A stretch of DNA of 64,000 nt, from NCBI GenBank assembly GCA_016218045.1, contig JACRFB010000031.1:136908-200907 (forward strand). Direction: 5' to 3'. Origin of the DNA: Ignavibacteriota bacterium. Its GTDB lineage: Bacteria; Bacteroidota; Ignavibacteria; SZUA-365. Under the pieces are notes generated by a model. The model was not told the origin of the DNA and searched no databases. It worked only from the letters and a program-made list of their open reading frames with translations. Each line of letters opens with the position of its first letter. The stretch's first letter is position 1. Below, in pieces: positions 1 to 64,000 of this stretch. The translations under genes and the position numbers were made by a program.

Positions 1-1405
1 CGGCATGGATGCCCAACAGGGGATTCGGGTCCTCGACCGGACAGTCGCTTCCAGCGGGTATCCATGCGCCCGCATCGATGAGCGCTCGCCAGGCGTAGGC
101 GCCGCGCACCCGGTCGGGACCGACACGACTCTCGGCCCAGTACATGTCGCTCGTGCAGTGGATGGGCTGCATGCTCGGGATGATACCCAGTCGTGCAAAA
201 CGCGGGATATCGTCATCCGCAATCACCTGTGCATGTTCGACGCGTAACGCATGCATCGGGCGCCCGGCTTCCGCGAGTGCGCGCTCGTACGCGTCGAGGG
301 TGAGGCGGTTCCCTCCGTCACCGATGGCATGGACGCACACCTGCAATCCTGCCCGGATTGCGCGGACGGTCTCGAAGTGTATGGTGTCGATGTTTGTGAT
401 GGCGATGCCGCGGTTGCCCGGATCGTCGCTGTAATCGGCGAGCAGCAGCGCGCCGCGCGAGCCGAGCGCGCCGTCGGCGTAGAGCTTCAGTCCGGCGAGT
501 GTCAGTCGCCCGTCGCCCAGCATCATGCGGCCTTCCGCGAGCAATTTTTCCCACGCGTTGCCACGGCCATCTATATATCCCACAAGACGGAAGGGGAAAT
601 CGTCGCGGGTGATCAGGAGCTGCAGCGCGTCGATCTGTTCTGCTGATAGGCCCATATCGTGCATGCCGGCGATGCCCAGCGTGTGACAGCGCCGCATGCC
701 GTCGCGGTACAGCGCCGCCATCGCCTCGCGGTCGGGCAGGGGGATGCGGCCGCGAACAAGATCCACCGCGTTGTCGAGCAGCAGTCCCGAGGGTTCACCG
801 TCGGGATCGTGCAGGATGCGTCCGCCGGGCGGATCGGGTGTGCTGCGCGTGATGCCCGCGGCGCCGAGGGCGGCGCTGTTCACCCATGCCGCGTGACCGT
901 CGACGCGCGAGAGGAATACGGGATGGTTCGGCACAGCAAGATCGAGGTCGCGCCTGTGCGGGAATTGTTTGTCGGCCCACAGATTCTGATCCCAGCCGCG
1001 GCCACGTATCCAAGCGCCGGACGTGAGTTGCGCGGCGCGGTCGCGAACGCGCGACACGGCCAGTTCTTTGGATGAGAGGCCATGCAGACGCAGGATTGTA
1101 TGTTCCTCCGCAAATCCGAACAGGTGGCCGTGCGCGTCGGTGAAGGCGGGGAAAACGTGTTGGCCCCCGAGATCCACGCGCGGCGCGGACGCGTATTCCG
1201 CGGGAAGCGATTTCTCCGGGCCGATGAACAGGATGCGTCCGCCGCCCACAATCATCGCCGTGGCGGTGGAATTTGCGGGATCGATGGTATGAAAGGTCGC
1301 GTTGACGAAAAGGACGCCGGGCGAATCCTGAGCGTGCGCGGGGACGGCGAGTGTCATAAGAATCAGGAGTACTATGGCGGGGGAATGGCGAAGCGTGGTG
1401 TCCAT
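1..1405 (-). CDS. YtcJ-like metal-dependent amidohydrolase, partial (C-terminus beyond left edge)
   Basis: The reverse strand reads open from an ATG at 1405 to the window edge (468 codons), so the gene is real but incomplete. It begins with a hydrophobic Sec-type signal (MDTTLRHSPAIVLLILMTLA) ending near AHA-Q, which suggests export. An amidohydrolase metal motif DAHGHLFG follows the N-terminal beta-sandwich part. Later come KLYADGALGSRGA, HAIGDGGN, RVEHAQ and GSDCPVEDPNPLLGIHA, the typical order of motifs in the YtcJ/LAF3 branch of amidohydrolase family 3. These enzymes hydrolyse C-N bonds of amide-type substrates using bound metal; the substrate here cannot be told. Only the last part, after the GSDCPVEDP segment, is missing. 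It is divergent from the next gene, with 245 bases between the starts. Confidence 0.9.
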   Translation of the reverse strand, partial: MDTTLRHSPAIVLLILMTLAVPAHAQDSPGVLFVNATFHTIDPANSTATAMIVGGGRILFIGPEKSLPAEYASAPRVDLGGQHVFPAFTDAHGHLFGFAEEHTILRLHGLSSKELAVSRVRDRAAQLTSGAWIRGRGWDQNLWADKQFPHRRDLDLAVPNHPVFLSRVDGHAAWVNSAALGAAGITRSTPDPPGGRILHDPDGEPSGLLLDNAVDLVRGRIPLPDREAMAALYRDGMRRCHTLGIAGMHDMGLSAEQIDALQLLITRDDFPFRLVGYIDGRGNAWEKLLAEGRMMLGDGRLTLAGLKLYADGALGSRGALLLADYSDDPGNRGIAITNIDTIHFETVRAIRAGLQVCVHAIGDGGNRLTLDAYERALAEAGRPMHALRVEHAQVIADDDIPRFARLGIIPSMQPIHCTSDMYWAESRVGPDRVRGAYAWRALIDAGAWIPAGSDCPVEDPNPLLGIHA

Positions 1406-1485
1406 GCTACAAAATCCGATAATGTTGACGCGAAATGTACCGGCATGGCGTTTGGATTGCAATGTGGAAGATGACGGGATTGTCC

Positions 1486-1517
1486 CTTGATTCGGCCTCA
1501 TTCCCGCGTTAGTTTTC
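1486..1517 (+). promoter_or_regulatory. Bacteroidota-type promoter for the 1651 gene
   Basis: CTTG (1486-1489), 20 nt, then TAGTTTTC (1510-1517) fits the Bacteroidota -33/-7 pattern TTTG/TAnnTTTG. It is one of ten sites in this window with exactly 20 nt between the elements. It lies about 130 nt upstream of the chosen start at 1651, so a leader of roughly 125 nt is inferred. Confidence 0.5.
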
Positions 1518-1650
1518 CGCGTCACCCAATCCGGATGTTTTGCCGGTGCGGCGCCCGCGGCAGGGGCACACGATACGAGGCGGTGTCTGCTACCGCGTGA
1601 AGTCCGCACCGCCGGGATACAGCATTCATTCACGAACATTCCGCGGCTTC

Positions 1651-4600
1651 ATGCGTCCACTCATACTTCCAGTCCTCCTCCTTGCGGCACTGCTCGCGGC
1701 CGCGCCCGACGCGTCGGCGCAGTATTTCGGCAAGAACAAGGTGCAGTACGCGCCCTTCGAGTGGTATTATATCCAGTCGAGCCACTTCGACGTCTATTTC
1801 ACGAAGGACGGCGAGCATCTGGCGCGCTTCACCGCGAATGCGGCGGAGGCGGCCCTGCAGCAGATTCAGGAAACGTTCCGGTATCAGATCAGCAATCGCA
1901 TCCCCCTGCTCGTGTACAACTCGCACAACGATTTCCAACAGACAAACGCCATCGACGAGTATCTCGAGGAGGGCATCGGGGGGGTCACGGAGCTGTTCAA
2001 GAATCGTGTTGTTGTCCCGTTCGAAGGATCGTACGAGCAGTTCCGGCATGTGATCCACCACGAACTGGTGCACGCCGTGATCAACGAGATGTTCTACGGC
2101 GGATCCATCCAATCCATCATCGAGAACAGCATTCGCCTGCAGTTGCCTTTGTGGTTCAACGAGGGACTCGCCGAGTACACGGCGCGCGGCGGGTGGGACA
2201 CCAATTCCGACATGTTCCTGCGCGACGCGACCACCAGCAATTATCTCCCGCCCATACGCGGACTCGGCGGCTATTTCGCGTACCGCGGCGGCCAATCCGT
2301 CTGGTGGTACATCGCCGAGAAATACGGGAAGCAGAAGGTCGGGGAGATATTGAATCGCGTCCGCTCAACACGCAACCTGGACCAAGGCTTCAAATCCACC
2401 ATCGGCCTGACCGTGGAGGAATTGTCGGAACGCTGGACAAAGGAGCAGAAGGTCCTGTATTATCCCGATGTCGCGAAACGGGTGATGGTGGAGGACTACG
2501 CCAAGCGGCTGACGAATCACACGAAACTGAAGAACTTCTACAACACGAGTCCTGCGATATCGCCCGCGGGTGACAGGATCGCTTTTATTTCGGACCGCGA
2601 CGATTACTTCAGCGTGTACACGATGTCGGCCACGGACGGTGGGGACATCCAGCACCTTGTGGAGGGGCAGACGACTGCCGACTTCGAGGAACTGCATCTG
2701 CTCACGCCCGGACTGACATGGTCGCCCGACGGTGCGTCGGTCGCTCTCGCGGTGAAGGCGGGCGCCGACGACGCGATCTTCGTCATCGACATGAAGACCG
2801 GCGACCGCACGCGACTCGACGTACATATGGACGGCATCTTCTCGGTCTCCTGGTCCCCCAAGGGCGACAAGATCGCGTTTGTGGGAAATTCCGCGCGGCA
2901 GTCCGACATCTGGGTGTACGACCTCGCCGCGAAACAGGCGACGAATCTCACAAACGACATTTTCTCGGACGCACAGCCTTCCTGGTCGCCGGACGGCACG
3001 ACGGTGTATTTCGTTTCGGATCGTGGAGCATTTCTTTCCGGTGACGGTGTGTCGGCCGACATCGATATATCGCAGCACGATTACTCGCAGACCGACGTGT
3101 ACGCCGTCGGTGTCGCGGGAGCCAGGATCACGCGCATCACCGACACGCCGCGCGCGGGCGAGTCCTACCCTGTTATGCATCCCGACGGCACGCGCATGCT
3201 CTTCATCTCCGACATGAACGGCATCAACAACATTTACCTGCGCAATCTGAAGACGGGCCAGGAGTATCCGATCACCAATTCGATGTCCGGCGTGTACCAG
3301 CTTTCGCTCTCGCGCGACGGCAACAAGCTCGCGTTTGCCTCCCTCTACGAGGCGGGCTTCGATGTGTTCCTGCTCAAATCGCCCTTCGACCTGCCCGCAT
3401 TGCCGGCACTCGAGCGCACGGAATTTTTCCGTCGCCTCGAGCTGGATCGTGCAGCCGCGATGCGCGGGGCGCAGGCCGACTCCGCGGCGCCTGTCCGTGT
3501 GGCCGGATCGGACTCGTCCGACCAGAAGTCGTACGGCGACATCTCCATTTCACTCGGCCTGCAGCAAGGCGAACGAGACACAAACGCGGTTGCATCACAG
3601 GGAGGGCGCTTGACGTTCAGGCCCGGTGAACGGGTGCTTGACGACAAGAAAAAGCCCGACCGTTTTGCATTGAAGAAAAACATCGACGAGAAGGGCGACT
3701 ATGTGGTGAACAAATACAAGATCAGCTTCTCCCCTGATTTTGTCTACGGCAACGGCGGTTACAACACATTTTACGGCGTACTCGGCACTGCCGCCGTTTC
3801 CTTCAGCGACATGCTCGGCAATCATCAGATCATGCTGCAGGGAAACTTCAACGGCGAGTTGAAGAACAGCGACCTCGCCATCGCCTACTACTATCTGCCC
3901 GGGCGCATCGACTGGGGGTTCTCGGCGTATCAGACGGCGCGTTTCCTCTTCGCACCCACTGTACAGCCCATCGACGACACCACCGCGATCGTGACCGAGG
4001 ACATATACCGCTACAGCCAGTTCGGCGGTTCCATTATCGGCGTGTACGCCCTCGACAAGTTCAACAGGATAGAAGGCGGACTCGGCCTCATCAACATTTC
4101 ACGCGAGAATCTCGAGACGCCCGGCATCCCGATCACCAAGCGCTGGATCGTGCTGCCGGAAATAGCATACGTGCATGACAACAGTCTCTGGGGCACCTGG
4201 TCGCCCGTCCGCGGTTCGCGCTACGAAATCCGCTTCACGGGGAGTCCTGCGGTCGGTTCGAATTCCCTCGAGTTCTTTTCGCTCTTTGGTGATTACCGCA
4301 CGTACACCAAGTTCTGGGACGATTTTTCCGTGGTCTTCCGAGGTGCGGCAGGGGCGAGTTTCGGACGCAATCCGCAGAGCTTCTTTATCGGCGGCACCGA
4401 AAACTGGATCAACCGCACGTTCGAGACGGGGCGCGTGCCCATAGACGACGTCGACGATTTTGCCTTCCTCACACCGGTGCTGCCGCTGCGCGGATACAAC
4501 TACGCGGCACGCATCGCGACTAAGGTGCTGCTCGGCAATGCGGAATTGCGCTTTCCGCTGGTGAAGTATTTCCTCGGCGGCGTGCTGCCTTACATCCTGC

Positions 4601-4842
4601 AGTCGATCAACACGGCGGTGTTTGTGGATGTGGGCACCGCGATGAACGACTTCTCGAAGTTCAAGGGATTCGGGAGGGACGAGAACGGCGGGATCGTCAA
4701 CGAGGATCTTCTTGTTGGAACCGGCTTCGGGACGCGCATGTGGTTCCTCGGCTTCCCCCTTCGTTTTGATGTCGGCTGGTCGTACCTCGGATCCGGATTT
4801 TCGACACCCACGTATTATTTTTCGCTCGGCGCAGATTTCTGA
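1651..4842 (+). CDS. Outer-membrane hybrid: MA-like metallopeptidase + TolB/PD40 propeller + BamA-like barrel
   Basis: The protein has 1063 residues from ATG 1651, chosen because a signal peptide (MRPLILPVLLLAALLAAAPD, cleavage near ASA-Q) starts there; the frame is open upstream to 1540 but that part is not signal-like. Residues ~20-290 look like a gluzincin peptidase MA domain: HELVH at 137-141, followed by a FNEGLAEY segment supplying the distal Glu. Residues ~300-600 carry PD40/TolB-type propeller blades (SPAGDRIAFISDR, SWSPKGDKIAFVG, SWSPDGTTVYFVSDR). After a low-complexity linker, residues ~680-1063 form an Omp85/BamA-like beta-barrel ending in ...YYFSLGADF with a terminal Phe, as expected of a barrel inserted by BamA. 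No POTRA domain is evident. The role is probably a surface or periplasmic protease anchored in the outer membrane; the substrate is unknown. Confidence 0.8.
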   Translation: MRPLILPVLLLAALLAAAPDASAQYFGKNKVQYAPFEWYYIQSSHFDVYFTKDGEHLARFTANAAEAALQQIQETFRYQISNRIPLLVYNSHNDFQQTNAIDEYLEEGIGGVTELFKNRVVVPFEGSYEQFRHVIHHELVHAVINEMFYGGSIQSIIENSIRLQLPLWFNEGLAEYTARGGWDTNSDMFLRDATTSNYLPPIRGLGGYFAYRGGQSVWWYIAEKYGKQKVGEILNRVRSTRNLDQGFKSTIGLTVEELSERWTKEQKVLYYPDVAKRVMVEDYAKRLTNHTKLKNFYNTSPAISPAGDRIAFISDRDDYFSVYTMSATDGGDIQHLVEGQTTADFEELHLLTPGLTWSPDGASVALAVKAGADDAIFVIDMKTGDRTRLDVHMDGIFSVSWSPKGDKIAFVGNSARQSDIWVYDLAAKQATNLTNDIFSDAQPSWSPDGTTVYFVSDRGAFLSGDGVSADIDISQHDYSQTDVYAVGVAGARITRITDTPRAGESYPVMHPDGTRMLFISDMNGINNIYLRNLKTGQEYPITNSMSGVYQLSLSRDGNKLAFASLYEAGFDVFLLKSPFDLPALPALERTEFFRRLELDRAAAMRGAQADSAAPVRVAGSDSSDQKSYGDISISLGLQQGERDTNAVASQGGRLTFRPGERVLDDKKKPDRFALKKNIDEKGDYVVNKYKISFSPDFVYGNGGYNTFYGVLGTAAVSFSDMLGNHQIMLQGNFNGELKNSDLAIAYYYLPGRIDWGFSAYQTARFLFAPTVQPIDDTTAIVTEDIYRYSQFGGSIIGVYALDKFNRIEGGLGLINISRENLETPGIPITKRWIVLPEIAYVHDNSLWGTWSPVRGSRYEIRFTGSPAVGSNSLEFFSLFGDYRTYTKFWDDFSVVFRGAAGASFGRNPQSFFIGGTENWINRTFETGRVPIDDVDDFAFLTPVLPLRGYNYAARIATKVLLGNAELRFPLVKYFLGGVLPYILQSINTAVFVDVGTAMNDFSKFKGFGRDENGGIVNEDLLVGTGFGTRMWFLGFPLRFDVGWSYLGSGFSTPTYYFSLGADF

Positions 4843-4860
4843 CAATCCCCGGAGGAACCT

Positions 4861-5862
4861 ATGAATCTGTACGACGTCGTCGTGGTAGGCGCGACCGGAT
4901 TGGTCGGCCGGAAAATACTCGAGGTTCTGGAACAGCGCTCCTTTCCGGTGGACAGGATAGTGCCCGTTGCAAGCGCCCGATCCACAGGGATGGAAATCAT
5001 GTACAAGGATCATCGCCCCAAGGTTGTGGAACTGAGCGAGGCGGCATTTGTTCACGCCGAGATAGCGTTTTTTGCGGCGGGCGGCGACGTGAGCAAGGCA
5101 TGGGTGCCGGTGGCGGCAAAACATTGCAAGGTGGTGATCGACAACAGCAGTGAATACCGCATGCATCCGCGCGTGCCGCTGGTGGTGCCGGAGGTGAATC
5201 CCCGCGCGATGCACGCGGCGCACGAGCGTATCATCGCGAATCCCAATTGTTCCACCATACAGCTTGTTGTCGCGCTCAAGCCGCTGCACGATGCATTCCA
5301 TATCCGCCGCATCGTCGTCTCCACATATCAGGCCGTGAGCGGCGCGGGACAGCGCGGGATGGCGCAGCTCTCGCACGAGATGGCGCGGCTGCCCGTTGAA
5401 AATCCGCCCTTCCCGCACGCCATACTCTCGAACGCGTTGCCGCAGGTGGCGATGTTTTACAGCGACGGCTACACGAAGGAAGAGTACAAGATGATCGACG
5501 AGACACGCAAGATTCTCGGCGATCCGCTCATCAAGGTCGCTCCCACCTGCGTGCGCGTGCCCGTCGCGAACTGCCACAGCGAATCCGTGAACGTCGAGTT
5601 CGACAAGCCCTACGATATCCGCGCGGTGCGCGAGATTCTCGAGCGAGCGCCCGGCGTGTTTCTCGTCGACGATCCGCAGAACAGCGCGTATCCGCTGGCG
5701 ACACATGCCGACGGACGTGATGAGGTGTTTGTCGGCCGCGTCCGGCGTGACGAGAGCGTGGCAAACGGCCTTGCGATGTGGATCGTGTCCGACAACCTGC
5801 GCAAGGGCGCCGCGCTGAATGCGGTGCAGATCGCCGAGCTGTGGGCGAAGGGCGGCGTGTAG
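4861..5862 (+). CDS. asd: Aspartate-semialdehyde dehydrogenase
   Basis: The 333-residue enzyme makes L-aspartate-4-semialdehyde from aspartyl phosphate with NADPH, the branch point to lysine/diaminopimelate, threonine and methionine. The N-terminal Rossmann motif is VVGATGLVGRKIL (~residues 9-21). The catalytic cysteine lies in NPNCSTIQL (Cys130), followed by the SGAGQRG loop. Length matches the family. A good ribosome binding site (GGAGGAA) precedes the ATG by about 5 bases and the gene starts 18 bases after the barrel protein, so co-transcription is likely. No other lysine or threonine genes lie nearby. Confidence 0.95.
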   Translation: MNLYDVVVVGATGLVGRKILEVLEQRSFPVDRIVPVASARSTGMEIMYKDHRPKVVELSEAAFVHAEIAFFAAGGDVSKAWVPVAAKHCKVVIDNSSEYRMHPRVPLVVPEVNPRAMHAAHERIIANPNCSTIQLVVALKPLHDAFHIRRIVVSTYQAVSGAGQRGMAQLSHEMARLPVENPPFPHAILSNALPQVAMFYSDGYTKEEYKMIDETRKILGDPLIKVAPTCVRVPVANCHSESVNVEFDKPYDIRAVREILERAPGVFLVDDPQNSAYPLATHADGRDEVFVGRVRRDESVANGLAMWIVSDNLRKGAALNAVQIAELWAKGGV

Positions 5863-5903
5863 CCGCGCTGTTGTAAGAAAAAACTGCAGGGTGCAGTAAT
5901 CGC

Positions 5904-5936
5904 CTTGCCACGCGGGTGTCCGGCGACCTATATTCG
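5904..5936 (+). promoter_or_regulatory. Putative promoter for the DUF1800/DUF1501 cluster
   Basis: CTTG (5904-5907), 21 nt, TATATTCG (5929-5936), 32 nt ahead of the DUF1800 start. The pattern matches the other promoters in the window but with one extra spacer base. Confidence 0.4.
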
Positions 5937-5968
5937 GTCAGACGGTATCCATAATTACCCGGTGAGCA

Positions 5969-7504
5969 ATGTCCTCGATTACCGACACCCCGGCGCAGTC
6001 CCGAAGCGGACGGCGCGCGCTCCCGCCCATGCTGTACGGCTCCTCGCGCCGGACACTGGCCGGTCTTGAACCCTGGAATCCCACGCCTTCCGAGCCGTGG
6101 GACGCCCTGCGTGCATCACATCTGCTGCGCCGCGCGACATACCTGCCGACCTACGCCGCGGTGCGCGAGGCGCTGACCATGCAGCCGACAGAGCTGGTGG
6201 ATCGTCTTCTCGAGGCGCCGACCGAGCCGCCCGCGCCCGCATCGTGGGTCAACGAAATTTTCAACCGGCCCACGACGCAGCCGGAGAAGGACGCCTACGA
6301 GGCGCACAACAAGTCGCTGACTCAATCCTTGCGCGCCTGGTGGGCCGACCTCATGGTGGCGAGCGGCACGAACATCATCGAGAAGATGACGTTGTTCTGG
6401 CACGGGCATATCACGAGCGAGAGCGCGGTGGTAAAGGTGCCGCAGTACCTCTATCAACAGAATGTACTGTTCCGCGTATTCGCGCTCGGCAATTTCCGGG
6501 ACTTCATGAAAGAGGTGAACCACGATCCCGCGATGCTCCGCTACCTCGACGGCGAAATCAACACGGGCGGAAATCCCAACGAGAATTACGCGCGCGAGCT
6601 GATGGAGCTGTTCTCGATGGGCGAGGGACATTACACGGAGCAGGATATCAAAGAGGCGGCGCGCTGCCTTACCGGCTGGCGGCTCGACGAATTCACATCC
6701 CTCGACGCGACCTTTAATCCGCTGTACCACGACTCGGGCAACAAGACCTTCATGGGCCGCACAATAGTCGGGCGTTCATCCCTGGACGGGCGCTTCGAGG
6801 GCGACGACGTGGTCGACATCATCTTCGAGGATGCGGCCGTCGCGCGGTTCATCTGCCGCAAACTGTATCTCGCCTTTGTGTACAACAACCCGTCCCAGGT
6901 CGACGGGGCCATCGTCGACGAACTTGCCGCGTTATTACGTTCGAACAATTACGACCTCAAAATAGTGGTCGAAACGCTGCTCAAGAGCGCGCATTTTTTT
7001 GACACCGTGAATATCGGCGCGATGATCAAGAGTCCCGCGGTGTTTTCCGTCGGACTTGCCCGCCAGTTCGCCGCACATCCCGGAGGGGGCAGGCTCGCCG
7101 ACGACATGCGTGCCATCGAGCAGAACCTTCTGGATCCGCCGAACGTGGCGGGATGGGAGGGGTACCGGACCTGGATCAGCACCACGACGTATCCACTGCG
7201 GAAATCCATCGCCGAGCGTTTTATCACCGGGCAGTATCCGGGCGGCGGCTCGCAGACGCCTGTCGACGCCGTGGCGTGGATCAAACAATTCGACAACTAC
7301 CGCGACGCCGAAAAGCTGCTCGACGAGATCCTCACGCTGCTGCTGCCCGTGAAAGTATCGACCGCACGCCGGGCTGGGTACCTGCAGACCATGCTGGGCG
7401 GCGCGCCCGTGTACGAATGGAACATCGACGCGCCAAATTCGGAGCTGAACGTCCGAAACATGCTCGTGCGCATCGTGTCCGCCCCGGATTTCCAACTTCA
7501 TTGA
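5969..7504 (+). CDS. DUF1800 family protein
   Basis: The 511-residue protein fits DUF1800: ASHLLRRATYLPT near the N-terminus, then MTLFWHGHITS, NGGN-type INTGGNPNENYARELMELFSMG, a Cys-containing AARCLTGWR segment and DPPNVAGWEGYRTWIS near the end. DUF1800 genes are commonly paired with DUF1501 genes, as here (13-base gap). Their biochemical function is not established; they are thought to act at the cell surface or periplasm. No clear signal peptide is visible at the N-terminus (MSSITDTPAQSRSG...), so its location is uncertain. Confidence 0.85.
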   Translation: MSSITDTPAQSRSGRRALPPMLYGSSRRTLAGLEPWNPTPSEPWDALRASHLLRRATYLPTYAAVREALTMQPTELVDRLLEAPTEPPAPASWVNEIFNRPTTQPEKDAYEAHNKSLTQSLRAWWADLMVASGTNIIEKMTLFWHGHITSESAVVKVPQYLYQQNVLFRVFALGNFRDFMKEVNHDPAMLRYLDGEINTGGNPNENYARELMELFSMGEGHYTEQDIKEAARCLTGWRLDEFTSLDATFNPLYHDSGNKTFMGRTIVGRSSLDGRFEGDDVVDIIFEDAAVARFICRKLYLAFVYNNPSQVDGAIVDELAALLRSNNYDLKIVVETLLKSAHFFDTVNIGAMIKSPAVFSVGLARQFAAHPGGGRLADDMRAIEQNLLDPPNVAGWEGYRTWISTTTYPLRKSIAERFITGQYPGGGSQTPVDAVAWIKQFDNYRDAEKLLDEILTLLLPVKVSTARRAGYLQTMLGGAPVYEWNIDAPNSELNVRNMLVRIVSAPDFQLH

Positions 7505-7517
7505 GCGGAGCCAATCC

Positions 7518-9059
7518 ATGAAACGTCGCGACTTTGTGAAGCAGTCTCTTCTCGCCTCGGCGGGCGTGGCCTCGGTTCCTCTCGTATTCGGCGGCATTCC
7601 CGTACACGCAGGCTCGCTGCGCGCGCACCGGCCCGAGGCCTGGGCGCAGAACGACAACATCCTCGTCGTCATACAGATGTTCGGCGGCAACGACGGGCTC
7701 AACGCCTTCGTGCCGTTCACCGATTCGCGCTACTACGAGAGGCGCCCGACGATAGGCATTCCTCCCGCGCAGGTGCTGAAGATCGCCAATCCGACCATGG
7801 GATTTCATCCCCAGATGACCGGCATGCGGAATCTGTTCGAGTCGGGCAAACTCGCCGCGGTGCAGGGTGTGGGCTACGAGAACGCCAACAGGTCGCATTT
7901 CCGCTCGCAGGACATCTGGCTCACAGGGTCGGGCGCGGCCGAGGTGCTGCACACTGGATGGCTGGGCCGCTGGCTCGAGGCCACATATCCTACCTTCCCG
8001 CTGCAACTGCCGCCGGATCCCTTCGCGGTGCAGATCGGCGGAACACTGTCGCTGATGCTGCAGAGCCGCAAGGGGAACATGGGCATCACGCTGGCCGATC
8101 CCGACATATTTTTCAAACTCGGGCGCAACGTGATCGACGAAGCAGTGCCGTCGGGCACGCCTTACGGCGATGAATATCTCTTCATCCGCGCGATCAAGGA
8201 ACAGAGCGATACCTACTCGCAGCGCGTGAACGACGCGTTCAACGCGGGGCGCAACGTCGGCACGTACGCGTCCGGCGGACTCGCCCAGCAGCTCCGTCTT
8301 GTTGCCCGCCTGATCTCGGGTGGACTCAAATCGCGCGTGTTCATGGTGTATCTCGGCGGCTTCGACACACACAGCAATCAGCTCGGCGGTCATGCCAGTC
8401 TGCTCAAATCCGTCTCCGACGCGGCGGAGCAGTTCATTCTCGACCTGCAGAATCAGGGGCTCTCGAAGAACGTGGTCGGATTGACCATGTCGGAATTCGG
8501 CAGACGCACGCACGAGAACGGAAGCAGCGGCACCGATCACGGCACGGCGTCGGTGCAGTTCGTCTTCGGCGAGCCGGTGAACAGCGGCGTGCTGGGCGCG
8601 GATCCGGATTTCGACGTGACGGATTCGAGCGGCGATCTCGTGTACACCTTCGAGTACAGGCAAATCTATTCGGAACTGCTCGAGCACTGGTTCGACGTCC
8701 CGAAGGACGATGTGACACAGCTCCTCAATGGCCGCTTCATTCCGCTGCCGCTGATCCGTTCCTCGAGCGGCGCGGCCGATCCGTCCGCGGTGCGCGAGTT
8801 CGAGCTGCTGCAGAATCATCCGAATCCCGTTGCCGCATCCGGCGAGACCACGCTGGGTTTTATTCTCGGCCGCGCCGCGCCCGTCGAACTTCTCGTCTAT
8901 GACGCGACGGGCAGGCAAGTCGCCGTCGCCGCGCGTGGCCGCTACGAGGCGGGCCGGCATCGTGTGCCGGTGTCGTTCCGCGACGCGGCTCCTGGTGCGT
9001 ACTTCTATCAGCTCCGCGTCGACGGGCAGCAGGTGACACGCACACTTCTTGTGCGGTGA
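7518..9059 (+). CDS. DUF1501 family protein with Tat signal and T9SS C-terminal sorting domain
   Basis: The 513-residue protein starts with a twin-arginine signal (MKRRDFVKQSLLASAGVASV). The DUF1501 (alkaline-phosphatase-like fold) body has the usual blocks: MFGGNDGLNAFVP, NRSHFRSQDIW, YLGGFDTHSNQ, MSEFGRRTHENGSSGTDHGTA. From ~residue 430 the sequence changes to a T9SS type A sorting domain: ELLQNHPNPVAASGETT, a VELLVYDATGRQV strand block, GRYEAGRHRV and a final YFYQLRVDGQQVTRTLLV. It is therefore predicted to be carried across the inner membrane by Tat and across the outer membrane by T9SS. It shares an operon with DUF1800 and the large T9SS protein that follows by one base. Confidence 0.88.
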   Translation: MKRRDFVKQSLLASAGVASVPLVFGGIPVHAGSLRAHRPEAWAQNDNILVVIQMFGGNDGLNAFVPFTDSRYYERRPTIGIPPAQVLKIANPTMGFHPQMTGMRNLFESGKLAAVQGVGYENANRSHFRSQDIWLTGSGAAEVLHTGWLGRWLEATYPTFPLQLPPDPFAVQIGGTLSLMLQSRKGNMGITLADPDIFFKLGRNVIDEAVPSGTPYGDEYLFIRAIKEQSDTYSQRVNDAFNAGRNVGTYASGGLAQQLRLVARLISGGLKSRVFMVYLGGFDTHSNQLGGHASLLKSVSDAAEQFILDLQNQGLSKNVVGLTMSEFGRRTHENGSSGTDHGTASVQFVFGEPVNSGVLGADPDFDVTDSSGDLVYTFEYRQIYSELLEHWFDVPKDDVTQLLNGRFIPLPLIRSSSGAADPSAVREFELLQNHPNPVAASGETTLGFILGRAAPVELLVYDATGRQVAVAARGRYEAGRHRVPVSFRDAAPGAYFYQLRVDGQQVTRTLLVR

Positions 9060-9060
9060 C

Positions 9061-12000
9061 ATGCCTGTCCTTGCACACAGCGGCCTGCGCCGCGCCGTAG
9101 TTCTTGCCGCCATGATAGTCTCGGCCGCGCCGCTGCTGCGCGCGCAGTCGACCTGTGATATCGACAAATCCTGCATCGGGAATGCCCTGTACTTCCCGGG
9201 CGGAGATCTCGACTATGTGGACGTCTTCAACACGCCGACGCTCAACAGCATCGAGACCACACACGCCATGACCGTCGAGATGTGGGCCCTGGTTGTGCGG
9301 CGCCCGGGCGTGATGCAGGCGCTGGCGGGCGTATGGGGACCGCGCACCGACCGCGATGACAAATGGCTGCTCTACATCGACGCGACCGACTCGCTCGCCT
9401 TCGAACTCAGTAACGACTCGACGGGATTCGGTCCCTTCGACAACACGCTGGTGAAGGCGCCGATGTTGTACAACACATGGATACACATTGCGGCGATGTG
9501 GGACGGCGGCACGCAGGAGGCGCGTCTGTACATCGACGGCCGCCTCGTGGCGCGCGGCAGAAACAGCGAGTATCCGTTGCGCGGCATCCGATCCACCATC
9601 AGCTATCTTCAGATCGCGAGCTTCAACGGACAATCGAACGATCCCGCGCGCTTCAGAACGCTGGAAGGAACGGTGGACGAATTCCGCATCTGGAATCGCA
9701 TAATACCGGATGATGAACTCCGTTGTCAGCGCCACGCCGCGCTTCGCGGCAGTGAACCGGGGCTGATCCTGTATTTCCGCCTGAATGAAGGCGCGGGCGA
9801 CGTGCTCTGCGACGCCTCGCGTTTCAACGGCCGCGGCAACCGGCGCGGTGCGGCCGACTTCCGTCCGGCAACACGCTCCGTGCCGCCGAGCATCTTTATT
9901 ACTCCGTCGGCGTTTTCCCTGCCGCTCGGGTGCATTTCCGACACCGTGTTGAACGTGACCATCACCGATACGTCGGCCTGCGGCCAGCGTGTGTCACTCG
10001 CGCTAGCCGGACCAGACGCGGGGTCGTTCTCCCTCGGTGCGACCTCGTTGACGCTGTCGCAGAACACCCCGGTGCTGGTCCCGGTGCGGACGAACTTGCG
10101 CATCTCCGGACTCATACGCGCTCAGGTCGTTGTCACACCGCTCAACGGCTGTGACGCGCCTGTTGTGATACCGGTCGATATTGTCCGCGCAACACGGCTT
10201 GCGCCGTCGATGCCCCGCGTCGTGTTCGACACACTTTTTGGCTGCGAGAACGCAAAGAGATCCGACACCACACTGCGTCTCTGCAATGCCGGCAGCGGGC
10301 CGTTGACCGTCGGCGGATTCACTTTCACCAACGGCGCGTTCACCGCGCTGCCTTCGGGATGGACCGCGCCCGCGGTGCTGGCGCCGGGTGAATGCCGCGA
10401 CATCCTTCTCCGTTTTGAACCTTCCGACACCGGAACATTCACCGACACGCTGCGCGTCATCTCCGACGATCCCTGCCCGGGCAGCGGTCTGATCCCCGTA
10501 TCGGGACGCAGTGTGAACATTGCGCGCCTCACCATTTCGTCCATCGATTTCGACCGGCCCGGCATTCCGTGCCGCCGCTCGCTGAACCTCGCCGAGGAAT
10601 TTTTCCTGCGCAACACGTCAGGTGAGAACTTTACGGTTGAAACGATCGAGTTCACGAACGCCGCTTTCAGCACGCCGACCGCGATGCCTTTCACGGCGAG
10701 GCCGGGACAGTCGTACCGCATGTACATCCGTTTCCGTTCGAATGTCGAAGGCGTCTATACCGACACGGCTCGAGTGCGCATCGCATTCCGCGGATGCACC
10801 GTGTACCGCAGCATACCGTTGCGCGGACGTATCATCGACCTGCGACTTGCCGCGAACGACACACTCGTGAACTTCGGCACTGTGACAGTCGGCCGCAGCG
10901 CCACATTACCGGTCACGCTGCGCAACGACGGGATCGACACGCGCGACATCTTTGTATACCTCTCCTCCGGCCGCGTGTTTTCGCTTGCGGGAGGCAGCCG
11001 CTTCTCGCTTGCACCCGCTGCGGCGCAACCCGTCGCGGTTACTTTCCGTCCGCTCGGCGCACAGGCATACCGCGACACGTTGTGTTTTCAGGATGTGGGA
11101 TGTCAGACCATCACGAAGGTGGTGCTGGTCGGCAACGGCGTCTTCGGGACGCTGGTATTCGAACCGCCATACGTGCAGAGCGGCAACGTGATCAACTGCC
11201 GCTGCCGCGTCGACACAGTGACCGTCACCAACGCCACGGGCGGACCAGTGACACTGCGGTCCGTGACCATCGCGGGTTCCACGAAATTCACACTTATCGC
11301 TCCGGTGCCCGTGCCGGGAGAGATTCTCTCCGCGGGAGCGCAGCGGCGCTACGCGGTGCAGTATTGCCCCGACGGCGCCCCCGATTTCCTTACCGAACGC
11401 GCGGACCTCGTATTCGACACCGACGGACCTGACGGCATCCTGCGCATGATGCTGACGGGCACAAACATCGAACCGAAACTCACCATCGACGGCATGACGA
11501 ATTACGGCGATGTGGAAGTAGGCACGAGCCAGACCCGGATACTGAAACTGACAAATCCGAGTCCCACACCCGTCCGTGTTGAATCGATTCCGCCGTTGCC
11601 TCCCGGATTCAGTGTTGTATCGGCGGTGCCACCGGTTGGTTCCGTGCTTGGCTATCGCGACACGATGCTCGTGGGCGTGCAATTTGCGCCCGCAACAAAC
11701 ATCGTGTACTCCGGAACCATCACGGCCACGTCCACCGATCCGTGCACAACGCGCTGCACCGGCGATCTCACGGGACGCGGCATTATCGTGCCGCTGTTTG
11801 TGCCGTGGTCCACTGTCGTTTTCTCCGAAGTCAGCCGCTGCGACAGCGTGGTGCGCGTCATCGGCCTTGTCAACGACGGCAGCGTCCCAATCACAGTCGA
11901 TTCCATCTGGCTAACCGGCCCGGACGCCGCGGCGTTTGAATGGCGGGGGCGCACCTTCAGCGGAACGCCGCCGCGTGCGACACCCCCGCGCTTTGCGGAC

Positions 12001-13149
12001 AGCATCGATGTCGTGTATCATCCCGACCGTTCGCCCTCGGTACAGTCGCAGGCACAGCTCCACATCGCCGCAACCACACGGCTCGGGCAGCAGACGTTCA
12101 CCATCAATCTTGTTGGCGGGCGGATTCTGCAGTTCATCCCGAACCGCACGGCCGTTGTGTTTCCCGCAACACCCGTGCGTGTCGCCGCGGCCCCGGCGCC
12201 CGTCGCCTTCCAGAATCCGAGTTACCTCGAAACGCTGTACATCGACTCCGTATCGTTCCTGCCCGATCAGGGCGTGTTTTCCTACAGCGGGTCGTTGCCG
12301 CTTGTCATCGCGCCGCGTCAGCGTGTGTCGCTGAACTTCGGTTTCCTGCCGCGGGCAGCGGTCACGTACACTGCGAAGGTGCGGCTTGTCACGCGTGTGG
12401 GCTGCGTCGAGCGCGATACCTCGATCAGCATTTCGGGCGAGGGCTACACGCCGCCCTGGCTCACCACAATCTGCGTGGACACCACGATTGTGGGCGAAAT
12501 CGGTCAGGTGCTTCGACTGCCCGTGACCCTGAACCGCAGCATACCGCAGAATCCGCTCGACATCGATCTTGTGGTGCAATACCACCGCCGCGCACTGCAG
12601 TATCTTGGCTTCGAGCCCGTCTACACACGGATTGCAGCGCGCGATACCCTTCGTACCGAAGGAGTAAAAATCTCGCTGCGAGGGAATCAGAATGTCGGCG
12701 CGGGACCGATCGGATACATCAGTTTTCGTGTAGCCGCATCCGATTCCATGCGCTTTTTCCTGCGCACCGACAGCATCGACTTCGCGTCGGATTCGACCTT
12801 CTTCATAGCGCTGTTCGGCGACGGGTGCATTCGCACCGTCACCATAAATCCGCGCTGCGGCGTGCAGCGCATCGTCACCAGCGCGAACCGCTATGAACTG
12901 GCGCAGAACTTCCCCAATCCCTTTCGCACGCGCACCACCGTTGTCTTCGAAACACTCGAGGACACACAGGTACGCATCGAGGTGCGCGACACACGGGGCC
13001 GCCTTGCCGCGGTGCTCACCGATGCGCCGTATCAACACGGACGTTACCAGCTTGTGTTCGACGCCACCGGTATTGCAAGCGGCCTGTACAACCTTGTCAT
13101 GACAACAGCCAACTTCACCGCGACACGCACTATGCTCGTCACGCAGTAA
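9061..13149 (+). CDS. Giant secreted LamG + repeat protein with T9SS sorting domain
   Basis: 1362 residues from ATG 9061, which follows the upstream stop by one base; a TTG at 9049 in frame would overlap the previous gene and is less likely. The order is: signal peptide to ~residue 30; LamG/concanavalin-like domain (~35-250; YFPGGDLDYVDVFN, WIHIAAMWDGGTQEARLYIDGRLV, EGTVDEFRIWNR); many ~100-residue Ig-like choice-of-anchor D/ASH units (recurring TLRLCNAGSGPLTVGGF, LAPGECRDILLRFEPSDTGTFTDTLRV types) to ~1130; a cohesin-like region (LRLPVTLNRSIPQNPLDIDL) to ~1270; and a T9SS type A sorting domain (YELAQNFPNPFRTRTTVVFE ... GLYNLVM). Units are cysteine-containing. A surface or released adhesin-like role is inferred, no enzyme activity is visible. 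Confidence 0.85.
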   Translation: MPVLAHSGLRRAVVLAAMIVSAAPLLRAQSTCDIDKSCIGNALYFPGGDLDYVDVFNTPTLNSIETTHAMTVEMWALVVRRPGVMQALAGVWGPRTDRDDKWLLYIDATDSLAFELSNDSTGFGPFDNTLVKAPMLYNTWIHIAAMWDGGTQEARLYIDGRLVARGRNSEYPLRGIRSTISYLQIASFNGQSNDPARFRTLEGTVDEFRIWNRIIPDDELRCQRHAALRGSEPGLILYFRLNEGAGDVLCDASRFNGRGNRRGAADFRPATRSVPPSIFITPSAFSLPLGCISDTVLNVTITDTSACGQRVSLALAGPDAGSFSLGATSLTLSQNTPVLVPVRTNLRISGLIRAQVVVTPLNGCDAPVVIPVDIVRATRLAPSMPRVVFDTLFGCENAKRSDTTLRLCNAGSGPLTVGGFTFTNGAFTALPSGWTAPAVLAPGECRDILLRFEPSDTGTFTDTLRVISDDPCPGSGLIPVSGRSVNIARLTISSIDFDRPGIPCRRSLNLAEEFFLRNTSGENFTVETIEFTNAAFSTPTAMPFTARPGQSYRMYIRFRSNVEGVYTDTARVRIAFRGCTVYRSIPLRGRIIDLRLAANDTLVNFGTVTVGRSATLPVTLRNDGIDTRDIFVYLSSGRVFSLAGGSRFSLAPAAAQPVAVTFRPLGAQAYRDTLCFQDVGCQTITKVVLVGNGVFGTLVFEPPYVQSGNVINCRCRVDTVTVTNATGGPVTLRSVTIAGSTKFTLIAPVPVPGEILSAGAQRRYAVQYCPDGAPDFLTERADLVFDTDGPDGILRMMLTGTNIEPKLTIDGMTNYGDVEVGTSQTRILKLTNPSPTPVRVESIPPLPPGFSVVSAVPPVGSVLGYRDTMLVGVQFAPATNIVYSGTITATSTDPCTTRCTGDLTGRGIIVPLFVPWSTVVFSEVSRCDSVVRVIGLVNDGSVPITVDSIWLTGPDAAAFEWRGRTFSGTPPRATPPRFADSIDVVYHPDRSPSVQSQAQLHIAATTRLGQQTFTINLVGGRILQFIPNRTAVVFPATPVRVAAAPAPVAFQNPSYLETLYIDSVSFLPDQGVFSYSGSLPLVIAPRQRVSLNFGFLPRAAVTYTAKVRLVTRVGCVERDTSISISGEGYTPPWLTTICVDTTIVGEIGQVLRLPVTLNRSIPQNPLDIDLVVQYHRRALQYLGFEPVYTRIAARDTLRTEGVKISLRGNQNVGAGPIGYISFRVAASDSMRFFLRTDSIDFASDSTFFIALFGDGCIRTVTINPRCGVQRIVTSANRYELAQNFPNPFRTRTTVVFETLEDTQVRIEVRDTRGRLAAVLTDAPYQHGRYQLVFDATGIASGLYNLVMTTANFTATRTMLVTQ

Positions 13150-13167
13150 TCACGCGCCACTGCACCT

Positions 13168-15165
13168 ATGACACACACACGCATTGGGAGACATTCCGCG
13201 ATTTTGGGCGCGCCGCATCGCCTCGCCCTCGCCGCAGTTATTTGTATAATCGGCGCGGGGCACCTCGCCGCGCAGCCGCGCTGGCATCTCGGAGTACATG
13301 CGGGATACGGATACGCGTGGCACAACACACGGCAGGATGTGCTGCCGTTGTCGGAAGGGTGTGGGAGTTTCACATACGGACGCGGGTCCGGCGGGACCGC
13401 CGGACTGGTGGCTGAGGCCGAATTGCTGCCCTGGCTGCGCGGAACGACGCGTGTAAGCTGGGCGCAGCTCGGCGGCACATTGCGCACCATATGCGACAAT
13501 GGCATCATCGTGCCGACCGGCAACAACAATGAATTTGCTCCGCTTGTGCGCGAGTACACAAAGACGGTGCAGCTCGATTACGGCCTTGTGGAGGCAGCGT
13601 TCAAGGTCATGCCGCTCTCCGTGCCGCTGTATCTCACCGCGGGCATCAGTGTCGGTGCCCCGCTGTTTCGCGCGCGCTACGCACAGGACGAGCGCATACT
13701 TTCACCCGCGGGAGCGCTGTTTCCCGGTTATCAGGTGCGGCGGTCGAACGGGGAAGGGGAGATTGCCGACACAAAACTCCGTACCGCGATTGCAGGGGGT
13801 ATAGGGTATTCGATACCATTGCGCGGCGATGTGGAAGTGTCGCCCGAAATCGTGTACACACATCCGCTGACCGACGCTGCAGCGGGGCCTGCCTGGAAAA
13901 TCGCACACGCGCGCGCCGGCGTGAGTGTCACCTGGTCTCCGCCCGTCGAGGCGCCGCCACCGCCCCCGCCGCCGCCACCACCACCTCCTCCTCCGCCCGC
14001 GCCTCCCGCGCCGCCGATAGCGCGGCTCGAGACGGCCACCGATGTCGCAGTCGACATTACGGAGACGTTTGTGACGGAGACCTTCCCGATTCTGCCATAC
14101 CTCTTTTTCGAAAGGGCATCGGCGAAGTTGCCGGACAAGTACCGCAGGTCGACAGCGGGAGAGGCGGACTCCTTCTCCGAACAGCATCTGCCCCGCAAGA
14201 CGCTCGACATCTACTACCACATCCTCGACATCATCGGATCGCGGATGTGTGAGAATCCAACCGCGCGCATCACGCTCATCGGTTCGACCGACGACAAGGA
14301 CGAGGAACGCGGCGACACGTCGCTGGCAATGGCGCGCGCACGCGCGGTGGCCACCTATCTCATCGACGTCTGGCGCATCGATTCGAAGCGGCTCGTGCTC
14401 GCGACACAGCGGCTTCCCCCGATACCGACGAGCCAGGCCTACGCCGAGGGCGACGAGGAAAACAGGCGTGTCGACATCATCTCGACATCGCCAGAGCTGT
14501 TCCGGCCCGTCGTGCATGAACGGTTCAGCGAGTTCAAGATCACTCCGCCCACCGTGACCATGACGCTGGCCGGCGAGGGCAACGCCGGAATCATGCAGTG
14601 GCTGCTGCGTGTGACGCAGGGCGGGCGGCCCGTCGCGGAGTTCGCAGGATCTGGCACGCCTCCAGCGGCGCTCGAGTGGAATCTTGGCGACACACTCGCC
14701 GCGCAGGTGCGCGATAACATTCCACTCGTCGCGACTCTTTCGGTGACCGACGGGAACGGAGCGACGGGAAGTTCGGAACTGCAGATCCCCGTCAGAAAAA
14801 AACAGAACTCCTTCGAGATCGGACGCCTGAGCCTGATTGTCTTTGATTTCGATCGCGCGGACATTCTGCCGATGAATCAGCGCATGATACAGCGTTTTGT
14901 CGCCGAGGCGATTACCCCCCAATCGACAGTGCTGATCACCGGTTCCACCGACCGGCTCGGAGAGGAACAGCACAATGCAGAACTGTCCGCGGCGCGTGCC
15001 GACAACGTTAAAAAAATTCTGCTTCTGCAGAGCCCCGTGTATCAATCGCTCGAGGCCCGCGGTATCGGCGAAGCGCCGGATCTCTACGACAACGCGCTGC
15101 CCGAAGGACGGTTCTATTGCCGCACCGTGTCGGTGCATGTACAAACGCCTGTCGCCGGTCAGTAG
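13168..15165 (+). CDS. OmpA-family protein with N-terminal barrel, polyproline hinge and two OmpA-like domains
   Basis: 665 residues. A signal peptide (to about AAQ at residue 36) is followed by an outer-membrane-barrel-like region (~37-255; repeated Tyr/Gly-rich strands such as WHLGVHAGYGYAWHNT). A proline run of more than a dozen residues (encoded around 13953-14010) forms a hinge. Two OmpA-like peptidoglycan-binding modules follow: one from YLFFERASAKLP to NRRVDI, with TLIGSTDDKDEERGDTSLAMARARAV, and one from IVFDFDRADILPMNQRM with ITGSTDRLGEEQHNAELSAARADNVK. A beta-sandwich stretch separates them. It probably ties the outer membrane to the wall. It sits 18 bases after the T9SS protein, so it may belong to the same operon. 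Confidence 0.85.
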   Translation: MTHTRIGRHSAILGAPHRLALAAVICIIGAGHLAAQPRWHLGVHAGYGYAWHNTRQDVLPLSEGCGSFTYGRGSGGTAGLVAEAELLPWLRGTTRVSWAQLGGTLRTICDNGIIVPTGNNNEFAPLVREYTKTVQLDYGLVEAAFKVMPLSVPLYLTAGISVGAPLFRARYAQDERILSPAGALFPGYQVRRSNGEGEIADTKLRTAIAGGIGYSIPLRGDVEVSPEIVYTHPLTDAAAGPAWKIAHARAGVSVTWSPPVEAPPPPPPPPPPPPPPPAPPAPPIARLETATDVAVDITETFVTETFPILPYLFFERASAKLPDKYRRSTAGEADSFSEQHLPRKTLDIYYHILDIIGSRMCENPTARITLIGSTDDKDEERGDTSLAMARARAVATYLIDVWRIDSKRLVLATQRLPPIPTSQAYAEGDEENRRVDIISTSPELFRPVVHERFSEFKITPPTVTMTLAGEGNAGIMQWLLRVTQGGRPVAEFAGSGTPPAALEWNLGDTLAAQVRDNIPLVATLSVTDGNGATGSSELQIPVRKKQNSFEIGRLSLIVFDFDRADILPMNQRMIQRFVAEAITPQSTVLITGSTDRLGEEQHNAELSAARADNVKKILLLQSPVYQSLEARGIGEAPDLYDNALPEGRFYCRTVSVHVQTPVAGQ

Positions 15166-15251
15166 TATCTTCAGCCGGTCCGCTTCATTCTGAAAGCTTC
15201 GCGGCATATTTTGTCCATTCTGGTGTTTCTGATTCACACGTCGAAAGACCC

Positions 15252-16157
15252 ATGCTCGCGAAGATAAAAGCCACACTGCAGGCGTCGTACGACGCGGGAG
15301 AAAACATCGAGGTGGTGAAACGCCTCGTGGAACCGCTGCTGCGACCCGGCATGCGCATCCTTGATGTCGGACCCGGAACCGGGTCGCTGATCAACCATCT
15401 GCGCGAGGTCGCGCAGACACAGGGGATCGACGTGGAACTGCACGTGCTCGACTATCTTCCCTCGGTGCTCGAGCGCTTCCCATCCGACGTCCGCCCGCAC
15501 CTCTTCAACCTCCACGAACTGGCCGACACGACCGAACACGCGCAGCGCATGCCGCTCGACGATGCCGTCTTCGATATGGTGATATTCACCGAGGTCATCG
15601 AGCACATCACGTTCCCGCAGGAGGTTGTGTCCGAATTCGCCCGCATTCTGGCTCCGGGTGGCCGGCTCGTCATCACAACGCCCAATATCTACTGCCTCGG
15701 CAACCGCCTGGCCACGTTCCTTGGAACGGACAAGCTGTTCCGGAAAGTCGGAGAGGAAGGGTTTGTTTCGACGATCGAATTCAGCCGCTACGGACATGTG
15801 GCGCATTACTCGCACGTTTCACTCGCGCAGCTTTTGTCGCCATGGTTCGGCATCGAGACACGCACCGGATCCTGCTTTAAAATTCCGCTGCTGCGTTTCT
15901 GGCAAACACGCTTCGCCTCCATGTTCCCGACCTTGTCGAATCACGTGGTCTATATCGCCACAAAAACCGCGGTGGGTGATACGTCGCTGCGCGTGGTGCC
16001 GTGTCTTTTGACCGGTGCAACGGAGCGCACACTTCCCGACGGACGCTGCCTGCATCCCGTTCCGCACAATGCCGTCTGTTACGGATGTCCCCATTTTCAC
16101 AAAGACTGGCTCCATCCGCGCGACAGGCGAAAAAAAGCGTCGTACCGGCCCCGCTGA
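15252..16157 (+). CDS. Class I SAM-dependent methyltransferase with C-terminal Cys/His cluster
   Basis: 301 residues from ATG 15252; the frame is open upstream to 15117, but that would overlap the OmpA gene. The SAM-binding motif ILDVGPGTGSLINHLR (~residues 34-49) and a downstream ALDDAVFDMVIFTEVIEHI-type block identify a Methyltransf_11/23-like fold. The acceptor is unknown. The last ~60 residues hold four cysteines and several histidines (PCLLTGATERTLPDGRC, then VCYGCPHFHKDWLH), which resembles a small metal-binding tail not usual in such enzymes. The neighbours do not reveal the substrate. Confidence 0.75.
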   Translation: MLAKIKATLQASYDAGENIEVVKRLVEPLLRPGMRILDVGPGTGSLINHLREVAQTQGIDVELHVLDYLPSVLERFPSDVRPHLFNLHELADTTEHAQRMPLDDAVFDMVIFTEVIEHITFPQEVVSEFARILAPGGRLVITTPNIYCLGNRLATFLGTDKLFRKVGEEGFVSTIEFSRYGHVAHYSHVSLAQLLSPWFGIETRTGSCFKIPLLRFWQTRFASMFPTLSNHVVYIATKTAVGDTSLRVVPCLLTGATERTLPDGRCLHPVPHNAVCYGCPHFHKDWLHPRDRRKKASYRPR

Positions 16158-16158
16158 T

Positions 16159-16190
16159 TTTCGCGTTTTTGCGCGTATTCCGTATCTTTC
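16159..16190 (+). promoter_or_regulatory. Putative promoter for hppD
   Basis: TTTC (16159-16162), 20 nt, TATCTTTC (16183-16190). It has the same spacing as the other promoter candidates and sits ~100 nt upstream of the hppD start, just after the methyltransferase stop. Confidence 0.5.
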
Positions 16191-16293
16191 CAGCATTCTG
16201 ACATCCCGCTCGGCGAACCGATCCGCTCACGGCACGTGTAAGCGGCGGGGAGGGGCAGCGGCACGATCCAGCAACTCACGGAGCCACCATATC

Positions 16294-17409
16294 ATGCATC
16301 GCGAATCGACAGACCAGACCCAGAACGCGCTCGGCTTGCGCGCCGTTCACCACCTCGAGCTTTTCTGCGGCAACGCCAAGCAGTCGGCGTATTACTACCG
16401 CTACGCCTTTGGATTTACGCTGGTGGGATACCGCGGACCGGAAACCGGCGTGCGCGGTAAAGTCTCGTACGCGCTGCAGCAGGACCGCATCCGCCTCATC
16501 CTTACGACGCCGCTCACGGAAGACGGGACCATCACACCCTTCCTCGTCAAACACGGCGACGGCGTGCGCGACGTGGCGTTTGAATGTCCGGATGCCCGAG
16601 CGGCATACACCGAGACCATAGCCCGGGGTGCCCGCTCGATCGCCGAACCGTACATCGAATCCGATGAGCACGGCACGGTCACCTACGCGACTGTTGCCAC
16701 GTATGGCGATACCGTTCACACCTTTGTCGACAAGAGCGCGTATGCCGGTCCGTTCCTTCCGGGCTTCACCCCCGTCGCTGCGGATCCGATCGCGCGTCCC
16801 GTCGGGCTCCGCTACGTCGATCACGTGGTGGGGAATGTGGGATGGGACGAGATGGACAAGACCGTGAAGTTCTACAACGACGTATTCGGATTCGCGCGTT
16901 TCGTGTCGTTCGACGACAAGGACATTTCGACCGAGTACTCCGCGCTCCGCTCCACGGTGGTGTCGAACGACAACAAATGGATCAAATTCCCGATCAACGA
17001 ACCGGCGGAAGGCAAGAAGAAGTCGCAGATCGAGGAGTACGTCCAGTTCAACAACGGGCCCGGCGTGCAGCACATCGCGATGATCACCGACAACATCGTC
17101 GACACCATCACACGCTTGCGCGCGCAGGGCGTGGAATTCCTCGACACGCCCGCATCCTATTACGACGGCCTGCTCGACCGTGTCGGGCCCATCGACGAGG
17201 ACGTTGCGCAGCTCGCGCCGCTCGGCATACTGGTGGACCGCGACGACAAGGGCTACATGCTGCAGTTGTTCACCAAGCCCGTCGAAGACCGGCCGACGCT
17301 TTTCATCGAAATCATCCAGCGCAAGGGCGGCGAGAGCTTTGGCAAGGGCAATTTCAAGGCGTTGTTCGAATCCATCGAACGTGAGCAGGACCGCCGCGGC
17401 AACCTCTGA
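16294..17409 (+). CDS. hppD: 4-hydroxyphenylpyruvate dioxygenase
   Basis: 371 residues from ATG 16294, where family similarity begins (ALGLRAVHHLELFCGNAKQS); the open frame extends to 16015 without family-like sequence. HPPD converts 4-hydroxyphenylpyruvate to homogentisate in tyrosine breakdown. The Fe(II) 2-His-1-Glu triad is visible: His177 (YVDHVVGN), His260 (GPGVQHIAM) and Glu339 (LFIEIIQR), with spacing close to characterised enzymes. The C-terminal GGESFGKGNFKALFESIEREQ is also typical. No homogentisate dioxygenase is in the window, so the rest of the tyrosine pathway must lie elsewhere. The likely promoter is at 16159-16190. Confidence 0.95.
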   Translation: MHRESTDQTQNALGLRAVHHLELFCGNAKQSAYYYRYAFGFTLVGYRGPETGVRGKVSYALQQDRIRLILTTPLTEDGTITPFLVKHGDGVRDVAFECPDARAAYTETIARGARSIAEPYIESDEHGTVTYATVATYGDTVHTFVDKSAYAGPFLPGFTPVAADPIARPVGLRYVDHVVGNVGWDEMDKTVKFYNDVFGFARFVSFDDKDISTEYSALRSTVVSNDNKWIKFPINEPAEGKKKSQIEEYVQFNNGPGVQHIAMITDNIVDTITRLRAQGVEFLDTPASYYDGLLDRVGPIDEDVAQLAPLGILVDRDDKGYMLQLFTKPVEDRPTLFIEIIQRKGGESFGKGNFKALFESIEREQDRRGNL

Positions 17410-17425
17410 CAGGAAACCCATCCCC

Positions 17426-17734
17426 ATGAACGAAGCACGCGTGCGCCGCCTCGCGAAAGAGGGGCGCGTCGAACTGACGCGAAAGATGTTCAAGCGTCTC
17501 ACCCGCGACGGATACGCGGTCACGGACCTCGTCACCTCCCTGACCATCTCGGAGATAAAGAACGAGGACGTGCTCGCGTACCCTGATTTTGCATGCGCGC
17601 TCGGAACACGCGACACAACGCGGAGGCACGATATCGTCTGTGTGCAGACGGGCGACGGGACTACCGTCCGCCTCGTCGGCCTGTTCCATCGCAAGCCCCC
17701 CGCGCCACCAAAACAAGAAGCGGACGAAGAATGA
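17426..17734 (+). CDS. DUF4258-like small protein, putative toxin of a TA pair
   Basis: 102 residues from ATG 17426, 16 bases after hppD. The pattern VELTRKMFKRLTRDGYAVTDLVTSL...ALGTRDTTRRHDIVCVQTGDGTTVRLVGLF matches the DUF4258 layout (an LTxHA-like helix, then strands), a small fold related to RNase toxins of type II systems. The His usually present after LT is not there, so activity is uncertain. Its stop overlaps the start of a YgiT-type zinc finger gene by 4 bases (ATGA), the common partner arrangement. A toxin role is inferred from family and context only. Confidence 0.6.
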   Translation: MNEARVRRLAKEGRVELTRKMFKRLTRDGYAVTDLVTSLTISEIKNEDVLAYPDFACALGTRDTTRRHDIVCVQTGDGTTVRLVGLFHRKPPAPPKQEADEE

Positions 17735-18132
17735 CATCGCGACGTTACAGTTCCTGCTCCTACTGCGGCAGCGCCGTCGAGGAACGCCACATCCGCGTCG
17801 AGACCTGGATCGGCGACACGCTCACGGTATTCGAGGACGTTCCAGCCGGCGTGTGTTCCCATTGCGGCGAGGAGTATCTCGGTGCGGACACCCAGGAAAA
17901 AATGTTCGCTCTCACAAAGAGTGCTCCGCGGCGCACCATGGACGTGCCGGTGTACGGTTTCACCGATCCGCTCACCGTCGCCAAGGCGGCTGCAAAGCGC
18001 AAGGGTCAGCAGCCCAGCGAACGTGCCTTCGACGCCGCTGATGAGGAGAGCGATGTGCCCTTGACCTCCGACGAGGAGATCTCCAAACTGATGGAGACCG
18101 ACTTCGAGGAATGGGAGGACTCTGAGCGGTAG
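17731..18132 (+). CDS. YgiT-type zinc finger protein, putative antitoxin
   Basis: 133 residues. Two CxxC pairs (SCSYCG near residue 10 and VCSHCGEEY near 43) make the YgiT/MqsA-type N-terminal zinc finger; between them lies the usual ETWIGDTLTVFEDVPAG strand pair. No helix-turn-helix domain follows; instead the C-terminus is acidic (DEEISKLMETDFEEWEDSE), so autoregulation by DNA binding is not evident. The ATGA overlap with the DUF4258 gene implies coupled translation. In MqsRA-type pairs the zinc domain binds the toxin; the same is inferred here. Confidence 0.65.
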   Translation: MTSRRYSSCSYCGSAVEERHIRVETWIGDTLTVFEDVPAGVCSHCGEEYLGADTQEKMFALTKSAPRRTMDVPVYGFTDPLTVAKAAAKRKGQQPSERAFDAADEESDVPLTSDEEISKLMETDFEEWEDSER

Positions 18133-18226
18133 TACCCACGTGTCACATCGCCGCGCGGTTGGCCTTTCCGAGAGCGGACCGGCGGTGGATTCCGCCATCG
18201 AGTGCGGGCGTCGACGCAGTGTTTCC

Positions 18227-18258
18227 TTTGCAATTCGCTGCCCGGCGTCCTAGCTTTG
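18227..18258 (+). promoter_or_regulatory. Consensus Bacteroidota promoter for the mla operon
   Basis: TTTG (18227-18230), exactly 20 nt, TAGCTTTG (18251-18258). Both elements match the TTTG/TAnnTTTG consensus in full. The mlaE start is 23 nt downstream, giving a short leader. Confidence 0.75.
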
Positions 18259-18281
18259 TTGACAGTCTCGATCACACACGA

Positions 18282-19091
18282 ATGCTTCCTTTGATTCCCA
18301 GCGCACTCGCCTCACTCGTTGAGTTGTACTATCGGCGCGCCGTGCGCGCTATGGAAGAGGTGTACGGCATCACGATGTTCGGCATGCGGTTCTTCCGCTA
18401 CGTCTTCCGGCCGCCGTATGAACTCGGTGAAATCCGGAAGCACATGGACGAACTCGGAGCCAAGTCGATTCCGTTGCTCACCGTCGTGGGTCTCATCATG
18501 GGACTGATTCTCGCGCTGCAGTCACGCCCCACGCTCGACCGTTTCGGCGCCGGCTCCTTTCTTCCGGCAATGATCGCGCTGACCATAGTGCGTGAACTTG
18601 GTCCGGTGATAACCGCGTTGATTGTCGCGGGCCGCGTCTCGTCGGGCATCGGCGCCGAGCTGGGCTCGATGAAGGTGACCGAGCAGATCGACGCGCTCGA
18701 GGTTTCGGCCGTCGATCCGTTCAACTACCTTGTTGTGACGCGCATCGTGGCCTGCATAATCATGCTGCCGCTGCTAACGGCGTATGTCGATTTTCTCGCA
18801 ATTTTCGGCGGCTTCCTCGCCGAAGCGCTGGCCTCGAACTCCACGTTCCAACTGTACTTCTCCGAAACGATCTCATCCATCAAATTCCTCGACCTCGTGC
18901 CCGGTGTGGGCAAGACGGCCGTGTTCGGGTACATCATCGGACTCATCGGCGCGTATGAGGGCTTCAACACCACGCGCGGCACCGAGGGCGTGGGTCGCGC
19001 TGCGACCACATCGGTGGTGCTCGCCTCGCTCAACATCATCTTTGTCGACATGGTGATCATTCAACTGACACTTATTTTTTTCGGGTCCTGA
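18282..19091 (+). CDS. mlaE: MlaE-type ABC permease (lipid transport)
   Basis: 269 residues from ATG 18282; this start follows the promoter at 18227-18258 at a sensible distance, while the longer open frame (from 18159) would begin upstream of the promoter. Several transmembrane helices and the MlaE/TrnD blocks are visible: LIMGLILALQSRPTLDRFGAGSFL, RELGPVITALIVAGRVSSGIGAELGSMKVTEQIDALEV, ending with TTRGTEGVGRAATTSVV. It is the inner-membrane permease of an Mla/MCE system that moves phospholipids between the membranes. The stop overlaps the mlaF start by one base. Confidence 0.92.
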   Translation: MLPLIPSALASLVELYYRRAVRAMEEVYGITMFGMRFFRYVFRPPYELGEIRKHMDELGAKSIPLLTVVGLIMGLILALQSRPTLDRFGAGSFLPAMIALTIVRELGPVITALIVAGRVSSGIGAELGSMKVTEQIDALEVSAVDPFNYLVVTRIVACIIMLPLLTAYVDFLAIFGGFLAEALASNSTFQLYFSETISSIKFLDLVPGVGKTAVFGYIIGLIGAYEGFNTTRGTEGVGRAATTSVVLASLNIIFVDMVIIQLTLIFFGS

Positions 19092-19831
19092 TGAACGACA
19101 TCCCGATGATCGACGTGCGCGACGTGCGCAAATCCTTCGACGACCACCATGTGCTGCGCGGCGTCTCGATGCGTGTGGACACGGGTTCGAGTGAGGTGAT
19201 ACTGGGCAGAAGCGGCATCGGCAAAAGCGTGCTGCTGAAGAGTATCGTCGGCTTGCTCACGCCCGAGGGCGGCAGTATTCGGGTGCGTGGCGAAGAGGTT
19301 ATCGGCATGGGCGTGCGCGACCTGAACCGCATCAGAAAAAACATCGGTTACGTGTTTCAGTACGCGGCGCTGTACGACTCGATGACCGTGCGCGAGAATC
19401 TCGAATTTCCCCTGCGGAAACACGCCTCCATGAGCGAGGCCGAGATCACCGACCGTGTCATGCAGCAGCTCGAGCTTGTCGGTCTCGAGGACGCCGTCGA
19501 CAAAATGCCCTCGGAATTGAGCGGCGGCATGAAAAAACGTATCGGTCTCGCACGCGCCATCATCACGCGGCCCGACATGGTGCTGTACGACGAACCGACC
19601 GCGGGACTCGATCCGATGACGGCGCGCGAAATCAGCGAGCTTATCCTCGACCTCGAACAGCGTTTCGGCATCTCGTCGATCACCGTGACGCACGATCTCG
19701 AATGCGCGCGCATCGTGGCCGACACCATCTACATTCTCGAGGACGGTATCTTCACCCATTCGGGCGGGTATGAAGACCTGAAACACAACGACGATCCATT
19801 GGTACGTTCCTTCTTCCAGGCGGCAGTATGA
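19091..19831 (+). CDS. mlaF: MlaF-type ABC ATPase
   Basis: 246 residues. Walker A GRSGIGKSVLL (~residue 39), signature LSGGMKKRIGLARAI (~143), Walker B VLYDEPTAGLDPMTA and the H-loop TVTHDLECA are all intact. It powers the MlaE permease. Translationally coupled at both ends: a 1-base overlap with mlaE and an ATGA overlap with the MCE gene. Confidence 0.93.
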   Translation: MNDIPMIDVRDVRKSFDDHHVLRGVSMRVDTGSSEVILGRSGIGKSVLLKSIVGLLTPEGGSIRVRGEEVIGMGVRDLNRIRKNIGYVFQYAALYDSMTVRENLEFPLRKHASMSEAEITDRVMQQLELVGLEDAVDKMPSELSGGMKKRIGLARAIITRPDMVLYDEPTAGLDPMTAREISELILDLEQRFGISSITVTHDLECARIVADTIYILEDGIFTHSGGYEDLKHNDDPLVRSFFQAAV

Positions 19832-20901
19832 AACAGCAGCTATCGCGCGCGCGCGTCGGCTTCCTCATCTTTGTGGGTGTGATCACGTTTGTTGTGGCCA
19901 TCTTTCTCGTCGGCGAGAAGACGCAGATGTTCAGTTCCACCTTCACCGTGCTCGTCAATTTCTCGAGCGCCGAGGGTGTGAAGCCGGGCAGTTATGTGGT
20001 TCTCTCCGGCTACACGGTTGGTTCCGTCACCGACATCAGTCTGTCGGAGGATGCCGACTCGGTGCGGCTCGAATTACGCCTTGACGAATCGGTGCGGCCC
20101 TTCATTAAGGCCGACACAAAGGCCGAGATCAAACAGGAAGGCCTCGTCGGGAACAAAATCATCAACCTGATCATCGGGTCGCCCGCACTCCCGTCGGTGG
20201 GGAACAACGACTTCATCCAGGGCGTGCCCCCGTTTGCACTGACAGGACTCGCCGACAACGTGTCCGCCATCACCGACACCTCCAAGATCATCGCGAGCGA
20301 GATCAAAACTCTGCTTGTGCGCCTGAACAACGGTGATGGATTCCTGGGCCGTCTGCTGCGCGACGACGCGCTGTACGCGGACCTCGCGGGCATCACGGGC
20401 AAGGTAGACAGCGGACTGACAATCGCGACCTCACAACTTGTGCGTTTGACCGACATCCTGCAGCGTGTCACAAAAAACGTCGACGGTCTTGTGCAGCGCT
20501 CCGACAGCACACTCGGCACCGTGAACGACGCGACCCGCGAGCTTGCCGTACTGCTCGAAAATCTCAACAATGGCCGCGGCACCGCCGGGGCGCTGTTGAC
20601 CGACCGCAAGCTATACGACTCACTTGTCACGCTCGTCGGTTCGTTCAACGACGTCGCATACGACGCGGGCAACGCCGCCAATCAACTGACCCAGAGCATC
20701 TACGCTATGCGGCAGCACTGGCTGCTTGGGCGCGTCTTCGGCGGTGACGACATCGACACCGCGCCCGCGCCGACGCCCGCGTATCAGAAGATCATGCGCG
20801 AATTACGCGCACGCACCGCGGAACTCGACAAACGCGAGGCGCGCATCCGCGAGCTGGAGCGCGCACTGCAGGCGCCGGAACCGTCGAAGCAGGGGCAATG
20901 A
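19828..20901 (+). CDS. mlaD: MlaD-like MCE-domain protein
   Basis: 357 residues. One N-terminal membrane anchor (VGFLIFVGVITFVVAIFLVG, ~residues 11-30) is followed by a single MCE domain (~40-115; FSSAEGVKPGSYVVLSGYTVGSVTDI, IKQEGLVGNKIINLIIG). The remaining ~240 residues are helical and rich in Leu/Asp repeats (NNGDGFLGRLLRDDALYADLAGI; NNGRGTAGALLTDRKLYDSLVTL), ending in a charged coiled-coil-like tail. It is probably the periplasmic hexameric lipid-binding part. It is longer than E. coli MlaD (about 183 residues) because of this tail. ATGA overlaps at both ends. Confidence 0.88.
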   Translation: MKQQLSRARVGFLIFVGVITFVVAIFLVGEKTQMFSSTFTVLVNFSSAEGVKPGSYVVLSGYTVGSVTDISLSEDADSVRLELRLDESVRPFIKADTKAEIKQEGLVGNKIINLIIGSPALPSVGNNDFIQGVPPFALTGLADNVSAITDTSKIIASEIKTLLVRLNNGDGFLGRLLRDDALYADLAGITGKVDSGLTIATSQLVRLTDILQRVTKNVDGLVQRSDSTLGTVNDATRELAVLLENLNNGRGTAGALLTDRKLYDSLVTLVGSFNDVAYDAGNAANQLTQSIYAMRQHWLLGRVFGGDDIDTAPAPTPAYQKIMRELRARTAELDKREARIRELERALQAPEPSKQGQ

Positions 20902-21800
20902 AAATCCTGATTCTCGGGCATCTTGTCCTGGACGAAATACATCCGTACAACGGTCCCGTCATCGAGAGCTTCGGCGGCATTCACTTCCCGGTGTCGGCCT
21001 TCGGCGCCATTTCCACCACATCGGATGTGGTATACCCATGTTTTCCGGCCGGAGCCGACGCATGGGATTCCTTCCAGCGGGCGGTGGGCGAGTTTCCGTG
21101 CCTGGACACGCGCGGTATCTGGAAAGTGTCCGACGCAACAACCCGTGTGCGTCTCTTCCACGACGCGCAGGCGCAGTACAACACACAGCTCGTGCGCAGT
21201 CTCGGCCCCATTCCCTTCGAGCGTTTTGCCCCGCATCTCGACGGCTGCGATCTCGTGTATATCAACTTCATGACCGGCGAGGACCTCACGCTCGACACCG
21301 CCGAGTCTCTGCGTGCCGCCACACGCTGCCTCATCTACCTCGACCTCCACATGATCGCGTACCGTGTCGGCAGGGACGGACACCGGGCGACACATCCCGT
21401 GCAGGATTGGCGGCGCTGGGCGGCGACGGCCGACGTGCTGCAGTGCAACGAGAGGGAACTTGCCGCCTTTGTGCCTGTCGAAGGAGACGAACGCGCGCGG
21501 GCCGACGCCCTGTTCGAAGGGAGCGGACCGCGCCTGCTTGTGGTCACACGCGGCGAGCGCGGCGCGACACTCTTCACCGCCGAAGGACAGACACACATCG
21601 CACCTGTACCGCTCGACACCGTTGTCGACTCCACCGGCTGCGGTGATACGTTCGGGTCGACATTGGCGTACTTTCTCGCGAAGGGCCTTCCGGCCACTGA
21701 GGCCGCGTCCCGCGCCGCGCGCGCGGGCGCGTTTGTCGCCACGCTGCGCGGATCAGAAGGCATGGCGGGCCTTTCGCACATTGTGCAGGAGCACGCATGA
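20898..21800 (+). CDS. PfkB-family carbohydrate kinase
   Basis: 300 residues. The ribokinase-type anion hole and catalytic Asp appear in VVDSTGCGDTFGSTLAYFLA; the N-terminal Gly-Gly motif is a variant (SFGGIHFPVSAFG). VLQCNERELAAF is the usual nucleotide-side motif. The substrate is unknown, a sugar or sugar phosphate. It is embedded between mlaD and an RmlD-like gene with ATGA overlaps on both sides, so it is translated with the lipid transport genes, an unusual partnership. Confidence 0.85.
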   Translation: MKILILGHLVLDEIHPYNGPVIESFGGIHFPVSAFGAISTTSDVVYPCFPAGADAWDSFQRAVGEFPCLDTRGIWKVSDATTRVRLFHDAQAQYNTQLVRSLGPIPFERFAPHLDGCDLVYINFMTGEDLTLDTAESLRAATRCLIYLDLHMIAYRVGRDGHRATHPVQDWRRWAATADVLQCNERELAAFVPVEGDERARADALFEGSGPRLLVVTRGERGATLFTAEGQTHIAPVPLDTVVDSTGCGDTFGSTLAYFLAKGLPATEAASRAARAGAFVATLRGSEGMAGLSHIVQEHA

Positions 21801-22735
21801 AAATTCTCATCACCGGCGCGCATGGACTGCTCGGTCAGAAAATCGCCGTGGTCTTTGCGCAGGAGTCCGATCACACACTGCTTCTGACGGATCTCGCCTC
21901 CGAGACCTTTTTTACAAATCCGCGCTTCGAATATCAACAGCTCGATATCACACAACGCGGCGACGTCAAGAGTCTCGTCACGCAGTACAAACCCGACGTC
22001 ATCATCAACACCGCGGCGATGACCGACGTCGACGGATGTGAAACCGACCGCGAGCAATGCTGGCGGCTCAATGTGGACGGTTTGAAGAACCTGCTTATCT
22101 CCGCGCGTCGCCTCGATTCGTGCCGTATCGTTCAACTGTCCACCGACTACGTCTTCGACGGGAAAGACATCGCCTACGGCGAAACCTCGCGGCCGAATCC
22201 GTTGAGCTATTACGGCAAATCCAAGCTCGCGGCCGAAAACGCGCTGGCTTCCAGCGGAGTGCCCGGTGTGGTGGTGCGCACGCAGGTGCTCTACGGCACG
22301 GGCTTCAACGTGCGCACGAACTTCGTGGCCTGGGTCCTTGCGATGCTCGAGAAAAAGACGGCGTTCCGCGTCGTGACCGATCAGATCGGCAATCCCACGC
22401 TGGTCGACGATCTCGCGTACGCGCTGCTGAAGATCAGTGAAAGCCGCGCGACCGGTCTGTACCATGTGTCCGGACCCGAATCCATCGACCGCTACACCTT
22501 TGCGCGGCGCATCGCCAGCACGTTCGATTTCGATCCGGCGCTGATAGGCGAAACCACCTCGATCGACATCGGGCAGGCGGCGAACCGTCCGCTGTGCAGC
22601 ACCTTTGTCACGCTCAAATTCGAGTCGGAGTTTCGGTACCGGCTCAGCGACGTGTCGCAGGGACTTCTGCGCCTTCGGCGTCAGTACAAACACGGTGCGC
22701 AGCATCTGGACCTGCTTCCCGGCGCATCGCGCTGA
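21797..22735 (+). CDS. RmlD-like sugar-nucleotide reductase (SDR)
   Basis: 312 residues. Extended short-chain dehydrogenase with GAHGLLGQKIA at the N-terminus, QLSTDYVFDG and the catalytic YYGKSKLAAE, followed by VVRTQVLYGTG and FRVVTDQIGNPTLVDDLA. This set is typical of dTDP-4-dehydrorhamnose reductase (RmlD/RfbD) and its relatives. No rmlA, rmlB or rmlC is nearby, so the rhamnose assignment is tentative and the substrate may be another nucleotide sugar. It is the last gene of the overlapping mla run. Confidence 0.8.
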   Translation: MKILITGAHGLLGQKIAVVFAQESDHTLLLTDLASETFFTNPRFEYQQLDITQRGDVKSLVTQYKPDVIINTAAMTDVDGCETDREQCWRLNVDGLKNLLISARRLDSCRIVQLSTDYVFDGKDIAYGETSRPNPLSYYGKSKLAAENALASSGVPGVVVRTQVLYGTGFNVRTNFVAWVLAMLEKKTAFRVVTDQIGNPTLVDDLAYALLKISESRATGLYHVSGPESIDRYTFARRIASTFDFDPALIGETTSIDIGQAANRPLCSTFVTLKFESEFRYRLSDVSQGLLRLRRQYKHGAQHLDLLPGASR

Positions 22736-22753
22736 AGCCGCGCGGGTCCGCGC

Positions 22754-22785
22754 CTTTTCTCTTCGAGCCGTCCGCTGTATCTTAC
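22754..22785 (+). promoter_or_regulatory. Weak putative promoter for serS
   Basis: CTTT (22754-22757), 20 nt, TATCTTAC (22778-22785), ending 36 nt before the serS start. The -7 element fits the window pattern; the -33 element is poor. Confidence 0.35.
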
Positions 22786-22821
22786 CGAGTTGCAGATTTT
22801 GAGACTAGAAGGACATCGAAC

Positions 22822-24108
22822 ATGCTCGACATGAAACGCATCCGGGAGAATCCGGACGCCATCCGCACGGGAATAACACGGAAGAACGAAAAGGACCGTC
22901 TCGACGAAGTCCTCGCACTGGACCTGCGCCGGCGGACCATCATCGGTGAAGTCGAAGGACTCAAGAGCCGTCGCAATACCGTGTCCCAGGAAATCGCGCG
23001 TCTCAAGAAGGCGAAGGAAGACGCCGACGCTCTTATCGCAGAGATGAAAGGTGTATCGGATCGTATCGCCGAACTCGATACCGAACTGCGCGACACCGAG
23101 AGCGGTATCGACGACCTCGTCCTGTACATTCCGAACATGCCGCACGAGAGCGTGCCGGTGGGCAGCAGCGCCGCCGACAACGTGGAAGTACGTCGCTGGG
23201 TGCCCGAGGGGACAGTCGGATTAAACGCCGAGACACCTGCGCCCGTGCTGGACCACATTGAACTCGGCAAAAAACACGCGATGCTCGATTTCGAGCGCGG
23301 CACCAAGCTCAGCGGCAGCGGCTTCCCGCTGTACACCGGCAAGGGCGCGACACTCGAGCGCGCGCTCATCAATTTCATGCTGGACCTGCATCTCGCCGAG
23401 CACGGCTACACCGAGGTGTTCCCGCCCTTTGTTGTGAACGCCGCCTCGATGCGCGGCACGGGGCAGCTCCCGAAGATGAGCGACGACATGTACCGCTGCG
23501 TCGACGAGGACCTGTACCTCATTCCCACCGCCGAAGTGCCGCTCACAAACATCTACCGCGACGAAGTGCTGCAGGGCGCGCAGCTTCCGATCAAGTTCTG
23601 CGGGTATTCCGCGTGTTTCCGTCGCGAGGCGGGATCGTACGGGAAGGAGACCAAGGGATTCCTCCGTGTGCATCAGTTCAACAAGGTCGAGATGGTGAAA
23701 TTCACGACGCCCGAGACATCGTACGACGAACTCGAATCGCTCGTCGCCGACGCCGAGGATATACTGCAGAAACTCAACGTGCCGTACCGCGTGCTGCTGC
23801 TGTGCACGGGCGACATGAGCTTCGCCTCGGCGAAGACATACGACATCGAAGTGTGGTCGCCCGGCGAAAACAAATGGCTCGAGGCGTCATCGTGCTCGTG
23901 CTTCGAGGACTTCCAGGCGCGGCGCGCAATGATTCGCTTCAAGCGGGATGCACAGAGCAAACCCGAATTCGTGCACACACTCAACGGTTCAGGACTTGCA
24001 ACATCGCGGCTGATGGTGGCCCTGCTCGAAAACAATCAACAGGCCGACGGAACGATACGTGTACCCGAGGCGCTGCGCCGCTACACCGGCTTCGAGAGTA
24101 TCGGTTGA
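22822..24108 (+). CDS. serS: Seryl-tRNA synthetase
   Basis: 428 residues from ATG 22822 (MLDMKRIRENPDAIRTGITR), the normal family start; the frame open to 22594 is not family-like. Charges tRNA-Ser in the cytoplasm. The N-terminal coiled-coil tRNA-binding arm (~30-105) and class II motifs are visible: motif 2 in ACFRREAGSYGKETKGFLRVHQF and motif 3 in NGSGLATSRLMVALLENNQ. Length is normal. Confidence 0.97.
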   Translation: MLDMKRIRENPDAIRTGITRKNEKDRLDEVLALDLRRRTIIGEVEGLKSRRNTVSQEIARLKKAKEDADALIAEMKGVSDRIAELDTELRDTESGIDDLVLYIPNMPHESVPVGSSAADNVEVRRWVPEGTVGLNAETPAPVLDHIELGKKHAMLDFERGTKLSGSGFPLYTGKGATLERALINFMLDLHLAEHGYTEVFPPFVVNAASMRGTGQLPKMSDDMYRCVDEDLYLIPTAEVPLTNIYRDEVLQGAQLPIKFCGYSACFRREAGSYGKETKGFLRVHQFNKVEMVKFTTPETSYDELESLVADAEDILQKLNVPYRVLLLCTGDMSFASAKTYDIEVWSPGENKWLEASSCSCFEDFQARRAMIRFKRDAQSKPEFVHTLNGSGLATSRLMVALLENNQQADGTIRVPEALRRYTGFESIG

Positions 24109-24142
24109 TCGCCGGGATTCTCAGCCGCTCGGACGCCGGCGC

Positions 24143-24886
24143 ATGATACGCGCAGTCACCATCGATTTCTGGAACACACTCGTCGACACTTCGAACGGCG
24201 AGGCGCGGCGCCGCGCGCGCAATGCAGCGCTGCGCGACTTGCTGCACACACACCGGGTGGCGTGGGACGATGATCTCCTTGCCGCAGGCATGAAACACAT
24301 CTACGCGGCCTTCGAGCGCACATGGTTCGATGAAAAACGTACACCGAGCGCGGATGAAAGCGTGGCGGCGCTGTGGGCGTTTCTGAATGTGTCTGTCGCG
24401 GCCGACGAACATGCGCGCGTGGTCACCGTGTTCGAGGACAGTATCCTGCTGGGAATGCCCGCGCTGCTGCCGGGCGCCGCCGACGCGCTCGAACGGCTTG
24501 CGGCCACACGCCGCCTGGCCGTTATTTCCGATACTGCCTTTTCTCCCGGACGCGTTCTTCGCGCGGTGCTCGAACATCACGATGTCGCGCGGCATTTCAG
24601 CACCATGGTGTTCTCGGACGAGACCGGCGTATCGAAACCGCATCTCAAGGCCTTCACGACGGCACTATCAGCCCTCGGGGCGGATGCCGGCGACGCGGTG
24701 CATATCGGCGACATCGAACGAACGGACATCGACGGCGCACTGGATGCGGGTATGCAGGCCATACTTTTCCGGGGTGACCCGGGCGCCATGTCCTTTAACG
24801 GCGATGCCCCCACACGCGCGCAGGCGGTGGCGTGGAGTTGGGACGAGGTCCCGGGAATCATCGAACGGCTTTCCGGCGTTATGTAG
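24143..24886 (+). CDS. HAD-superfamily hydrolase
   Basis: 247 residues from ATG 24143. The motifs run in order: I TIDFWNTLVD (nucleophile Asp8), II AVISDTAFS, III GVSKPHLKAF, IV HIGDIERTDIDGALDAGM, with an alpha-helical cap between I and II. In most HAD phosphatases the residue two after the nucleophile is Asp; here it is Trp (DFWNT), so phosphatase activity is not certain. The gene lies 34 bases after serS and 28 bases before the exporter, in a probable operon. Confidence 0.8.
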   Translation: MIRAVTIDFWNTLVDTSNGEARRRARNAALRDLLHTHRVAWDDDLLAAGMKHIYAAFERTWFDEKRTPSADESVAALWAFLNVSVAADEHARVVTVFEDSILLGMPALLPGAADALERLAATRRLAVISDTAFSPGRVLRAVLEHHDVARHFSTMVFSDETGVSKPHLKAFTTALSALGADAGDAVHIGDIERTDIDGALDAGMQAILFRGDPGAMSFNGDAPTRAQAVAWSWDEVPGIIERLSGVM

Positions 24887-24914
24887 CAGTCACCCATTCG
24901 CGAAAGAACCATCT

Positions 24915-26663
24915 TTGAAATCCCTGCTCCGTCTTTTACCCTACTTCCGGCGTCATCGCGGCACGATAGCGCTGGGCATTGTGTCGATCGTCCTGTCCGT
25001 GTGTTTCGCGGTACTTGCGCCGGCGCTTATCCGCGCAGCCATCGACGCCATCAAGGCGGGGGGTACGACCGACGACCTCGTGCGATACGCCTTGTACGTG
25101 CTGCTCGCGTCGGCCGTCAGCGGCGTGTTCCTGTTTCTGCAGAGGCGCACCATCATCGTGGCGTCGCGGCGCATCGAGAACGACATGCGCAACGACTTCA
25201 TGCGGCACATCGAGCAACTCTCGCTGCGCTATTTCCAGAACACGCCGACGGGCGACATCATGGCGCATTCCACAAACGACATCGCCGCGGTGCGCATGTT
25301 TGTGGGTCCGGCGGTGATGTACAGTGTCGAGACCTTCTTCACCTTTGTGATTGTGCTCGCGCTGCTCCTGAGCATACACCCCCTGCTCACGCTCTACGCG
25401 CTGCTGCCGCTGCCGTTTGTGTCTTTTGCGGTGAACCGCCTCGGCACGCTGATTCACAAACGCTTCGAGGACATACAGTCGCACTACTCCGTGGTCACTA
25501 CACGCGCACAGGAATCCATCTCCGGAATCCGCGTCGTAAAATCGTACCTCCGCGAGGAGCACGAGATCGCGCGCTTCGACGAATTGAGCCGACTGTACAT
25601 GGAGAAGAACATGCGCATGGCGCGTGTCCAGTCGTTCTTCATGCCGCTGTTGATGATGCTGATCGGACTGTCGGTGATAGTCGTCGTGTGGTACGGCGGT
25701 CTGCAGGTGGCCTTCGGCGATCTTTCCCTCGGGGAACTGACCCAGTTCATGATGTATGTATCGATGCTGATCTGGCCGATGATCGCCGTGGGATGGGTCA
25801 TTTCCCTCGTGCAGCGCGCATCGGCGTCCATGAAACGCATCGACAAGATATTGAGCGAGGAGCCGGAAATCCGCGACACCGATCGCACGGATCTCACAAT
25901 CAGCACGCTCGAGGGCCGCATCGAATTTCGCGGCGTACGCTTCCGCTACAACGACGCTGCGGGCGACGTGCTCCGTTCGATCGATCTCGATATTCCGCGT
26001 GGGACGACTCTCGCGGTGATCGGGCACACCGGCAGCGGCAAGAGCACACTCGTAAACCTCATCCCGCGGCTGTACGATGTCACGGGCGGGTCGCTGACCA
26101 TCGATGGACGCGATGTGCGCGACATCCCCCTCGCCGTGCTGCGCAGGCACATCGCGTATGTCACGCAGGAAACCTTCCTCTTCTCCGAAAGCATACGCGA
26201 GAACATCGCCTACGGCGTCGACGGCGCGACGGAGGATGACGTCACCTGGGCCGCCGGGGTGTCGCGCATCGACAAGGATGTGCGCGATTTCCCGCAAGGA
26301 TATGGGACCGTGCTTGGCGAACGCGGCATCACGCTTTCGGGCGGACAGAAACAGCGTGTGAGTCTGGCCCGAGCCGTGCTCCGCAAGCCCGCGATACTCA
26401 TTCTCGACGACGCGCTTTCGGCGGTGGACACACACACGGAGGAGGAGATCCTCGGACGTCTCCGCGAGGTGATGCGCGAGCGCACGAGCATCATCATCAG
26501 CCACCGCATCTCCACAGTCAAACACGCAGACCGCATCATCGTGCTCCGTGACGGGACGGTTGTGGAAAGCGGCACGCACGAGCAGCTCGTGGCGCTCGGC
26601 GGCGAGTACGCCGAGCTTCACATGAAGCAGTTGCTCACCGAAGAACTCGCGGAGTTGGAGTAA
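24915..26663 (+). CDS. MsbA-like ABC exporter (fused permease and ATPase)
   Basis: 582 residues from a TTG at 24915; an upstream in-frame start would read through the HAD gene, and family similarity begins at KSLLRLLPYFRRHRG. Length equals that of MsbA-type half transporters. Six transmembrane segments lie in ~1-310; the ATPase has Walker A GHTGSGKST (~369-377), Q-loop VTQETFLFSESIRENIAYG, signature LSGGQKQRVSLARA (~474), Walker B LILDDALSAVD and switch His (IISHRIST). It acts as a homodimer. Lipid A, lipid or drug export is possible; the sequence does not decide. Confidence 0.9.
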   Translation: MKSLLRLLPYFRRHRGTIALGIVSIVLSVCFAVLAPALIRAAIDAIKAGGTTDDLVRYALYVLLASAVSGVFLFLQRRTIIVASRRIENDMRNDFMRHIEQLSLRYFQNTPTGDIMAHSTNDIAAVRMFVGPAVMYSVETFFTFVIVLALLLSIHPLLTLYALLPLPFVSFAVNRLGTLIHKRFEDIQSHYSVVTTRAQESISGIRVVKSYLREEHEIARFDELSRLYMEKNMRMARVQSFFMPLLMMLIGLSVIVVVWYGGLQVAFGDLSLGELTQFMMYVSMLIWPMIAVGWVISLVQRASASMKRIDKILSEEPEIRDTDRTDLTISTLEGRIEFRGVRFRYNDAAGDVLRSIDLDIPRGTTLAVIGHTGSGKSTLVNLIPRLYDVTGGSLTIDGRDVRDIPLAVLRRHIAYVTQETFLFSESIRENIAYGVDGATEDDVTWAAGVSRIDKDVRDFPQGYGTVLGERGITLSGGQKQRVSLARAVLRKPAILILDDALSAVDTHTEEEILGRLREVMRERTSIIISHRISTVKHADRIIVLRDGTVVESGTHEQLVALGGEYAELHMKQLLTEELAELE

Positions 26664-26664
26664 C

Positions 26665-27672
26665 ATGCGCGGAGGCGACTCGATTCCGATGCTGACGCTT
26701 GCCGACCTGCGCGAGGAATTACGCGGCGCGGCATCGGTGTTGATCACCACACATCTGAATCCCGACGGAGATGCACTTGGAAGCGCGGGCGCCCTCGCCT
26801 TGTTTCTCCGCGCACGGGGCACGCAGGCGCGCGTCCTGGTCGATTGGCCGATACCCGAGAACCTGCACTTTTTGCGCGACGGCGCGGGCATAGAGGAATA
26901 CGATCCGGCGCAGCACGACGCACTGTTCGGCAGCGCTGATCTGCTCGTGGCCGTCGACATGAACGCCCCTTCACGCATGGGCCGCATTGCAGACGTGGCC
27001 GCATCCGCGGGCATCCGCATCCTTGTTATCGATCATCACCTCGACCCGCGGCCGTTTGCCGATGGCTACTGCCTTCGGTCCGACGCGTGTGCGACCGCTG
27101 AAATCCTTTTCGATCTCATCGAAGCGGAGGAGGGTCTGACCCCCGCCATCGCCGAGGCCCTGTACACGGGCATTCTCACCGATACGGGATCCTTCCGTTT
27201 TGAAAGGACAACATCCCGCGTGTTTCGTATCGCCGCGGAGCTGCTCGACGCGGGTGTACAGCCGCAGGACGTGTACCGGCGGATCTACGACGAATATCCC
27301 ATGAGGAGAACGCGTCTTGTGGGGCGCGTATTGGCCGGAATCCGTTCACTCGCGGATGGACGCGCCACACTGCTCGCCGTCACAAAAGAGGATCTCGATG
27401 CGACGGATGGCTTGATCGAGGATGTCGAGAACATCGTGAATTACGGACTCTCGATACGCGGTGTTCTGGCCACCGCGCTCGTGACGGAAATGCCCGGCGG
27501 AGTGAAGGTGAGTTTCCGTTCGCGCGGGGACGTGTCTATACAGCCGCTCGCGCAGCGTTTCGGCGGCGGCGGGCACCGGTACGCCGCCGGCGCGACCCTC
27601 GACGGCGCCGATGTTGCCGACATTATCGACCGGGTACGACGCGGGCTCCAGGAACTTTTCGACGGGCAGTAA
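26665..27672 (+). CDS. DHH-family phosphoesterase (NrnA-like)
   Basis: 335 residues. The DHH domain shows TTHLNPDGDALGSAGAL, LVAVDMNAPSRMG and the name motif VIDHHLDPRP; the C-terminal DHHA1 domain ends with RFGGGGHRYAAGATLDG. These features place it with NrnA-type nanoRNases/pAp phosphatases, which degrade short oligonucleotides and 3',5'-bisphosphate adenosine. It starts one base after the exporter's stop. Confidence 0.88.
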   Translation: MRGGDSIPMLTLADLREELRGAASVLITTHLNPDGDALGSAGALALFLRARGTQARVLVDWPIPENLHFLRDGAGIEEYDPAQHDALFGSADLLVAVDMNAPSRMGRIADVAASAGIRILVIDHHLDPRPFADGYCLRSDACATAEILFDLIEAEEGLTPAIAEALYTGILTDTGSFRFERTTSRVFRIAAELLDAGVQPQDVYRRIYDEYPMRRTRLVGRVLAGIRSLADGRATLLAVTKEDLDATDGLIEDVENIVNYGLSIRGVLATALVTEMPGGVKVSFRSRGDVSIQPLAQRFGGGGHRYAAGATLDGADVADIIDRVRRGLQELFDGQ

Positions 27673-27694
27673 CAATCCGACGCGGGCCCTCCGC

Positions 27695-27728
27695 TTTTCG
27701 TTCCGTTTGTATTGCATGTTTACATTTC
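27695..27728 (+). promoter_or_regulatory. Possible promoter region for pepA
   Basis: TTTT (27695-27698), 22 nt, TACATTTC (27721-27728); an alternative is ATTG (27711-27714), 20 nt, TACCATTC (27735-27742). Neither is a full match. The 188-base gap before pepA is clearly AT-richer than its surroundings. Confidence 0.25.
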
Positions 27729-27860
27729 TTTGTTTACCATTCACGCGCCTGTCACGCGCCACCCGGTTGTTCGACATCACAATTCTGCGTCTTCCCACCG
27801 GAGGGACTCAGGCGCCCAGCAGCGACCCGCATCCCCGCAACCATCGATCGAGGACCCCCC

Positions 27861-29375
27861 ATGGTGAAATGCACCGGACTTTACGGCTCACCGGAGCGAA
27901 TTCCAGCGGATGTGCACATTCTGTTTTTTGTCCATGATGACATATTGTTCAAGAAGGCCGCCGATGCGGCCGGCGCACCGTTCAAAGCTCAGCTACTCGA
28001 CATGCGCGAGCGTGGCGACTTCCTTGGCAAGGCGGGCGAGTCTATAAGTTTTGTCTCCGGCGGATTGCGTTTTGTTCTTGTGGGACTCGGAACAAAAGAC
28101 GCTCTGCACGCGGAAGCTCTGAGACGCGCCGCGGGACGCGGCGTACGCGATGCCATGCGTTTTGTGAGCACCTCGGTGGCCGTGCATTGTCCGACCGAGG
28201 ACATCGTCAAAAAACACGTGCACATTTCCTTCGAGGCGATGGTGCAGGCGGTTGTCGAGGGCACACTTCTTGGCGCGTACAAATTCGACAAATATCTGAG
28301 CAAGCAGCCCGACGAGAAAAAGACCCCCATCAAGGAATGCAAGTTCGTCACTGCCGACGAGGGCTTCCAGGGCCGTCTCAAAGTGGGCATCGATGTTGCA
28401 GCCACAGTGTGCGACGGCGTCGAACTCGCGCGCAATCTCACGAATGCGCCGCCGAACGAAGTGTCGGCCGAGACACTCGCAAAAGAGGCCACGGCCATCG
28501 CGAAGAAACACACGTTCAAGGCCGTCGTGCTCGGCCGCAAGGAAATCGAGCAGCACAAGATGTCGGGCCTGCTCGCCGTCAATCAGGGCAGCAAGAAGGA
28601 ACCACGCTTCATCATCATGGAGTACAACGAGACGAAGCGTCGGCTCCCGCTCTACGTTCTGGTGGGGAAGGGCGTGACGTTTGATTCGGGCGGACTGTCG
28701 ATCAAACCTGCCGCCGCGATGGAAGAGATGAAGATGGACATGGCGGGCGCCGCCGCGGTGCTGGGCACGATGCAGGTTATCGCCAAGCTGAAACTCCCCG
28801 TGCGTGTGGTCGCCTTGATTCCCGCGACCGACAATATGTCGGGCGGCGGGGCGCTCTGTCCGGGCGACATCATCCGCTATTCGAACGGCACTTCGGTCGA
28901 AGTGCTCAACACCGACGCCGAGGGGCGCCTGATTCTGGCCGACGCTCTGATCTATGCGCAGCGCTACAAACCCGCGGGTATCATCGACCTTGCGACATTG
29001 ACGGGCGCCTGTGTCGTGGCGCTGGCTTCGTATGCAACGGGCATGATGGGCACGGGCGATGAATTGAAGGATCAGCTCCGGACAGCGGGCGACCAGACCT
29101 CCGAGCGCGTGTGGGAACTCCCGCTGTACGACGAGTATTCCAGCATGCTGAAAAGCAACGTCGCCGACCTGAAAAATATCGGCGGCAGGTGGGGTGGAGC
29201 AATCACGGCCGCCGCGTTCCTGAAGGCGTTTACGGGCGACGTACCGTGGGTGCATCTCGACATCGCGGGAACCGCCATCCTCGACGAGGCCAGCGACTAC
29301 GCGCCGAAGGGAGGCAGCGGCGTCGGCGTGCGTCTCCTGACGGAATTTTTCCGCACGGTGTCTGAAAAGAACTGA
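27861..29375 (+). CDS. pepA: Leucyl aminopeptidase (M17)
   Basis: 504 residues. The M17 catalytic domain is intact: GKGVTFDSGGLSIKP (metal Lys and Asp), MKMDMAGAAAVLG and the signature NTDAEGRLILADAL. It removes N-terminal residues, often Leu, from peptides, using two metals, as a cytoplasmic hexamer. The first ~180 residues form the variable N-terminal domain. Transcription probably ends at the hairpin at 29401-29420. Confidence 0.95.
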   Translation: MVKCTGLYGSPERIPADVHILFFVHDDILFKKAADAAGAPFKAQLLDMRERGDFLGKAGESISFVSGGLRFVLVGLGTKDALHAEALRRAAGRGVRDAMRFVSTSVAVHCPTEDIVKKHVHISFEAMVQAVVEGTLLGAYKFDKYLSKQPDEKKTPIKECKFVTADEGFQGRLKVGIDVAATVCDGVELARNLTNAPPNEVSAETLAKEATAIAKKHTFKAVVLGRKEIEQHKMSGLLAVNQGSKKEPRFIIMEYNETKRRLPLYVLVGKGVTFDSGGLSIKPAAAMEEMKMDMAGAAAVLGTMQVIAKLKLPVRVVALIPATDNMSGGGALCPGDIIRYSNGTSVEVLNTDAEGRLILADALIYAQRYKPAGIIDLATLTGACVVALASYATGMMGTGDELKDQLRTAGDQTSERVWELPLYDEYSSMLKSNVADLKNIGGRWGGAITAAAFLKAFTGDVPWVHLDIAGTAILDEASDYAPKGGSGVGVRLLTEFFRTVSEKN

Positions 29376-29400
29376 CGCCGGGAAATGTTGTGTGAATACA

Positions 29401-29430
29401 GGGCGGCCCTCAAGCCGCCCTTTCATTTTC
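29401..29430. terminator. Rho-independent terminator between convergent pepA and patatin genes
   Basis: A 7-bp GC stem GGGCGGC (29401-29407) / GCCGCCC (29414-29420) with a 6-nt loop, followed on the plus strand by TTTCATTTTC. It ends pepA transcription and lies at the 3' end of the convergent minus-strand gene; it may serve both. Confidence 0.75.
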
Positions 29431-32119
29431 AGAATCCCGTTCCGATCGAGAACGACAATTGTACGGGCCCCAGCCGCATGTACGTCGCGTTTGCGCCCTT
29501 TACAAACATCATGCTGCGGCCTATGGAAAAATCGGCCGGCCCGATGGGCGTGTCCAGACCAACAGTCAGGCCGATACCGTGCCGCAGATCCTTGAACTTG
29601 ATCTGTTCCGGTATCTCCCACACCCGCCCGATGTCGTAGCGGACCGACAGATAGCTGTCGAAAAGGATGCGCAGCGGGATGTGCCAGCGTGCATCAAAAC
29701 TTGCGACAAATATCTGTTGCCCGGTGAACGAATTCTCGCGCAGCCCGTGGAACATCTGCATGCCTCCCAGCCGGAATTCCTCCGCGCGTGGCATGGTGCG
29801 GTCGCCGTAGCCAAAAAGAACGCGGGGCTGCAGGGACCAGTCCGCATGCTGGTCGGAGAGCACCACACTGTACGATGTGGCGACCTTGCTGAAGGCGCGT
29901 GTGCTGCCGAGGGCGCTCTGTGCGGACGTGTACGCGAAGGCGAAGTGCATGCCGCGTGTAGGATAGGGATAACGATCGCGGGTGTCGATCGTGGTCCCGA
30001 GTGTGATCGAAACCACCGTCTGCTGTTCGTCGCCCGGCGGTTCGGCGGTGTTTGCGTCGATCGTGCGGAGTGATTGATCCTCGAAACGTGCCGTGGCATA
30101 CAGGTTTCCGAAGCGTCCCGCGTACATGCCCGCTGTGGCGCTTGCGCCGTACCGCACCAGTCGTGTACGTGCTATCTGCTCGCGCTCGAATCGGTTGGGC
30201 TTCTGCACGGGCGCGTCGGTATACACCGAATAATCCCGCAGATCATAGTAGCCGTGCAGCGACATGTTCAGGTTCGTGTAAAAAAGGCGGTTCGTATTGT
30301 ACACGCCCTCATAGCGCCGGTTGTCGAAGCCGCCGAAAAACAGGCCGGTAAGTTCGCTGCCCGATCCGAAGATGTTCGCGTCGCGGAGATCGATTCCGAA
30401 CTGGGCGTTGCGCTCCGCATCAACAAGCACACCGACGCGCAGCTCCTGCGACGAGCGCTCCTCCACGTGCAGGACCACACGCGGACCCCCCTCCGTATCG
30501 CGGATCTCGAGCGAAACCTGGTGGAAGAGTCCCAGGCCCGCAAGGTTGTTCAATCCCGCGCGGGCTTCCTGCACGCGGAAGGTTTCCCCCTCGCGGAAGG
30601 GCAGTTCCCGCAGGATAACGACCGGGTTCGTGCGTGTGTTGCCCACGACATCTATTCCCGCGATGGTCCCTTCGCGCACACGCAGCGATATCGACCCGCG
30701 AAGCGTGTCGGCCTCGAGAATCGTCACGTCAGCCAGCGCGTACCCCAGCGACCGGTAATACCGCAGGACGTTTTCACACAGGTGACGCACGCGCGAGCCG
30801 GTCATGGGACGATACAGCGACGACTGCGTTTCGGCGATGACACGCAACGCGTGATCGTTCCGCGCGCCCTCGACCTGTATGTCGCGGATGATCGAAGCCG
30901 CAGGCATGTCGATACGGTTCGCGGAATTTCGGAAGGCCTTCGAGAACAGCCTGTCGGCCAGTGCGGACCCTTGTCCTGTATCCTCTCCGCCTCGTGTCAC
31001 CCCGTCCATCACGACGGTTGCGGGAGCCGCGTCCGTGCGCTCCGCCAGGAGCGTGTCCACTGCCCGGCGCACAGTGGAAATGATGGCCGGGATGCGCTCC
31101 GTCGCGGAACGATATCCGCGGATGATGAGCGTGTCGGTCATCTGGAAATCCGTCGCCAGCAAGGTGCCAAGCGCCGGTTCTATCACGATATCGGCACGGC
31201 GGAGCTGTTCGGTATTGCTGCGTTCCATCAGTACGTTCAGCACCTGGTCGAGCGTTTCGATGGGATTGGTAATCTGCGAGGGCTGGCGCGGAGGACTGGT
31301 GGTGTTCACCGCTATCACGATGTCGCAGCCCAGTTCACGCGCCACATCCACAGGGATATTCGCCTGCATGCCGCCGTCGACGAGCGCCATCGAATCCCGC
31401 ATCACGGGCGCGTACAGCACGGGCACCGTGGCACTTGCGCGTATGGCCTCGGCCAGCGGGCCGTTTCCGAGCACAACGCGGCGGCCGCTGTACAAGTCGG
31501 TCGCCACTGCGCGGAAGGGGATTTTGAGCGCGTCAAAATCGCGAGAATGGTAGGGCGCGTTGAGTGTCAGTTCGTTCAGAAGATTCGTGAGCCGCTGTCC
31601 GTTCGACACGGATGTGGGGAGCACGGGCCGCAGTCCGTCGAAACGCAGCGTGAGAATGGACCGGTCCGATACCGGCTTCTGATCGATGAAGAGATTCTCC
31701 CTTCCGCTCTGGTTCGATAATCGGAGCAGTTCGTCCCAATCTATGGCCTTGATCGCTGTTTCGAGCTCATCTATCTGATATCCGGCCGCGAACAAGCCCC
31801 CGATGATGCTCCCGATGCTCGTCCCGACTACCACATCGGGCGTGATTCCGGCCTCGACGAGCGCCTTCAGCACTCCTATCTGCGCCAGGCCCCGCGCACC
31901 GCCGCCGCTCAACACGATGCCGATCTTCGGACGCCGCCATTCGGGGAAGAGCTGCGAGCCGAACGGTCTCACAGGCCGCCAGACGCGTGGCAGCAGGGAG
32001 TCGGCTGATGTCTGTGCCTCGACGTCGGTTCGCGGCAGTTCCTGCGCGTGAACGCACTGCCCGCAGATGAATCCCGCGAACACGATGCAGGCTGCCAATC
32101 GACGAATGTGAAGCACCAT
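29429..32119 (-). CDS. Patatin-like phospholipase with POTRA and outer-membrane barrel (PlpD/type Vd-like)
   Basis: 896 residues. After a signal peptide (cleaved near VHA-Q), a patatin domain spans ~65-340: oxyanion loop SGGGARGLAQIG (~71-80), catalytic Ser101 in GTSIGS and Asp248 in VDGG, giving the usual Ser-Asp dyad. Then come POTRA-like segments (~420-590, e.g. LRVREGTIAGIDVVGNTRTNPVVILREL) and a C-terminal BamA-type barrel (~600-896; GSGSELTGLFFGG, ending SFSIGTGF with terminal Phe). The order patatin-POTRA-barrel is that of PlpD and FplA, type Vd autotransporters that place a lipase outside the cell. The promoter is at 32123-32154. Confidence 0.88.
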   Translation of the reverse strand: MVLHIRRLAACIVFAGFICGQCVHAQELPRTDVEAQTSADSLLPRVWRPVRPFGSQLFPEWRRPKIGIVLSGGGARGLAQIGVLKALVEAGITPDVVVGTSIGSIIGGLFAAGYQIDELETAIKAIDWDELLRLSNQSGRENLFIDQKPVSDRSILTLRFDGLRPVLPTSVSNGQRLTNLLNELTLNAPYHSRDFDALKIPFRAVATDLYSGRRVVLGNGPLAEAIRASATVPVLYAPVMRDSMALVDGGMQANIPVDVARELGCDIVIAVNTTSPPRQPSQITNPIETLDQVLNVLMERSNTEQLRRADIVIEPALGTLLATDFQMTDTLIIRGYRSATERIPAIISTVRRAVDTLLAERTDAAPATVVMDGVTRGGEDTGQGSALADRLFSKAFRNSANRIDMPAASIIRDIQVEGARNDHALRVIAETQSSLYRPMTGSRVRHLCENVLRYYRSLGYALADVTILEADTLRGSISLRVREGTIAGIDVVGNTRTNPVVILRELPFREGETFRVQEARAGLNNLAGLGLFHQVSLEIRDTEGGPRVVLHVEERSSQELRVGVLVDAERNAQFGIDLRDANIFGSGSELTGLFFGGFDNRRYEGVYNTNRLFYTNLNMSLHGYYDLRDYSVYTDAPVQKPNRFEREQIARTRLVRYGASATAGMYAGRFGNLYATARFEDQSLRTIDANTAEPPGDEQQTVVSITLGTTIDTRDRYPYPTRGMHFAFAYTSAQSALGSTRAFSKVATSYSVVLSDQHADWSLQPRVLFGYGDRTMPRAEEFRLGGMQMFHGLRENSFTGQQIFVASFDARWHIPLRILFDSYLSVRYDIGRVWEIPEQIKFKDLRHGIGLTVGLDTPIGPADFSIGRSMMFVKGANATYMRLGPVQLSFSIGTGF

Positions 32120-32122
32120 CTC

Positions 32123-32154
32123 AAAAAGTAGCGATCGTGCCAGGCAGAACCAAA
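32123..32154 (-). promoter_or_regulatory. Promoter for the patatin-barrel gene
   Basis: On the minus strand: TTTG (32154-32151), exactly 20 nt, TACTTTTT (32130-32123), next base G. The -7 element ends only 3 nt before the ATG codon (32119-32117), so the transcript would be nearly leaderless. Confidence 0.55.
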
Positions 32155-32180
32155 CCCCGGGAACACGTTCATGAACATGG

Positions 32181-32216
32181 AGACGCCCCTGCCGCGTCTA
32201 TGCGGCGGGGGCGTCT
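32181..32216. terminator. Strong hairpin downstream of the 32243-33643 gene
   Basis: 15-bp stem 32181-32195 / 32202-32216 with one G-U pair and a 6-nt loop, 26 bases past the stop of the minus-strand barrel gene. No clear T-run follows on the minus strand, so it may be a weak terminator or an RNA 3' end stabiliser rather than a classic intrinsic terminator. Confidence 0.6.
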
Positions 32217-32242
32217 ACGCAACAAGGCCGGAGGGGCTGAGG

Positions 32243-33643
32243 TTAGAAATCGAGCCGGCCTGTCACTGCAAACGAGGCGGAGGTGTGAGGTGTGACAAAA
32301 AGCGCGTCGAGCGAACTTGTGCCCACATCGAGCGTGAACGAATCCATGCGGAGCCCGACACCCACAGCCAGCATTGCCGGGAGATTTCCGCCAAGACCGA
32401 TGCCGACACGCATGGGCAACTGTTCGATGGCCTCGAATTCGGCGCCGATACTCACGTGGGGGACAGTCGAATTACCCGGAACGGAGTTGAATCCCTCGCG
32501 CAGCGCCATGGTCATGACCAGGGGATGCGGACCGCCGAGAAAGCGGTGCGCGGTGAATGCCGCGGAGAGTGTGACGGCCGTCGGAAGCGGTGTGGTGAAG
32601 GACCCGATCAAACGTTCCTTGCCGTTCATCTTCTCGCGTATCGCGTCGAACTGGTCGCCGGTGGTCAGGTCGTTGAGAGTAAAATCCTCGTCGGCGGCGG
32701 TTTCCTTCGCATTGCGATTCCACACCACACTGCCGATGTCGTTGATCGCGACGGCAATACGAATCGATTGTGTCATGTCGGCCATGAAGCCGAGATCGAG
32801 TCCGAAGCCCGTACCCGCGGGGGTCGGGAACAACGAGTACGCGAAGACATTGCCCTGCTCCATCCATTCCGTGCCGGCATACCGCGCGTGCATACCCGCA
32901 TGGCCCGTCACGACGAAGGAGTCAGGATCCGTAGTGAAGGAGGTGTTGAAGCGGTCGAGTCCGAAATACCCGAACCCGTGTACGATTTTGAACGATGCGC
33001 CGAACGAGATCGCCGGCGCCGACTGCCGCGTGAAAGCGAAGCGCTGCGCGTAGGTGACCGCATAGTCCCGCGTCCAGGACGAGGTCATGCGCGTGCTGCC
33101 GAAGTCGAAGGTGCGGCCGGGGGTGTTGCCGTCGAGAAGGAACTCCACCATGGCGCGCGGAAGTATCGCGGTGCCCGCGATGCGGTCGCGCATGCTGAAA
33201 CCGAAGGACCCTGCCCGCGTCGAAACCGTTGCGGCGAAGAGTGTCGCGCTTGTGCTCGTGTGGAAGCTCCCGTCGTTGCCGCGGAAGGATCCGAGCACTT
33301 CGGCCTTGTCCGCGTCGCTCAAATAGTAGGGGATGCGCGTGCCGTTGTTCGGAACACCGACGAAGAACTTCTGATACGTTTCGTACGAGAGGAAGTCCAT
33401 TCCCGCGCTGAACGTAAACGGCAGTACCGAGACCGAGACGGTGCTGCCTTTCGGGAGGACGATCTGGGCCGGATTCACTCCAAGCGCATCAACCCCGTGC
33501 ACCACTGCCAGGTTGCTGTACGCGGCTGCCGCGACTCGCGCAGGGGCGTAGACATCCTGGGCGGACGCGCCTGCGGCACCGATGAGCGCGGCGCAGAACA
33601 CGGCCGTGAGAAAATGGCGGGGCGAATTGCTGGGGCTGCGCAT
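32243..33643 (-). CDS. Outer-membrane beta-barrel protein, DUF5723/FadL-like
   Basis: 466 residues. Signal peptide cleaved after ASA (~residue 29), then an N-terminal block with AYSNLAVVHGVDALGVNPAQIVLP, in which NPA-type motifs recall Bacteroidota barrel families (DUF5723, PorV/FadL-like). The rest alternates Phe/Gly/Tyr-rich strands and ends SFAVTGRLDF with terminal Phe, a beta-barrel signature. Family assignment is by pattern only. It is the last gene of a minus-strand cluster after a lipoprotein and a 25-residue membrane peptide. Confidence 0.65.
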   Translation of the reverse strand: MRSPSNSPRHFLTAVFCAALIGAAGASAQDVYAPARVAAAAYSNLAVVHGVDALGVNPAQIVLPKGSTVSVSVLPFTFSAGMDFLSYETYQKFFVGVPNNGTRIPYYLSDADKAEVLGSFRGNDGSFHTSTSATLFAATVSTRAGSFGFSMRDRIAGTAILPRAMVEFLLDGNTPGRTFDFGSTRMTSSWTRDYAVTYAQRFAFTRQSAPAISFGASFKIVHGFGYFGLDRFNTSFTTDPDSFVVTGHAGMHARYAGTEWMEQGNVFAYSLFPTPAGTGFGLDLGFMADMTQSIRIAVAINDIGSVVWNRNAKETAADEDFTLNDLTTGDQFDAIREKMNGKERLIGSFTTPLPTAVTLSAAFTAHRFLGGPHPLVMTMALREGFNSVPGNSTVPHVSIGAEFEAIEQLPMRVGIGLGGNLPAMLAVGVGLRMDSFTLDVGTSSLDALFVTPHTSASFAVTGRLDF

Positions 33644-33661
33644 GGCTGTGTACCGATCCTG

Positions 33662-33739
33662 TTAGAGCGCGCTCAGCGCGACAAAGGTGACCAGCCAGAT
33701 GACAACGGCGAGGGTGAGGGATTTTTCGACCTGACTCAT
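33662..33739 (-). CDS. 25-residue membrane mini-protein
   Basis: A short ORF that standard length cut-offs miss. It reads MSQVEKSLTLAVVIWL then VTFVALSAL and a TAA stop. An excellent ribosome binding site (AGGAG, 33746-33750 on the minus strand) lies 6 bases before the ATG. After a short polar start with one Glu-Lys pair, the last ~18 residues are a continuous transmembrane helix. It fills the gap between the lipoprotein stop (33755) and the barrel-protein start (33643), in the same direction. The function is unknown; small single-helix proteins often modulate a membrane partner. Confidence 0.7.
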   Translation of the reverse strand: MSQVEKSLTLAVVIWLVTFVALSAL

Positions 33740-33754
33740 TGCGACTCTCCTGGA

Positions 33755-34408
33755 TTATAGGATCACGTCCGAAGTAATGGTGACTTTTGCGTAGGTCTGC
33801 AGGCGGATGAAGTCTGCCATGCTCAATGTCACCGGCATCCTTCCCGTTGTTGATAGTGTGAGGCGGACCATCACGTATGTCCCTTCGATGATCCTGTGGA
33901 AATCCGAATTGCCAAGTGTCACTTCGATACGCGACTTCACCGGAATCACGGCTTCGTTGTTGCCTGCCACAACAGCCGGCGCCACGCGCATCAGGTCGCC
34001 GGATTCCAGCTTCGGCACAAACAAGGTCCGGTAGTTCTCATCAAGCACAGCCGGCTCTATCACCGCGTCGACGGGGAGGTGGTTCTCCAGCTCGAAGACG
34101 AACTTCCCGTTGTCGGCGATGCGCAGTTTTTCCACAACGTCGGGCTTCAGCGTGTACTTGATCGTGTCGATGTACACGCAGCTTCGGAGCGTGGCGGTGA
34201 TGGAACCGTCCAGGCCGATGTTGATCATGATCGACGTGTCCTGTGCCACCAGATCCTGCACGGTGATTTTCTGCGAGGCGAAAGGCACATTCATCGGCAC
34301 ATCCCAATTCGGGAGAACCGGCATGAATGGATCCGAGCACGAGGCCAAGCCGAAGATCGCTGCGGCCGCACACACGGCAATGACGGAGTTACGTATCGTT
34401 GATTTCAT
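33755..34408 (-). CDS. Predicted lipoprotein of unknown function
   Basis: 217 residues from ATG 34408, chosen because an AAGGA site precedes it and a lipoprotein signal begins there (MKSTIRNSVIAVCAAAAIFG, lipobox LASC); the open frame extends to 34513 without a signal. The mature protein is ~195 residues of mixed beta content (YIDTIKYTLKPDVVEKL, VTLGNSDFHRIIEGTYVMVRL). I do not recognise a family. Expected at the outer membrane. The next two genes, a membrane mini-protein and a barrel protein, run the same way, suggesting one envelope-related transcript. Confidence 0.7.
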   Translation of the reverse strand: MKSTIRNSVIAVCAAAAIFGLASCSDPFMPVLPNWDVPMNVPFASQKITVQDLVAQDTSIMINIGLDGSITATLRSCVYIDTIKYTLKPDVVEKLRIADNGKFVFELENHLPVDAVIEPAVLDENYRTLFVPKLESGDLMRVAPAVVAGNNEAVIPVKSRIEVTLGNSDFHRIIEGTYVMVRLTLSTTGRMPVTLSMADFIRLQTYAKVTITSDVIL

Positions 34409-34558
34409 AGTTCCTTTGTCCTGATTCACGCGTCCAAATCCTGTGGATGCAAAAAACGGGACAAGAACAATGCCGAGAGCTTGGCATAGGGTAATTCCTA
34501 CCAAATGGCCCAAAAGGATACCAAAAACGCTGCTTCGCTACGATGCAGCGAAATTCGG

Positions 34559-34575
34559 AATGCAATAATTGCATT
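34559..34575. repeat. 17-nt palindrome (possible operator)
   Basis: AATGCAAT-A-ATTGCATT is a perfect 8-bp inverted repeat around one base, in an AT-rich island within 34409-34655, ~150 nt upstream of the lipoprotein start. The form is that of a dimeric-regulator operator. The rest of this 247-base gap holds no gene and no promoter that fits the window pattern well. Confidence 0.4.
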
Positions 34576-34655
34576 ATCGCGCGCCGTGCTGTGAAAGTTT
34601 TATAATATAGAGACTGTACCCCTCCCAGTGGGACGCAGTCCGGTTGGAGAGTGTT

Positions 34656-35084
34656 TCAGTATTCCGGCAGTCCGGATTCCATGGCTTCTAGGAATAAACG
34701 CGGGGGTCTGATGATACGTCCGGTCTCGATGTTCTGCCACGCGTGTGTGGTGTACCCGCGCGTGAGCAGCAGGCCGCCGTCCTCGCGCCGGATCTCGTAA
34801 TGGATGCGCAGGCGCGGTGAACGGAACGTTTCGACGCTGCTGCGGATGTCGAGAACATCGTCGTAGCGGGCGGGGGCGATGTATTCGCAGAACGCGTCGA
34901 CGAGCGGGAGCCGCGCGCCGGTCTTTTCGAGTTCCGCGTACGGAAGGCCGAGCGAGCGCAGCAATTCGGTGCGGCCCACCTCGAAGTATTCGAGGTATTT
35001 GCCGTTGTACACGATCTGCATCTGATCGGTGTCGGCGTACCGAACCCGGATCAGTGTGTGGCGGCTGATGATCGGGGCCGTCAT
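34656..35084 (-). CDS. YbgC/4-hydroxybenzoyl-CoA thioesterase-like acyl-CoA thioesterase
   Basis: 142 residues from ATG 35084, which starts 4 bases after the accA stop; an ATG at 35105 would overlap accA by 17 bases and is possible. The hotdog-fold signature RVRYADTDQMQIVYNGKYLEYFEVGRTELLRSLG is clear, with the active Asp in RYADTD. Members hydrolyse acyl-CoA or acyl-ACP thioesters. Next to accA this suggests a link to fatty acid metabolism. Confidence 0.85.
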   Translation of the reverse strand: MTAPIISRHTLIRVRYADTDQMQIVYNGKYLEYFEVGRTELLRSLGLPYAELEKTGARLPLVDAFCEYIAPARYDDVLDIRSSVETFRSPRLRIHYEIRREDGGLLLTRGYTTHAWQNIETGRIIRPPRLFLEAMESGLPEY

Positions 35085-35088
35085 GGGG

Positions 35089-36039
35089 TCACTCGGCAAA
35101 TTCACCCATGCGCGAGAATTTTTTGATGCGCGCCTTCACGAGCTGCTCGGGCTTCATGCGCACGAGTGGCGCGATCTCCTCCTGCAGCGCGTCCTTCAAC
35201 AGCATCGCCGCTTCGGAAGGATTGCGGTGCGCGCCTCCGAGAGGTTCCGGCACGATACGATCGATGATCCCCGCGGCGAGCAGATCGGGGGCTGTGAGTT
35301 TGAGCGCCTCGGCCGCCTGTTCCTTGTAGTCCCAACTGCGCCACAGAATGCTCGAGCAGGATTCGGGGGCGATGACCGAGTACCAGGTGTTTTCGAGCAT
35401 GAGGATGCGGTCGCCCACGCCAATGCCCAACGCGCCGCCCGAGGCGCCCTCGCCGATTATCGCGACGATGATCGGCACCGGAAGCTGCGACATGACGAAG
35501 AGATTGCGCGCGATGGCCTCGGCCTGCCCGCGCTCCTCGGCCTCGAGCCCGGGGTAGGCACCCGGAGTGTCGATGAGCGTGATGACGGGCCTGTTGAATT
35601 TCGCCGCGAGTTCCATGAGCCGTTTCGCCTTTCGGTATCCCTCGGGATTCGCCATGCCGAAATTGCGGTACAGGTTGCTCTTTGTGTCGCGCCCCTTCTG
35701 ATGACCGATCACCATCACCGACATTTCGTCGAGCCGGGCAAAGCCGCCCACTATCGCCTTGTCGTCGCCGAAGGTGCGATCGCCGTGTAATTCGACGAAG
35801 TCGGAAAATACTTTGCCGATGTAGTCGAGGGTGTACGGCCGGTCGGGATGCCGCGCGAGCTGCACTTTCTGCCAGCGCGTGAGATTCGAATAGACGGAAC
35901 GGCGCAGCTCTTCGATGCGCGTCTCGAGCGCGGCGATTTCATCGCTGATCTCGAGATCCTGCATCACCGCTTTCATCTCTTCGATCTTTTTTTCCAGCTC
36001 GACGATCGGTCGTTCGAAATCGAGTACGGTTTTGGCCAT
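35089..36039 (-). CDS. accA: Acetyl-CoA carboxylase carboxyltransferase subunit alpha
   Basis: 316 residues. The N-terminal ~80 residues are helical ([20 protein letters not shown]...), followed by [81 protein letters not shown] and [19 protein letters not shown]. These are standard AccA blocks. With AccD it transfers the carboxyl group from biotin to acetyl-CoA, giving malonyl-CoA. AccD, AccB and AccC are not in the window. The gene begins 6 bases after the glycosyltransferase fusion. Confidence 0.95.
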
Positions 36040-36045
36040 GGGGTG

Positions 36046-38076
36046 TTATTCTCCGTGTGCTTGGGCGCGGGAACGCCGGGTTGCGTACGTGACAAAGGTT
36101 CTCAGGAGTATCTCGGCGTCGGAGAACAGCGAGTGATTGCGCGCGTATTGAATTGCGAGATTGAGCCGTTCGTCGGGTCCGGCAGACCCGCCGCGAAGCT
36201 GAATGATTCCGGCGAGGCCTTCCTTGCCGAGATACAGCGACCGGGATCCGTTCGAGAATTCGGCCGTCACACCGACGAGGGAACGCCGGCCGGTAAAAAC
36301 GGACGGCAGCGCCCGGACGAAACCCCGGAAAGTGCTCGAGGGCGGTCCCTCCGGGCGCGGCAGCAGTGCAACCACGGGTCCGAACAGCACGATTCCAAAG
36401 AACGAACCTGCAATATCGAAAAACCGTTTGAAAAAACGATTCGACGGCCGAAGAAGATTATACTCGACATCCACCAGCGGCACCCCGGTCAGTTGGTCGA
36501 TGCCGGTCTTGCCGACTATCACTTCCATGCTGCGGGGAACGATTCGATACTGCACGGAAAGACCCTTTCCGCGGCTGATAATCGAAAGAATGTCGGAATA
36601 CGACACAACATCCGGTGCAAATATCACGTCGGATATTCTGAGGGTGCTGATGATTTTTCCTATGTTCTCGATGCTTCCCACAACCTCCACGCCGGCGATG
36701 TTTTCACCGAGCCGTTTGTGCGTGACGTCGATCAATCCGAGAACGTCGTAGGTGCCTGTGGCGGAATCGCGAAGCCGGCCCAGTATATCGACCGCCTGTT
36801 CGCTCAGCCCGACAAGCAGTGTGCGCCGGCCCGTGAGAAAACTCGCGCGGCGTTGTGGCGCCGCGAGCAATGCGACGATTCTTCTTCCCGTGAGCAGCGC
36901 GAGGGCCAGCGCGCTCGCGAGCAGCACCACGAAGCGGCTGAACGCGTATTCGCGGAAGAAATACGTGAGGGACGAGAGCACCAGGAAACCGAACAGCGAG
37001 CCCACGGCGGCGCGCACCGCAAGGTATTCGCGGCGTGTGTATGTGCCCGCCGCAAGCTGCGTGAGCACCACGACGAGGGCCATGACGATGTACACCAGGG
37101 GATAGGCGTACGCGGGAAACGAGAACAGGGCGCCGTTGCGGATGTATTCTGCGGCAAGCAGCGCGAGCATGGCAGTGGCGGCGTCGAGCAGCGGCGCGCC
37201 GATGCGGTCGGCGGTGGCGCCGAGGCGCGAAACGAGCAGGCGGAGCCGGATGCCGAGAGTGATCAGCAGCAGATACGGCGCGGGCGGTTTGAGATTCTTG
37301 CGCACAAAAACGTCCATGGCCTCGTAAAAGATGGCCTGCGCATCGATGCTGCTGCGCTTGGTGCTCTCGCCGCCGTAGTGAATGATCTTGGTTTCATGCA
37401 CGTAGTACACGCCGAAACCGGCCTGCTGTACGCGGTAGCACCAGTCGAGGTCCTCGCCGTACATGAAGTAGCCCTCGTCGAGTCCGCCCACCTTTTCATA
37501 GACGTCGCGCCGAAGCATCATGAACGACCCGGAGATGGCGTCCACCTCGTAGGTCTCGTCCTCGTTGAGATAGGTGAGATTGTACCGCGCGAAAAGTCTC
37601 GAAGCGGGAAACATGGCGCTGAGGCCGGCGAGTTTCGTGAAGGCGGTCCACGGCGACGGGAAGCTGCGCCTGCATGCGGGTTCGAGCGTGCCCTTCGGAG
37701 TGATGATCTTGCAGCCCGCCATGCCCGCGCGCTCGTGCTTTTCGAAAAACGCGAGCATGGTCGAGACGGTGTCCTCCTGGACGAGGGTGTCGGGATTCAG
37801 AAGCAGCAGAAAGTCGCCGCGCGCTTCGCGCAGCGCGACGTTGTTCGCGCGCGCAAATCCCAGGTTCGCGTCCTGAGCCATGAGGCGTACGCCCGGAAAT
37901 TTCTGGCGCAGCATTTCGACGCTGCCGTCGTCGGAATTGTTGTCGACGATGCAGACTTCGTGCGGGATGCCGCGCAGCGCGGGTTCGAGCGAATGCAGGC
38001 AGTTCTCGAGAAGATCGCGAACGTTGTAGTTCACGATGATCACAGAGACGCGCACGCCCCCCGATGACTCCATCAT
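36046..38076 (-). CDS. GT2 glycosyltransferase fused to a degenerate sugar-phosphate transferase-like region
   Basis: 676 residues. Residues ~8-240 are a GT2 enzyme of the rhamnosyltransferase-like kind: SVIIVNYNVRDLLENCL, LLLLNPDTLV, GSFMMLRRDVYEKVGGLDEGYFMYGEDLDWCYR. About four transmembrane helices follow (~290-400). Then a Rossmann-like sensor domain (~415-540; GRRTLLVGLSEQAVDILGRL) as in polyisoprenyl-phosphate glycosylphosphotransferases. The last ~130 residues start like the phosphotransferase domain (NRFFKRFFDIAGSFFGIVLFGPVV) and end like it (KEGLAGIIQLRGG, DAEILLRTFVTYAT), but the central catalytic segment (the GPVFFxQ...YKFRSM and DELPQ blocks) is absent. Glycosyl transfer by the GT2 part is likely; the C-terminal part is probably not catalytic. 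Confidence 0.8.
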   Translation of the reverse strand: MMESSGGVRVSVIIVNYNVRDLLENCLHSLEPALRGIPHEVCIVDNNSDDGSVEMLRQKFPGVRLMAQDANLGFARANNVALREARGDFLLLLNPDTLVQEDTVSTMLAFFEKHERAGMAGCKIITPKGTLEPACRRSFPSPWTAFTKLAGLSAMFPASRLFARYNLTYLNEDETYEVDAISGSFMMLRRDVYEKVGGLDEGYFMYGEDLDWCYRVQQAGFGVYYVHETKIIHYGGESTKRSSIDAQAIFYEAMDVFVRKNLKPPAPYLLLITLGIRLRLLVSRLGATADRIGAPLLDAATAMLALLAAEYIRNGALFSFPAYAYPLVYIVMALVVVLTQLAAGTYTRREYLAVRAAVGSLFGFLVLSSLTYFFREYAFSRFVVLLASALALALLTGRRIVALLAAPQRRASFLTGRRTLLVGLSEQAVDILGRLRDSATGTYDVLGLIDVTHKRLGENIAGVEVVGSIENIGKIISTLRISDVIFAPDVVSYSDILSIISRGKGLSVQYRIVPRSMEVIVGKTGIDQLTGVPLVDVEYNLLRPSNRFFKRFFDIAGSFFGIVLFGPVVALLPRPEGPPSSTFRGFVRALPSVFTGRRSLVGVTAEFSNGSRSLYLGKEGLAGIIQLRGGSAGPDERLNLAIQYARNHSLFSDAEILLRTFVTYATRRSRAQAHGE

Positions 38077-38146
38077 GGCATGCTCCCGCGCATGGTGAGC
38101 CGTTCCGTGGACGGGACGCCCGCGGAATGGCAGAGCCGGATGCGCG

Positions 38147-38758
38147 TCAGGAGGGCTGGTTGATTTTCGCGAGTTCCTCGATCGTAATGATCGGCAGTTG
38201 GAACCGCGCGGCGAATTTCTTCGACGTATCGAACTTCAGCTTCTCCACCGCTATGCCCGAGGCGACGACTTCGATATCGCCGACACCATCGGTGATCTCA
38301 CGGTTCAGGCCGAGGTCGATAGTGGACTGCGCCTTCTTGATGAAACGCACGGTGCCCGAGACGGAACCTGTCTGCGCGACGATCGAGGCCTTGTCGGCGG
38401 TGCCGAGCAGCCAGAACTGCGCCGCCTGCGGGTCGGTGCCGTAATCCTTCGACGTGCCCGGCGAAAAGGTCGGGAACTGCAGCGCGAGAATGTATCCCGG
38501 GCGGCTTTCGCTTTCCTGCTCTCGCAGAATTAGGACGCTCGATGAACCGGCCGCGAGTGCGAACTTGCCGCCGATGGTGAACAGCGCCTTGTCGTCCGCG
38601 GTCGCGAACTGCGCGTTCTCGACGATGTAGCCGCGGTTGCTTCCGATCACGTCGGTGTAGGCCGACTGCGTTGCACCGGCCTGCGGGTCGGACTGCTCGC
38701 GCTTTGTGCATCCCGCAATCAGAAGAATGGACATCGACAGGGCGAAGAGTGCTTTCAT
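38147..38758 (-). CDS. Predicted lipoprotein of unknown function
   Basis: 203 residues from ATG 38758, preceded by GGAGG at 7 bases; an earlier ATG (38770) is less well placed. Lipoprotein signal MKALFALSMSILLIAGC, cleaved before Cys. The mature part has YILALQFPTFSPGTSKDYGTD, FWLLGTADKASIV and SVSGTVRFIKK, suggesting a beta-rich domain; no family is recognised. Six-stranded content and a short length hint at an outer-membrane or periplasmic accessory. It follows pyrC with 62 bases between and is likely outside the pyr operon. Confidence 0.65.
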   Translation of the reverse strand: MKALFALSMSILLIAGCTKREQSDPQAGATQSAYTDVIGSNRGYIVENAQFATADDKALFTIGGKFALAAGSSSVLILREQESESRPGYILALQFPTFSPGTSKDYGTDPQAAQFWLLGTADKASIVAQTGSVSGTVRFIKKAQSTIDLGLNREITDGVGDIEVVASGIAVEKLKFDTSKKFAARFQLPIITIEELAKINQPS

Positions 38759-38820
38759 GCTATCCTCCAATGGTATCGTACGAGGGGAATCGAACGGAAA
38801 TGTACAAAAAAACCACCGTG

Positions 38821-40098
38821 TTATTCAGCTATCCAAACAAGTTGCTGCCGGTTGAAGATTCCCCGGGGACGGCCGCGAAGCACCATGCCGTGGAATGGCG
38901 TGTTTTTTGACCGCGATTTGAACTGCGCGGCGTCCACCGTCCACTCCTGCTCGGGATGGAAAAACGTGAAGTTCGCGGGCACGCCTTCCTCGATGCGGAT
39001 ATCCGGAAGCCGCAGGATGCGGCGCGGATTTGTCGACATCTTCTCGATCAGCTCGAACACAGTCAGGTACCCCGTGTGCACGAGTTCCGTCATCGACAGT
39101 CCGATCGCGGTCTCGAGTCCCACGATGCCGAACGGCGCGTGCGCGTATTCCACTTCCTTCTCGAAAATGGCGTGGGGCGCGTGGTCGGTGGCGATGGCGT
39201 CGATGACGCCGTCGCGCAATGCCTCCTTCATCGCGATCACGTCGTCGCGCGTGCGCAGCGGAGGATTCATCTTCGTGTTGGTGTTGTATCCGCGCACATG
39301 CTCGTCGGTGAGCGTGAAGTGATGCGGCGTGACTTCGCAGGTGACCTTGAGCCCGCGCTCCTTCGCGGAACGCACCGCCTGCACCGCGCCGGCGGAGCTG
39401 ACATGGGCAACGTGGTACACGCCGTCCACGTATTCCGCCACGGCGATGTCGCGCGCGACGATCACGTCCTCGGCGAGGCGCGGGATGCCGGGCAGACCGA
39501 TGGAGGTCGACACAAATCCCTCGTGCATCACGCCGCCGGCGAACAGGTACGGATCCTCCGCGTGTTGAATCACCGGCAGATCGAACATGCCCGCGTATTC
39601 GAGCGCGATGCGCAGAAGCTTGGTGTTGTTCACGCAGGTGCCGTCGTCGGAAAACGCCACGGCGCCCGCGGCGCGCAGCTCGGCCATGGGCGCGAGTTCC
39701 TTGCCTTCGCGCCCCTTTGTGATCGCGCCGATCGGCAGCACCTCGACGGGGAAATGTTCCGTCTTCGTGCGGATGTACAGCGCCGTCTCTGCATTGTCGA
39801 TGGTCGGAACGGTGTTCGGCATACATGCCACGGCGGTGAAGCCGCCCGCGGCCGCCGAGAGTGCGCCCGTCTGCAGCGACTCCTTGTACTCCTGTCCCGG
39901 CTCGCGGAAGTGCACATGCATGTCGCAGAAACCGGGGGCGAGGACCATGCCGTCAAGGTCGAATACTTCGGCGTGCTCCTCGTCGATCGCATCGCGAATG
40001 GCTGCAATGACGCCGTCGACGACAAGGACGTCCTTCACCGTGTCGAGACCGGTGGCGGGGTCGATGATGTGACCCTTCTTGAAAAGATATGAGGACAT
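38821..40098 (-). CDS. pyrC: Dihydroorotase
   Basis: 425 residues, type I dihydroorotase. The metal site reads DMHVHFREPGQEYKE; further ligands are in VIQHAEDP and HVSSAGAV; IATDHAPHAIFEKEVEY supplies the catalytic Asp. It closes carbamoyl aspartate to dihydroorotate in pyrimidine synthesis. It starts 2 bases after pyrB, with an AAAGCGGAG site overlapping the pyrB end, so the two are coupled. Confidence 0.95.
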   Translation of the reverse strand: MSSYLFKKGHIIDPATGLDTVKDVLVVDGVIAAIRDAIDEEHAEVFDLDGMVLAPGFCDMHVHFREPGQEYKESLQTGALSAAAGGFTAVACMPNTVPTIDNAETALYIRTKTEHFPVEVLPIGAITKGREGKELAPMAELRAAGAVAFSDDGTCVNNTKLLRIALEYAGMFDLPVIQHAEDPYLFAGGVMHEGFVSTSIGLPGIPRLAEDVIVARDIAVAEYVDGVYHVAHVSSAGAVQAVRSAKERGLKVTCEVTPHHFTLTDEHVRGYNTNTKMNPPLRTRDDVIAMKEALRDGVIDAIATDHAPHAIFEKEVEYAHAPFGIVGLETAIGLSMTELVHTGYLTVFELIEKMSTNPRRILRLPDIRIEEGVPANFTFFHPEQEWTVDAAQFKSRSKNTPFHGMVLRGRPRGIFNRQQLVWIAE

Positions 40099-40100
40099 TG

Positions 40101-41027
40101 TTACTCCGCTTTTGTGCCAAGGAGGTAAAGGACGGCCATACGCACGGCGACGCCGTTCGTCACCTGCGGGAGAATCACCGACGAGGGGCCGTCGGCGACT
40201 TCGGAATCGATTTCGACGCCGCGGTTGATGGGGCCGGGATGCAGCACGACAAGATCTTTCCCGAGCCGCTCGAGCCGCTCGACGGTCACGCCGTACAGTT
40301 CATGAAACTCGCGCAGCGAGGGGAAATAGCCGCCCGCCTGTCGTTCGAGCTGTATGCGCAGCACATTGATCGCGTCGCTCCAGGCGAGCGCATCGTCCAC
40401 CTTGTGGAACACGCGCACACCGAGCCGCTCCACATCGCGTGGAAGCAGCGAGGCCGGGGCGCAGACGGCGACGTTTGCGCCCATCGTGACAAGGCCGAAA
40501 ATGTTCGAGCGTGCAACGCGCGAGTGCAGGATGTCACCGATGATGGTGACGTTGATGCCCTCGAGCGTGCCGAGCGCGCGGCGGATGGTGTACATGTCGA
40601 GCAGGGCCTGCGTGGGATGTTCGTGCGCACCGTCGCCCGCGTTGATGAATCGCGACGTGCAGCGCTCACTCAGAAAGTGGCAGGCACCCGCTGCAGAGTG
40701 GCGCATGACGACCATGTCGACTTTCATGGCCTCGATGTTGCGGGCCGTGTCGAGTAGCGTCTCGCCCTTGCTCACGCTGCTGGTGCTTGCGGCGAAATTC
40801 ACGACGTCGGCCGAAAGCCGCCGCTCCGCAAGCTCGAAGGAAATCCGTGTACGTGTGCTGTTCTCGAAGAACAGGTTCACGACGGTTTTGCCCTGGAGGG
40901 TGGGCACTTTCTTGATCGGGCGGTCGAGGATTTCCACGAAGGTGTCCGTCGACGTGAGGATCAGCTCGATATCCTGGCGCGGGACGCCGTCGAGACCGAG
41001 AAGGTGATTGATGGTCAGAGTGGACAT
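40101..41027 (-). CDS. pyrB: Aspartate carbamoyltransferase catalytic subunit
   Basis: 308 residues. Carbamoyl-phosphate site FFENSTRTRISFELAERRL; further blocks DMVVMRHSAAGA, NAGDGAHEHPTQALLDMYTI and VLHPGPINRGVEID are standard. Makes carbamoyl aspartate. No regulatory pyrI gene is near, as usual in PyrR-controlled operons. 11 bases after pyrR. Confidence 0.96.
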   Translation of the reverse strand: MSTLTINHLLGLDGVPRQDIELILTSTDTFVEILDRPIKKVPTLQGKTVVNLFFENSTRTRISFELAERRLSADVVNFAASTSSVSKGETLLDTARNIEAMKVDMVVMRHSAAGACHFLSERCTSRFINAGDGAHEHPTQALLDMYTIRRALGTLEGINVTIIGDILHSRVARSNIFGLVTMGANVAVCAPASLLPRDVERLGVRVFHKVDDALAWSDAINVLRIQLERQAGGYFPSLREFHELYGVTVERLERLGKDLVVLHPGPINRGVEIDSEVADGPSSVILPQVTNGVAVRMAVLYLLGTKAE

Positions 41028-41038
41028 GGCGTTCGGGA

Positions 41039-41584
41039 TTATTGGTCTTCTCGTGAAACAAGGTCTATTCCGTCGGTGTCGTCCACCTCGCGGAGTTTCA
41101 CGCGGATTTCCTGCCCGCGTGTCGTGGGGATGGTCTTGCCCGTATAGTCGGCGCGTATCGGGAGTTCGCGGTGCCCACGGTCCACGAGCACGGCGAGCTG
41201 AATGGTCCGCGGCCTGCCGAAATCGATCAGCGCGTCGAGCGCCGAGCGCACGGTGCGGCCCGTGAACAGCACGTCGTCGACCAGCACGATGTCCTTCTCC
41301 GAAATGTCGAAGGGAATGGCAGTCGTGTGGACTTCGGGTTGACGCAGATGCTGCCGCACGTCGTCGCGGTACAGCGTCACGTCGAGCACGCCGGTGGGAA
41401 TCTGCGTCTTCTCGATTTCGCCGAGCCGTGCTGCCAGGCGCTGCGCGACGAATTCACCGCGTGTGCGCAGCCCGATGACGACCACGTTTGCGACGCCGTG
41501 ATTCCGTTCGATGATCTCATGCGCGAGCCGCGAGATCATGCGGTCGAAGCCGGCCGCGTCGATGATGTTTGTTGTGAGGTTCAT
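41039..41584 (-). CDS. pyrR: PyrR, bifunctional pyrimidine operon regulator/uracil phosphoribosyltransferase
   Basis: 181 residues from ATG 41584, which overlaps the cinA stop (ATGA); longer in-frame starts would run into cinA. PRPP-binding motif DIVLVDDVLFTGRTVRSAL, plus RTRGEFVAQRLA and LVDRGHRELPIRADYTGK. In Gram-positive bacteria PyrR binds pyr mRNA to cause attenuation; many homologs also have uracil phosphoribosyltransferase activity. No PyrR-binding RNA loop was recognised here, so its regulatory role is inferred from its operon position. Confidence 0.93.
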   Translation of the reverse strand: MNLTTNIIDAAGFDRMISRLAHEIIERNHGVANVVVIGLRTRGEFVAQRLAARLGEIEKTQIPTGVLDVTLYRDDVRQHLRQPEVHTTAIPFDISEKDIVLVDDVLFTGRTVRSALDALIDFGRPRTIQLAVLVDRGHRELPIRADYTGKTIPTTRGQEIRVKLREVDDTDGIDLVSREDQ

Positions 41585-42867
41585 TCTTCCGTCCATGTCA
41601 GTGGGTCGGGATGCGCGAGTGGGGAGTGGAGAGGCAGGCCGGACAGGCGTCTGCGGAGGAGGTCGAGCGCGGCCTGCGCCGTGCGCTCTTTTGTGCGCAG
41701 CCGGTCGTTGCCAAACTGGAAACGCAGTGCTGCGCCGCCGCGCGCATCGGCGACCGCGATCCATACAAGTCCGACGGGTTTTTCCGGTGTGCCGCCGCCG
41801 GGACCCGCGATGCCTGTGGTCGCGAGGGCGATATCGACTCCGGCGCCGCGGCGCGCGCCCGCAGCCATCGCGCGCGCGGTTTCGGCGCTGACCGCGCCGT
41901 GTCTCTCGAGAAGCGCCGGGTCGACGCCGAGCATCGCGGTTTTACTGTCGTTGCTGTACACGACGCTGCCGCGGTCGAAGTACTCCGAGCTCCCGGGCAC
42001 GTTCGTGAGACGGTCCCCGACGCGTCCGCCCGTGCACGATTCCGCCACCGCGAGTGTCATGCCGCGTTCGCGCAGCAACCGCCCTACCGCGGCCTCGAGC
42101 GTGTCGGCTTCCATGCCGAAAATATACTCCGACGCGCGCTGCTCGATAAATGTGCGCAGTTCGTCGGCGCGCCGCCGCGCTTCCGCGGCGTCGGCATCGA
42201 TCGATGTGATGCGGAGCCGCACGCCCTGCGGCGAGGGAAGATATGCGAGTGCGCTTCTGTCGAGCATCGTTTTCACGCCCGCGAGCAGAGCCGCGAGTGT
42301 CGATTCGGGAATGCCCGTCGTCAGGATGGTGTAGGCCACACGCGTCTCGTCCACACGCTGCGCAAGCGCGGGAAGCACGTCATTCTCCATCATGCCTTTC
42401 ATCTCGAAGGGCACGCCGGGCATGACAAAGAAGTGTTTTCCGCCGCGAGTAAAGTGACTGCCGGGCGCGGTGCCGTGTCCGTTGCGCATCACCGCCGCGG
42501 CCGCGGGAACCATCGCCTGGTCGCGGTGCTGCTCGCCGAGCTTGCGGCCGAGGCGCGCAAACATCGCCGTAATGTCTTCGAACACGACGGGCGAGAACAC
42601 AAGCGACGTGTCGAAAAACTGCGTCACCACCGCGCGCGTCACGTCGTCATGTGTCGGACCCAGCCCGCCGGTCACAAGCACCACATCGCTGCGCTGCCAT
42701 GCGTCGCGGAAGGCGTCGAGGATGTCGCCCGGATCGTCGCCGACAACGCTGCAGCGGCGCACACGCACGCCGATGGCGCTCAGCTTCTCCCCGATGTAGG
42801 CGGCATTGGTATTGACGACCTGACCGATGAGGATTTCGTCGCCGATGGAAATGATTTCTGCGGTCAT
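41581..42867 (-). CDS. cinA: CinA-like protein (molybdopterin-binding fold + NMN amidohydrolase)
   Basis: 428 residues. N-terminal COG1058 domain (~1-170; EIISIGDEILIGQVVNTNAAYIGEKL, VTGGLGPTHDDVT, MPGVPFEMKGMM) and C-terminal CinA amidohydrolase domain (~265-420; LAVAESCTGGRVGDRLTNVPGSSEYF, ATTGIAGPGGGTPEKPVGLVWI). The C-terminal domain deamidates nicotinamide mononucleotide in NAD recycling; the N-terminal domain is an ADP-ribose pyrophosphatase in some members. First gene of the cinA-pyrR-pyrB-pyrC run, with promoter at 42887-42918. Confidence 0.94.
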   Translation of the reverse strand: MTAEIISIGDEILIGQVVNTNAAYIGEKLSAIGVRVRRCSVVGDDPGDILDAFRDAWQRSDVVLVTGGLGPTHDDVTRAVVTQFFDTSLVFSPVVFEDITAMFARLGRKLGEQHRDQAMVPAAAAVMRNGHGTAPGSHFTRGGKHFFVMPGVPFEMKGMMENDVLPALAQRVDETRVAYTILTTGIPESTLAALLAGVKTMLDRSALAYLPSPQGVRLRITSIDADAAEARRRADELRTFIEQRASEYIFGMEADTLEAAVGRLLRERGMTLAVAESCTGGRVGDRLTNVPGSSEYFDRGSVVYSNDSKTAMLGVDPALLERHGAVSAETARAMAAGARRGAGVDIALATTGIAGPGGGTPEKPVGLVWIAVADARGGAALRFQFGNDRLRTKERTAQAALDLLRRRLSGLPLHSPLAHPDPLTWTEE

Positions 42868-42886
42868 GGATTCGTCGAAAAGTCAA

Positions 42887-42918
42887 GAAATATACCGCGA
42901 GTCCCGCCGAATTCCAAT
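42887..42918 (-). promoter_or_regulatory. Promoter for cinA-pyrRBC
   Basis: Minus strand: ATTG (42918-42915), exactly 20 nt, TATATTTC (42894-42887). It sits 19 nt before the cinA ATG, a very short leader. Together with 42975-43006 it forms a divergent pair in the 200-base gap 42868-43067. Confidence 0.6.
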
Positions 42919-42974
42919 GTGCCTCGGGCACTACCCCGGCAGCCCTGTGCCGCGGCACGGAACGCAGCGCGGGG

Positions 42975-43006
42975 TTTGGAACTCACACCGCACACCACTA
43001 ATTTTG
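42975..43006 (+). promoter_or_regulatory. Consensus promoter for the EF-G paralog
   Basis: TTTG (42975-42978), exactly 20 nt, TAATTTTG (42999-43006): a full match to TTTG/TAnnTTTG. The start codon is 61 nt downstream. Confidence 0.75.
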
Positions 43007-43067
43007 AAGTCTTATCTCTCTCGACATGCCGGCTGCGGCATGATCCCGAACAACCGCGGAGGACCCT

Positions 43068-45158
43068 TTGAAAGACTACGCAAGCGATCACATCAGGAAC
43101 ATCACCTTTATCGGACACGGCGGAGCCGGCAAGACGATTTTTATGGACGCGGTGTTGCTCAACACCGGCGCGGTGACGCGCATCGGGCGCATCGAGGACG
43201 GTAGCACGGTCTCCGATTATCATCAGGACGAAATCGACCGCCAGATCTCCATCAACAGCACACTCGCCTCGACGGAGTTCAAGGACGTCAAGATTAACAT
43301 GCTTGACACGCCCGGTTATACCGATTTTGCGGGCGAGGTTCTCTCGAGTCTGCGTGTGTCCGATTCAGCCCTGCTGTTCCTGAAAGCGGTCGAAGGCGTG
43401 GAAGTGGGAAGCGAACTCGTCTGGAAATATGCCGAGAAGTCCGATACGCCCGTCATGATCGTCGTGAACAAGATCGACAACGAACACGCGGACTTCGACA
43501 AGGTGGTGGAGCAGGCGAAGAACCGTTTCGGTTTCAACGTGGCCGTCACTCAATTCCCGGTGAAACAGGGCCCCGCCTTCCGCGAGATCATCGATGTGAT
43601 CCGCATGAAGCTGCTCGTCTTCAAGGGCGACGGCAGCGGCTCCTACGAAGAGAAGGACATTCCCGCGGAGTTTCAGGAGCGCGCCTCCGCCGCGCATGAA
43701 GCGCTGGTCGAAAAGGTGGCCGAGTCGTCGGAAGACCTCATGAACCATTTCTTCGAGCAGGGCACGCTCACCGAAGAGGAACTGCGCGACGGGCTGCGGC
43801 TCTCGTTCTCGACGCGGGCGATCTTCCCGGTCTTCTGCGTGTCGGCAAGTCTCAACGTGGGCGTTTCGCGCGTGCTCGATTTTATCGCCGACTACTGTCC
43901 GCATCCTTTCTTCCGCGGCGATGTCATGGCAACCAAGCCCGACGGCAGCGGCGAGGTGCGCATCACCGCCGGCGCGAAAAACGACACGGTCGCCTTCGTG
44001 TTCAAAACACTGTCGGAGCAGCATGTCGGTGAACTGTCGCTGTTCCGCGTGTACAGCGGCGCGATCATGCCCGGCCTCGACATCATGAACCACAGCAGCG
44101 GCAAGCCCGAGCGCATCAATCAGATCTATGTGATGAAGGGCAAGGACCGCAAGGAAGTGACGCAGATCGGCGCGGGCGACATCGGCGCGGTCGTGAAGCT
44201 GAAGGACACACACACCAACAACACGCTCGCGTCGAAGACGCTGCCGGTGAGCATGCCGAAGATCGTGTTCCCCGAACCGCTGATCTCCGCGGCGATCAAG
44301 CCGAAGGCCAAGGGCGACGAAGACAAGATCTCGCACGGCCTCCACACGATGCACGAAGAGGATCCGTCCTTCCTCATCCAGGTCGACACCGAGACACACG
44401 AGACCATCGTGCTCGGGCAGGGAGAAATCCACCTCGACGTGATGATGAAACGCCTCAAGCAGCGCTTCGGCGTGGAAGTGGATCTGAAGCCGCCGCGCAT
44501 CCCGTACCGTGAAACCATTCGCAAGTCGGCCGACGTATCCTACAAGCACAAGAAGCAGACGGGCGGCGCGGGCCAGTACGCCGAAGTGTACATCCGTCTC
44601 GAACCGAAGCCGCGCGGCGAGGGCTACGAATTCGTCGACGCGATTGTGGGCGGCGTGATCAGTGGCAAGTTCGTGCCGGCGGTCGACAAGGGCATTCAGG
44701 ATCAGATGACCCGCGGCGTCGTCGCCGGGTACAAGATGATCGACATGAAAGTGACACTGTACGACGGAAGCCAGCACACCGTCGACTCGAACGAAATGGC
44801 GTTCAAGATCGCCGCGCAGATGGCCTTCAAGAAGGCGGTCGCCGAAGCGACGCCGATCATGCTCGAACCGATCTATCAGGTGGAAGTCACCGTGCCCGAC
44901 GAATTCATGGGCGACGTGATGGGCGACATCTCGAGCCATCGCGGCAAAATCCAGGGTATGGAATCGGAAGGACCCTTCCAGGTCATCCGCGCAAAAATTC
45001 CGCTGTCGGAACTCTTCGCCTATGCGACGCGACTGCGCTCGATCACACAGGGCCGCGGTGTGTTCCGGCGCTCCTTCTCGCATTACGAGGAAGTGCCGAC
45101 CGACGTCATGAACAAGCTGATCGAGGAAGCCGCGGCCCAGAAGGAAGAGGAAGGCTGA
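43068..45158 (+). CDS. Elongation factor G paralog (EF-G2-like GTPase)
   Basis: 696 residues from a TTG at 43068 with a strong GGAGGA site 5 bases ahead. All five EF-G domains are present by length and blocks (VVNKIDNEHAD for G4; KHKKQTGGAGQYAEVYIRLEP for domain IV; DISSHRGKIQGMESEG for domain V). The GTPase part is divergent: P-loop GHGGAGKT instead of AHVDAGKT, switch I DYHQDEIDRQISI instead of DxxxxExERGITI, and G3 DTPGYTDF, with Tyr84 where translation GTPases have the catalytic His. Such changes mark the EF-G2 group, for which reduced or absent ribosome-stimulated GTPase activity is reported in mycobacteria. A canonical fusA probably lies elsewhere. Confidence 0.88.
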   Translation: MKDYASDHIRNITFIGHGGAGKTIFMDAVLLNTGAVTRIGRIEDGSTVSDYHQDEIDRQISINSTLASTEFKDVKINMLDTPGYTDFAGEVLSSLRVSDSALLFLKAVEGVEVGSELVWKYAEKSDTPVMIVVNKIDNEHADFDKVVEQAKNRFGFNVAVTQFPVKQGPAFREIIDVIRMKLLVFKGDGSGSYEEKDIPAEFQERASAAHEALVEKVAESSEDLMNHFFEQGTLTEEELRDGLRLSFSTRAIFPVFCVSASLNVGVSRVLDFIADYCPHPFFRGDVMATKPDGSGEVRITAGAKNDTVAFVFKTLSEQHVGELSLFRVYSGAIMPGLDIMNHSSGKPERINQIYVMKGKDRKEVTQIGAGDIGAVVKLKDTHTNNTLASKTLPVSMPKIVFPEPLISAAIKPKAKGDEDKISHGLHTMHEEDPSFLIQVDTETHETIVLGQGEIHLDVMMKRLKQRFGVEVDLKPPRIPYRETIRKSADVSYKHKKQTGGAGQYAEVYIRLEPKPRGEGYEFVDAIVGGVISGKFVPAVDKGIQDQMTRGVVAGYKMIDMKVTLYDGSQHTVDSNEMAFKIAAQMAFKKAVAEATPIMLEPIYQVEVTVPDEFMGDVMGDISSHRGKIQGMESEGPFQVIRAKIPLSELFAYATRLRSITQGRGVFRRSFSHYEEVPTDVMNKLIEEAAAQKEEEG

Positions 45159-45695
45159 GTGAAAACACGCATCGTCATACTCCTTCTCGCGGTGTTCGCC
45201 GTCTCCGGACCGGCGTATGCGCAGATTCTGGAGGGAGGCATCCCGCCCCGCACGGCGACACAGAGCGGACAGGGAGGAGCGTATTACAATTTTTCCGACG
45301 GTTCGGGCGTCGGTCTGAAAGTGAGCGTCTGGGGTTTCGTCAGAAACCCCGGCCGCTACTACGTCCCGTACGAGACAAACATCCTCGAACTCATGTCGTT
45401 CTGCGGCGGACCCAACAAAGGCGCGCTCCTCGAGCGTGTGAAGGTCGTGCGCCGTGGCGGAATCGACAAGGAAAACGAGATCAAGGAAGTGTTCGAGATC
45501 GATCTGGCGAAGTATCTCAATGTGACGCGCGAGAGCGTGGTTGCGAACGAGCTGCTGCTGTTTCCGGGCGATCTCATTCTGGTTGACGGCGAGGAGGAGT
45601 CGGCCGTAGATACCTTCGTGCGTATCGCCCAGGTTGTCGTGGCGATTTCGTCGCTTGTCACCGCCACCGTGGCGGTGCTGAACATCGCGAAGTAA
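45159..45695 (+). CDS. SLBB-domain exported protein (polysaccharide export-like)
   Basis: 178 residues from a GTG at 45159, directly after the EF-G stop. Signal peptide to AYA (~residue 21), then a single SLBB domain (~52-145: VKVSVWGFVRNPGRYYVPYETNILELMSFCGGP) and a C-terminal hydrophobic helix (VVVAISSLVTATVAVLN). It lacks the Poly_export domain of Wza-type proteins, so it is not a complete export channel. The next gene is a Wzz/tyrosine-kinase fusion, supporting a role in exopolysaccharide export. The terminator at 45719-45740 separates them. Confidence 0.8.
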   Translation: MKTRIVILLLAVFAVSGPAYAQILEGGIPPRTATQSGQGGAYYNFSDGSGVGLKVSVWGFVRNPGRYYVPYETNILELMSFCGGPNKGALLERVKVVRRGGIDKENEIKEVFEIDLAKYLNVTRESVVANELLLFPGDLILVDGEEESAVDTFVRIAQVVVAISSLVTATVAVLNIAK

Positions 45696-45718
45696 CCGCG
45701 CGTACTGCGTAATCAGGG

Positions 45719-45755
45719 GGGCATGCCACAGGGCATGCCCTTCTGAATTGTTTCA
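45719..45755 (+). terminator. Terminator after the EF-G/SLBB transcript
   Basis: Perfect 9-bp stem GGGCATGCC (45719-45727) / GGCATGCCC (45732-45740), 4-nt loop, extended by G-T pairs, then TTCTGAATTGTTT. The downstream promoter begins at 45747, so the two signals abut. Confidence 0.65.
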
Positions 45756-45778
45756 GGGACCCCTGCGCAGTATATTTT
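45747..45778 (+). promoter_or_regulatory. Promoter for the Wzz/tyrosine-kinase gene
   Basis: ATTG (45747-45750), exactly 20 nt, TATATTTT (45771-45778), 28 nt before the start codon. Confidence 0.6.
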
Positions 45779-45806
45779 CACGATATTCTTTCCACGTTAA
45801 AACACG

Positions 45807-48158
45807 ATGACCGCCAGAGACGAATTCAACAAACAATTCCAGGAATACCTCCGCATCCTTTATGAAGGACGGTGGATCATCATCGCGATTTTTGTGGTGG
45901 TGGTGACGGCAACCTGGTTCTACACCTTACAGCAGGACGATATCTACGCCTCGGGAGCGACGATTCGCCTGAAGCGCGCGCTCGACGCGATGAACTACCA
46001 GGCCTATCAGGGCCTCGGCGCGCAGGATCTCGGCTGGGGCGGCGAACGGATCATTGCGAACGAAATCCGAGTGATTCGCAGCGACGAAGTCGCGGATTCC
46101 GTCGCGGGGCAGCTCCTTGCACTGGCGCCCACGAAACGCTCCGATATCGATGTATACCCGATACTGAGGGCCCAGTCGCGGCCGTCCACCATACGTAAAA
46201 TTATCCGAACGCTCGGGCTCGAGGATTTCACGACGTCGCTCGGGTTGACGCGGCTTGACACATCGACGCGGTTGGCGACACGCGATATGGTCCGCGGCCG
46301 CGTGCGCAGCCAGGTCACCGCGCAGGCGGTTTCGGGCCTCGACTTCATCGAGGTGGCCGCGCAGTCGACATCGCCGGCCGAAGCGGCGCTCATCGCGAAC
46401 CTCGTGGTCGACGCGTATCGTCAGCGCAACCTGAACGCGGCGCGCGAGAACATCACCACGGCGCGCGACTATCTTTCCGGACAGCTCGAACGCAAGCGCG
46501 ACTCGCTGACCGGAGCGGAAAACGATCTCAAGAATTTCCAGGAAAGCTACGGGATGGTGAATCTGGACCAGGAGTCCAGCGCCCTCGTGCAGCAGCTCAG
46601 CGGCTTTGAAGCCCAGCGCGAACAGGCCCGTATCGAACTGGAGGCCTCGCAGCGCATACTCGGCGAGATTCAAAAACAATTCAGGGAGGTCGAGCCGACA
46701 CTTTCGACCAAGCTGACCGAAGGATCCGACCCGATTCTCAAGCAGCTCCTGTCCGACAAATACGATCTGGAACTTCGGATAGAACAATCCGAATTTAACA
46801 GGAAGAACGCGCTGCGGAACAGGCCTGAACTCGAACAGTATTCGACGGCGGAACTGAAGGATCTGCAAAAGCGGTACACCGACGTGAAGCGCAAAATCAA
46901 TGAAGTGACCGCGCGCATCCTGCAGTCGGGCGATATCAGCAGCAATCCTCTCGATTACTCGCGCAAGTTGCGCCAGGACATCATCCAGAAGGAAATCGAG
47001 ATCGAGTCCATCAAGGCGAAGTTGAGCGGACTCGACAAGACCATCGCCGAGCTGAACCGCCGCTTCGAGAATATCCCTGTGCAGGGCATCGAATTCGCGC
47101 GTCTCGAACGCCGCCGCCAGAGTTTCGACAAGCTGACATCGACACTCGATCAGAAATTCCAGGAATCGGTGATCAACGAGCAGACCACGATGGGCAATGT
47201 CGACATCGTCGACCGCGCCAGCGTGCCGAACAAGCCCGTCAAACCGAACCGTCCGTTGAACATGCTCATCGGCGCCCTGGTCGCGCTCGCCCTGGGACTC
47301 GGCGTCGCCATTCTCGTCCGGTATCTCGACAATACGATCCGCAATCCGGAAGACGTGGAGAAGCTGGGCATCCCGGTCCTTACCTTCATACCCTCGTTCG
47401 GCTCCTCCGACAAACTCGAGCGCCACGAGTCGCTTGTCGCCTTCACCGCGCCGCAATCGCCTCCGAGCGAGGCGTACCGCACGATGCGCACCTCCATCGA
47501 AAGCGCGCTTGCGATGGACGGTCAGAGCATCGTGGTTGTGGTTTCGAGTCCCGCGCCGAAGGAAGGGAAGTCGACCGCCATCTCGAATCTCGCCGTGAGC
47601 GCGGCGAATTCCGCGAAGCGTGTGCTGCTCATCGATGCGGATCTCCGCCGCCCCGTGCAGCACAGCATTTTCGAGGTCGACCGCGAGCCGGGCCTGTCGA
47701 ACTGCCTCGTCGGCGAGACGCCGGTGAACCAGTGCATCAAGAAGACGAAGGTCCCGGGCCTGCACATTATCCCGTGCGGTCATATCCCGAGCCATCCCGC
47801 CGAGCTTCTCGGATCCGCGCGCATGGAGAAGTTCATCGAACTCGTCCGCAAGTACTACGATTTCATCCTCATCGATTCGCCTCCCGTGATCGCGATGGCC
47901 GACACACTCGTCGTATCGAAATACGCGAACGGCATCGTGCTGGTCGTTTCGGCCGATCAGACGAAAATTCTGGGACTGCAGAAGGCGAAGGAAGGCCTTG
48001 AAGCCAACAACGCGCGCATGCTCGGCGTCGTGGTGAACCGCTTCAACGCAAACAAGATCTACTACTCCTATTATCGGTACTACTACCAGAACTACTACTA
48101 CTACTCTGACGACGGTACGAAGAAGAAGAGCCGCAAGGAGAAACAGCTCGAAGCGTAG
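45807..48158 (+). CDS. Polysaccharide co-polymerase/BY-kinase fusion (Wzc-like)
   Basis: 783 residues. Wzz domain: first helix WIIIAIFVVVVTATWFYTL (~25-43), long periplasmic coiled coil (~210-440), second helix near LNMLIGALVALALGLGVAIL (~482-500). Cytoplasmic BY-kinase: Walker A SSPAPKEGKST (~579-589), Walker A' VLLIDADLRRP, Walker B FILIDSPPVIAMAD. The C-terminus has a dense tyrosine cluster (11 Tyr within ~17 residues, ~751-768), the usual autophosphorylation site, followed by a Lys-rich tail. Wzc proteins set chain length and control export of capsular or exopolysaccharide. The promoter is just upstream. Confidence 0.93.
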   Translation: MTARDEFNKQFQEYLRILYEGRWIIIAIFVVVVTATWFYTLQQDDIYASGATIRLKRALDAMNYQAYQGLGAQDLGWGGERIIANEIRVIRSDEVADSVAGQLLALAPTKRSDIDVYPILRAQSRPSTIRKIIRTLGLEDFTTSLGLTRLDTSTRLATRDMVRGRVRSQVTAQAVSGLDFIEVAAQSTSPAEAALIANLVVDAYRQRNLNAARENITTARDYLSGQLERKRDSLTGAENDLKNFQESYGMVNLDQESSALVQQLSGFEAQREQARIELEASQRILGEIQKQFREVEPTLSTKLTEGSDPILKQLLSDKYDLELRIEQSEFNRKNALRNRPELEQYSTAELKDLQKRYTDVKRKINEVTARILQSGDISSNPLDYSRKLRQDIIQKEIEIESIKAKLSGLDKTIAELNRRFENIPVQGIEFARLERRRQSFDKLTSTLDQKFQESVINEQTTMGNVDIVDRASVPNKPVKPNRPLNMLIGALVALALGLGVAILVRYLDNTIRNPEDVEKLGIPVLTFIPSFGSSDKLERHESLVAFTAPQSPPSEAYRTMRTSIESALAMDGQSIVVVVSSPAPKEGKSTAISNLAVSAANSAKRVLLIDADLRRPVQHSIFEVDREPGLSNCLVGETPVNQCIKKTKVPGLHIIPCGHIPSHPAELLGSARMEKFIELVRKYYDFILIDSPPVIAMADTLVVSKYANGIVLVVSADQTKILGLQKAKEGLEANNARMLGVVVNRFNANKIYYSYYRYYYQNYYYYSDDGTKKKSRKEKQLEA

Positions 48159-48174
48159 CAGCGCCCGCGCGCGG

Positions 48175-48206
48175 CTTGTCTTTTGCAGCGGGGCCAGCTA
48201 TCTTGC
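48175..48206 (+). promoter_or_regulatory. Promoter for tryptophanase
   Basis: CTTG (48175-48178), exactly 20 nt, TATCTTGC (48199-48206), 47 nt ahead of the start. No leader peptide with Trp codons was seen in the 95-base gap, so E. coli tna-type attenuation is not supported. Confidence 0.55.
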
Positions 48207-48253
48207 ACGACCTGCCGCGCTGTCCCTCCTCCCACAATCTTCAGCACCTTCCC

Positions 48254-49645
48254 ATGATCAGAGATTCGTATATCAAGACCGTCATTGAGCCATTCAAGAT
48301 CAAGTCGGTCGAACCGATCTATTTCACCTCGGCCGCGGAACGCGAGCGCATCCTCGACGAAGCCGGACTCAATCCCTTTCTGATACCCGCACAGGATGTG
48401 CTGATCGACCTGCTGACCGACAGCGGCACATCTGCGATGAGCGCGAAACAGTGGGCCGGGATCCTCGACGGCGACGAGTCATATGCCGGATCGCGGAGCT
48501 TCTTCCGTTTCGAAGGAATGGTCCGCAAAATCACGGGCATGAAACACATCATCCCGACGCATCAGGGCCGCGCTTCCGAAAAGATCCTGTTCTCGATCGT
48601 GGGTGGACCGGGCAAAGTTGTTCCGAACAACACCCACTTCGACACCACGCGCGCAAACGTTGAATTTTCGGGCGCGCGCGCGATCGACTGCATGACCGAC
48701 GAAGGGAAACGTCCGGAAGTGATCGCCGATTTCAAGGGCAACATGGATCTGGTCAAACTCGAGAATGTCATTCGCGAGCACGGACCCGAGAACATCCCGC
48801 TGGTCATGATCACGATCACGAACAACTCCGGCGGCGGCCAGCCCGTATCGATGGCGAACATTCGCGCGACGAAGGAGATCTGCCGCAAATACGGTTTGCC
48901 GCTCTTTATCGACGCCTGCCGTTTTGCGGAAAACGCCTACTTCATCAAGATGCGTGAACCCGGCTACGCCGACAAAACGCCGCTCGAAATCGCGCAGGAA
49001 ATTTTCTCGTTCGCGGACGGTCTGACGATGTCGGCCAAGAAGGACGCACTCGTCAACATCGGCGGTTTCCTCGCGATGAACGACGGGGAACTCGCGCAGA
49101 ACTGCCGCAACCTGCTCATCATCACCGAGGGATTCCCGACCTACGGCGGCCTTGCTGGCCGCGATCTCGAGGCCATCGCGCAGGGACTCGAAGAAGTGCT
49201 CGATGAGGATTACCTGCATTACCGCATCCGCAGCACGGCCTATCTCGGCAACAAACTGACCGAACGCGGCATCCCCATACTGCAGCCGCCCGGCGGCCAC
49301 GCGGTGTATCTTGACGCGGCGCGTTTCTGTCCGCACATCAAGCCCGAGCAGTTCCCCGCGCAGTCGATCACCTGCGCGCTGTACCTCGACGGAGGCGTGC
49401 GCGCAGTCGAAATCGGCAGCGTCATGTTCGGCCGCACACTCGAGGACGGCAGCTTCGAAGCGCCGCCCATGGAACTTGTACGGCTCGCGATGCCGCGGCG
49501 CGTGTACACGCAGAGCCATGTGGACTACATCATTGAGGTCGTCGAACACGTGTTCCAGCGGCGCGAGAGTCTGAAGGGCCTGCGGCTCACGTACGAGGCA
49601 CCGATGCTCCGGCATTTCACGGCGCGTTTCGCCTGGGTCGGATAG
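48254..49645 (+). CDS. tnaA: Tryptophanase (tryptophan indole-lyase)
   Basis: 463 residues from ATG 48254 (MIRDSYIKTVIEPFKIKSVEPI); the frame open to 48176 precedes the promoter. PLP enzyme of the tryptophanase/tyrosine phenol-lyase family: PTHQGRASEKIL, NNSGGGQPVSMANIRA, PLP lysine Lys263 in MSAKKDALVN. Residues that separate the two activities favour tryptophanase: Asp in THFDTTR (Thr in tyrosine phenol-lyase), AVEIGS in place of the Arg-bearing RSMERG, and His in MLRHFTARF (Phe in tyrosine phenol-lyase). It splits tryptophan to indole, pyruvate and ammonia. Confidence 0.9.
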   Translation: MIRDSYIKTVIEPFKIKSVEPIYFTSAAERERILDEAGLNPFLIPAQDVLIDLLTDSGTSAMSAKQWAGILDGDESYAGSRSFFRFEGMVRKITGMKHIIPTHQGRASEKILFSIVGGPGKVVPNNTHFDTTRANVEFSGARAIDCMTDEGKRPEVIADFKGNMDLVKLENVIREHGPENIPLVMITITNNSGGGQPVSMANIRATKEICRKYGLPLFIDACRFAENAYFIKMREPGYADKTPLEIAQEIFSFADGLTMSAKKDALVNIGGFLAMNDGELAQNCRNLLIITEGFPTYGGLAGRDLEAIAQGLEEVLDEDYLHYRIRSTAYLGNKLTERGIPILQPPGGHAVYLDAARFCPHIKPEQFPAQSITCALYLDGGVRAVEIGSVMFGRTLEDGSFEAPPMELVRLAMPRRVYTQSHVDYIIEVVEHVFQRRESLKGLRLTYEAPMLRHFTARFAWVG

Positions 49646-49683
49646 CGGATCCCGGCACGGACTCCGGACAGGCCGGCGCAACT

Positions 49684-50880
49684 ATGGCCGACACGCGGCG
49701 CATCGTCTACGTGCATCACGGCAAGGGCATAGGCGGCGCGCCGCTCAGTCTGCTCTATCTCATCCGCGGCCTCGACCACGACGCATACACGCCCTCGGTC
49801 CTCTGCCTGCACGAAAGTGAGGCGAGCGAGATGTACCGTCGCGAGGGCATCGAGACCGAGGTGCTGCGCGGCGTGCGCGATTTCAGCCATACCAATGTGC
49901 TGTGGTATCCCTGGTGGCAATGGCCCAAAATTCTCGCGCGGCTCGTGCATCTGCCATTTGCGATCGACCGCGCGCGGCGCTGGCTGCAGAGTCATCCCTG
50001 CGACATCGTGCATCTGAACACCTCGACGCTTCTGGCTTTCGGCATCGCGGCGAAACGCGCGGGTATCAAGGTGGTGTGGCATGTGCGCGAACCTCTCGCA
50101 CGCGGGTATTTCGGCTGGCGGCGCGCGCTCGTACGCGCGGTGATACGCCACAACACCGATATCGTGATTCCGATATGCCGCTACGACGCCGAGCAGCTTA
50201 CGCCCGCGCCGAACATACACGTCGTGTACAACTTCGTCGATTTCACGCAGTTCCATCCGGGCATCGATGGCTCGGCGGTACGCGCCGAACTCGGCATAGC
50301 GCCCGGCGCGCCTGTTGCCGTGTTTCTCGGTGGCATGAGCCGCGTAAAGGGCACGCGCGAATTTGTGGCCGCAGCGCTGCGTGTGCTGGAGACAAAAAAG
50401 GACGCCGTGTTCCTGATTGCCGGACAGTTGCCCGATCCGGGGCTGCGTGCGACCCTCAGCGGGGCGCGCAAGTACAGGAGCGACGTGGAGCGCCTGATAC
50501 CCGCCTCCGCCGCGGCATCGATCCGTTTCATCGGCGTACGGCGCGACGTGCCGCAGCTTCTCGCGGCAGCCGATTATCTCGTCTTTCCCTCGACCGTCGC
50601 ACACTTCGCGAGGCCTGTGATTGAGGCCTCCGCGATGGGCAAGCCCGTGATCGCGTCCGACATCGGCGGACCGCGTGAACTCGTCCGACACGAGGAAACG
50701 GGACTGCTCGTGCCACCTTCCGACGATGCAGCTTTGGCCGCGGCCATGCTCCGGCTTATCGAGGATCCCGAAGGCGCGAGGAGACTTGGCGCGAACGGCA
50801 CGCTGTTTGCACAAGAACATTTTGACGCGCAAAAAAACGTCCGCCGTGTTATCACGCTGTACGAGAGCCTGTTCGAGTAA
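49684..50880 (+). CDS. Glycosyltransferase family 4
   Basis: 398 residues. GT-B fold: N-terminal YVHHGKGIGGAPLSLLYLIRGL (acceptor side), C-terminal VFLGGMSRVKGTREFVAAAL, RFIGVRRDVPQLLAAADYLVFPS and the donor-binding PVIEASAMGKPVIASDIGGPRELV with the EX7E-type motif. The sugar and acceptor are unknown. Near the Wzc-like gene, so an envelope or exopolysaccharide role is plausible. Confidence 0.9.
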   Translation: MADTRRIVYVHHGKGIGGAPLSLLYLIRGLDHDAYTPSVLCLHESEASEMYRREGIETEVLRGVRDFSHTNVLWYPWWQWPKILARLVHLPFAIDRARRWLQSHPCDIVHLNTSTLLAFGIAAKRAGIKVVWHVREPLARGYFGWRRALVRAVIRHNTDIVIPICRYDAEQLTPAPNIHVVYNFVDFTQFHPGIDGSAVRAELGIAPGAPVAVFLGGMSRVKGTREFVAAALRVLETKKDAVFLIAGQLPDPGLRATLSGARKYRSDVERLIPASAAASIRFIGVRRDVPQLLAAADYLVFPSTVAHFARPVIEASAMGKPVIASDIGGPRELVRHEETGLLVPPSDDAALAAAMLRLIEDPEGARRLGANGTLFAQEHFDAQKNVRRVITLYESLFE

Positions 50881-50896
50881 GAACCGTCATGGCTTT

Positions 50897-50928
50897 TTTG
50901 CGAACGACGCACCTGCTATGTACATTGC
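50897..50928 (+). promoter_or_regulatory. Promoter for the beta-propeller gene
   Basis: TTTG (50897-50900), exactly 20 nt, TACATTGC (50921-50928), 43 nt ahead of the start at 50972. Confidence 0.55.
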
Positions 50929-50971
50929 TGATTGAGATTTTTTTCCTGCCACCCAACTCAGAGGTTGCCTC

Positions 50972-52348
50972 ATGCGCTCCTTCTCCGTGCTTTTGACCCT
51001 CCTGCTCCTCGCGCCGGCTTTGATGGCGCAGAACACTCCGGCCGCCGAGGGGTGGATCGTTGACGATTTCCAGCCGGGCGAGCTGGGCGCAAAATGGGCG
51101 CCCGCCGCGGGCAAGTGGTCGGTCACGGAAAAAGGCGCCACCGTGTCGGGCGGACCCGGCGAGTACGCCCTTCTGCATGGGCAGATCCTGATGCGCACCA
51201 AACCGTATTCGATCGAGGCGCGCCTGCATGGCAGCGGCGCCGGACTCATCTTCTGCGCCGAATCCCCCTCGGCACTGCCCAACAGCCACGTCGTGTATCT
51301 GTCGGGCAGCACGATCTCGACTGGTTACATGGACTTCTACGGCAAATACGTCGAGACACGCGTCGTCGATTTTATTCAGCCGCAGGATTTTGTGACAGTG
51401 CGCGTCGAAGTGGATCAGATGCAGAAGAACTACCGCGTGTACGTGCAGGACAAGGAATACGCCCTCGAGGAACTCCGTTTCATCAGCGGACACAGCGGGC
51501 TCTTCGCGCGCAAGTCGCAGGTGTATTTTGATTCGTTCAAACTGCTCGGCAAGGGCAAGCCCGATGCGCCGACCTTCTATCAGAAGTCGAATACCACGCA
51601 GCTCGACAATCTCAGCTACATGACCATGCTCGACGACGCGATATTCATTTCGAATCCCCTCGTCGGCATCGTGCAGCGCCTCACCAGCATCGGCAAATAC
51701 GCCAATGAATACAATACGCCCGGTTCGCCCATGCTGCCGCTCGGGCTGTGTGTGGACGACGACCGCACGCTCTACGTCGTTGACGGAAACAAGAAATGTG
51801 TGCATGTCTTCAACAAGGACGGCGTGGTCGCCGCGACACTCGCCTCCGAGCTGAACGATCCGCGCGCCGTTGCAGTCGGGCCCGCGGGTGTGTACGTGCT
51901 CGATGCGGCCGGCATCAAGGTGTACGACAAGAAGGGTTCCTTCGTCGCTGCCAAGGCCGCGGGGTTGTTCAAGGATCCGCGCAACATCTTCTTCAACGCC
52001 GGCATGTTGTACGTGGCCGACTTCGGCAATGCGCAGGTGCAGATTCTGGACGCGGGCGACATGTCGGTGAAGCGCGTGATCAAGGAGAATCTGGTCGCGC
52101 CGATGGATGCGGCCGTTGATCCTTCGACCGGCGACGTGTACGTGGCCGATCCCGGAGCGGGCGTCGTGTTCCATTATACCACCGACGGCAGTTTTGTCGA
52201 GCGTATCGATCCGATCACGATCAAGGGCTTCGTGTCGCCGCGTACGGTTCGTATCCGCGGCGCGATGATTTACGTGGGCGATTTCAAGCGCATACTCGGC
52301 TTCCGCAAGGGTGTGCTTACGATCCGTCCGGCCCTCCGTATCGACTAG
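50972..52348 (+). CDS. Secreted LamG-like/NHL beta-propeller protein
   Basis: 458 residues. Signal peptide MRSFSVLLTLLLLAPALMAQ. Residues ~28-185 look like a concanavalin-type jelly roll (WIVDDFQPGELGAKWAP, GHSGLFARKSQVYFDSFKLLG, as in 3-keto-disaccharide hydrolase-type domains). Residues ~205-455 are NHL-like propeller blades (LCVDDDRTLYVVDGNKKCVHVF, VGPAGVYVLDAAGIKVYDKKG, LYVADFGNAQVQILDAGDM, DPSTGDVYVADPGAGVVFHY). No catalytic motif is visible. Probably periplasmic or released; binding of a glycan or protein is inferred. Confidence 0.75.
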   Translation: MRSFSVLLTLLLLAPALMAQNTPAAEGWIVDDFQPGELGAKWAPAAGKWSVTEKGATVSGGPGEYALLHGQILMRTKPYSIEARLHGSGAGLIFCAESPSALPNSHVVYLSGSTISTGYMDFYGKYVETRVVDFIQPQDFVTVRVEVDQMQKNYRVYVQDKEYALEELRFISGHSGLFARKSQVYFDSFKLLGKGKPDAPTFYQKSNTTQLDNLSYMTMLDDAIFISNPLVGIVQRLTSIGKYANEYNTPGSPMLPLGLCVDDDRTLYVVDGNKKCVHVFNKDGVVAATLASELNDPRAVAVGPAGVYVLDAAGIKVYDKKGSFVAAKAAGLFKDPRNIFFNAGMLYVADFGNAQVQILDAGDMSVKRVIKENLVAPMDAAVDPSTGDVYVADPGAGVVFHYTTDGSFVERIDPITIKGFVSPRTVRIRGAMIYVGDFKRILGFRKGVLTIRPALRID

Positions 52349-52363
52349 CGGCGCAGTCCGACG

Positions 52364-53635
52364 GTGATCGAACTTCGTTTCGGCACCGCGGTCCAGCAGG
52401 CGCGTCCTCCCGCCGGATGGCGGCTACAACGGCTTCGGATCGCTCCTCCTCGAGGGGAGCGGTCCGAAGCCGCGGTCGTTACCGCTGCGCTCGACGCGGC
52501 ACAGGACGACCTCGCGGTTTTCCTCGAAGGCGCGGGCGGAGTCACCGTCCTCATTTCTGATCATACGCGCCTGTGCCGCAGCGAGGTCTTCCTGCCGGCA
52601 CTGCTCGCGCGTGTGCACGCGGCGGGGGTGCCCGTCGACGCCACGACCCTGCTCTTTGCCTGCGGAACACACAGGCGGCAGAGCGAGGCCGAACAACGCG
52701 CCATACTCGGAGACGGGATATTCGCGCGGTACCGCGTTGCAGACCACGACTGCCGCGACGGACAATCCATGGTCGAGGTCGGACGCACGCGTTACGGCAC
52801 ACGCGTATCAGTGAACCGCATCGCCGCCGAGGCCGAGCGGATTATTGCCACGGGTACCGTGGTCCATCATTACTTCGCGGGATACGGTGGCGGAGCCAAA
52901 CTTTTTGTGCCCGGCGTGGCGGCCTACGATACCGCGGTGCAGAATCACCGGCGCACGTTGACAGCGGATGCCCGCTTTCATACCGCCTGCCGTGACGGAT
53001 CCTTCGAAGGCAATCCGGTGGCCGACGACATCATGGACACGCTGCGTTTCATGCCGCCGTCGAGGGCGTTTACGGCCCTGCTCGGTCCCGATGGCCGCAT
53101 CATCGACGCTCTGTGCGGCGGAGTCGCCGAGGTACACGCCGCGGCGCGTGCGCGCGTGGATGCACTGTATCGGACGACAGTGTCCGAATATTCCGACATC
53201 ACCATCACGAGCTGCGGCGGCGCGCCTAAGGACGTGAATTTTATTCAGAGTCATAAAACCCTGCACCGCGCGTCCTACATCACAAAGCCCGGCGGCTCCA
53301 TCATCTGTCTCGCCGCCTGCAGCGAGGGCATCGGCAACACATCCTTCCTGCCTTGGTTCGACGTGCCGCATGAGCGGCTCGCCGAGGCGATAGACGCGGG
53401 CTACACGATGAACGCGCACACCGCCGTCGCCATGCGCGACAAGGCGGAACGGTTCCGCGTGTATCTTGTCAGCACTCTCCCGCATGGCGAGGTCCGCCGC
53501 ATGGGCATGACACCCTGTGAAACGCTGCAGGAAGCACTCGACCAGGCTGCGGCAACACTTCCCGCGGATGCCAGCGCCTATCTCGTCGAAAACGGCTCGC
53601 TGCTGGTGCCGTCCGTCGAGATCCCGGATGCGTGA
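52364..53635 (+). CDS. LarA-family protein (nickel-pincer lactate racemase-like)
   Basis: 423 residues from a GTG at 52364, 15 bases after the previous stop. LarA-type residues are kept: SDHTRLCRSEVFLP, GTHRRQSEAE, HHYFAGYGGGAKLFVPGVA (the conserved His and the Lys that in LarA holds the nickel-pincer nucleotide) and the His of AVQNHRR. The family (DUF2088) includes lactate racemase and other hydroxyacid racemases/epimerases. The cofactor genes larB, larC and larE are not adjacent, so the substrate and cofactor supply are unresolved. Confidence 0.82.
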   Translation: MIELRFGTAVQQARPPAGWRLQRLRIAPPRGERSEAAVVTAALDAAQDDLAVFLEGAGGVTVLISDHTRLCRSEVFLPALLARVHAAGVPVDATTLLFACGTHRRQSEAEQRAILGDGIFARYRVADHDCRDGQSMVEVGRTRYGTRVSVNRIAAEAERIIATGTVVHHYFAGYGGGAKLFVPGVAAYDTAVQNHRRTLTADARFHTACRDGSFEGNPVADDIMDTLRFMPPSRAFTALLGPDGRIIDALCGGVAEVHAAARARVDALYRTTVSEYSDITITSCGGAPKDVNFIQSHKTLHRASYITKPGGSIICLAACSEGIGNTSFLPWFDVPHERLAEAIDAGYTMNAHTAVAMRDKAERFRVYLVSTLPHGEVRRMGMTPCETLQEALDQAAATLPADASAYLVENGSLLVPSVEIPDA

Positions 53636-53738
53636 GCCTGCGTTCGAAGGTGTGCGTCGCGACGCGCGGCTCCTGGCTCGCACGCGGGGCAGAGCACAAA
53701 CCGAATCCGTGAAACACCAACATCGAGGAATTTCACCT

Positions 53739-54266
53739 ATGGTATCCAGGATGATTCTGTTGCCTGTCCTCCTTGTTCTCATCCTACCAAGTTTTACACG
53801 CGCCCAGGAACAGGAGCGCCGCGACCCGCTTCTCGCGCAATTCGAGGGAAGCTGGCAGGGCGTCTGTGAAAACGACGGGAGGGACTATCCCTGCGATGTG
53901 CGCTGCTCTTGGGATTTGCAGGGTGCGTACATGGTAAGCGAGGTGAGCGTGTGGCAGGATGCAAAACGCGCACTGGTGCTGTTTGAGGAGCGTGAGTTTG
54001 CACGCACGGCGGGCGAGTCGACACACGCGCTCTATTCTTTCAGCAGCACCGGCGTCACGCGCTGGGGAACGCGACAGTGCAAGGGCGCGCACTGGACGGG
54101 CAGCGTGAAAGATTCGGACGGCCTCGGCGAGACGTTCACCCTCGATTGGAACGGCCAAAACGCATGGACCTTGACACGTCTGCTGCAGGACGAGGAGGGC
54201 AATGTTTTGAAGAAGATGGTTTTCACGATGCACAGGTCCGGCGTAAAAAAGCCGGGCGGCAAGTGA
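53739..54266 (+). CDS. Small secreted protein of unknown function
   Basis: 175 residues from ATG 53739 (GAGGAA site 8 bases ahead; a second ATG at 53751 would still leave a signal peptide). Signal MVSRMILLPVLLVLILPSFT ending RAQ, then LAQFEGSWQGVCENDGRDYPCDVRCSWDLQGAYMVSEV, reminiscent of DUF1579-like lipocalin-type folds (a short barrel opening with FxGxW). Four Cys in the first half could form disulfides. The stop overlaps the next start (GTGA). Function unknown. Confidence 0.65.
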   Translation: MVSRMILLPVLLVLILPSFTRAQEQERRDPLLAQFEGSWQGVCENDGRDYPCDVRCSWDLQGAYMVSEVSVWQDAKRALVLFEEREFARTAGESTHALYSFSSTGVTRWGTRQCKGAHWTGSVKDSDGLGETFTLDWNGQNAWTLTRLLQDEEGNVLKKMVFTMHRSGVKKPGGK

Positions 54267-54946
54267 GTCCGGTTGCTGAGATCGCGATACTCGCGGCGCT
54301 GTGGTGCGCCGCGCACAGCGTGCTGATTACTCCGCGCGTCACCGCCTATGCACGGCGCCGCTTCGGGGCTCTCTTTGCGTGGTACCGCCTCCTGTACAAT
54401 CTGTTCAGTCTCGTCTCGCTGCTCCCGCTGTTACTCTGTCTCCGTCACGCCGAAGCGCACACACTTTTTACATGGGCACAGCCGTGGATACTTGTCTCGT
54501 GGTTCGCCATCGCCGCGGCGGTGTACCTGCTCGCGGCGGGTGCGCGTGTCCACGACAACGCACATTTTTTCGGTTTCTCGCAGATCGCCGCGCAGCGACA
54601 CGGTCGCGAGGACGCCGTGCAGCCGTTTCACACCCGCGGCATCCTCGCGCGCGTGCGGCATCCCTATTACAGCGCCGGTATGCTGCTGATGATTTTTGCC
54701 GGGGATATCACGGATGTCAATCTCGCGGTGCGGATCGTGTTTCTCGTGTATCTTATTGTCGGTGCCATGCTGGAAGAAAAAAAACTGCTGGCGGAATTCG
54801 GTGATGTGTATGTGCGGTACAGGGGGAAGGTGCCGATGTTTGTACCAAAGGTGGGAAGACGAGGGACGGGGGACGAGGGACGAGGGACGGGAGACGGGGG
54901 ACGGGGACGGGGGACGGGGGACGAGGGACGGGGGAGTAGGGAGTAG
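54263..54946 (+). CDS. Membrane methyltransferase-like protein (ICMT/NnrU-like)
   Basis: 227 residues from a GTG at 54263 overlapping the previous stop. About five to six transmembrane helices and the C-terminal pattern TRGILARVRHPYYSAGMLLMIFAG ... MLEEKKLLAEFGDVYVRYRGKVPMFVP match the isoprenylcysteine methyltransferase/phospholipid methyltransferase-like family. After ~residue 195 the protein stops looking like the family: its last ~30 residues are encoded by the heptanucleotide array (Gly/Arg/Asp/Glu/Thr tail), with the stop codon inside the array. Confidence 0.75.
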   Translation: MSPVAEIAILAALWCAAHSVLITPRVTAYARRRFGALFAWYRLLYNLFSLVSLLPLLLCLRHAEAHTLFTWAQPWILVSWFAIAAAVYLLAAGARVHDNAHFFGFSQIAAQRHGREDAVQPFHTRGILARVRHPYYSAGMLLMIFAGDITDVNLAVRIVFLVYLIVGAMLEEKKLLAEFGDVYVRYRGKVPMFVPKVGRRGTGDEGRGTGDGGRGRGTGDEGRGSRE

Positions 54947-54960
54947 GGAGTGGGGAGTCG
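54858..54960 (+). repeat. Heptanucleotide tandem array (GACGRGG, then GAGTAGG)
   Basis: About fifteen consecutive ~7-nt units: GACGAGG/GACGGGG copies (one 6-nt copy at 54900-54905), turning into GAGTAGG from 54934. Its first ~89 bases code for the tail of the methyltransferase-like protein and hold its stop (54944-54946). G-runs of three or more occur in nearly every unit on the plus strand, so quadruplex formation is possible. Confidence 0.85.
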
Positions 54961-54990
54961 AAGCGTGACGTGCAGCGGGAGGCCATTCCA

Positions 54991-55022
54991 CATTGCCACC
55001 TTGCTACTTTGCTACCTTCCAC
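54991..55022 (+). repeat. Octamer array TTGCTACY
   Basis: Between 54991 and 55022 run TTGCCACC, TTGCTACT, TTGCTACC and TTCCACC-like units, about four copies of an 8-nt word. Confidence 0.6.
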
Positions 55023-55033
55023 CGCGCGCGTGT

Positions 55034-55068
55034 CACGTGTAACGTGCAACGTGTTACGTGTACTGTGC
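55034..55068 (+). repeat. Heptamer array NACGTGN
   Basis: Five 7-nt units in a row: CACGTGT, AACGTGC, AACGTGT, TACGTGT, ACTGTGC. With the two preceding arrays it fills most of the 205-base gap 54947-55151 before hydE; no promoter of the window type was seen there. Confidence 0.65.
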
Positions 55069-55151
55069 GCCGGGAAAGTGTTACATTACACGTCGTGTGG
55101 CGGATGCTGGAATGTCATCCGCGTGGTATGTGTAATCAGCGGTGATGACGG

Positions 55152-56258
55152 ATGTCGGATGAAATAAAACGTGTCGAGGCGATTCTGCGTGAAGCGGAAG
55201 AGGGGAAGGCGCCCGGTTTCGATGATGTGTGTTTTCTGTTGACGATGCGCGACGAGGAGGCCGAACGGTCGTTGCTCGCTGGCGCGTACCGCATCAAGGA
55301 GCGGATCATCGGCAGAAAAGTGTTTTTCCGCGGACTCATCGAGGTCAGCAACATCTGCGTGAAGGACTGCCTCTACTGCGGCATCCGCAAAAGCAATCGC
55401 TCGGTGGAGCGGTACATGATGAAGGAAGCCGAGATCCTTGCAGCCGCCGATTTTGCGTTTCGGAACCGGTATGGATCGATTGTGCTGCAATCGGGTGAAC
55501 GCAGCGACGCACACTTCGTCGATTTCATCGAGGATATCATCGCAAAGATCAAACAGCGGAGTGACGGCGCCCTCGGCATCACCCTTTCGTTGGGTGAGCA
55601 GAGCGAGGAAACGTACCGCCGCTGGTTCGCGGCCGGCGCGCATCGCTACCTGCTGCGTATCGAGACGTCGAGCCCGGAACTCTACCGCCGCCTGCATCCA
55701 GCGGATCACAACTTCGAGAAGCGCAGGCAATGTCTTGCGCTGCTCAAACACTGCGGCTATCAGGTCGGGACCGGCGTGATGATACGTCTTCCATTCCAGA
55801 CCTACGAGGATCTTGCGCGCGACATTCTCTTTTTCCGTGAGACCGACGTCGACATGATCGGCATGGGACCGTATCTGCCCAGCAGCAACACGCCGCTGGC
55901 GGATGAGCCCCCGGCCTCGTTTCCCATCGATATGGATCCGTATCGGCTCGCCATCCGGATGATCGCCGTGACACGTGTTGCGCTGCGCGACGTGAACATC
56001 GCCGCGACCACCGCGCTGCAGGCGTTGAAGCCCTTCGGCCGCGAGATGGGCCTGAAGGCGGGCGCAAACATCATCATGCCGAACGTCACGGACACGATGT
56101 ACAGGCCCTCGTACCAGCTCTACGACAACAAACCCTGCACCGACGAAAACGCGGACGATTGTGTGAGCTGCCTAGAGTCGCGCATCCTCGACATCGACGA
56201 GGAAATCGGGTACGGAGAATGGGGCGACTCGCGCCACTTCCGCGCCCGCGGCGCCTAA
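55152..56258 (+). CDS. hydE: HydE-like radical SAM protein
   Basis: 368 residues. Radical SAM motif CVKDCLYCG (Cys69, Cys73, Cys76); RIETSSPELYRRLHP and GTGVMIRLPFQTYEDLARDILFF are HydE/BioB-fold blocks. A second cluster motif Cys-x7-Cys-x2-Cys occurs near the C-terminus (CTDENADDCVSC), as in HydE of Thermotoga. HydE takes part in building the diiron subcluster of [FeFe] hydrogenase. No hydF, hydG or hydrogenase gene is in the window, so a true maturase role is unproven; a related PylB-like or other radical SAM role is possible. Its stop abuts the stop of the convergent cytochrome gene. Confidence 0.82.
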   Translation: MSDEIKRVEAILREAEEGKAPGFDDVCFLLTMRDEEAERSLLAGAYRIKERIIGRKVFFRGLIEVSNICVKDCLYCGIRKSNRSVERYMMKEAEILAAADFAFRNRYGSIVLQSGERSDAHFVDFIEDIIAKIKQRSDGALGITLSLGEQSEETYRRWFAAGAHRYLLRIETSSPELYRRLHPADHNFEKRRQCLALLKHCGYQVGTGVMIRLPFQTYEDLARDILFFRETDVDMIGMGPYLPSSNTPLADEPPASFPIDMDPYRLAIRMIAVTRVALRDVNIAATTALQALKPFGREMGLKAGANIIMPNVTDTMYRPSYQLYDNKPCTDENADDCVSCLESRILDIDEEIGYGEWGDSRHFRARGA

Positions 56259-56711
56259 TCAGCGCTCCGTGTCGGGCAGAAGCCAGGCGACAAGATCCGC
56301 GAGATCCGGGTCCGCGATGTTCCACCGCGGCATCGGATAATGCAGTCCTTTTCCCGCCGGATTGCGTCCCTCGGTGATTGCCGCGCGCAGCGTGGCGCGT
56401 GTATAGGCGGGACGGCGCTCGGTCGGTGCCGCAAGGTCGGCCGGCGTGATGGCAGGCGCGGTGAAGGGCCCGAGTGCGGGTATCGGTTGTGAACGACCCG
56501 CGCGGTCGTCGCCGTGGCAGGTTGCGCAGGCGATCTGCATCGCGGGATCTGCTAGTTCGCTGCGGTCGAGATCGCTCTCGATCGCCAGACCCGCGGCGTT
56601 GCGGCCGGTGAGGAAAATCTCCTCGCCATTGGGCCGCTGCCCCGCGCAGCCCGCGACGAATGATGCCGTGATACAAAGCGCGGGGAGTATGCGGAAAGTT
56701 TTCTGTGCCAT
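56259..56711 (-). CDS. c-type cytochrome lipoprotein
   Basis: 150 residues. Signal with lipobox FVAGC (Cys22), one heme motif CATCH (Cys62, Cys65, His66) and a likely distal Met in GLHYPMPRWNIADPDLADLVAWLL, the last also a typical cytochrome c helix. It is an envelope electron carrier anchored by lipid. The redox partner is unknown; it ends the kynurenine-rsmB gene run, 17 bases after rsmB. Confidence 0.88.
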   Translation of the reverse strand: MAQKTFRILPALCITASFVAGCAGQRPNGEEIFLTGRNAAGLAIESDLDRSELADPAMQIACATCHGDDRAGRSQPIPALGPFTAPAITPADLAAPTERRPAYTRATLRAAITEGRNPAGKGLHYPMPRWNIADPDLADLVAWLLPDTER

Positions 56712-56728
56712 GGTTGTGAATTCCGGTG

Positions 56729-58099
56729 TCAGGAATGGTTGTCACGCCGCCGCAGGCGGGCGATGAAGAAGCCGTCGGTGCCGTGTTCCGATGGTGTGAG
56801 CTGCAGCATGTGTGCCGTGTCGTCCGTCAACGACGTGACGCCATGCCGGGCGAAGGCGGGCGCGAGCGGCGCGGGTGCAAATGCGGGATTCGCCTCGAGG
56901 AAGGCGGCGACGACGCGCTCGTTTTCGTCGGGCATCAGCGAACAGGTTGCGTACACGAGAGTGCCGCCGGGAGAGACGGCGCGCGCGGCATCCTCGAGAA
57001 TCGCGCGCTGCGTCGCGGCGAGGCGCGCGAGTTGTTTCGGCGAGACGCGCCATTTTACCGCGGGATTGCGGCGCGCCGTGCCGGTGCCCGAACAGGGAGC
57101 GTCCACGAGGACTGCATCGAATCGTGCATGTTCGTCCCGCGGGGCGCTGCCGGGACGTGTGAGAACCGTTTCGATCGATGTCAGCGCGCAGCGCGCGGCG
57201 CGGCGTGTCAGCGACTGGAGGCGCTGTCGTTCGATGTCGGCGGCGCGGATGAAGCCCTCGTCGCCCATGAGGTCGGCCAGATGCAGGGTCTTGCCTCCCG
57301 CGCCCGCGCAGGCGTCGTACACCGACATGCCGGGGCGCGGATCGAGGGCGTATCCGATAAGCTGACTGCCGATGTCCTGAATTTCAAAGGCGCCTTCCTC
57401 GTAGAGCGGTGAGCCCGTAAGACGCGCGCGGCGCGCGAGCACGAGTCCGGCCGGCGACAGCGCGGATTCGATTGTCTCGACACCGTCAGCGGCGAGCCGC
57501 GCGCGCAGTTCGCCGCGTGTCATGTGACGTGTGTTCACGCGCAGGGCCACGCCAGCGGGCAGGCGCAGGGAGGCGCCCAAAGCCACCGCCGCGGGCCAGC
57601 CGCCGCTCCGCGTACTCCACTCCGCCAATATCCACGAGGGACACGAGGCATAGGCCGCGTACACGCCGAGGGTTTCCTCGTCGACCGGCGACGCGGCGTC
57701 CAGGCGTTCCGCAACACGCTGTGCAAGCGCGCGGTACACCTCCCGCGTCCGTTCGTGCATGGATGTTGTGTCGGCGCCCGAAAACTCGGCGCGCCGCGCC
57801 ACGGCATCGGCCCCCGGAACGTCGATTTCGAGCGCGAGCGCGAGTGCGGCATGAATGGCGCCGCGCTCCTCGGGCATGTCGGTTGTCGCTGCGGATTCGA
57901 GCGCCTCGATGCAGTGGCGCAGGCGCAGCGCCGCGAAGGCGAGCCAGGATGCCGCCTCGCGATCTTCGGACGAAAGTGTCTTTTTCCCGTGCAGCAGCGC
58001 GGCCGCGGTGTCGTCGAGCGGCTGCGGTGTCTTGCGCAGTACGCGGTACAGTTCCGCCGCTACCGCCGCGATGGCGCGCCGGGGTTTGTCGCCGTCCAC
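56729..58099 (-). CDS. rsmB: 16S rRNA (cytosine-C5) methyltransferase RsmB-like
   Basis: 456 residues. N-terminal NusB-like RNA-binding helical part (~1-150), C-terminal SAM domain (~180-456) with YDACAGAGGKTLHLADLMG, VDAPCSGTGTARRNPAVKWR and VYATCSLMPDENERVV; the two cysteines (PCSG and TCS) are the catalytic pair of the RsmB/NOP family. Modifies a cytosine of 16S rRNA (position 967 in E. coli). The start is 7 bases after the tryptophan dioxygenase stop, probably read from the same transcript. Confidence 0.92.
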   Translation of the reverse strand: MDGDKPRRAIAAVAAELYRVLRKTPQPLDDTAAALLHGKKTLSSEDREAASWLAFAALRLRHCIEALESAATTDMPEERGAIHAALALALEIDVPGADAVARRAEFSGADTTSMHERTREVYRALAQRVAERLDAASPVDEETLGVYAAYASCPSWILAEWSTRSGGWPAAVALGASLRLPAGVALRVNTRHMTRGELRARLAADGVETIESALSPAGLVLARRARLTGSPLYEEGAFEIQDIGSQLIGYALDPRPGMSVYDACAGAGGKTLHLADLMGDEGFIRAADIERQRLQSLTRRAARCALTSIETVLTRPGSAPRDEHARFDAVLVDAPCSGTGTARRNPAVKWRVSPKQLARLAATQRAILEDAARAVSPGGTLVYATCSLMPDENERVVAAFLEANPAFAPAPLAPAFARHGVTSLTDDTAHMLQLTPSEHGTDGFFIARLRRRDNHS

Positions 58100-58106
58100 G
58101 CGCGGC

Positions 58107-59198
58107 TCAGTATCCGGCCGCGAATCCGAGGCGCCGTTCCATGTCGGCGCTCAGCGCGGGCAGCGCGGCGCGCGGAATGATGTAGGTGGACAGGTCGATC
58201 AGATCGGTGTACACGCGGTGGTTCTCGGCGGTGGATTTCAGATAGTGATATCCGGAACTCCCGCCCGTGCCGATCTTGGTGCCGATCATACGGTGCACCA
58301 TCAGCGCGTGACGGTACCGCCACGTGGTGAACATCTCGTCGACGTCGATGAGGCCCGCGAGCAGGCGGTAGGGGAGCTGCAGTATGGGCTGGTCGCGGTA
58401 CAGCACGATGAAGAGCGCCGCCTGCGTGGCGCGGTGCGAAAGCCGGCGCTTGCCCGACTGCCGCAACTCCTCGTGCAGGGGCTCCTCGAACAGGGCGTTG
58501 AAGCGTGCCGCGGTGGCGTCGAGTTCCTCGAACTGCACGCGCTTCTCGAGCTCGGTCAGTGTTGTGTTGCCCGCGATCACCGCGCGGTCGCCGTCGAGCA
58601 TCGCGTGGACGGCGCCGCGGTATTCCTGCCAGAACGAGTAGTCGCCCGCGTCCAGAAATGGTGTGCGTTCGAGCCAGCGCTCGAGCAGATCGTACAGCGA
58701 GGGCTGCGACTCCGCGCGTTTGAGCAATTCCTGATGCTCGGGCGAAACACGCGTGTGGTAGGCGAACTGATTGTACAGCAGGCGCTGTTCGGCCTTGAGT
58801 CCGAAAGCGATTTCGACGAGACGGAATTGTACGCTCTGGAATCCCGAGGCGGGAAAGAGGTAGTCGCGGAAATCGAGGAAGTCCATCGGCGTCATCGTCT
58901 CGAGCACGCGTAATTGATCGATGATCACTTTCTGTATCTCGACGATGCGGTGCAGGCGCGACACGGCCGTGCCGAGCACCTTTTCGTCGACGGTGTCGCC
59001 GGCGAAAAGATCGATCACCGATCCCATCTCGTGCAGGATCTGTTTGAACCACAGTTCGTACGCCTGATGCACGATGATGAACAACATCTCGTCGTGCGCG
59101 GGAGCGCCGTATTCTGCGCTCTTGGGAGACTGTGCGCCGAGTAATTGCTCGAGTTTGAGATACTCGGCGTAATACACGGGCGGATAGGGCTTGTCCAT
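58107..59198 (-). CDS. kynA: Tryptophan 2,3-dioxygenase
   Basis: 363 residues from ATG 59198 (MDKPYPPVYYAEYLKLEQLL); the frame is open to 59957 but that part overlaps the monooxygenase gene. Heme enzyme that opens the indole ring of tryptophan to N-formylkynurenine. Family blocks: YGAPAHDEMLFIIVHQAYELWFKQILHE, FRDYLFPASGFQSVQFR, and WRYRHALMVHRMIGTKIGTGGSSGYHYLKS, the last with the proximal heme His. Length is a little above that of bacterial homologs (about 280), nearer to eukaryotic ones. Last enzyme gene of the kynurenine run. Confidence 0.95.
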   Translation of the reverse strand: MDKPYPPVYYAEYLKLEQLLGAQSPKSAEYGAPAHDEMLFIIVHQAYELWFKQILHEMGSVIDLFAGDTVDEKVLGTAVSRLHRIVEIQKVIIDQLRVLETMTPMDFLDFRDYLFPASGFQSVQFRLVEIAFGLKAEQRLLYNQFAYHTRVSPEHQELLKRAESQPSLYDLLERWLERTPFLDAGDYSFWQEYRGAVHAMLDGDRAVIAGNTTLTELEKRVQFEELDATAARFNALFEEPLHEELRQSGKRRLSHRATQAALFIVLYRDQPILQLPYRLLAGLIDVDEMFTTWRYRHALMVHRMIGTKIGTGGSSGYHYLKSTAENHRVYTDLIDLSTYIIPRAALPALSADMERRLGFAAGY

Positions 59199-59227
59199 GG
59201 GGAATCTCGGGCGGAAGTGGAATGAAA

Positions 59228-60607
59228 TCAGAGTGTGGTTGCGGGGAAGGGCGGCAGCAGGGTCGTGACGAGCCGGTCTGCGCGCGCCCAGTCGATGTCG
59301 GCGACGTTGCGCGCATCGGCGGTCACTTCGTCGAGGATACGATCCTGTATGCGCCCGCGTTCCAGCGCGACGGCGTAGGGGATGCGATGGAACGAGACCA
59401 TCGAGTACTTCGGAATGAAGTGCCCGGGATGCCGCCGTTCGAGCGTGAGATTGGCCTCCTTGAGCAAGGGGAAACGCGGATCGGCGACGGTGTCGCGCAT
59501 TTCGACAAAGTTCTCGAGCGCGAGGTCGGCAATGGCGTTGGCATTGTCCCTGCGGCGCTCCTCGTACTCGGCGTACACGCGCGACCAGTCCGCGCCGTGT
59601 ATGTCGACGCAGGCGGCGAGCGCCGAACAGTCCTCGAACGCGCAGTTCATGCCCTGGCCGAAGAACGGCACTATCGCGTGCGCCGCGTCGCCGAGCAAGG
59701 CGGCCGTGCCGCCCGCGTGCCAGGGTGCGGAGCGCACGGTCACCAGCGCGCTCGCGGGATTCGCGGCCCAGTCGCTTTCGAAGGTGGGCATCATCGCGAG
59801 CGCGTCGGGGAAGTCGCGCGCAAAAAAGACACGCGCGGTGTCGGGCGTCGCAAGCGCGTCGAATCCGGTCTCGCCCGCAAAGGGCAGGAACAGCGTGCAG
59901 GTGAAACTGCGGTCGGTGTTCGGCAACGCGATCAGCATGTAACTCCCGCGCGGCCATATGTGCAGCGCGTTGTGATCGAGTCGGAAGCCGCCCTGCGCGT
60001 CGGGCGGAATTGCGAGTTCCTTGTACCCGTGTTCGAGATAGGATTGGCTGTAGTTGAAACGGCCGCGCTGCTGCATCTCGAGGCGTATCGCCGAAGCGGA
60101 TCCGTCGGTGCCGATCACCGTGTCGGCCGCGGCCGTGAAGTCGCCTCCGGTGCCTTCGTTGCGGAACAACACGGTGCCCGTCGAAAGATCGATGCCCGTG
60201 CAGCGTGTGTTGAAATGGATGCGCACGTTGTCGTGTTCCTCGGCCAGATCCATCAGGCGCATGTTCAGCTCGGCGCGCGAGACGGAATTGATCACTTCGT
60301 GCTCCCGCTGTCCGTACGGCGAAAAGGTCTGCTCTCCCGCGACGCTGTGCAGCATGCGGCCGCGCATGGGGATGAGGATCGGCTCGATGCCCGCGTACAG
60401 GCCCACTTCGCGGAGCGCGTGAATGCCGCGCACCGACAGCGCGAGATTGATCGAACGGCCCGCGCTAATGCGCGTCCGGCGCATGTCGGGCCTGCGCTCG
60501 TACATGTCGATGCGGAACCCGCGCTTTGCGAGATAGACGGCGAGAAGGGACCCTGCGAGTCCGGCGCCGACAAGTATGACGTGGCCGCTGTTGCGTGTGA
60601 GTGTCAT
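59228..60607 (-). CDS. kmo: Kynurenine 3-monooxygenase
   Basis: 459 residues from ATG 60607; no good Shine-Dalgarno site is visible. FAD-dependent hydroxylase: GxGxxG in ILVGAGLAGSLLAVYLAKRG, the motif RAELNMRLMDLAEEH, TVIGTDGSASAIR, and GDAAHAIVPFFGQGMNCAFEDC, the last being the signature of KMO. Turns kynurenine into 3-hydroxykynurenine with NADPH and O2. C-terminal hydrophobic helix typical of eukaryotic KMO is not evident. Confidence 0.94.
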   Translation of the reverse strand: MTLTRNSGHVILVGAGLAGSLLAVYLAKRGFRIDMYERRPDMRRTRISAGRSINLALSVRGIHALREVGLYAGIEPILIPMRGRMLHSVAGEQTFSPYGQREHEVINSVSRAELNMRLMDLAEEHDNVRIHFNTRCTGIDLSTGTVLFRNEGTGGDFTAAADTVIGTDGSASAIRLEMQQRGRFNYSQSYLEHGYKELAIPPDAQGGFRLDHNALHIWPRGSYMLIALPNTDRSFTCTLFLPFAGETGFDALATPDTARVFFARDFPDALAMMPTFESDWAANPASALVTVRSAPWHAGGTAALLGDAAHAIVPFFGQGMNCAFEDCSALAACVDIHGADWSRVYAEYEERRRDNANAIADLALENFVEMRDTVADPRFPLLKEANLTLERRHPGHFIPKYSMVSFHRIPYAVALERGRIQDRILDEVTADARNVADIDWARADRLVTTLLPPFPATTL

Positions 60608-60641
60608 GGGAGAAACGTCGTGTTGGTGACGGGATGGCGGA

Positions 60642-61901
60642 TCACGGCTTCGCGTGAAACTCCGCGTGGAAGAGGCCTGCAAAACGCAGGACGTCGTAGA
60701 AGCTGTTGTACAGCGGCGCGGGCGCGACGCGTATCACGTCGGGCTCGCGCCAGTCGCAGATCACGCCCTGCGCGGCGAGCGCGTTGAACACCTCGCGCCC
60801 GTTGCGACGCACACGGATCGACAATTGCGCGCCGCGCTGAAGGGGATCCGCCGGCGTGATGATGTCCCAGTCCGCGTGCGGTCGGGAACGCAGCAGGGTG
60901 TCGAGCGCGCCAGTGAGGGCGGCGCTTTTGACACGCAGCGCGTCGATGCCGGCCTCGTCGAATATCTGCATCGACGCGCGCAGCGCCGCCATGCCGAGCA
61001 CCGGTGCGTTGCTGAGCTGCCAGCCCTCCGCGCCCGGTATCGGGTGGAAGTCCGGTCCCATCGCAAAACGTGTGGCCTTGTCGTGTCCCCACCAACCCGC
61101 GAAGCGCGGCAGGTCCGCGGCCGTACCGTGCCGCTGATGCACAAAGGCGCCGCCGGGCGCGCCGGGGCCGGCGTTGAGATATTTATAGGAACACCAGACG
61201 GCAAAATCCGGACCCCACTCGTGCAGCGCGAGCGGCACATTGCCGACGGCGTGTGCGAGGTCGAAACCGACGGTGATGCCCTTCGCGCGCGCGGCCTCGG
61301 CGATGAGTCCGAGTTCAAAGAACTGTCCGCTGTAGTAATTCACTCCTCCAAGCAGCAGCAGGGCGATCTCGTCGCCGCGCCGTTCGATCAGCTCGAGTAT
61401 GTCGCTCGTGGGAATGATGTCGCCGCCGTCGTGTGCGGCGATCTCTATCAGGCCGTTCTGTGGATCAAACCCGTGAAAGGCGAGCTGCGACGCGGCCGCG
61501 TACCGGTCCGACGGAAAGGCCATGTGTTCGATCGCGATCTTGTGTCGCGCGGGTGTGGGACGGTAGAAACTGACCAGAAGCAGATGCAGGTTCACGGTCA
61601 GACTGTTCATCACCACAACTTCCGAGGGGAGCGCGCCCACGAGCAGCGCGGTCGACGTGGTCAGCGACTCGTGATACGACACCCACGGCGTGTGCGCGCG
61701 GAAATGCCCTTCCACGCCGTGCCGCGCCCAGTCGTCGAGTTCGCGGTCGATGAAGCGCCGCACGCTGAGCGGCTGTAGTCCGAGCGAATTGCCGCACAGG
61801 TACACGGCAAGGGATCCGTCGTCGAGTGTCGGGAAGGCGAAACGCGCGCGGAACGCCGCGAGTGGATCGCGCGCATCGAGTTCTTCGATGGGAATGTGCA
61901 T
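60642..61901 (-). CDS. kynU: Kynureninase
   Basis: 419 residues. PLP-dependent: YLCGNSLGLQP, MNSLTVNLHLLLVSFY, GGVNYYSGQFFEL, GFDLAHAVGNVPL and the PLP Lys in CSYKYLNAGPGAPGGAFVH. Cleaves 3-hydroxykynurenine to 3-hydroxyanthranilate and alanine. Three bases after the cyclase gene. Confidence 0.96.
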   Translation of the reverse strand: MHIPIEELDARDPLAAFRARFAFPTLDDGSLAVYLCGNSLGLQPLSVRRFIDRELDDWARHGVEGHFRAHTPWVSYHESLTTSTALLVGALPSEVVVMNSLTVNLHLLLVSFYRPTPARHKIAIEHMAFPSDRYAAASQLAFHGFDPQNGLIEIAAHDGGDIIPTSDILELIERRGDEIALLLLGGVNYYSGQFFELGLIAEAARAKGITVGFDLAHAVGNVPLALHEWGPDFAVWCSYKYLNAGPGAPGGAFVHQRHGTAADLPRFAGWWGHDKATRFAMGPDFHPIPGAEGWQLSNAPVLGMAALRASMQIFDEAGIDALRVKSAALTGALDTLLRSRPHADWDIITPADPLQRGAQLSIRVRRNGREVFNALAAQGVICDWREPDVIRVAPAPLYNSFYDVLRFAGLFHAEFHAKP

Positions 61902-61904
61902 GGT

Positions 61905-62729
61905 TCAGTCTCGGAGGAAATGGACGGTGAACAGGACGGGCCTGCTGGGCGCCGCGTCCGTGGCAAAGGGCGCGCATTGCAGATTGAGCAGATACGCCCC
62001 GTCGGCAATTTCGTCGGGCACGTGGATGAATTCGGTGACCGTGCGCGCGGCCGCCGCGCCGGGCTGCAGCGTGTGCTGCGCGGCGGGCATGTTCCAGAAG
62101 ATGCGATGCGCGGCGAGGCGGCCGCCGTCGTCGGCCCGGTCGAGCGAAGGGATGTCGACCAGCAGATGCGACACACCCGACGCCGCGATGAACTCCATCG
62201 CATCGTGTGTGAAGAAGGGCGCGGGAACGACGCTCCAGTCGCGCGTGACCTTGTCCGCCCCGTTCGGAAGTGTGCGTATCACGAGCGCGTCCAGGAAACC
62301 GGGCTCGGCCCGTCCCAGCGCGGCGCGCAGCATCGCGGCGGTGATGTGTGTGTCGCCCGGCTGTATGTCGAGGCCCGTGGTCTCGTCGTTCTCCCGCGGC
62401 GAAATGGGCGCAACGCTGATCAGGGTCGCGGGCAGCAGGGTGTCGCGCAGCAGTGTGTGCACCGAGAGCCGCTCGTCGACGATGTGGCCGATACATTCGG
62501 TGTGTGTGCCGTTGCAATGCGGCATGAACGTGTACGACTCGACGTTGCAGCTCCCGCCCTCGCGCGTGTCGCCCACCATGGCGCCCGCGCGCAGCACCTC
62601 GGCGCGCGCGGGTGGCGCGCCGTATGCACCCGGCTGCGCGCCGCGGAAATCCAGCGGAATGGAAATGTGCAGGGGAGACCCGAGATCGGCGGCGCAGGCG
62701 GCACCGGCTATGGTGAACGAGATTATCAT
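61905..62729 (-). CDS. Cyclase-family protein, probable kynurenine formamidase
   Basis: 274 residues from ATG 62729, overlapping the upstream stop (ATGA). Cyclase/KynB-like fold (DUF3/PF04199) with the metal block MPHCNGTHTECIGHI and ERNDETTGLDIQPGD-type residues downstream. In most members the motif is HxGTHxDxPxH; here Glu stands in place of the Asp. Given its position between ACMS decarboxylase and kynureninase it most likely hydrolyses N-formylkynurenine to kynurenine, the only pathway step not otherwise encoded. This is an inference; a different cyclic-substrate hydrolase cannot be excluded. Confidence 0.75.
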   Translation of the reverse strand: MIISFTIAGAACAADLGSPLHISIPLDFRGAQPGAYGAPPARAEVLRAGAMVGDTREGGSCNVESYTFMPHCNGTHTECIGHIVDERLSVHTLLRDTLLPATLISVAPISPRENDETTGLDIQPGDTHITAAMLRAALGRAEPGFLDALVIRTLPNGADKVTRDWSVVPAPFFTHDAMEFIAASGVSHLLVDIPSLDRADDGGRLAAHRIFWNMPAAQHTLQPGAAAARTVTEFIHVPDEIADGAYLLNLQCAPFATDAAPSRPVLFTVHFLRD

Positions 62730-63760
62730 GGCCGCTGCACCGTGTGCTGCGCGCGATAGGGCGCGCCGTCGAGGCCGAGCCAGGCGAAGGCGTTGTCCGC
62801 CAGAAGCTTGTCCTTCACACGCGGAGGCATGTCGTCGATCGAGCGGATGAGCGCGCCGGGCTCCGCTTCGCCGAGGGGAAACGGATAATCGGACCCCAAT
62901 ATCACGTAATCTTCTCCGGCCAGTCGGACGAGATGTCGCAGCATGTCGGGATCGTGGACGAGCGAATCGAACCAGATCCGCCCGAGATACTCGCGCGGAT
63001 TCACGGTGTTGTCGACCGCGCAGAGATCGGGCCTCACCCGGAAGCCGTGTTCTATGCGGCCGAGTGTCGCCGGAAAGGAGCCGCCGCCATGCGCGAAGGC
63101 CACGCGCAGCGCGGGCAGGCGTTCGAGCACACCGCCGAAAATCATCGAGCAGATCGCGAGCGATGTTTCGGCGGGCATGCCGACGAGCCACGGCAGCCAG
63201 TACCGCCGCATCCTGTCCTGACCCATCATGTCCCACGGATGGACAAAGACGGCCGCGCCAAGATCGGCCGCGGCTTCAAAGACGGGGAACAGCGCGGGAT
63301 CGTCGAGATTCCACTCGTTCACGTGAGAGCCGATTTCTATGCCCGCCAGTCCGAGTTCGCGCACGCAGCGCTCGAGTTCGGCGATCGCGTGTGATGCCGA
63401 TTGTAACGGCACGGTGCCGAGTCCGATGAAACGTCGAGGATGCTCGGCCACCACCGACGCGATGTGATCGTTCAACAGTTTCGAAAGATCGAGGGCGTCG
63501 TCGGGCCGCGCCCAGTAGCTGAACATCACCGGCACGGTCGACAACACCTGCACGTCCACCGCCGTTCGCGCGCAATCAACGAGCCGCGCGGCGGGATCCC
63601 ATGAATTCGCCTCGATGGTGCGGAAGTGTTTTCCGTCGAGGAGCATGTGCGCGCAGCCCGGCCCGTGATGCTCGAGCTGCACGAAGCCGCCGTAGCCGTA
63701 CCGGGCCTTGAGGTCGGGCCAGTCCGGCGGCAGTATGTGTGTGTGGACGTCGACGGTCAT
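62726..63760 (-). CDS. 2-amino-3-carboxymuconate-6-semialdehyde decarboxylase (ACMSD)
   Basis: 344 residues from ATG 63760. Amidohydrolase-fold zinc enzyme: [14 protein letters not shown] at the start (HxH), [46 protein letters not shown] with the terminal metal Asp. The HPWDM block is typical of ACMSD. It decarboxylates ACMS, the product of 3-hydroxyanthranilate cleavage, to 2-aminomuconate-6-semialdehyde, diverting carbon from quinolinate/NAD to glutarate-type catabolism. Overlaps the 3-hydroxyanthranilate dioxygenase stop by 4 bases and the cyclase start by 4. Confidence 0.93.
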
Positions 63761-64000
63761 GAACCGACCGGCACGGGCGGCTGCAGCACTGTGCCGCAAC
63801 TGCGGCAGGTGCGCAGCTCGACGGAAGAGTAGAATCGCTCCATGATGGGAGGGAATTGTGTCACAATGTTCTCGAGCGGAAAATATTCCTCGTACAACTT
63901 GGTGTTGCACGATTCACAGTACCAGTGGAAGCCGTCAAGTTCGCCCTCGAGCCGCTTGCGTTCAATCACCAGGCCTATCGTGCCGGGTCCGCGCTGCGGT
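63757..64000 (-). CDS. 3-hydroxyanthranilate 3,4-dioxygenase, partial (N-terminus beyond right edge)
   Basis: The last ~80 codons of the gene, running in from the right edge: [20 protein letters not shown] then [15 protein letters not shown] and RTCRSCG. The two CxxC pairs are the rubredoxin-like iron site found in bacterial and fungal HAAO (NbaC), and the [11 protein letters not shown] phrase is a family hallmark. A GTG at 63969 is internal, not the start. It converts 3-hydroxyanthranilate to ACMS. The coding region overlaps the ACMSD start by 4 bases. Confidence 0.9.

Follow-up and report, generated by a model that had tools for sequence, protein, structure and literature searches.

Does an array of 7-bp units that codes for the end of a gene act as a switch, with each unit gained or lost changing the protein, or is it there for another reason? 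This question is raised by a membrane methyltransferase-like gene in the window, the 64,000-nucleotide stretch of Ignavibacteriota DNA that we analysed. A sequence-only reading of the locus had described three stacked short tandem arrays, the first of them coding, and these were recovered with TRF and stood against shuffled sequence.

The window locus and its coding array

The features of the locus, in window coordinates, are as follows.

54263..54946, + strand: coding sequence of a membrane methyltransferase-like protein, distantly MddA / isoprenylcysteine methyltransferase-like (GTG start, 227 aa)
54858..54933, + strand: array of 11 GACGRGG heptamers with G-quadruplex-type tracts, which codes for most of the array-derived C-terminal tail
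54934..54960, + strand: array of four GAGTNGG heptamers, the source of the TAG stop at 54944-54946
54960..54983, + strand: unrepeated core GAAGCGTGACGTGCAGCGGGAGGC, common to three further copies of the composite (at L019 twice and at L020) and partly to L208
54984..55023, + strand: pyrimidine-rich octamer array TTGCTACY, resembling the right arm that GTAGCAAA/TTTGCTAC elements have at other places in the genome
55028..55066, + strand: ACGTGTA heptamer array, which at other loci is the outer layer of that right arm
55152..56258, + strand: downstream HydE-type radical SAM gene, the next intergenic boundary (TIGR03956, 2e-101, above cut-off)

TRF placed the first array at 54858-54956 with periods of 7 and 21 (scores 114 and 128), the octamer array at 54988-55023 (period 8, 4.6 copies, 79% matches, score 37), and the third array at 55029-55062 (period 7, 4.9 copies, score 47). 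The first array could be parsed into 15 G-rich heptamers, 11 of the GACGRGG type and four of the GAGTNGG type; among the former (54858-54933), one unit is 6 bp long and one reads GACGGGA. When 54858-55068 was dinucleotide-shuffled 1000 times, no score at period 7, 14 or 21 exceeded the 51 of the best shuffle, and the heptamer scores of the first array were never reached. The scores of the octamer array and the third array were each attained in 0 of 1000 shuffles of their own small stretch. The octamer array is the weakest of the three: among the 1000 shuffles of 54858-55068, one attained its score of 37. A G4 pattern lies at 54863-54955 (a pattern match only), and no RNA family of Rfam matched in the window.

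The window protein matched the MddA model NF045656 with an E-value of 5.9e-16 (58.5 bits, below the cut-off of 270) and NF040696 with 4.6e-5, and had no Pfam match. Within the order, 13 further genomes encode a relative, and the closest of these proteins end a few to ~14 residues past a conserved VPMFxPR motif (or its equivalent), without a repeat. The window protein carries a C-terminal tail of ~29 array-coded residues that is absent in these relatives, followed by the TAG stop at 54944-54946. The prediction that the first array encodes the last ~30 residues and the stop was thus correct. The GACGRGG units contain no stop triplet, and translation passes through all 11 of them until it meets the GAGTAGG units. 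The resulting tail, made of Arg, Gly, Asp, and Thr, is probably a by-product that the protein tolerates. The best relatives of the downstream HydE-like protein were Ignavibacteria records.

The sequence-only reading had further argued that each gained or lost unit would change the frame and length of the tail, as seven is not a multiple of three. The arithmetic is right, but the consequence did not follow. Because 7 = 1 mod 3, all frames of (GACGGGG)n encode the identical DGGRGTG cycle, while a (GAGTAGG)n array is closed by a stop within 21 nt whichever frame is read. When one to four units were removed or added in silico, the protein was 220-239 aa long instead of 227 (-7 to +12 residues), with the conserved part intact and the type of tail unchanged; all altered residues lay past the last residue that is conserved in the relatives. 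A contingency locus, in which unit gain and loss would phase-switch the protein tail or activity, is suggested by a coding array with a unit length that is no multiple of three. However, changes of one to four units alter the protein so little that phase switching is unlikely, and none of them would abolish the enzyme. In addition, the arrays described below adjoin many unrelated genes, including a tmRNA gene and a tRNA gene. Since a unit change switches no functional frame here, we rejected the classification as a phase-variable locus, and regard this explanation as highly improbable.

Arrays of 7- and 8-bp units across the genome

The window arrays are not the isolated case that the sequence-only reading presented, and a local curiosity could be rejected. 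The search for the same 7-mers elsewhere, which that reading had proposed, was strongly positive: BLAST gave ~57 further places in the same genome, and the window heptamers recurred at ~40 further sites. Three consecutive GACGRGG units had 67 matches and three GGGAGTN units 153, compared with 0 for the reversed control.

The array class was surveyed in 60 stretches (1.19 Mb) of the same genome, chosen blind to arrays. The counts ignore arrays under a TRF score of 40-44, and all gene-end statistics depend on gene calls from a simple home-made hexamer model. Among noncoding 21-bp windows with at least 18 matches, 935 were found at lag 7 and 861 at lag 8. Lags 9 and 13 had 23 and 14, respectively, and lags 1-6 and 10-12 had none. 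We placed 98 intergenic arrays in the 1.19 Mb, which extrapolates to ~394 (~400) genome-wide. Noncoding DNA makes up 12% of the sequence, and 103 of 114 arrays were mainly noncoding. Dozens of unit sequences occur, among others GACGRGG, GAGTAGG, AGGAGAC, TAGATGG, AGGGAGT, AGAATCC, CGGGACAG, GTAAAGGG, GTAGCAAA, and ACGATTAG, and octamers are about half as numerous as heptamers. One near-perfect CGTCTCACGTCTGC array of 145 bp ends within a few bases of a gene for tRNA-Arg(CCT) (L050:9713-9937, G000:C59).

These particular units are not class-wide, as three consecutive GACGRGG units were found in one of 245 genomes of the class, and BLAST over the rest of the family gave almost no matches to the window arrays. 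The GTAGCAAA octamer of the window genome also forms an array in a 256 kb contig with a GC content of 0.38 (L207:11462-11528). A plasmid search with a GAGTAGG array gave no match, perhaps because of the low-complexity filter. A literature search on Ignavibacteria and tandem repeats found nothing related, judged by title.

The arrays have a nearly fixed orientation relative to genes. Near gene 3' ends the purine-rich strand was the sense strand by 39:1 (p = 7e-11), and near gene 5' ends it was the antisense strand by 9:0 (p = 0.004). Array-free control intergenic regions had almost no purine skew (0.507/0.491). Arrays occupied 16 of 62 convergent regions versus seven of 88 divergent regions (p = 0.005). 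The same outward purine polarity was found, with other units, in a genome of another genus of the same family (G006, 18:4). Heptamers such as GTGAAGA, AATGGAT, and GAGTAAA were seen in that genome, together with few octamers (L154-L173, L069-L076). In 25 IMG/VR contigs, which were chosen solely for a GGGAGTN array and in which polarity was read from a pooled gene model, the purine strand was sense by 36:1 near 3' ends, and outward polarity held by 14:5 near 5' ends. The IMG/VR contigs (L179-L206, GC 0.43-0.77) often carry further period-7 arrays of other sequence; those with GC >0.55 had 73 arrays of period 7 and one of period 8.

Arrays often supply the stop codon of the gene that they abut. 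TAG was the stop of 28 of 53 array-abutting genes (53%) versus 104 of 755 others (14%; p = 1.9e-10). The array began within -20..+2 nt of the stop in 26 of the 53 abutting genes, so that the stop codon either belongs to the array or immediately adjoins its first bases. Three further genes with array-coded ends were tested, and in each the conserved domain was kept and the last few residues alone differed from relatives. In G006 the TAG excess was not significant (2 of 10 genes), and it may be a peculiarity of the units in the window genome.

Inverted pairs and composite elements

Many arrays in the genome belong to larger elements. Left purine arrays and right pyrimidine arrays of one region, compared as reverse complements, scored 0.444 versus 0.248 ± 0.037 after permutation (0 of 200). 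Inverted, nested arms are exemplified by L059, L138, L117, L129, and L146. At the last of these (L146:14915-15310, G000:C46), three tandem AGGAGAC/GTCTCCT hairpins with the loop ACGGCTTGGCACGATTAG are nested in TAGTTGG/CCAACTA arms, and the long nested stem had an RNA fold z of -17.6. Array regions were more stably folded on average (mean z -3.1 vs -1.1). Moreover, a dispersed match outside the arrays themselves was found for 22% of array regions compared with 3% of others (odds ratio ~9, p = 1e-6).

The window element belongs to a composite with four or more copies, in which a GAGTNGG array is followed by the core GAAGYGNGAYG...GGGARGCCATTCYAC, TTGCTAC octamers, and ACGTGTA heptamers. One copy ends ~40 bp before a tmRNA gene with the tag ANYNYALAA (L020:7513-7701, G000:C46). 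The left and right arms of the window element do not match each other, and its fold (z -0.10) was no better than that of shuffles; a stable hairpin at the window locus was therefore rejected. The window element looks like a mixture of two element types.

Origin of the arrays and comparison with known repeats

We consider it likely that the arrays form a slippage-prone, dispersing class of intergenic 7/8-bp repeats that is tolerated at gene ends, and that the window array is one copy of it. Units would arise and expand via replication slippage, composite blocks would be copied into new intergenic sites, and selection would retain copies at the least harmful places. Because stop triplets in 7- or 8-bp units recur in all three frames when the array lies just behind a stop codon with its purine strand as sense, an overgrown gene end would be harmless, and an array that grows into a gene end would halt translation fast. 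In the window, the array has overgrown the end of the methyltransferase gene and supplies its stop. Formation of a G4 or a stem downstream of the stop might affect mRNA 3' ends or reinitiation. Slippage accounts for the expansion of arrays, but for neither their dispersal nor the near-absence of other periods. Similarly, the frame argument explains tolerance at gene ends, yet not the missing periods of 4, 5, 10, and 11 bp. The mechanism also leaves unaccounted the outward purine strand on both sides of genes and the movement of blocks.

A dedicated process could lay purine-rich 7/8-base repeats 3'-outward from gene ends, with the polarity of telomere repeats, making head-to-head, nested, and partly self-copying arrays in several lineages with lineage-specific units and rewriting many stop codons; we hold this to be very improbable. 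A functional 3' element, in which an RNA G-quadruplex, or a stem formed with the pyrimidine array, would insulate the next gene by terminating transcription, stabilising the mRNA, or acting as a ribosome termination structure, agrees with arrays that are oriented and lie directly behind stops, with the preference for convergent regions, with the lower mean fold z and the very stable fold of some elements, and with the window's G4 pattern; ribosome termination structures have also been described downstream of stop codons (PMC7518266). Nevertheless, the fold of the window element is unremarkable, units vary between genera, arrays occur in a minority of regions, and no regulatory role emerged from the study of Xanthomonas and Nostoc repeats (PMC4692102), so we find such a function unlikely.

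It is quite unlikely that the arrays are parts of non-autonomous palindromic elements that a REP-associated Y1 transposase (RAYT) mobilises. The genome has four Y1_Tnp genes scoring above cut-off, two of them within repeat- and array-rich stretches, and both the composite cores common to several loci and the nested inverted arms would fit such mobility. However, the surroundings of the remaining two Y1 genes, which share a locus, are free of arrays; no link emerged between the arrays and a target site, a terminal motif, or a REP; and candidate REP motifs occurred in few array regions. The RAYT-like Y1 genes at L174 (G000:C46:36065-36400) and L176 (G000:C50:337-672) are flanked by tandem REP-like palindromes interspersed with heptamer arrays. 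An assembly artefact might be suspected from the ~10-fold enrichment of array sites close to the ends of contigs, where 8 were counted and 0.76 would be expected. This enrichment implies that arrays disturb assembly and that unit numbers may be wrong, possibly too low. As the source of the arrays, an artefact is extremely improbable, given that the window array is internal to a 217-kb contig and that the polarity and period rules also hold in other genomes and contigs.

The preferred reading, a dispersing repeat class tolerated at gene ends, has described counterparts. The sequence-only reading knew of no such case; GGGNATC repeats that share the orientation and can overlap stop codons have, however, been reported from Xanthomonas and Nostoc (PMC4692102). 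Its likeness to cyanobacterial heptamer repeats holds for those of Nostoc (PMC4692102). The GGGAATC / GGGGA(C/T)T repeats of these genera lie on the sense strand up to 50 bp behind stop codons, or on the antisense strand ahead of start codons, and no function was found for them (PMC4692102). The arrays described here resemble them in being of period 7, G-rich, dispersed, and mostly noncoding, with G4-type tracts, as well as in lying sense behind stops and antisense before starts, overlapping stops, and being fewer in divergent regions (PMC4692102). Dispersed 7-bp units, over-representation in noncoding DNA, the strand rule, and rarity in divergent regions are thus shared, but the units are not of the GGGNATC / GGGGAYT type, which makes the arrays the same kind of repeat from another sequence family. 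They differ further in that many unit families coexist, octamers occur beside heptamers, arrays pair as nested inverted arms, and unrepeated cores recur between loci. A preference for four units and G4 formation in vitro also count among the traits of the Xanthomonas/Nostoc type.

Other known systems are similar in part. TAACTGA repeats of Beggiatoaceae, cyanobacteria, and Bacteroidetes have stops in all three frames and were deemed harmless at gene ends (PMC4679880). They too are dispersed heptamers, some of which overlap gene ends; unlike the arrays here, they have a single unit, and the Maribeggiatoa copies lie mostly just upstream of start codons (PMC4679880). Cyanobacterial STRR (Calothrix, cited in PMC4692102) are likewise tandem heptanucleotides in a bacterial genome, a likeness by description. 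REP/RAYT palindromes (PMC3733652), a type marked by GTAG/CGTC tags, are also dispersed, intergenic, and downstream of genes, and Y1 transposases occur in the window genome; the arms here, however, are period-7/8 arrays. Ribosome termination structures (PMC7518266) share the position right behind stop codons, but are not defined by tandem repeats, and the window element has no unusual stability. What is new here is the host lineage, the co-occurrence of 7-bp and 8-bp units, the nesting of inverted pairs that have cores in common, and the TAG excess at array-abutting genes.

As for the question raised at the outset, the array-coded C-terminus of the window gene advises caution, as such ends need not be functional or phase variable. 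Why long simple repeats of bacteria are so often exactly 7 bp has been asked in both PMC4692102 and PMC4679880. This genome is a sharp data set on that question, with almost solely 7/8-bp arrays, near-absolute outward polarity, inverted pairing, and stops supplied by arrays, and the outward polarity recurs in other lineages with other units.
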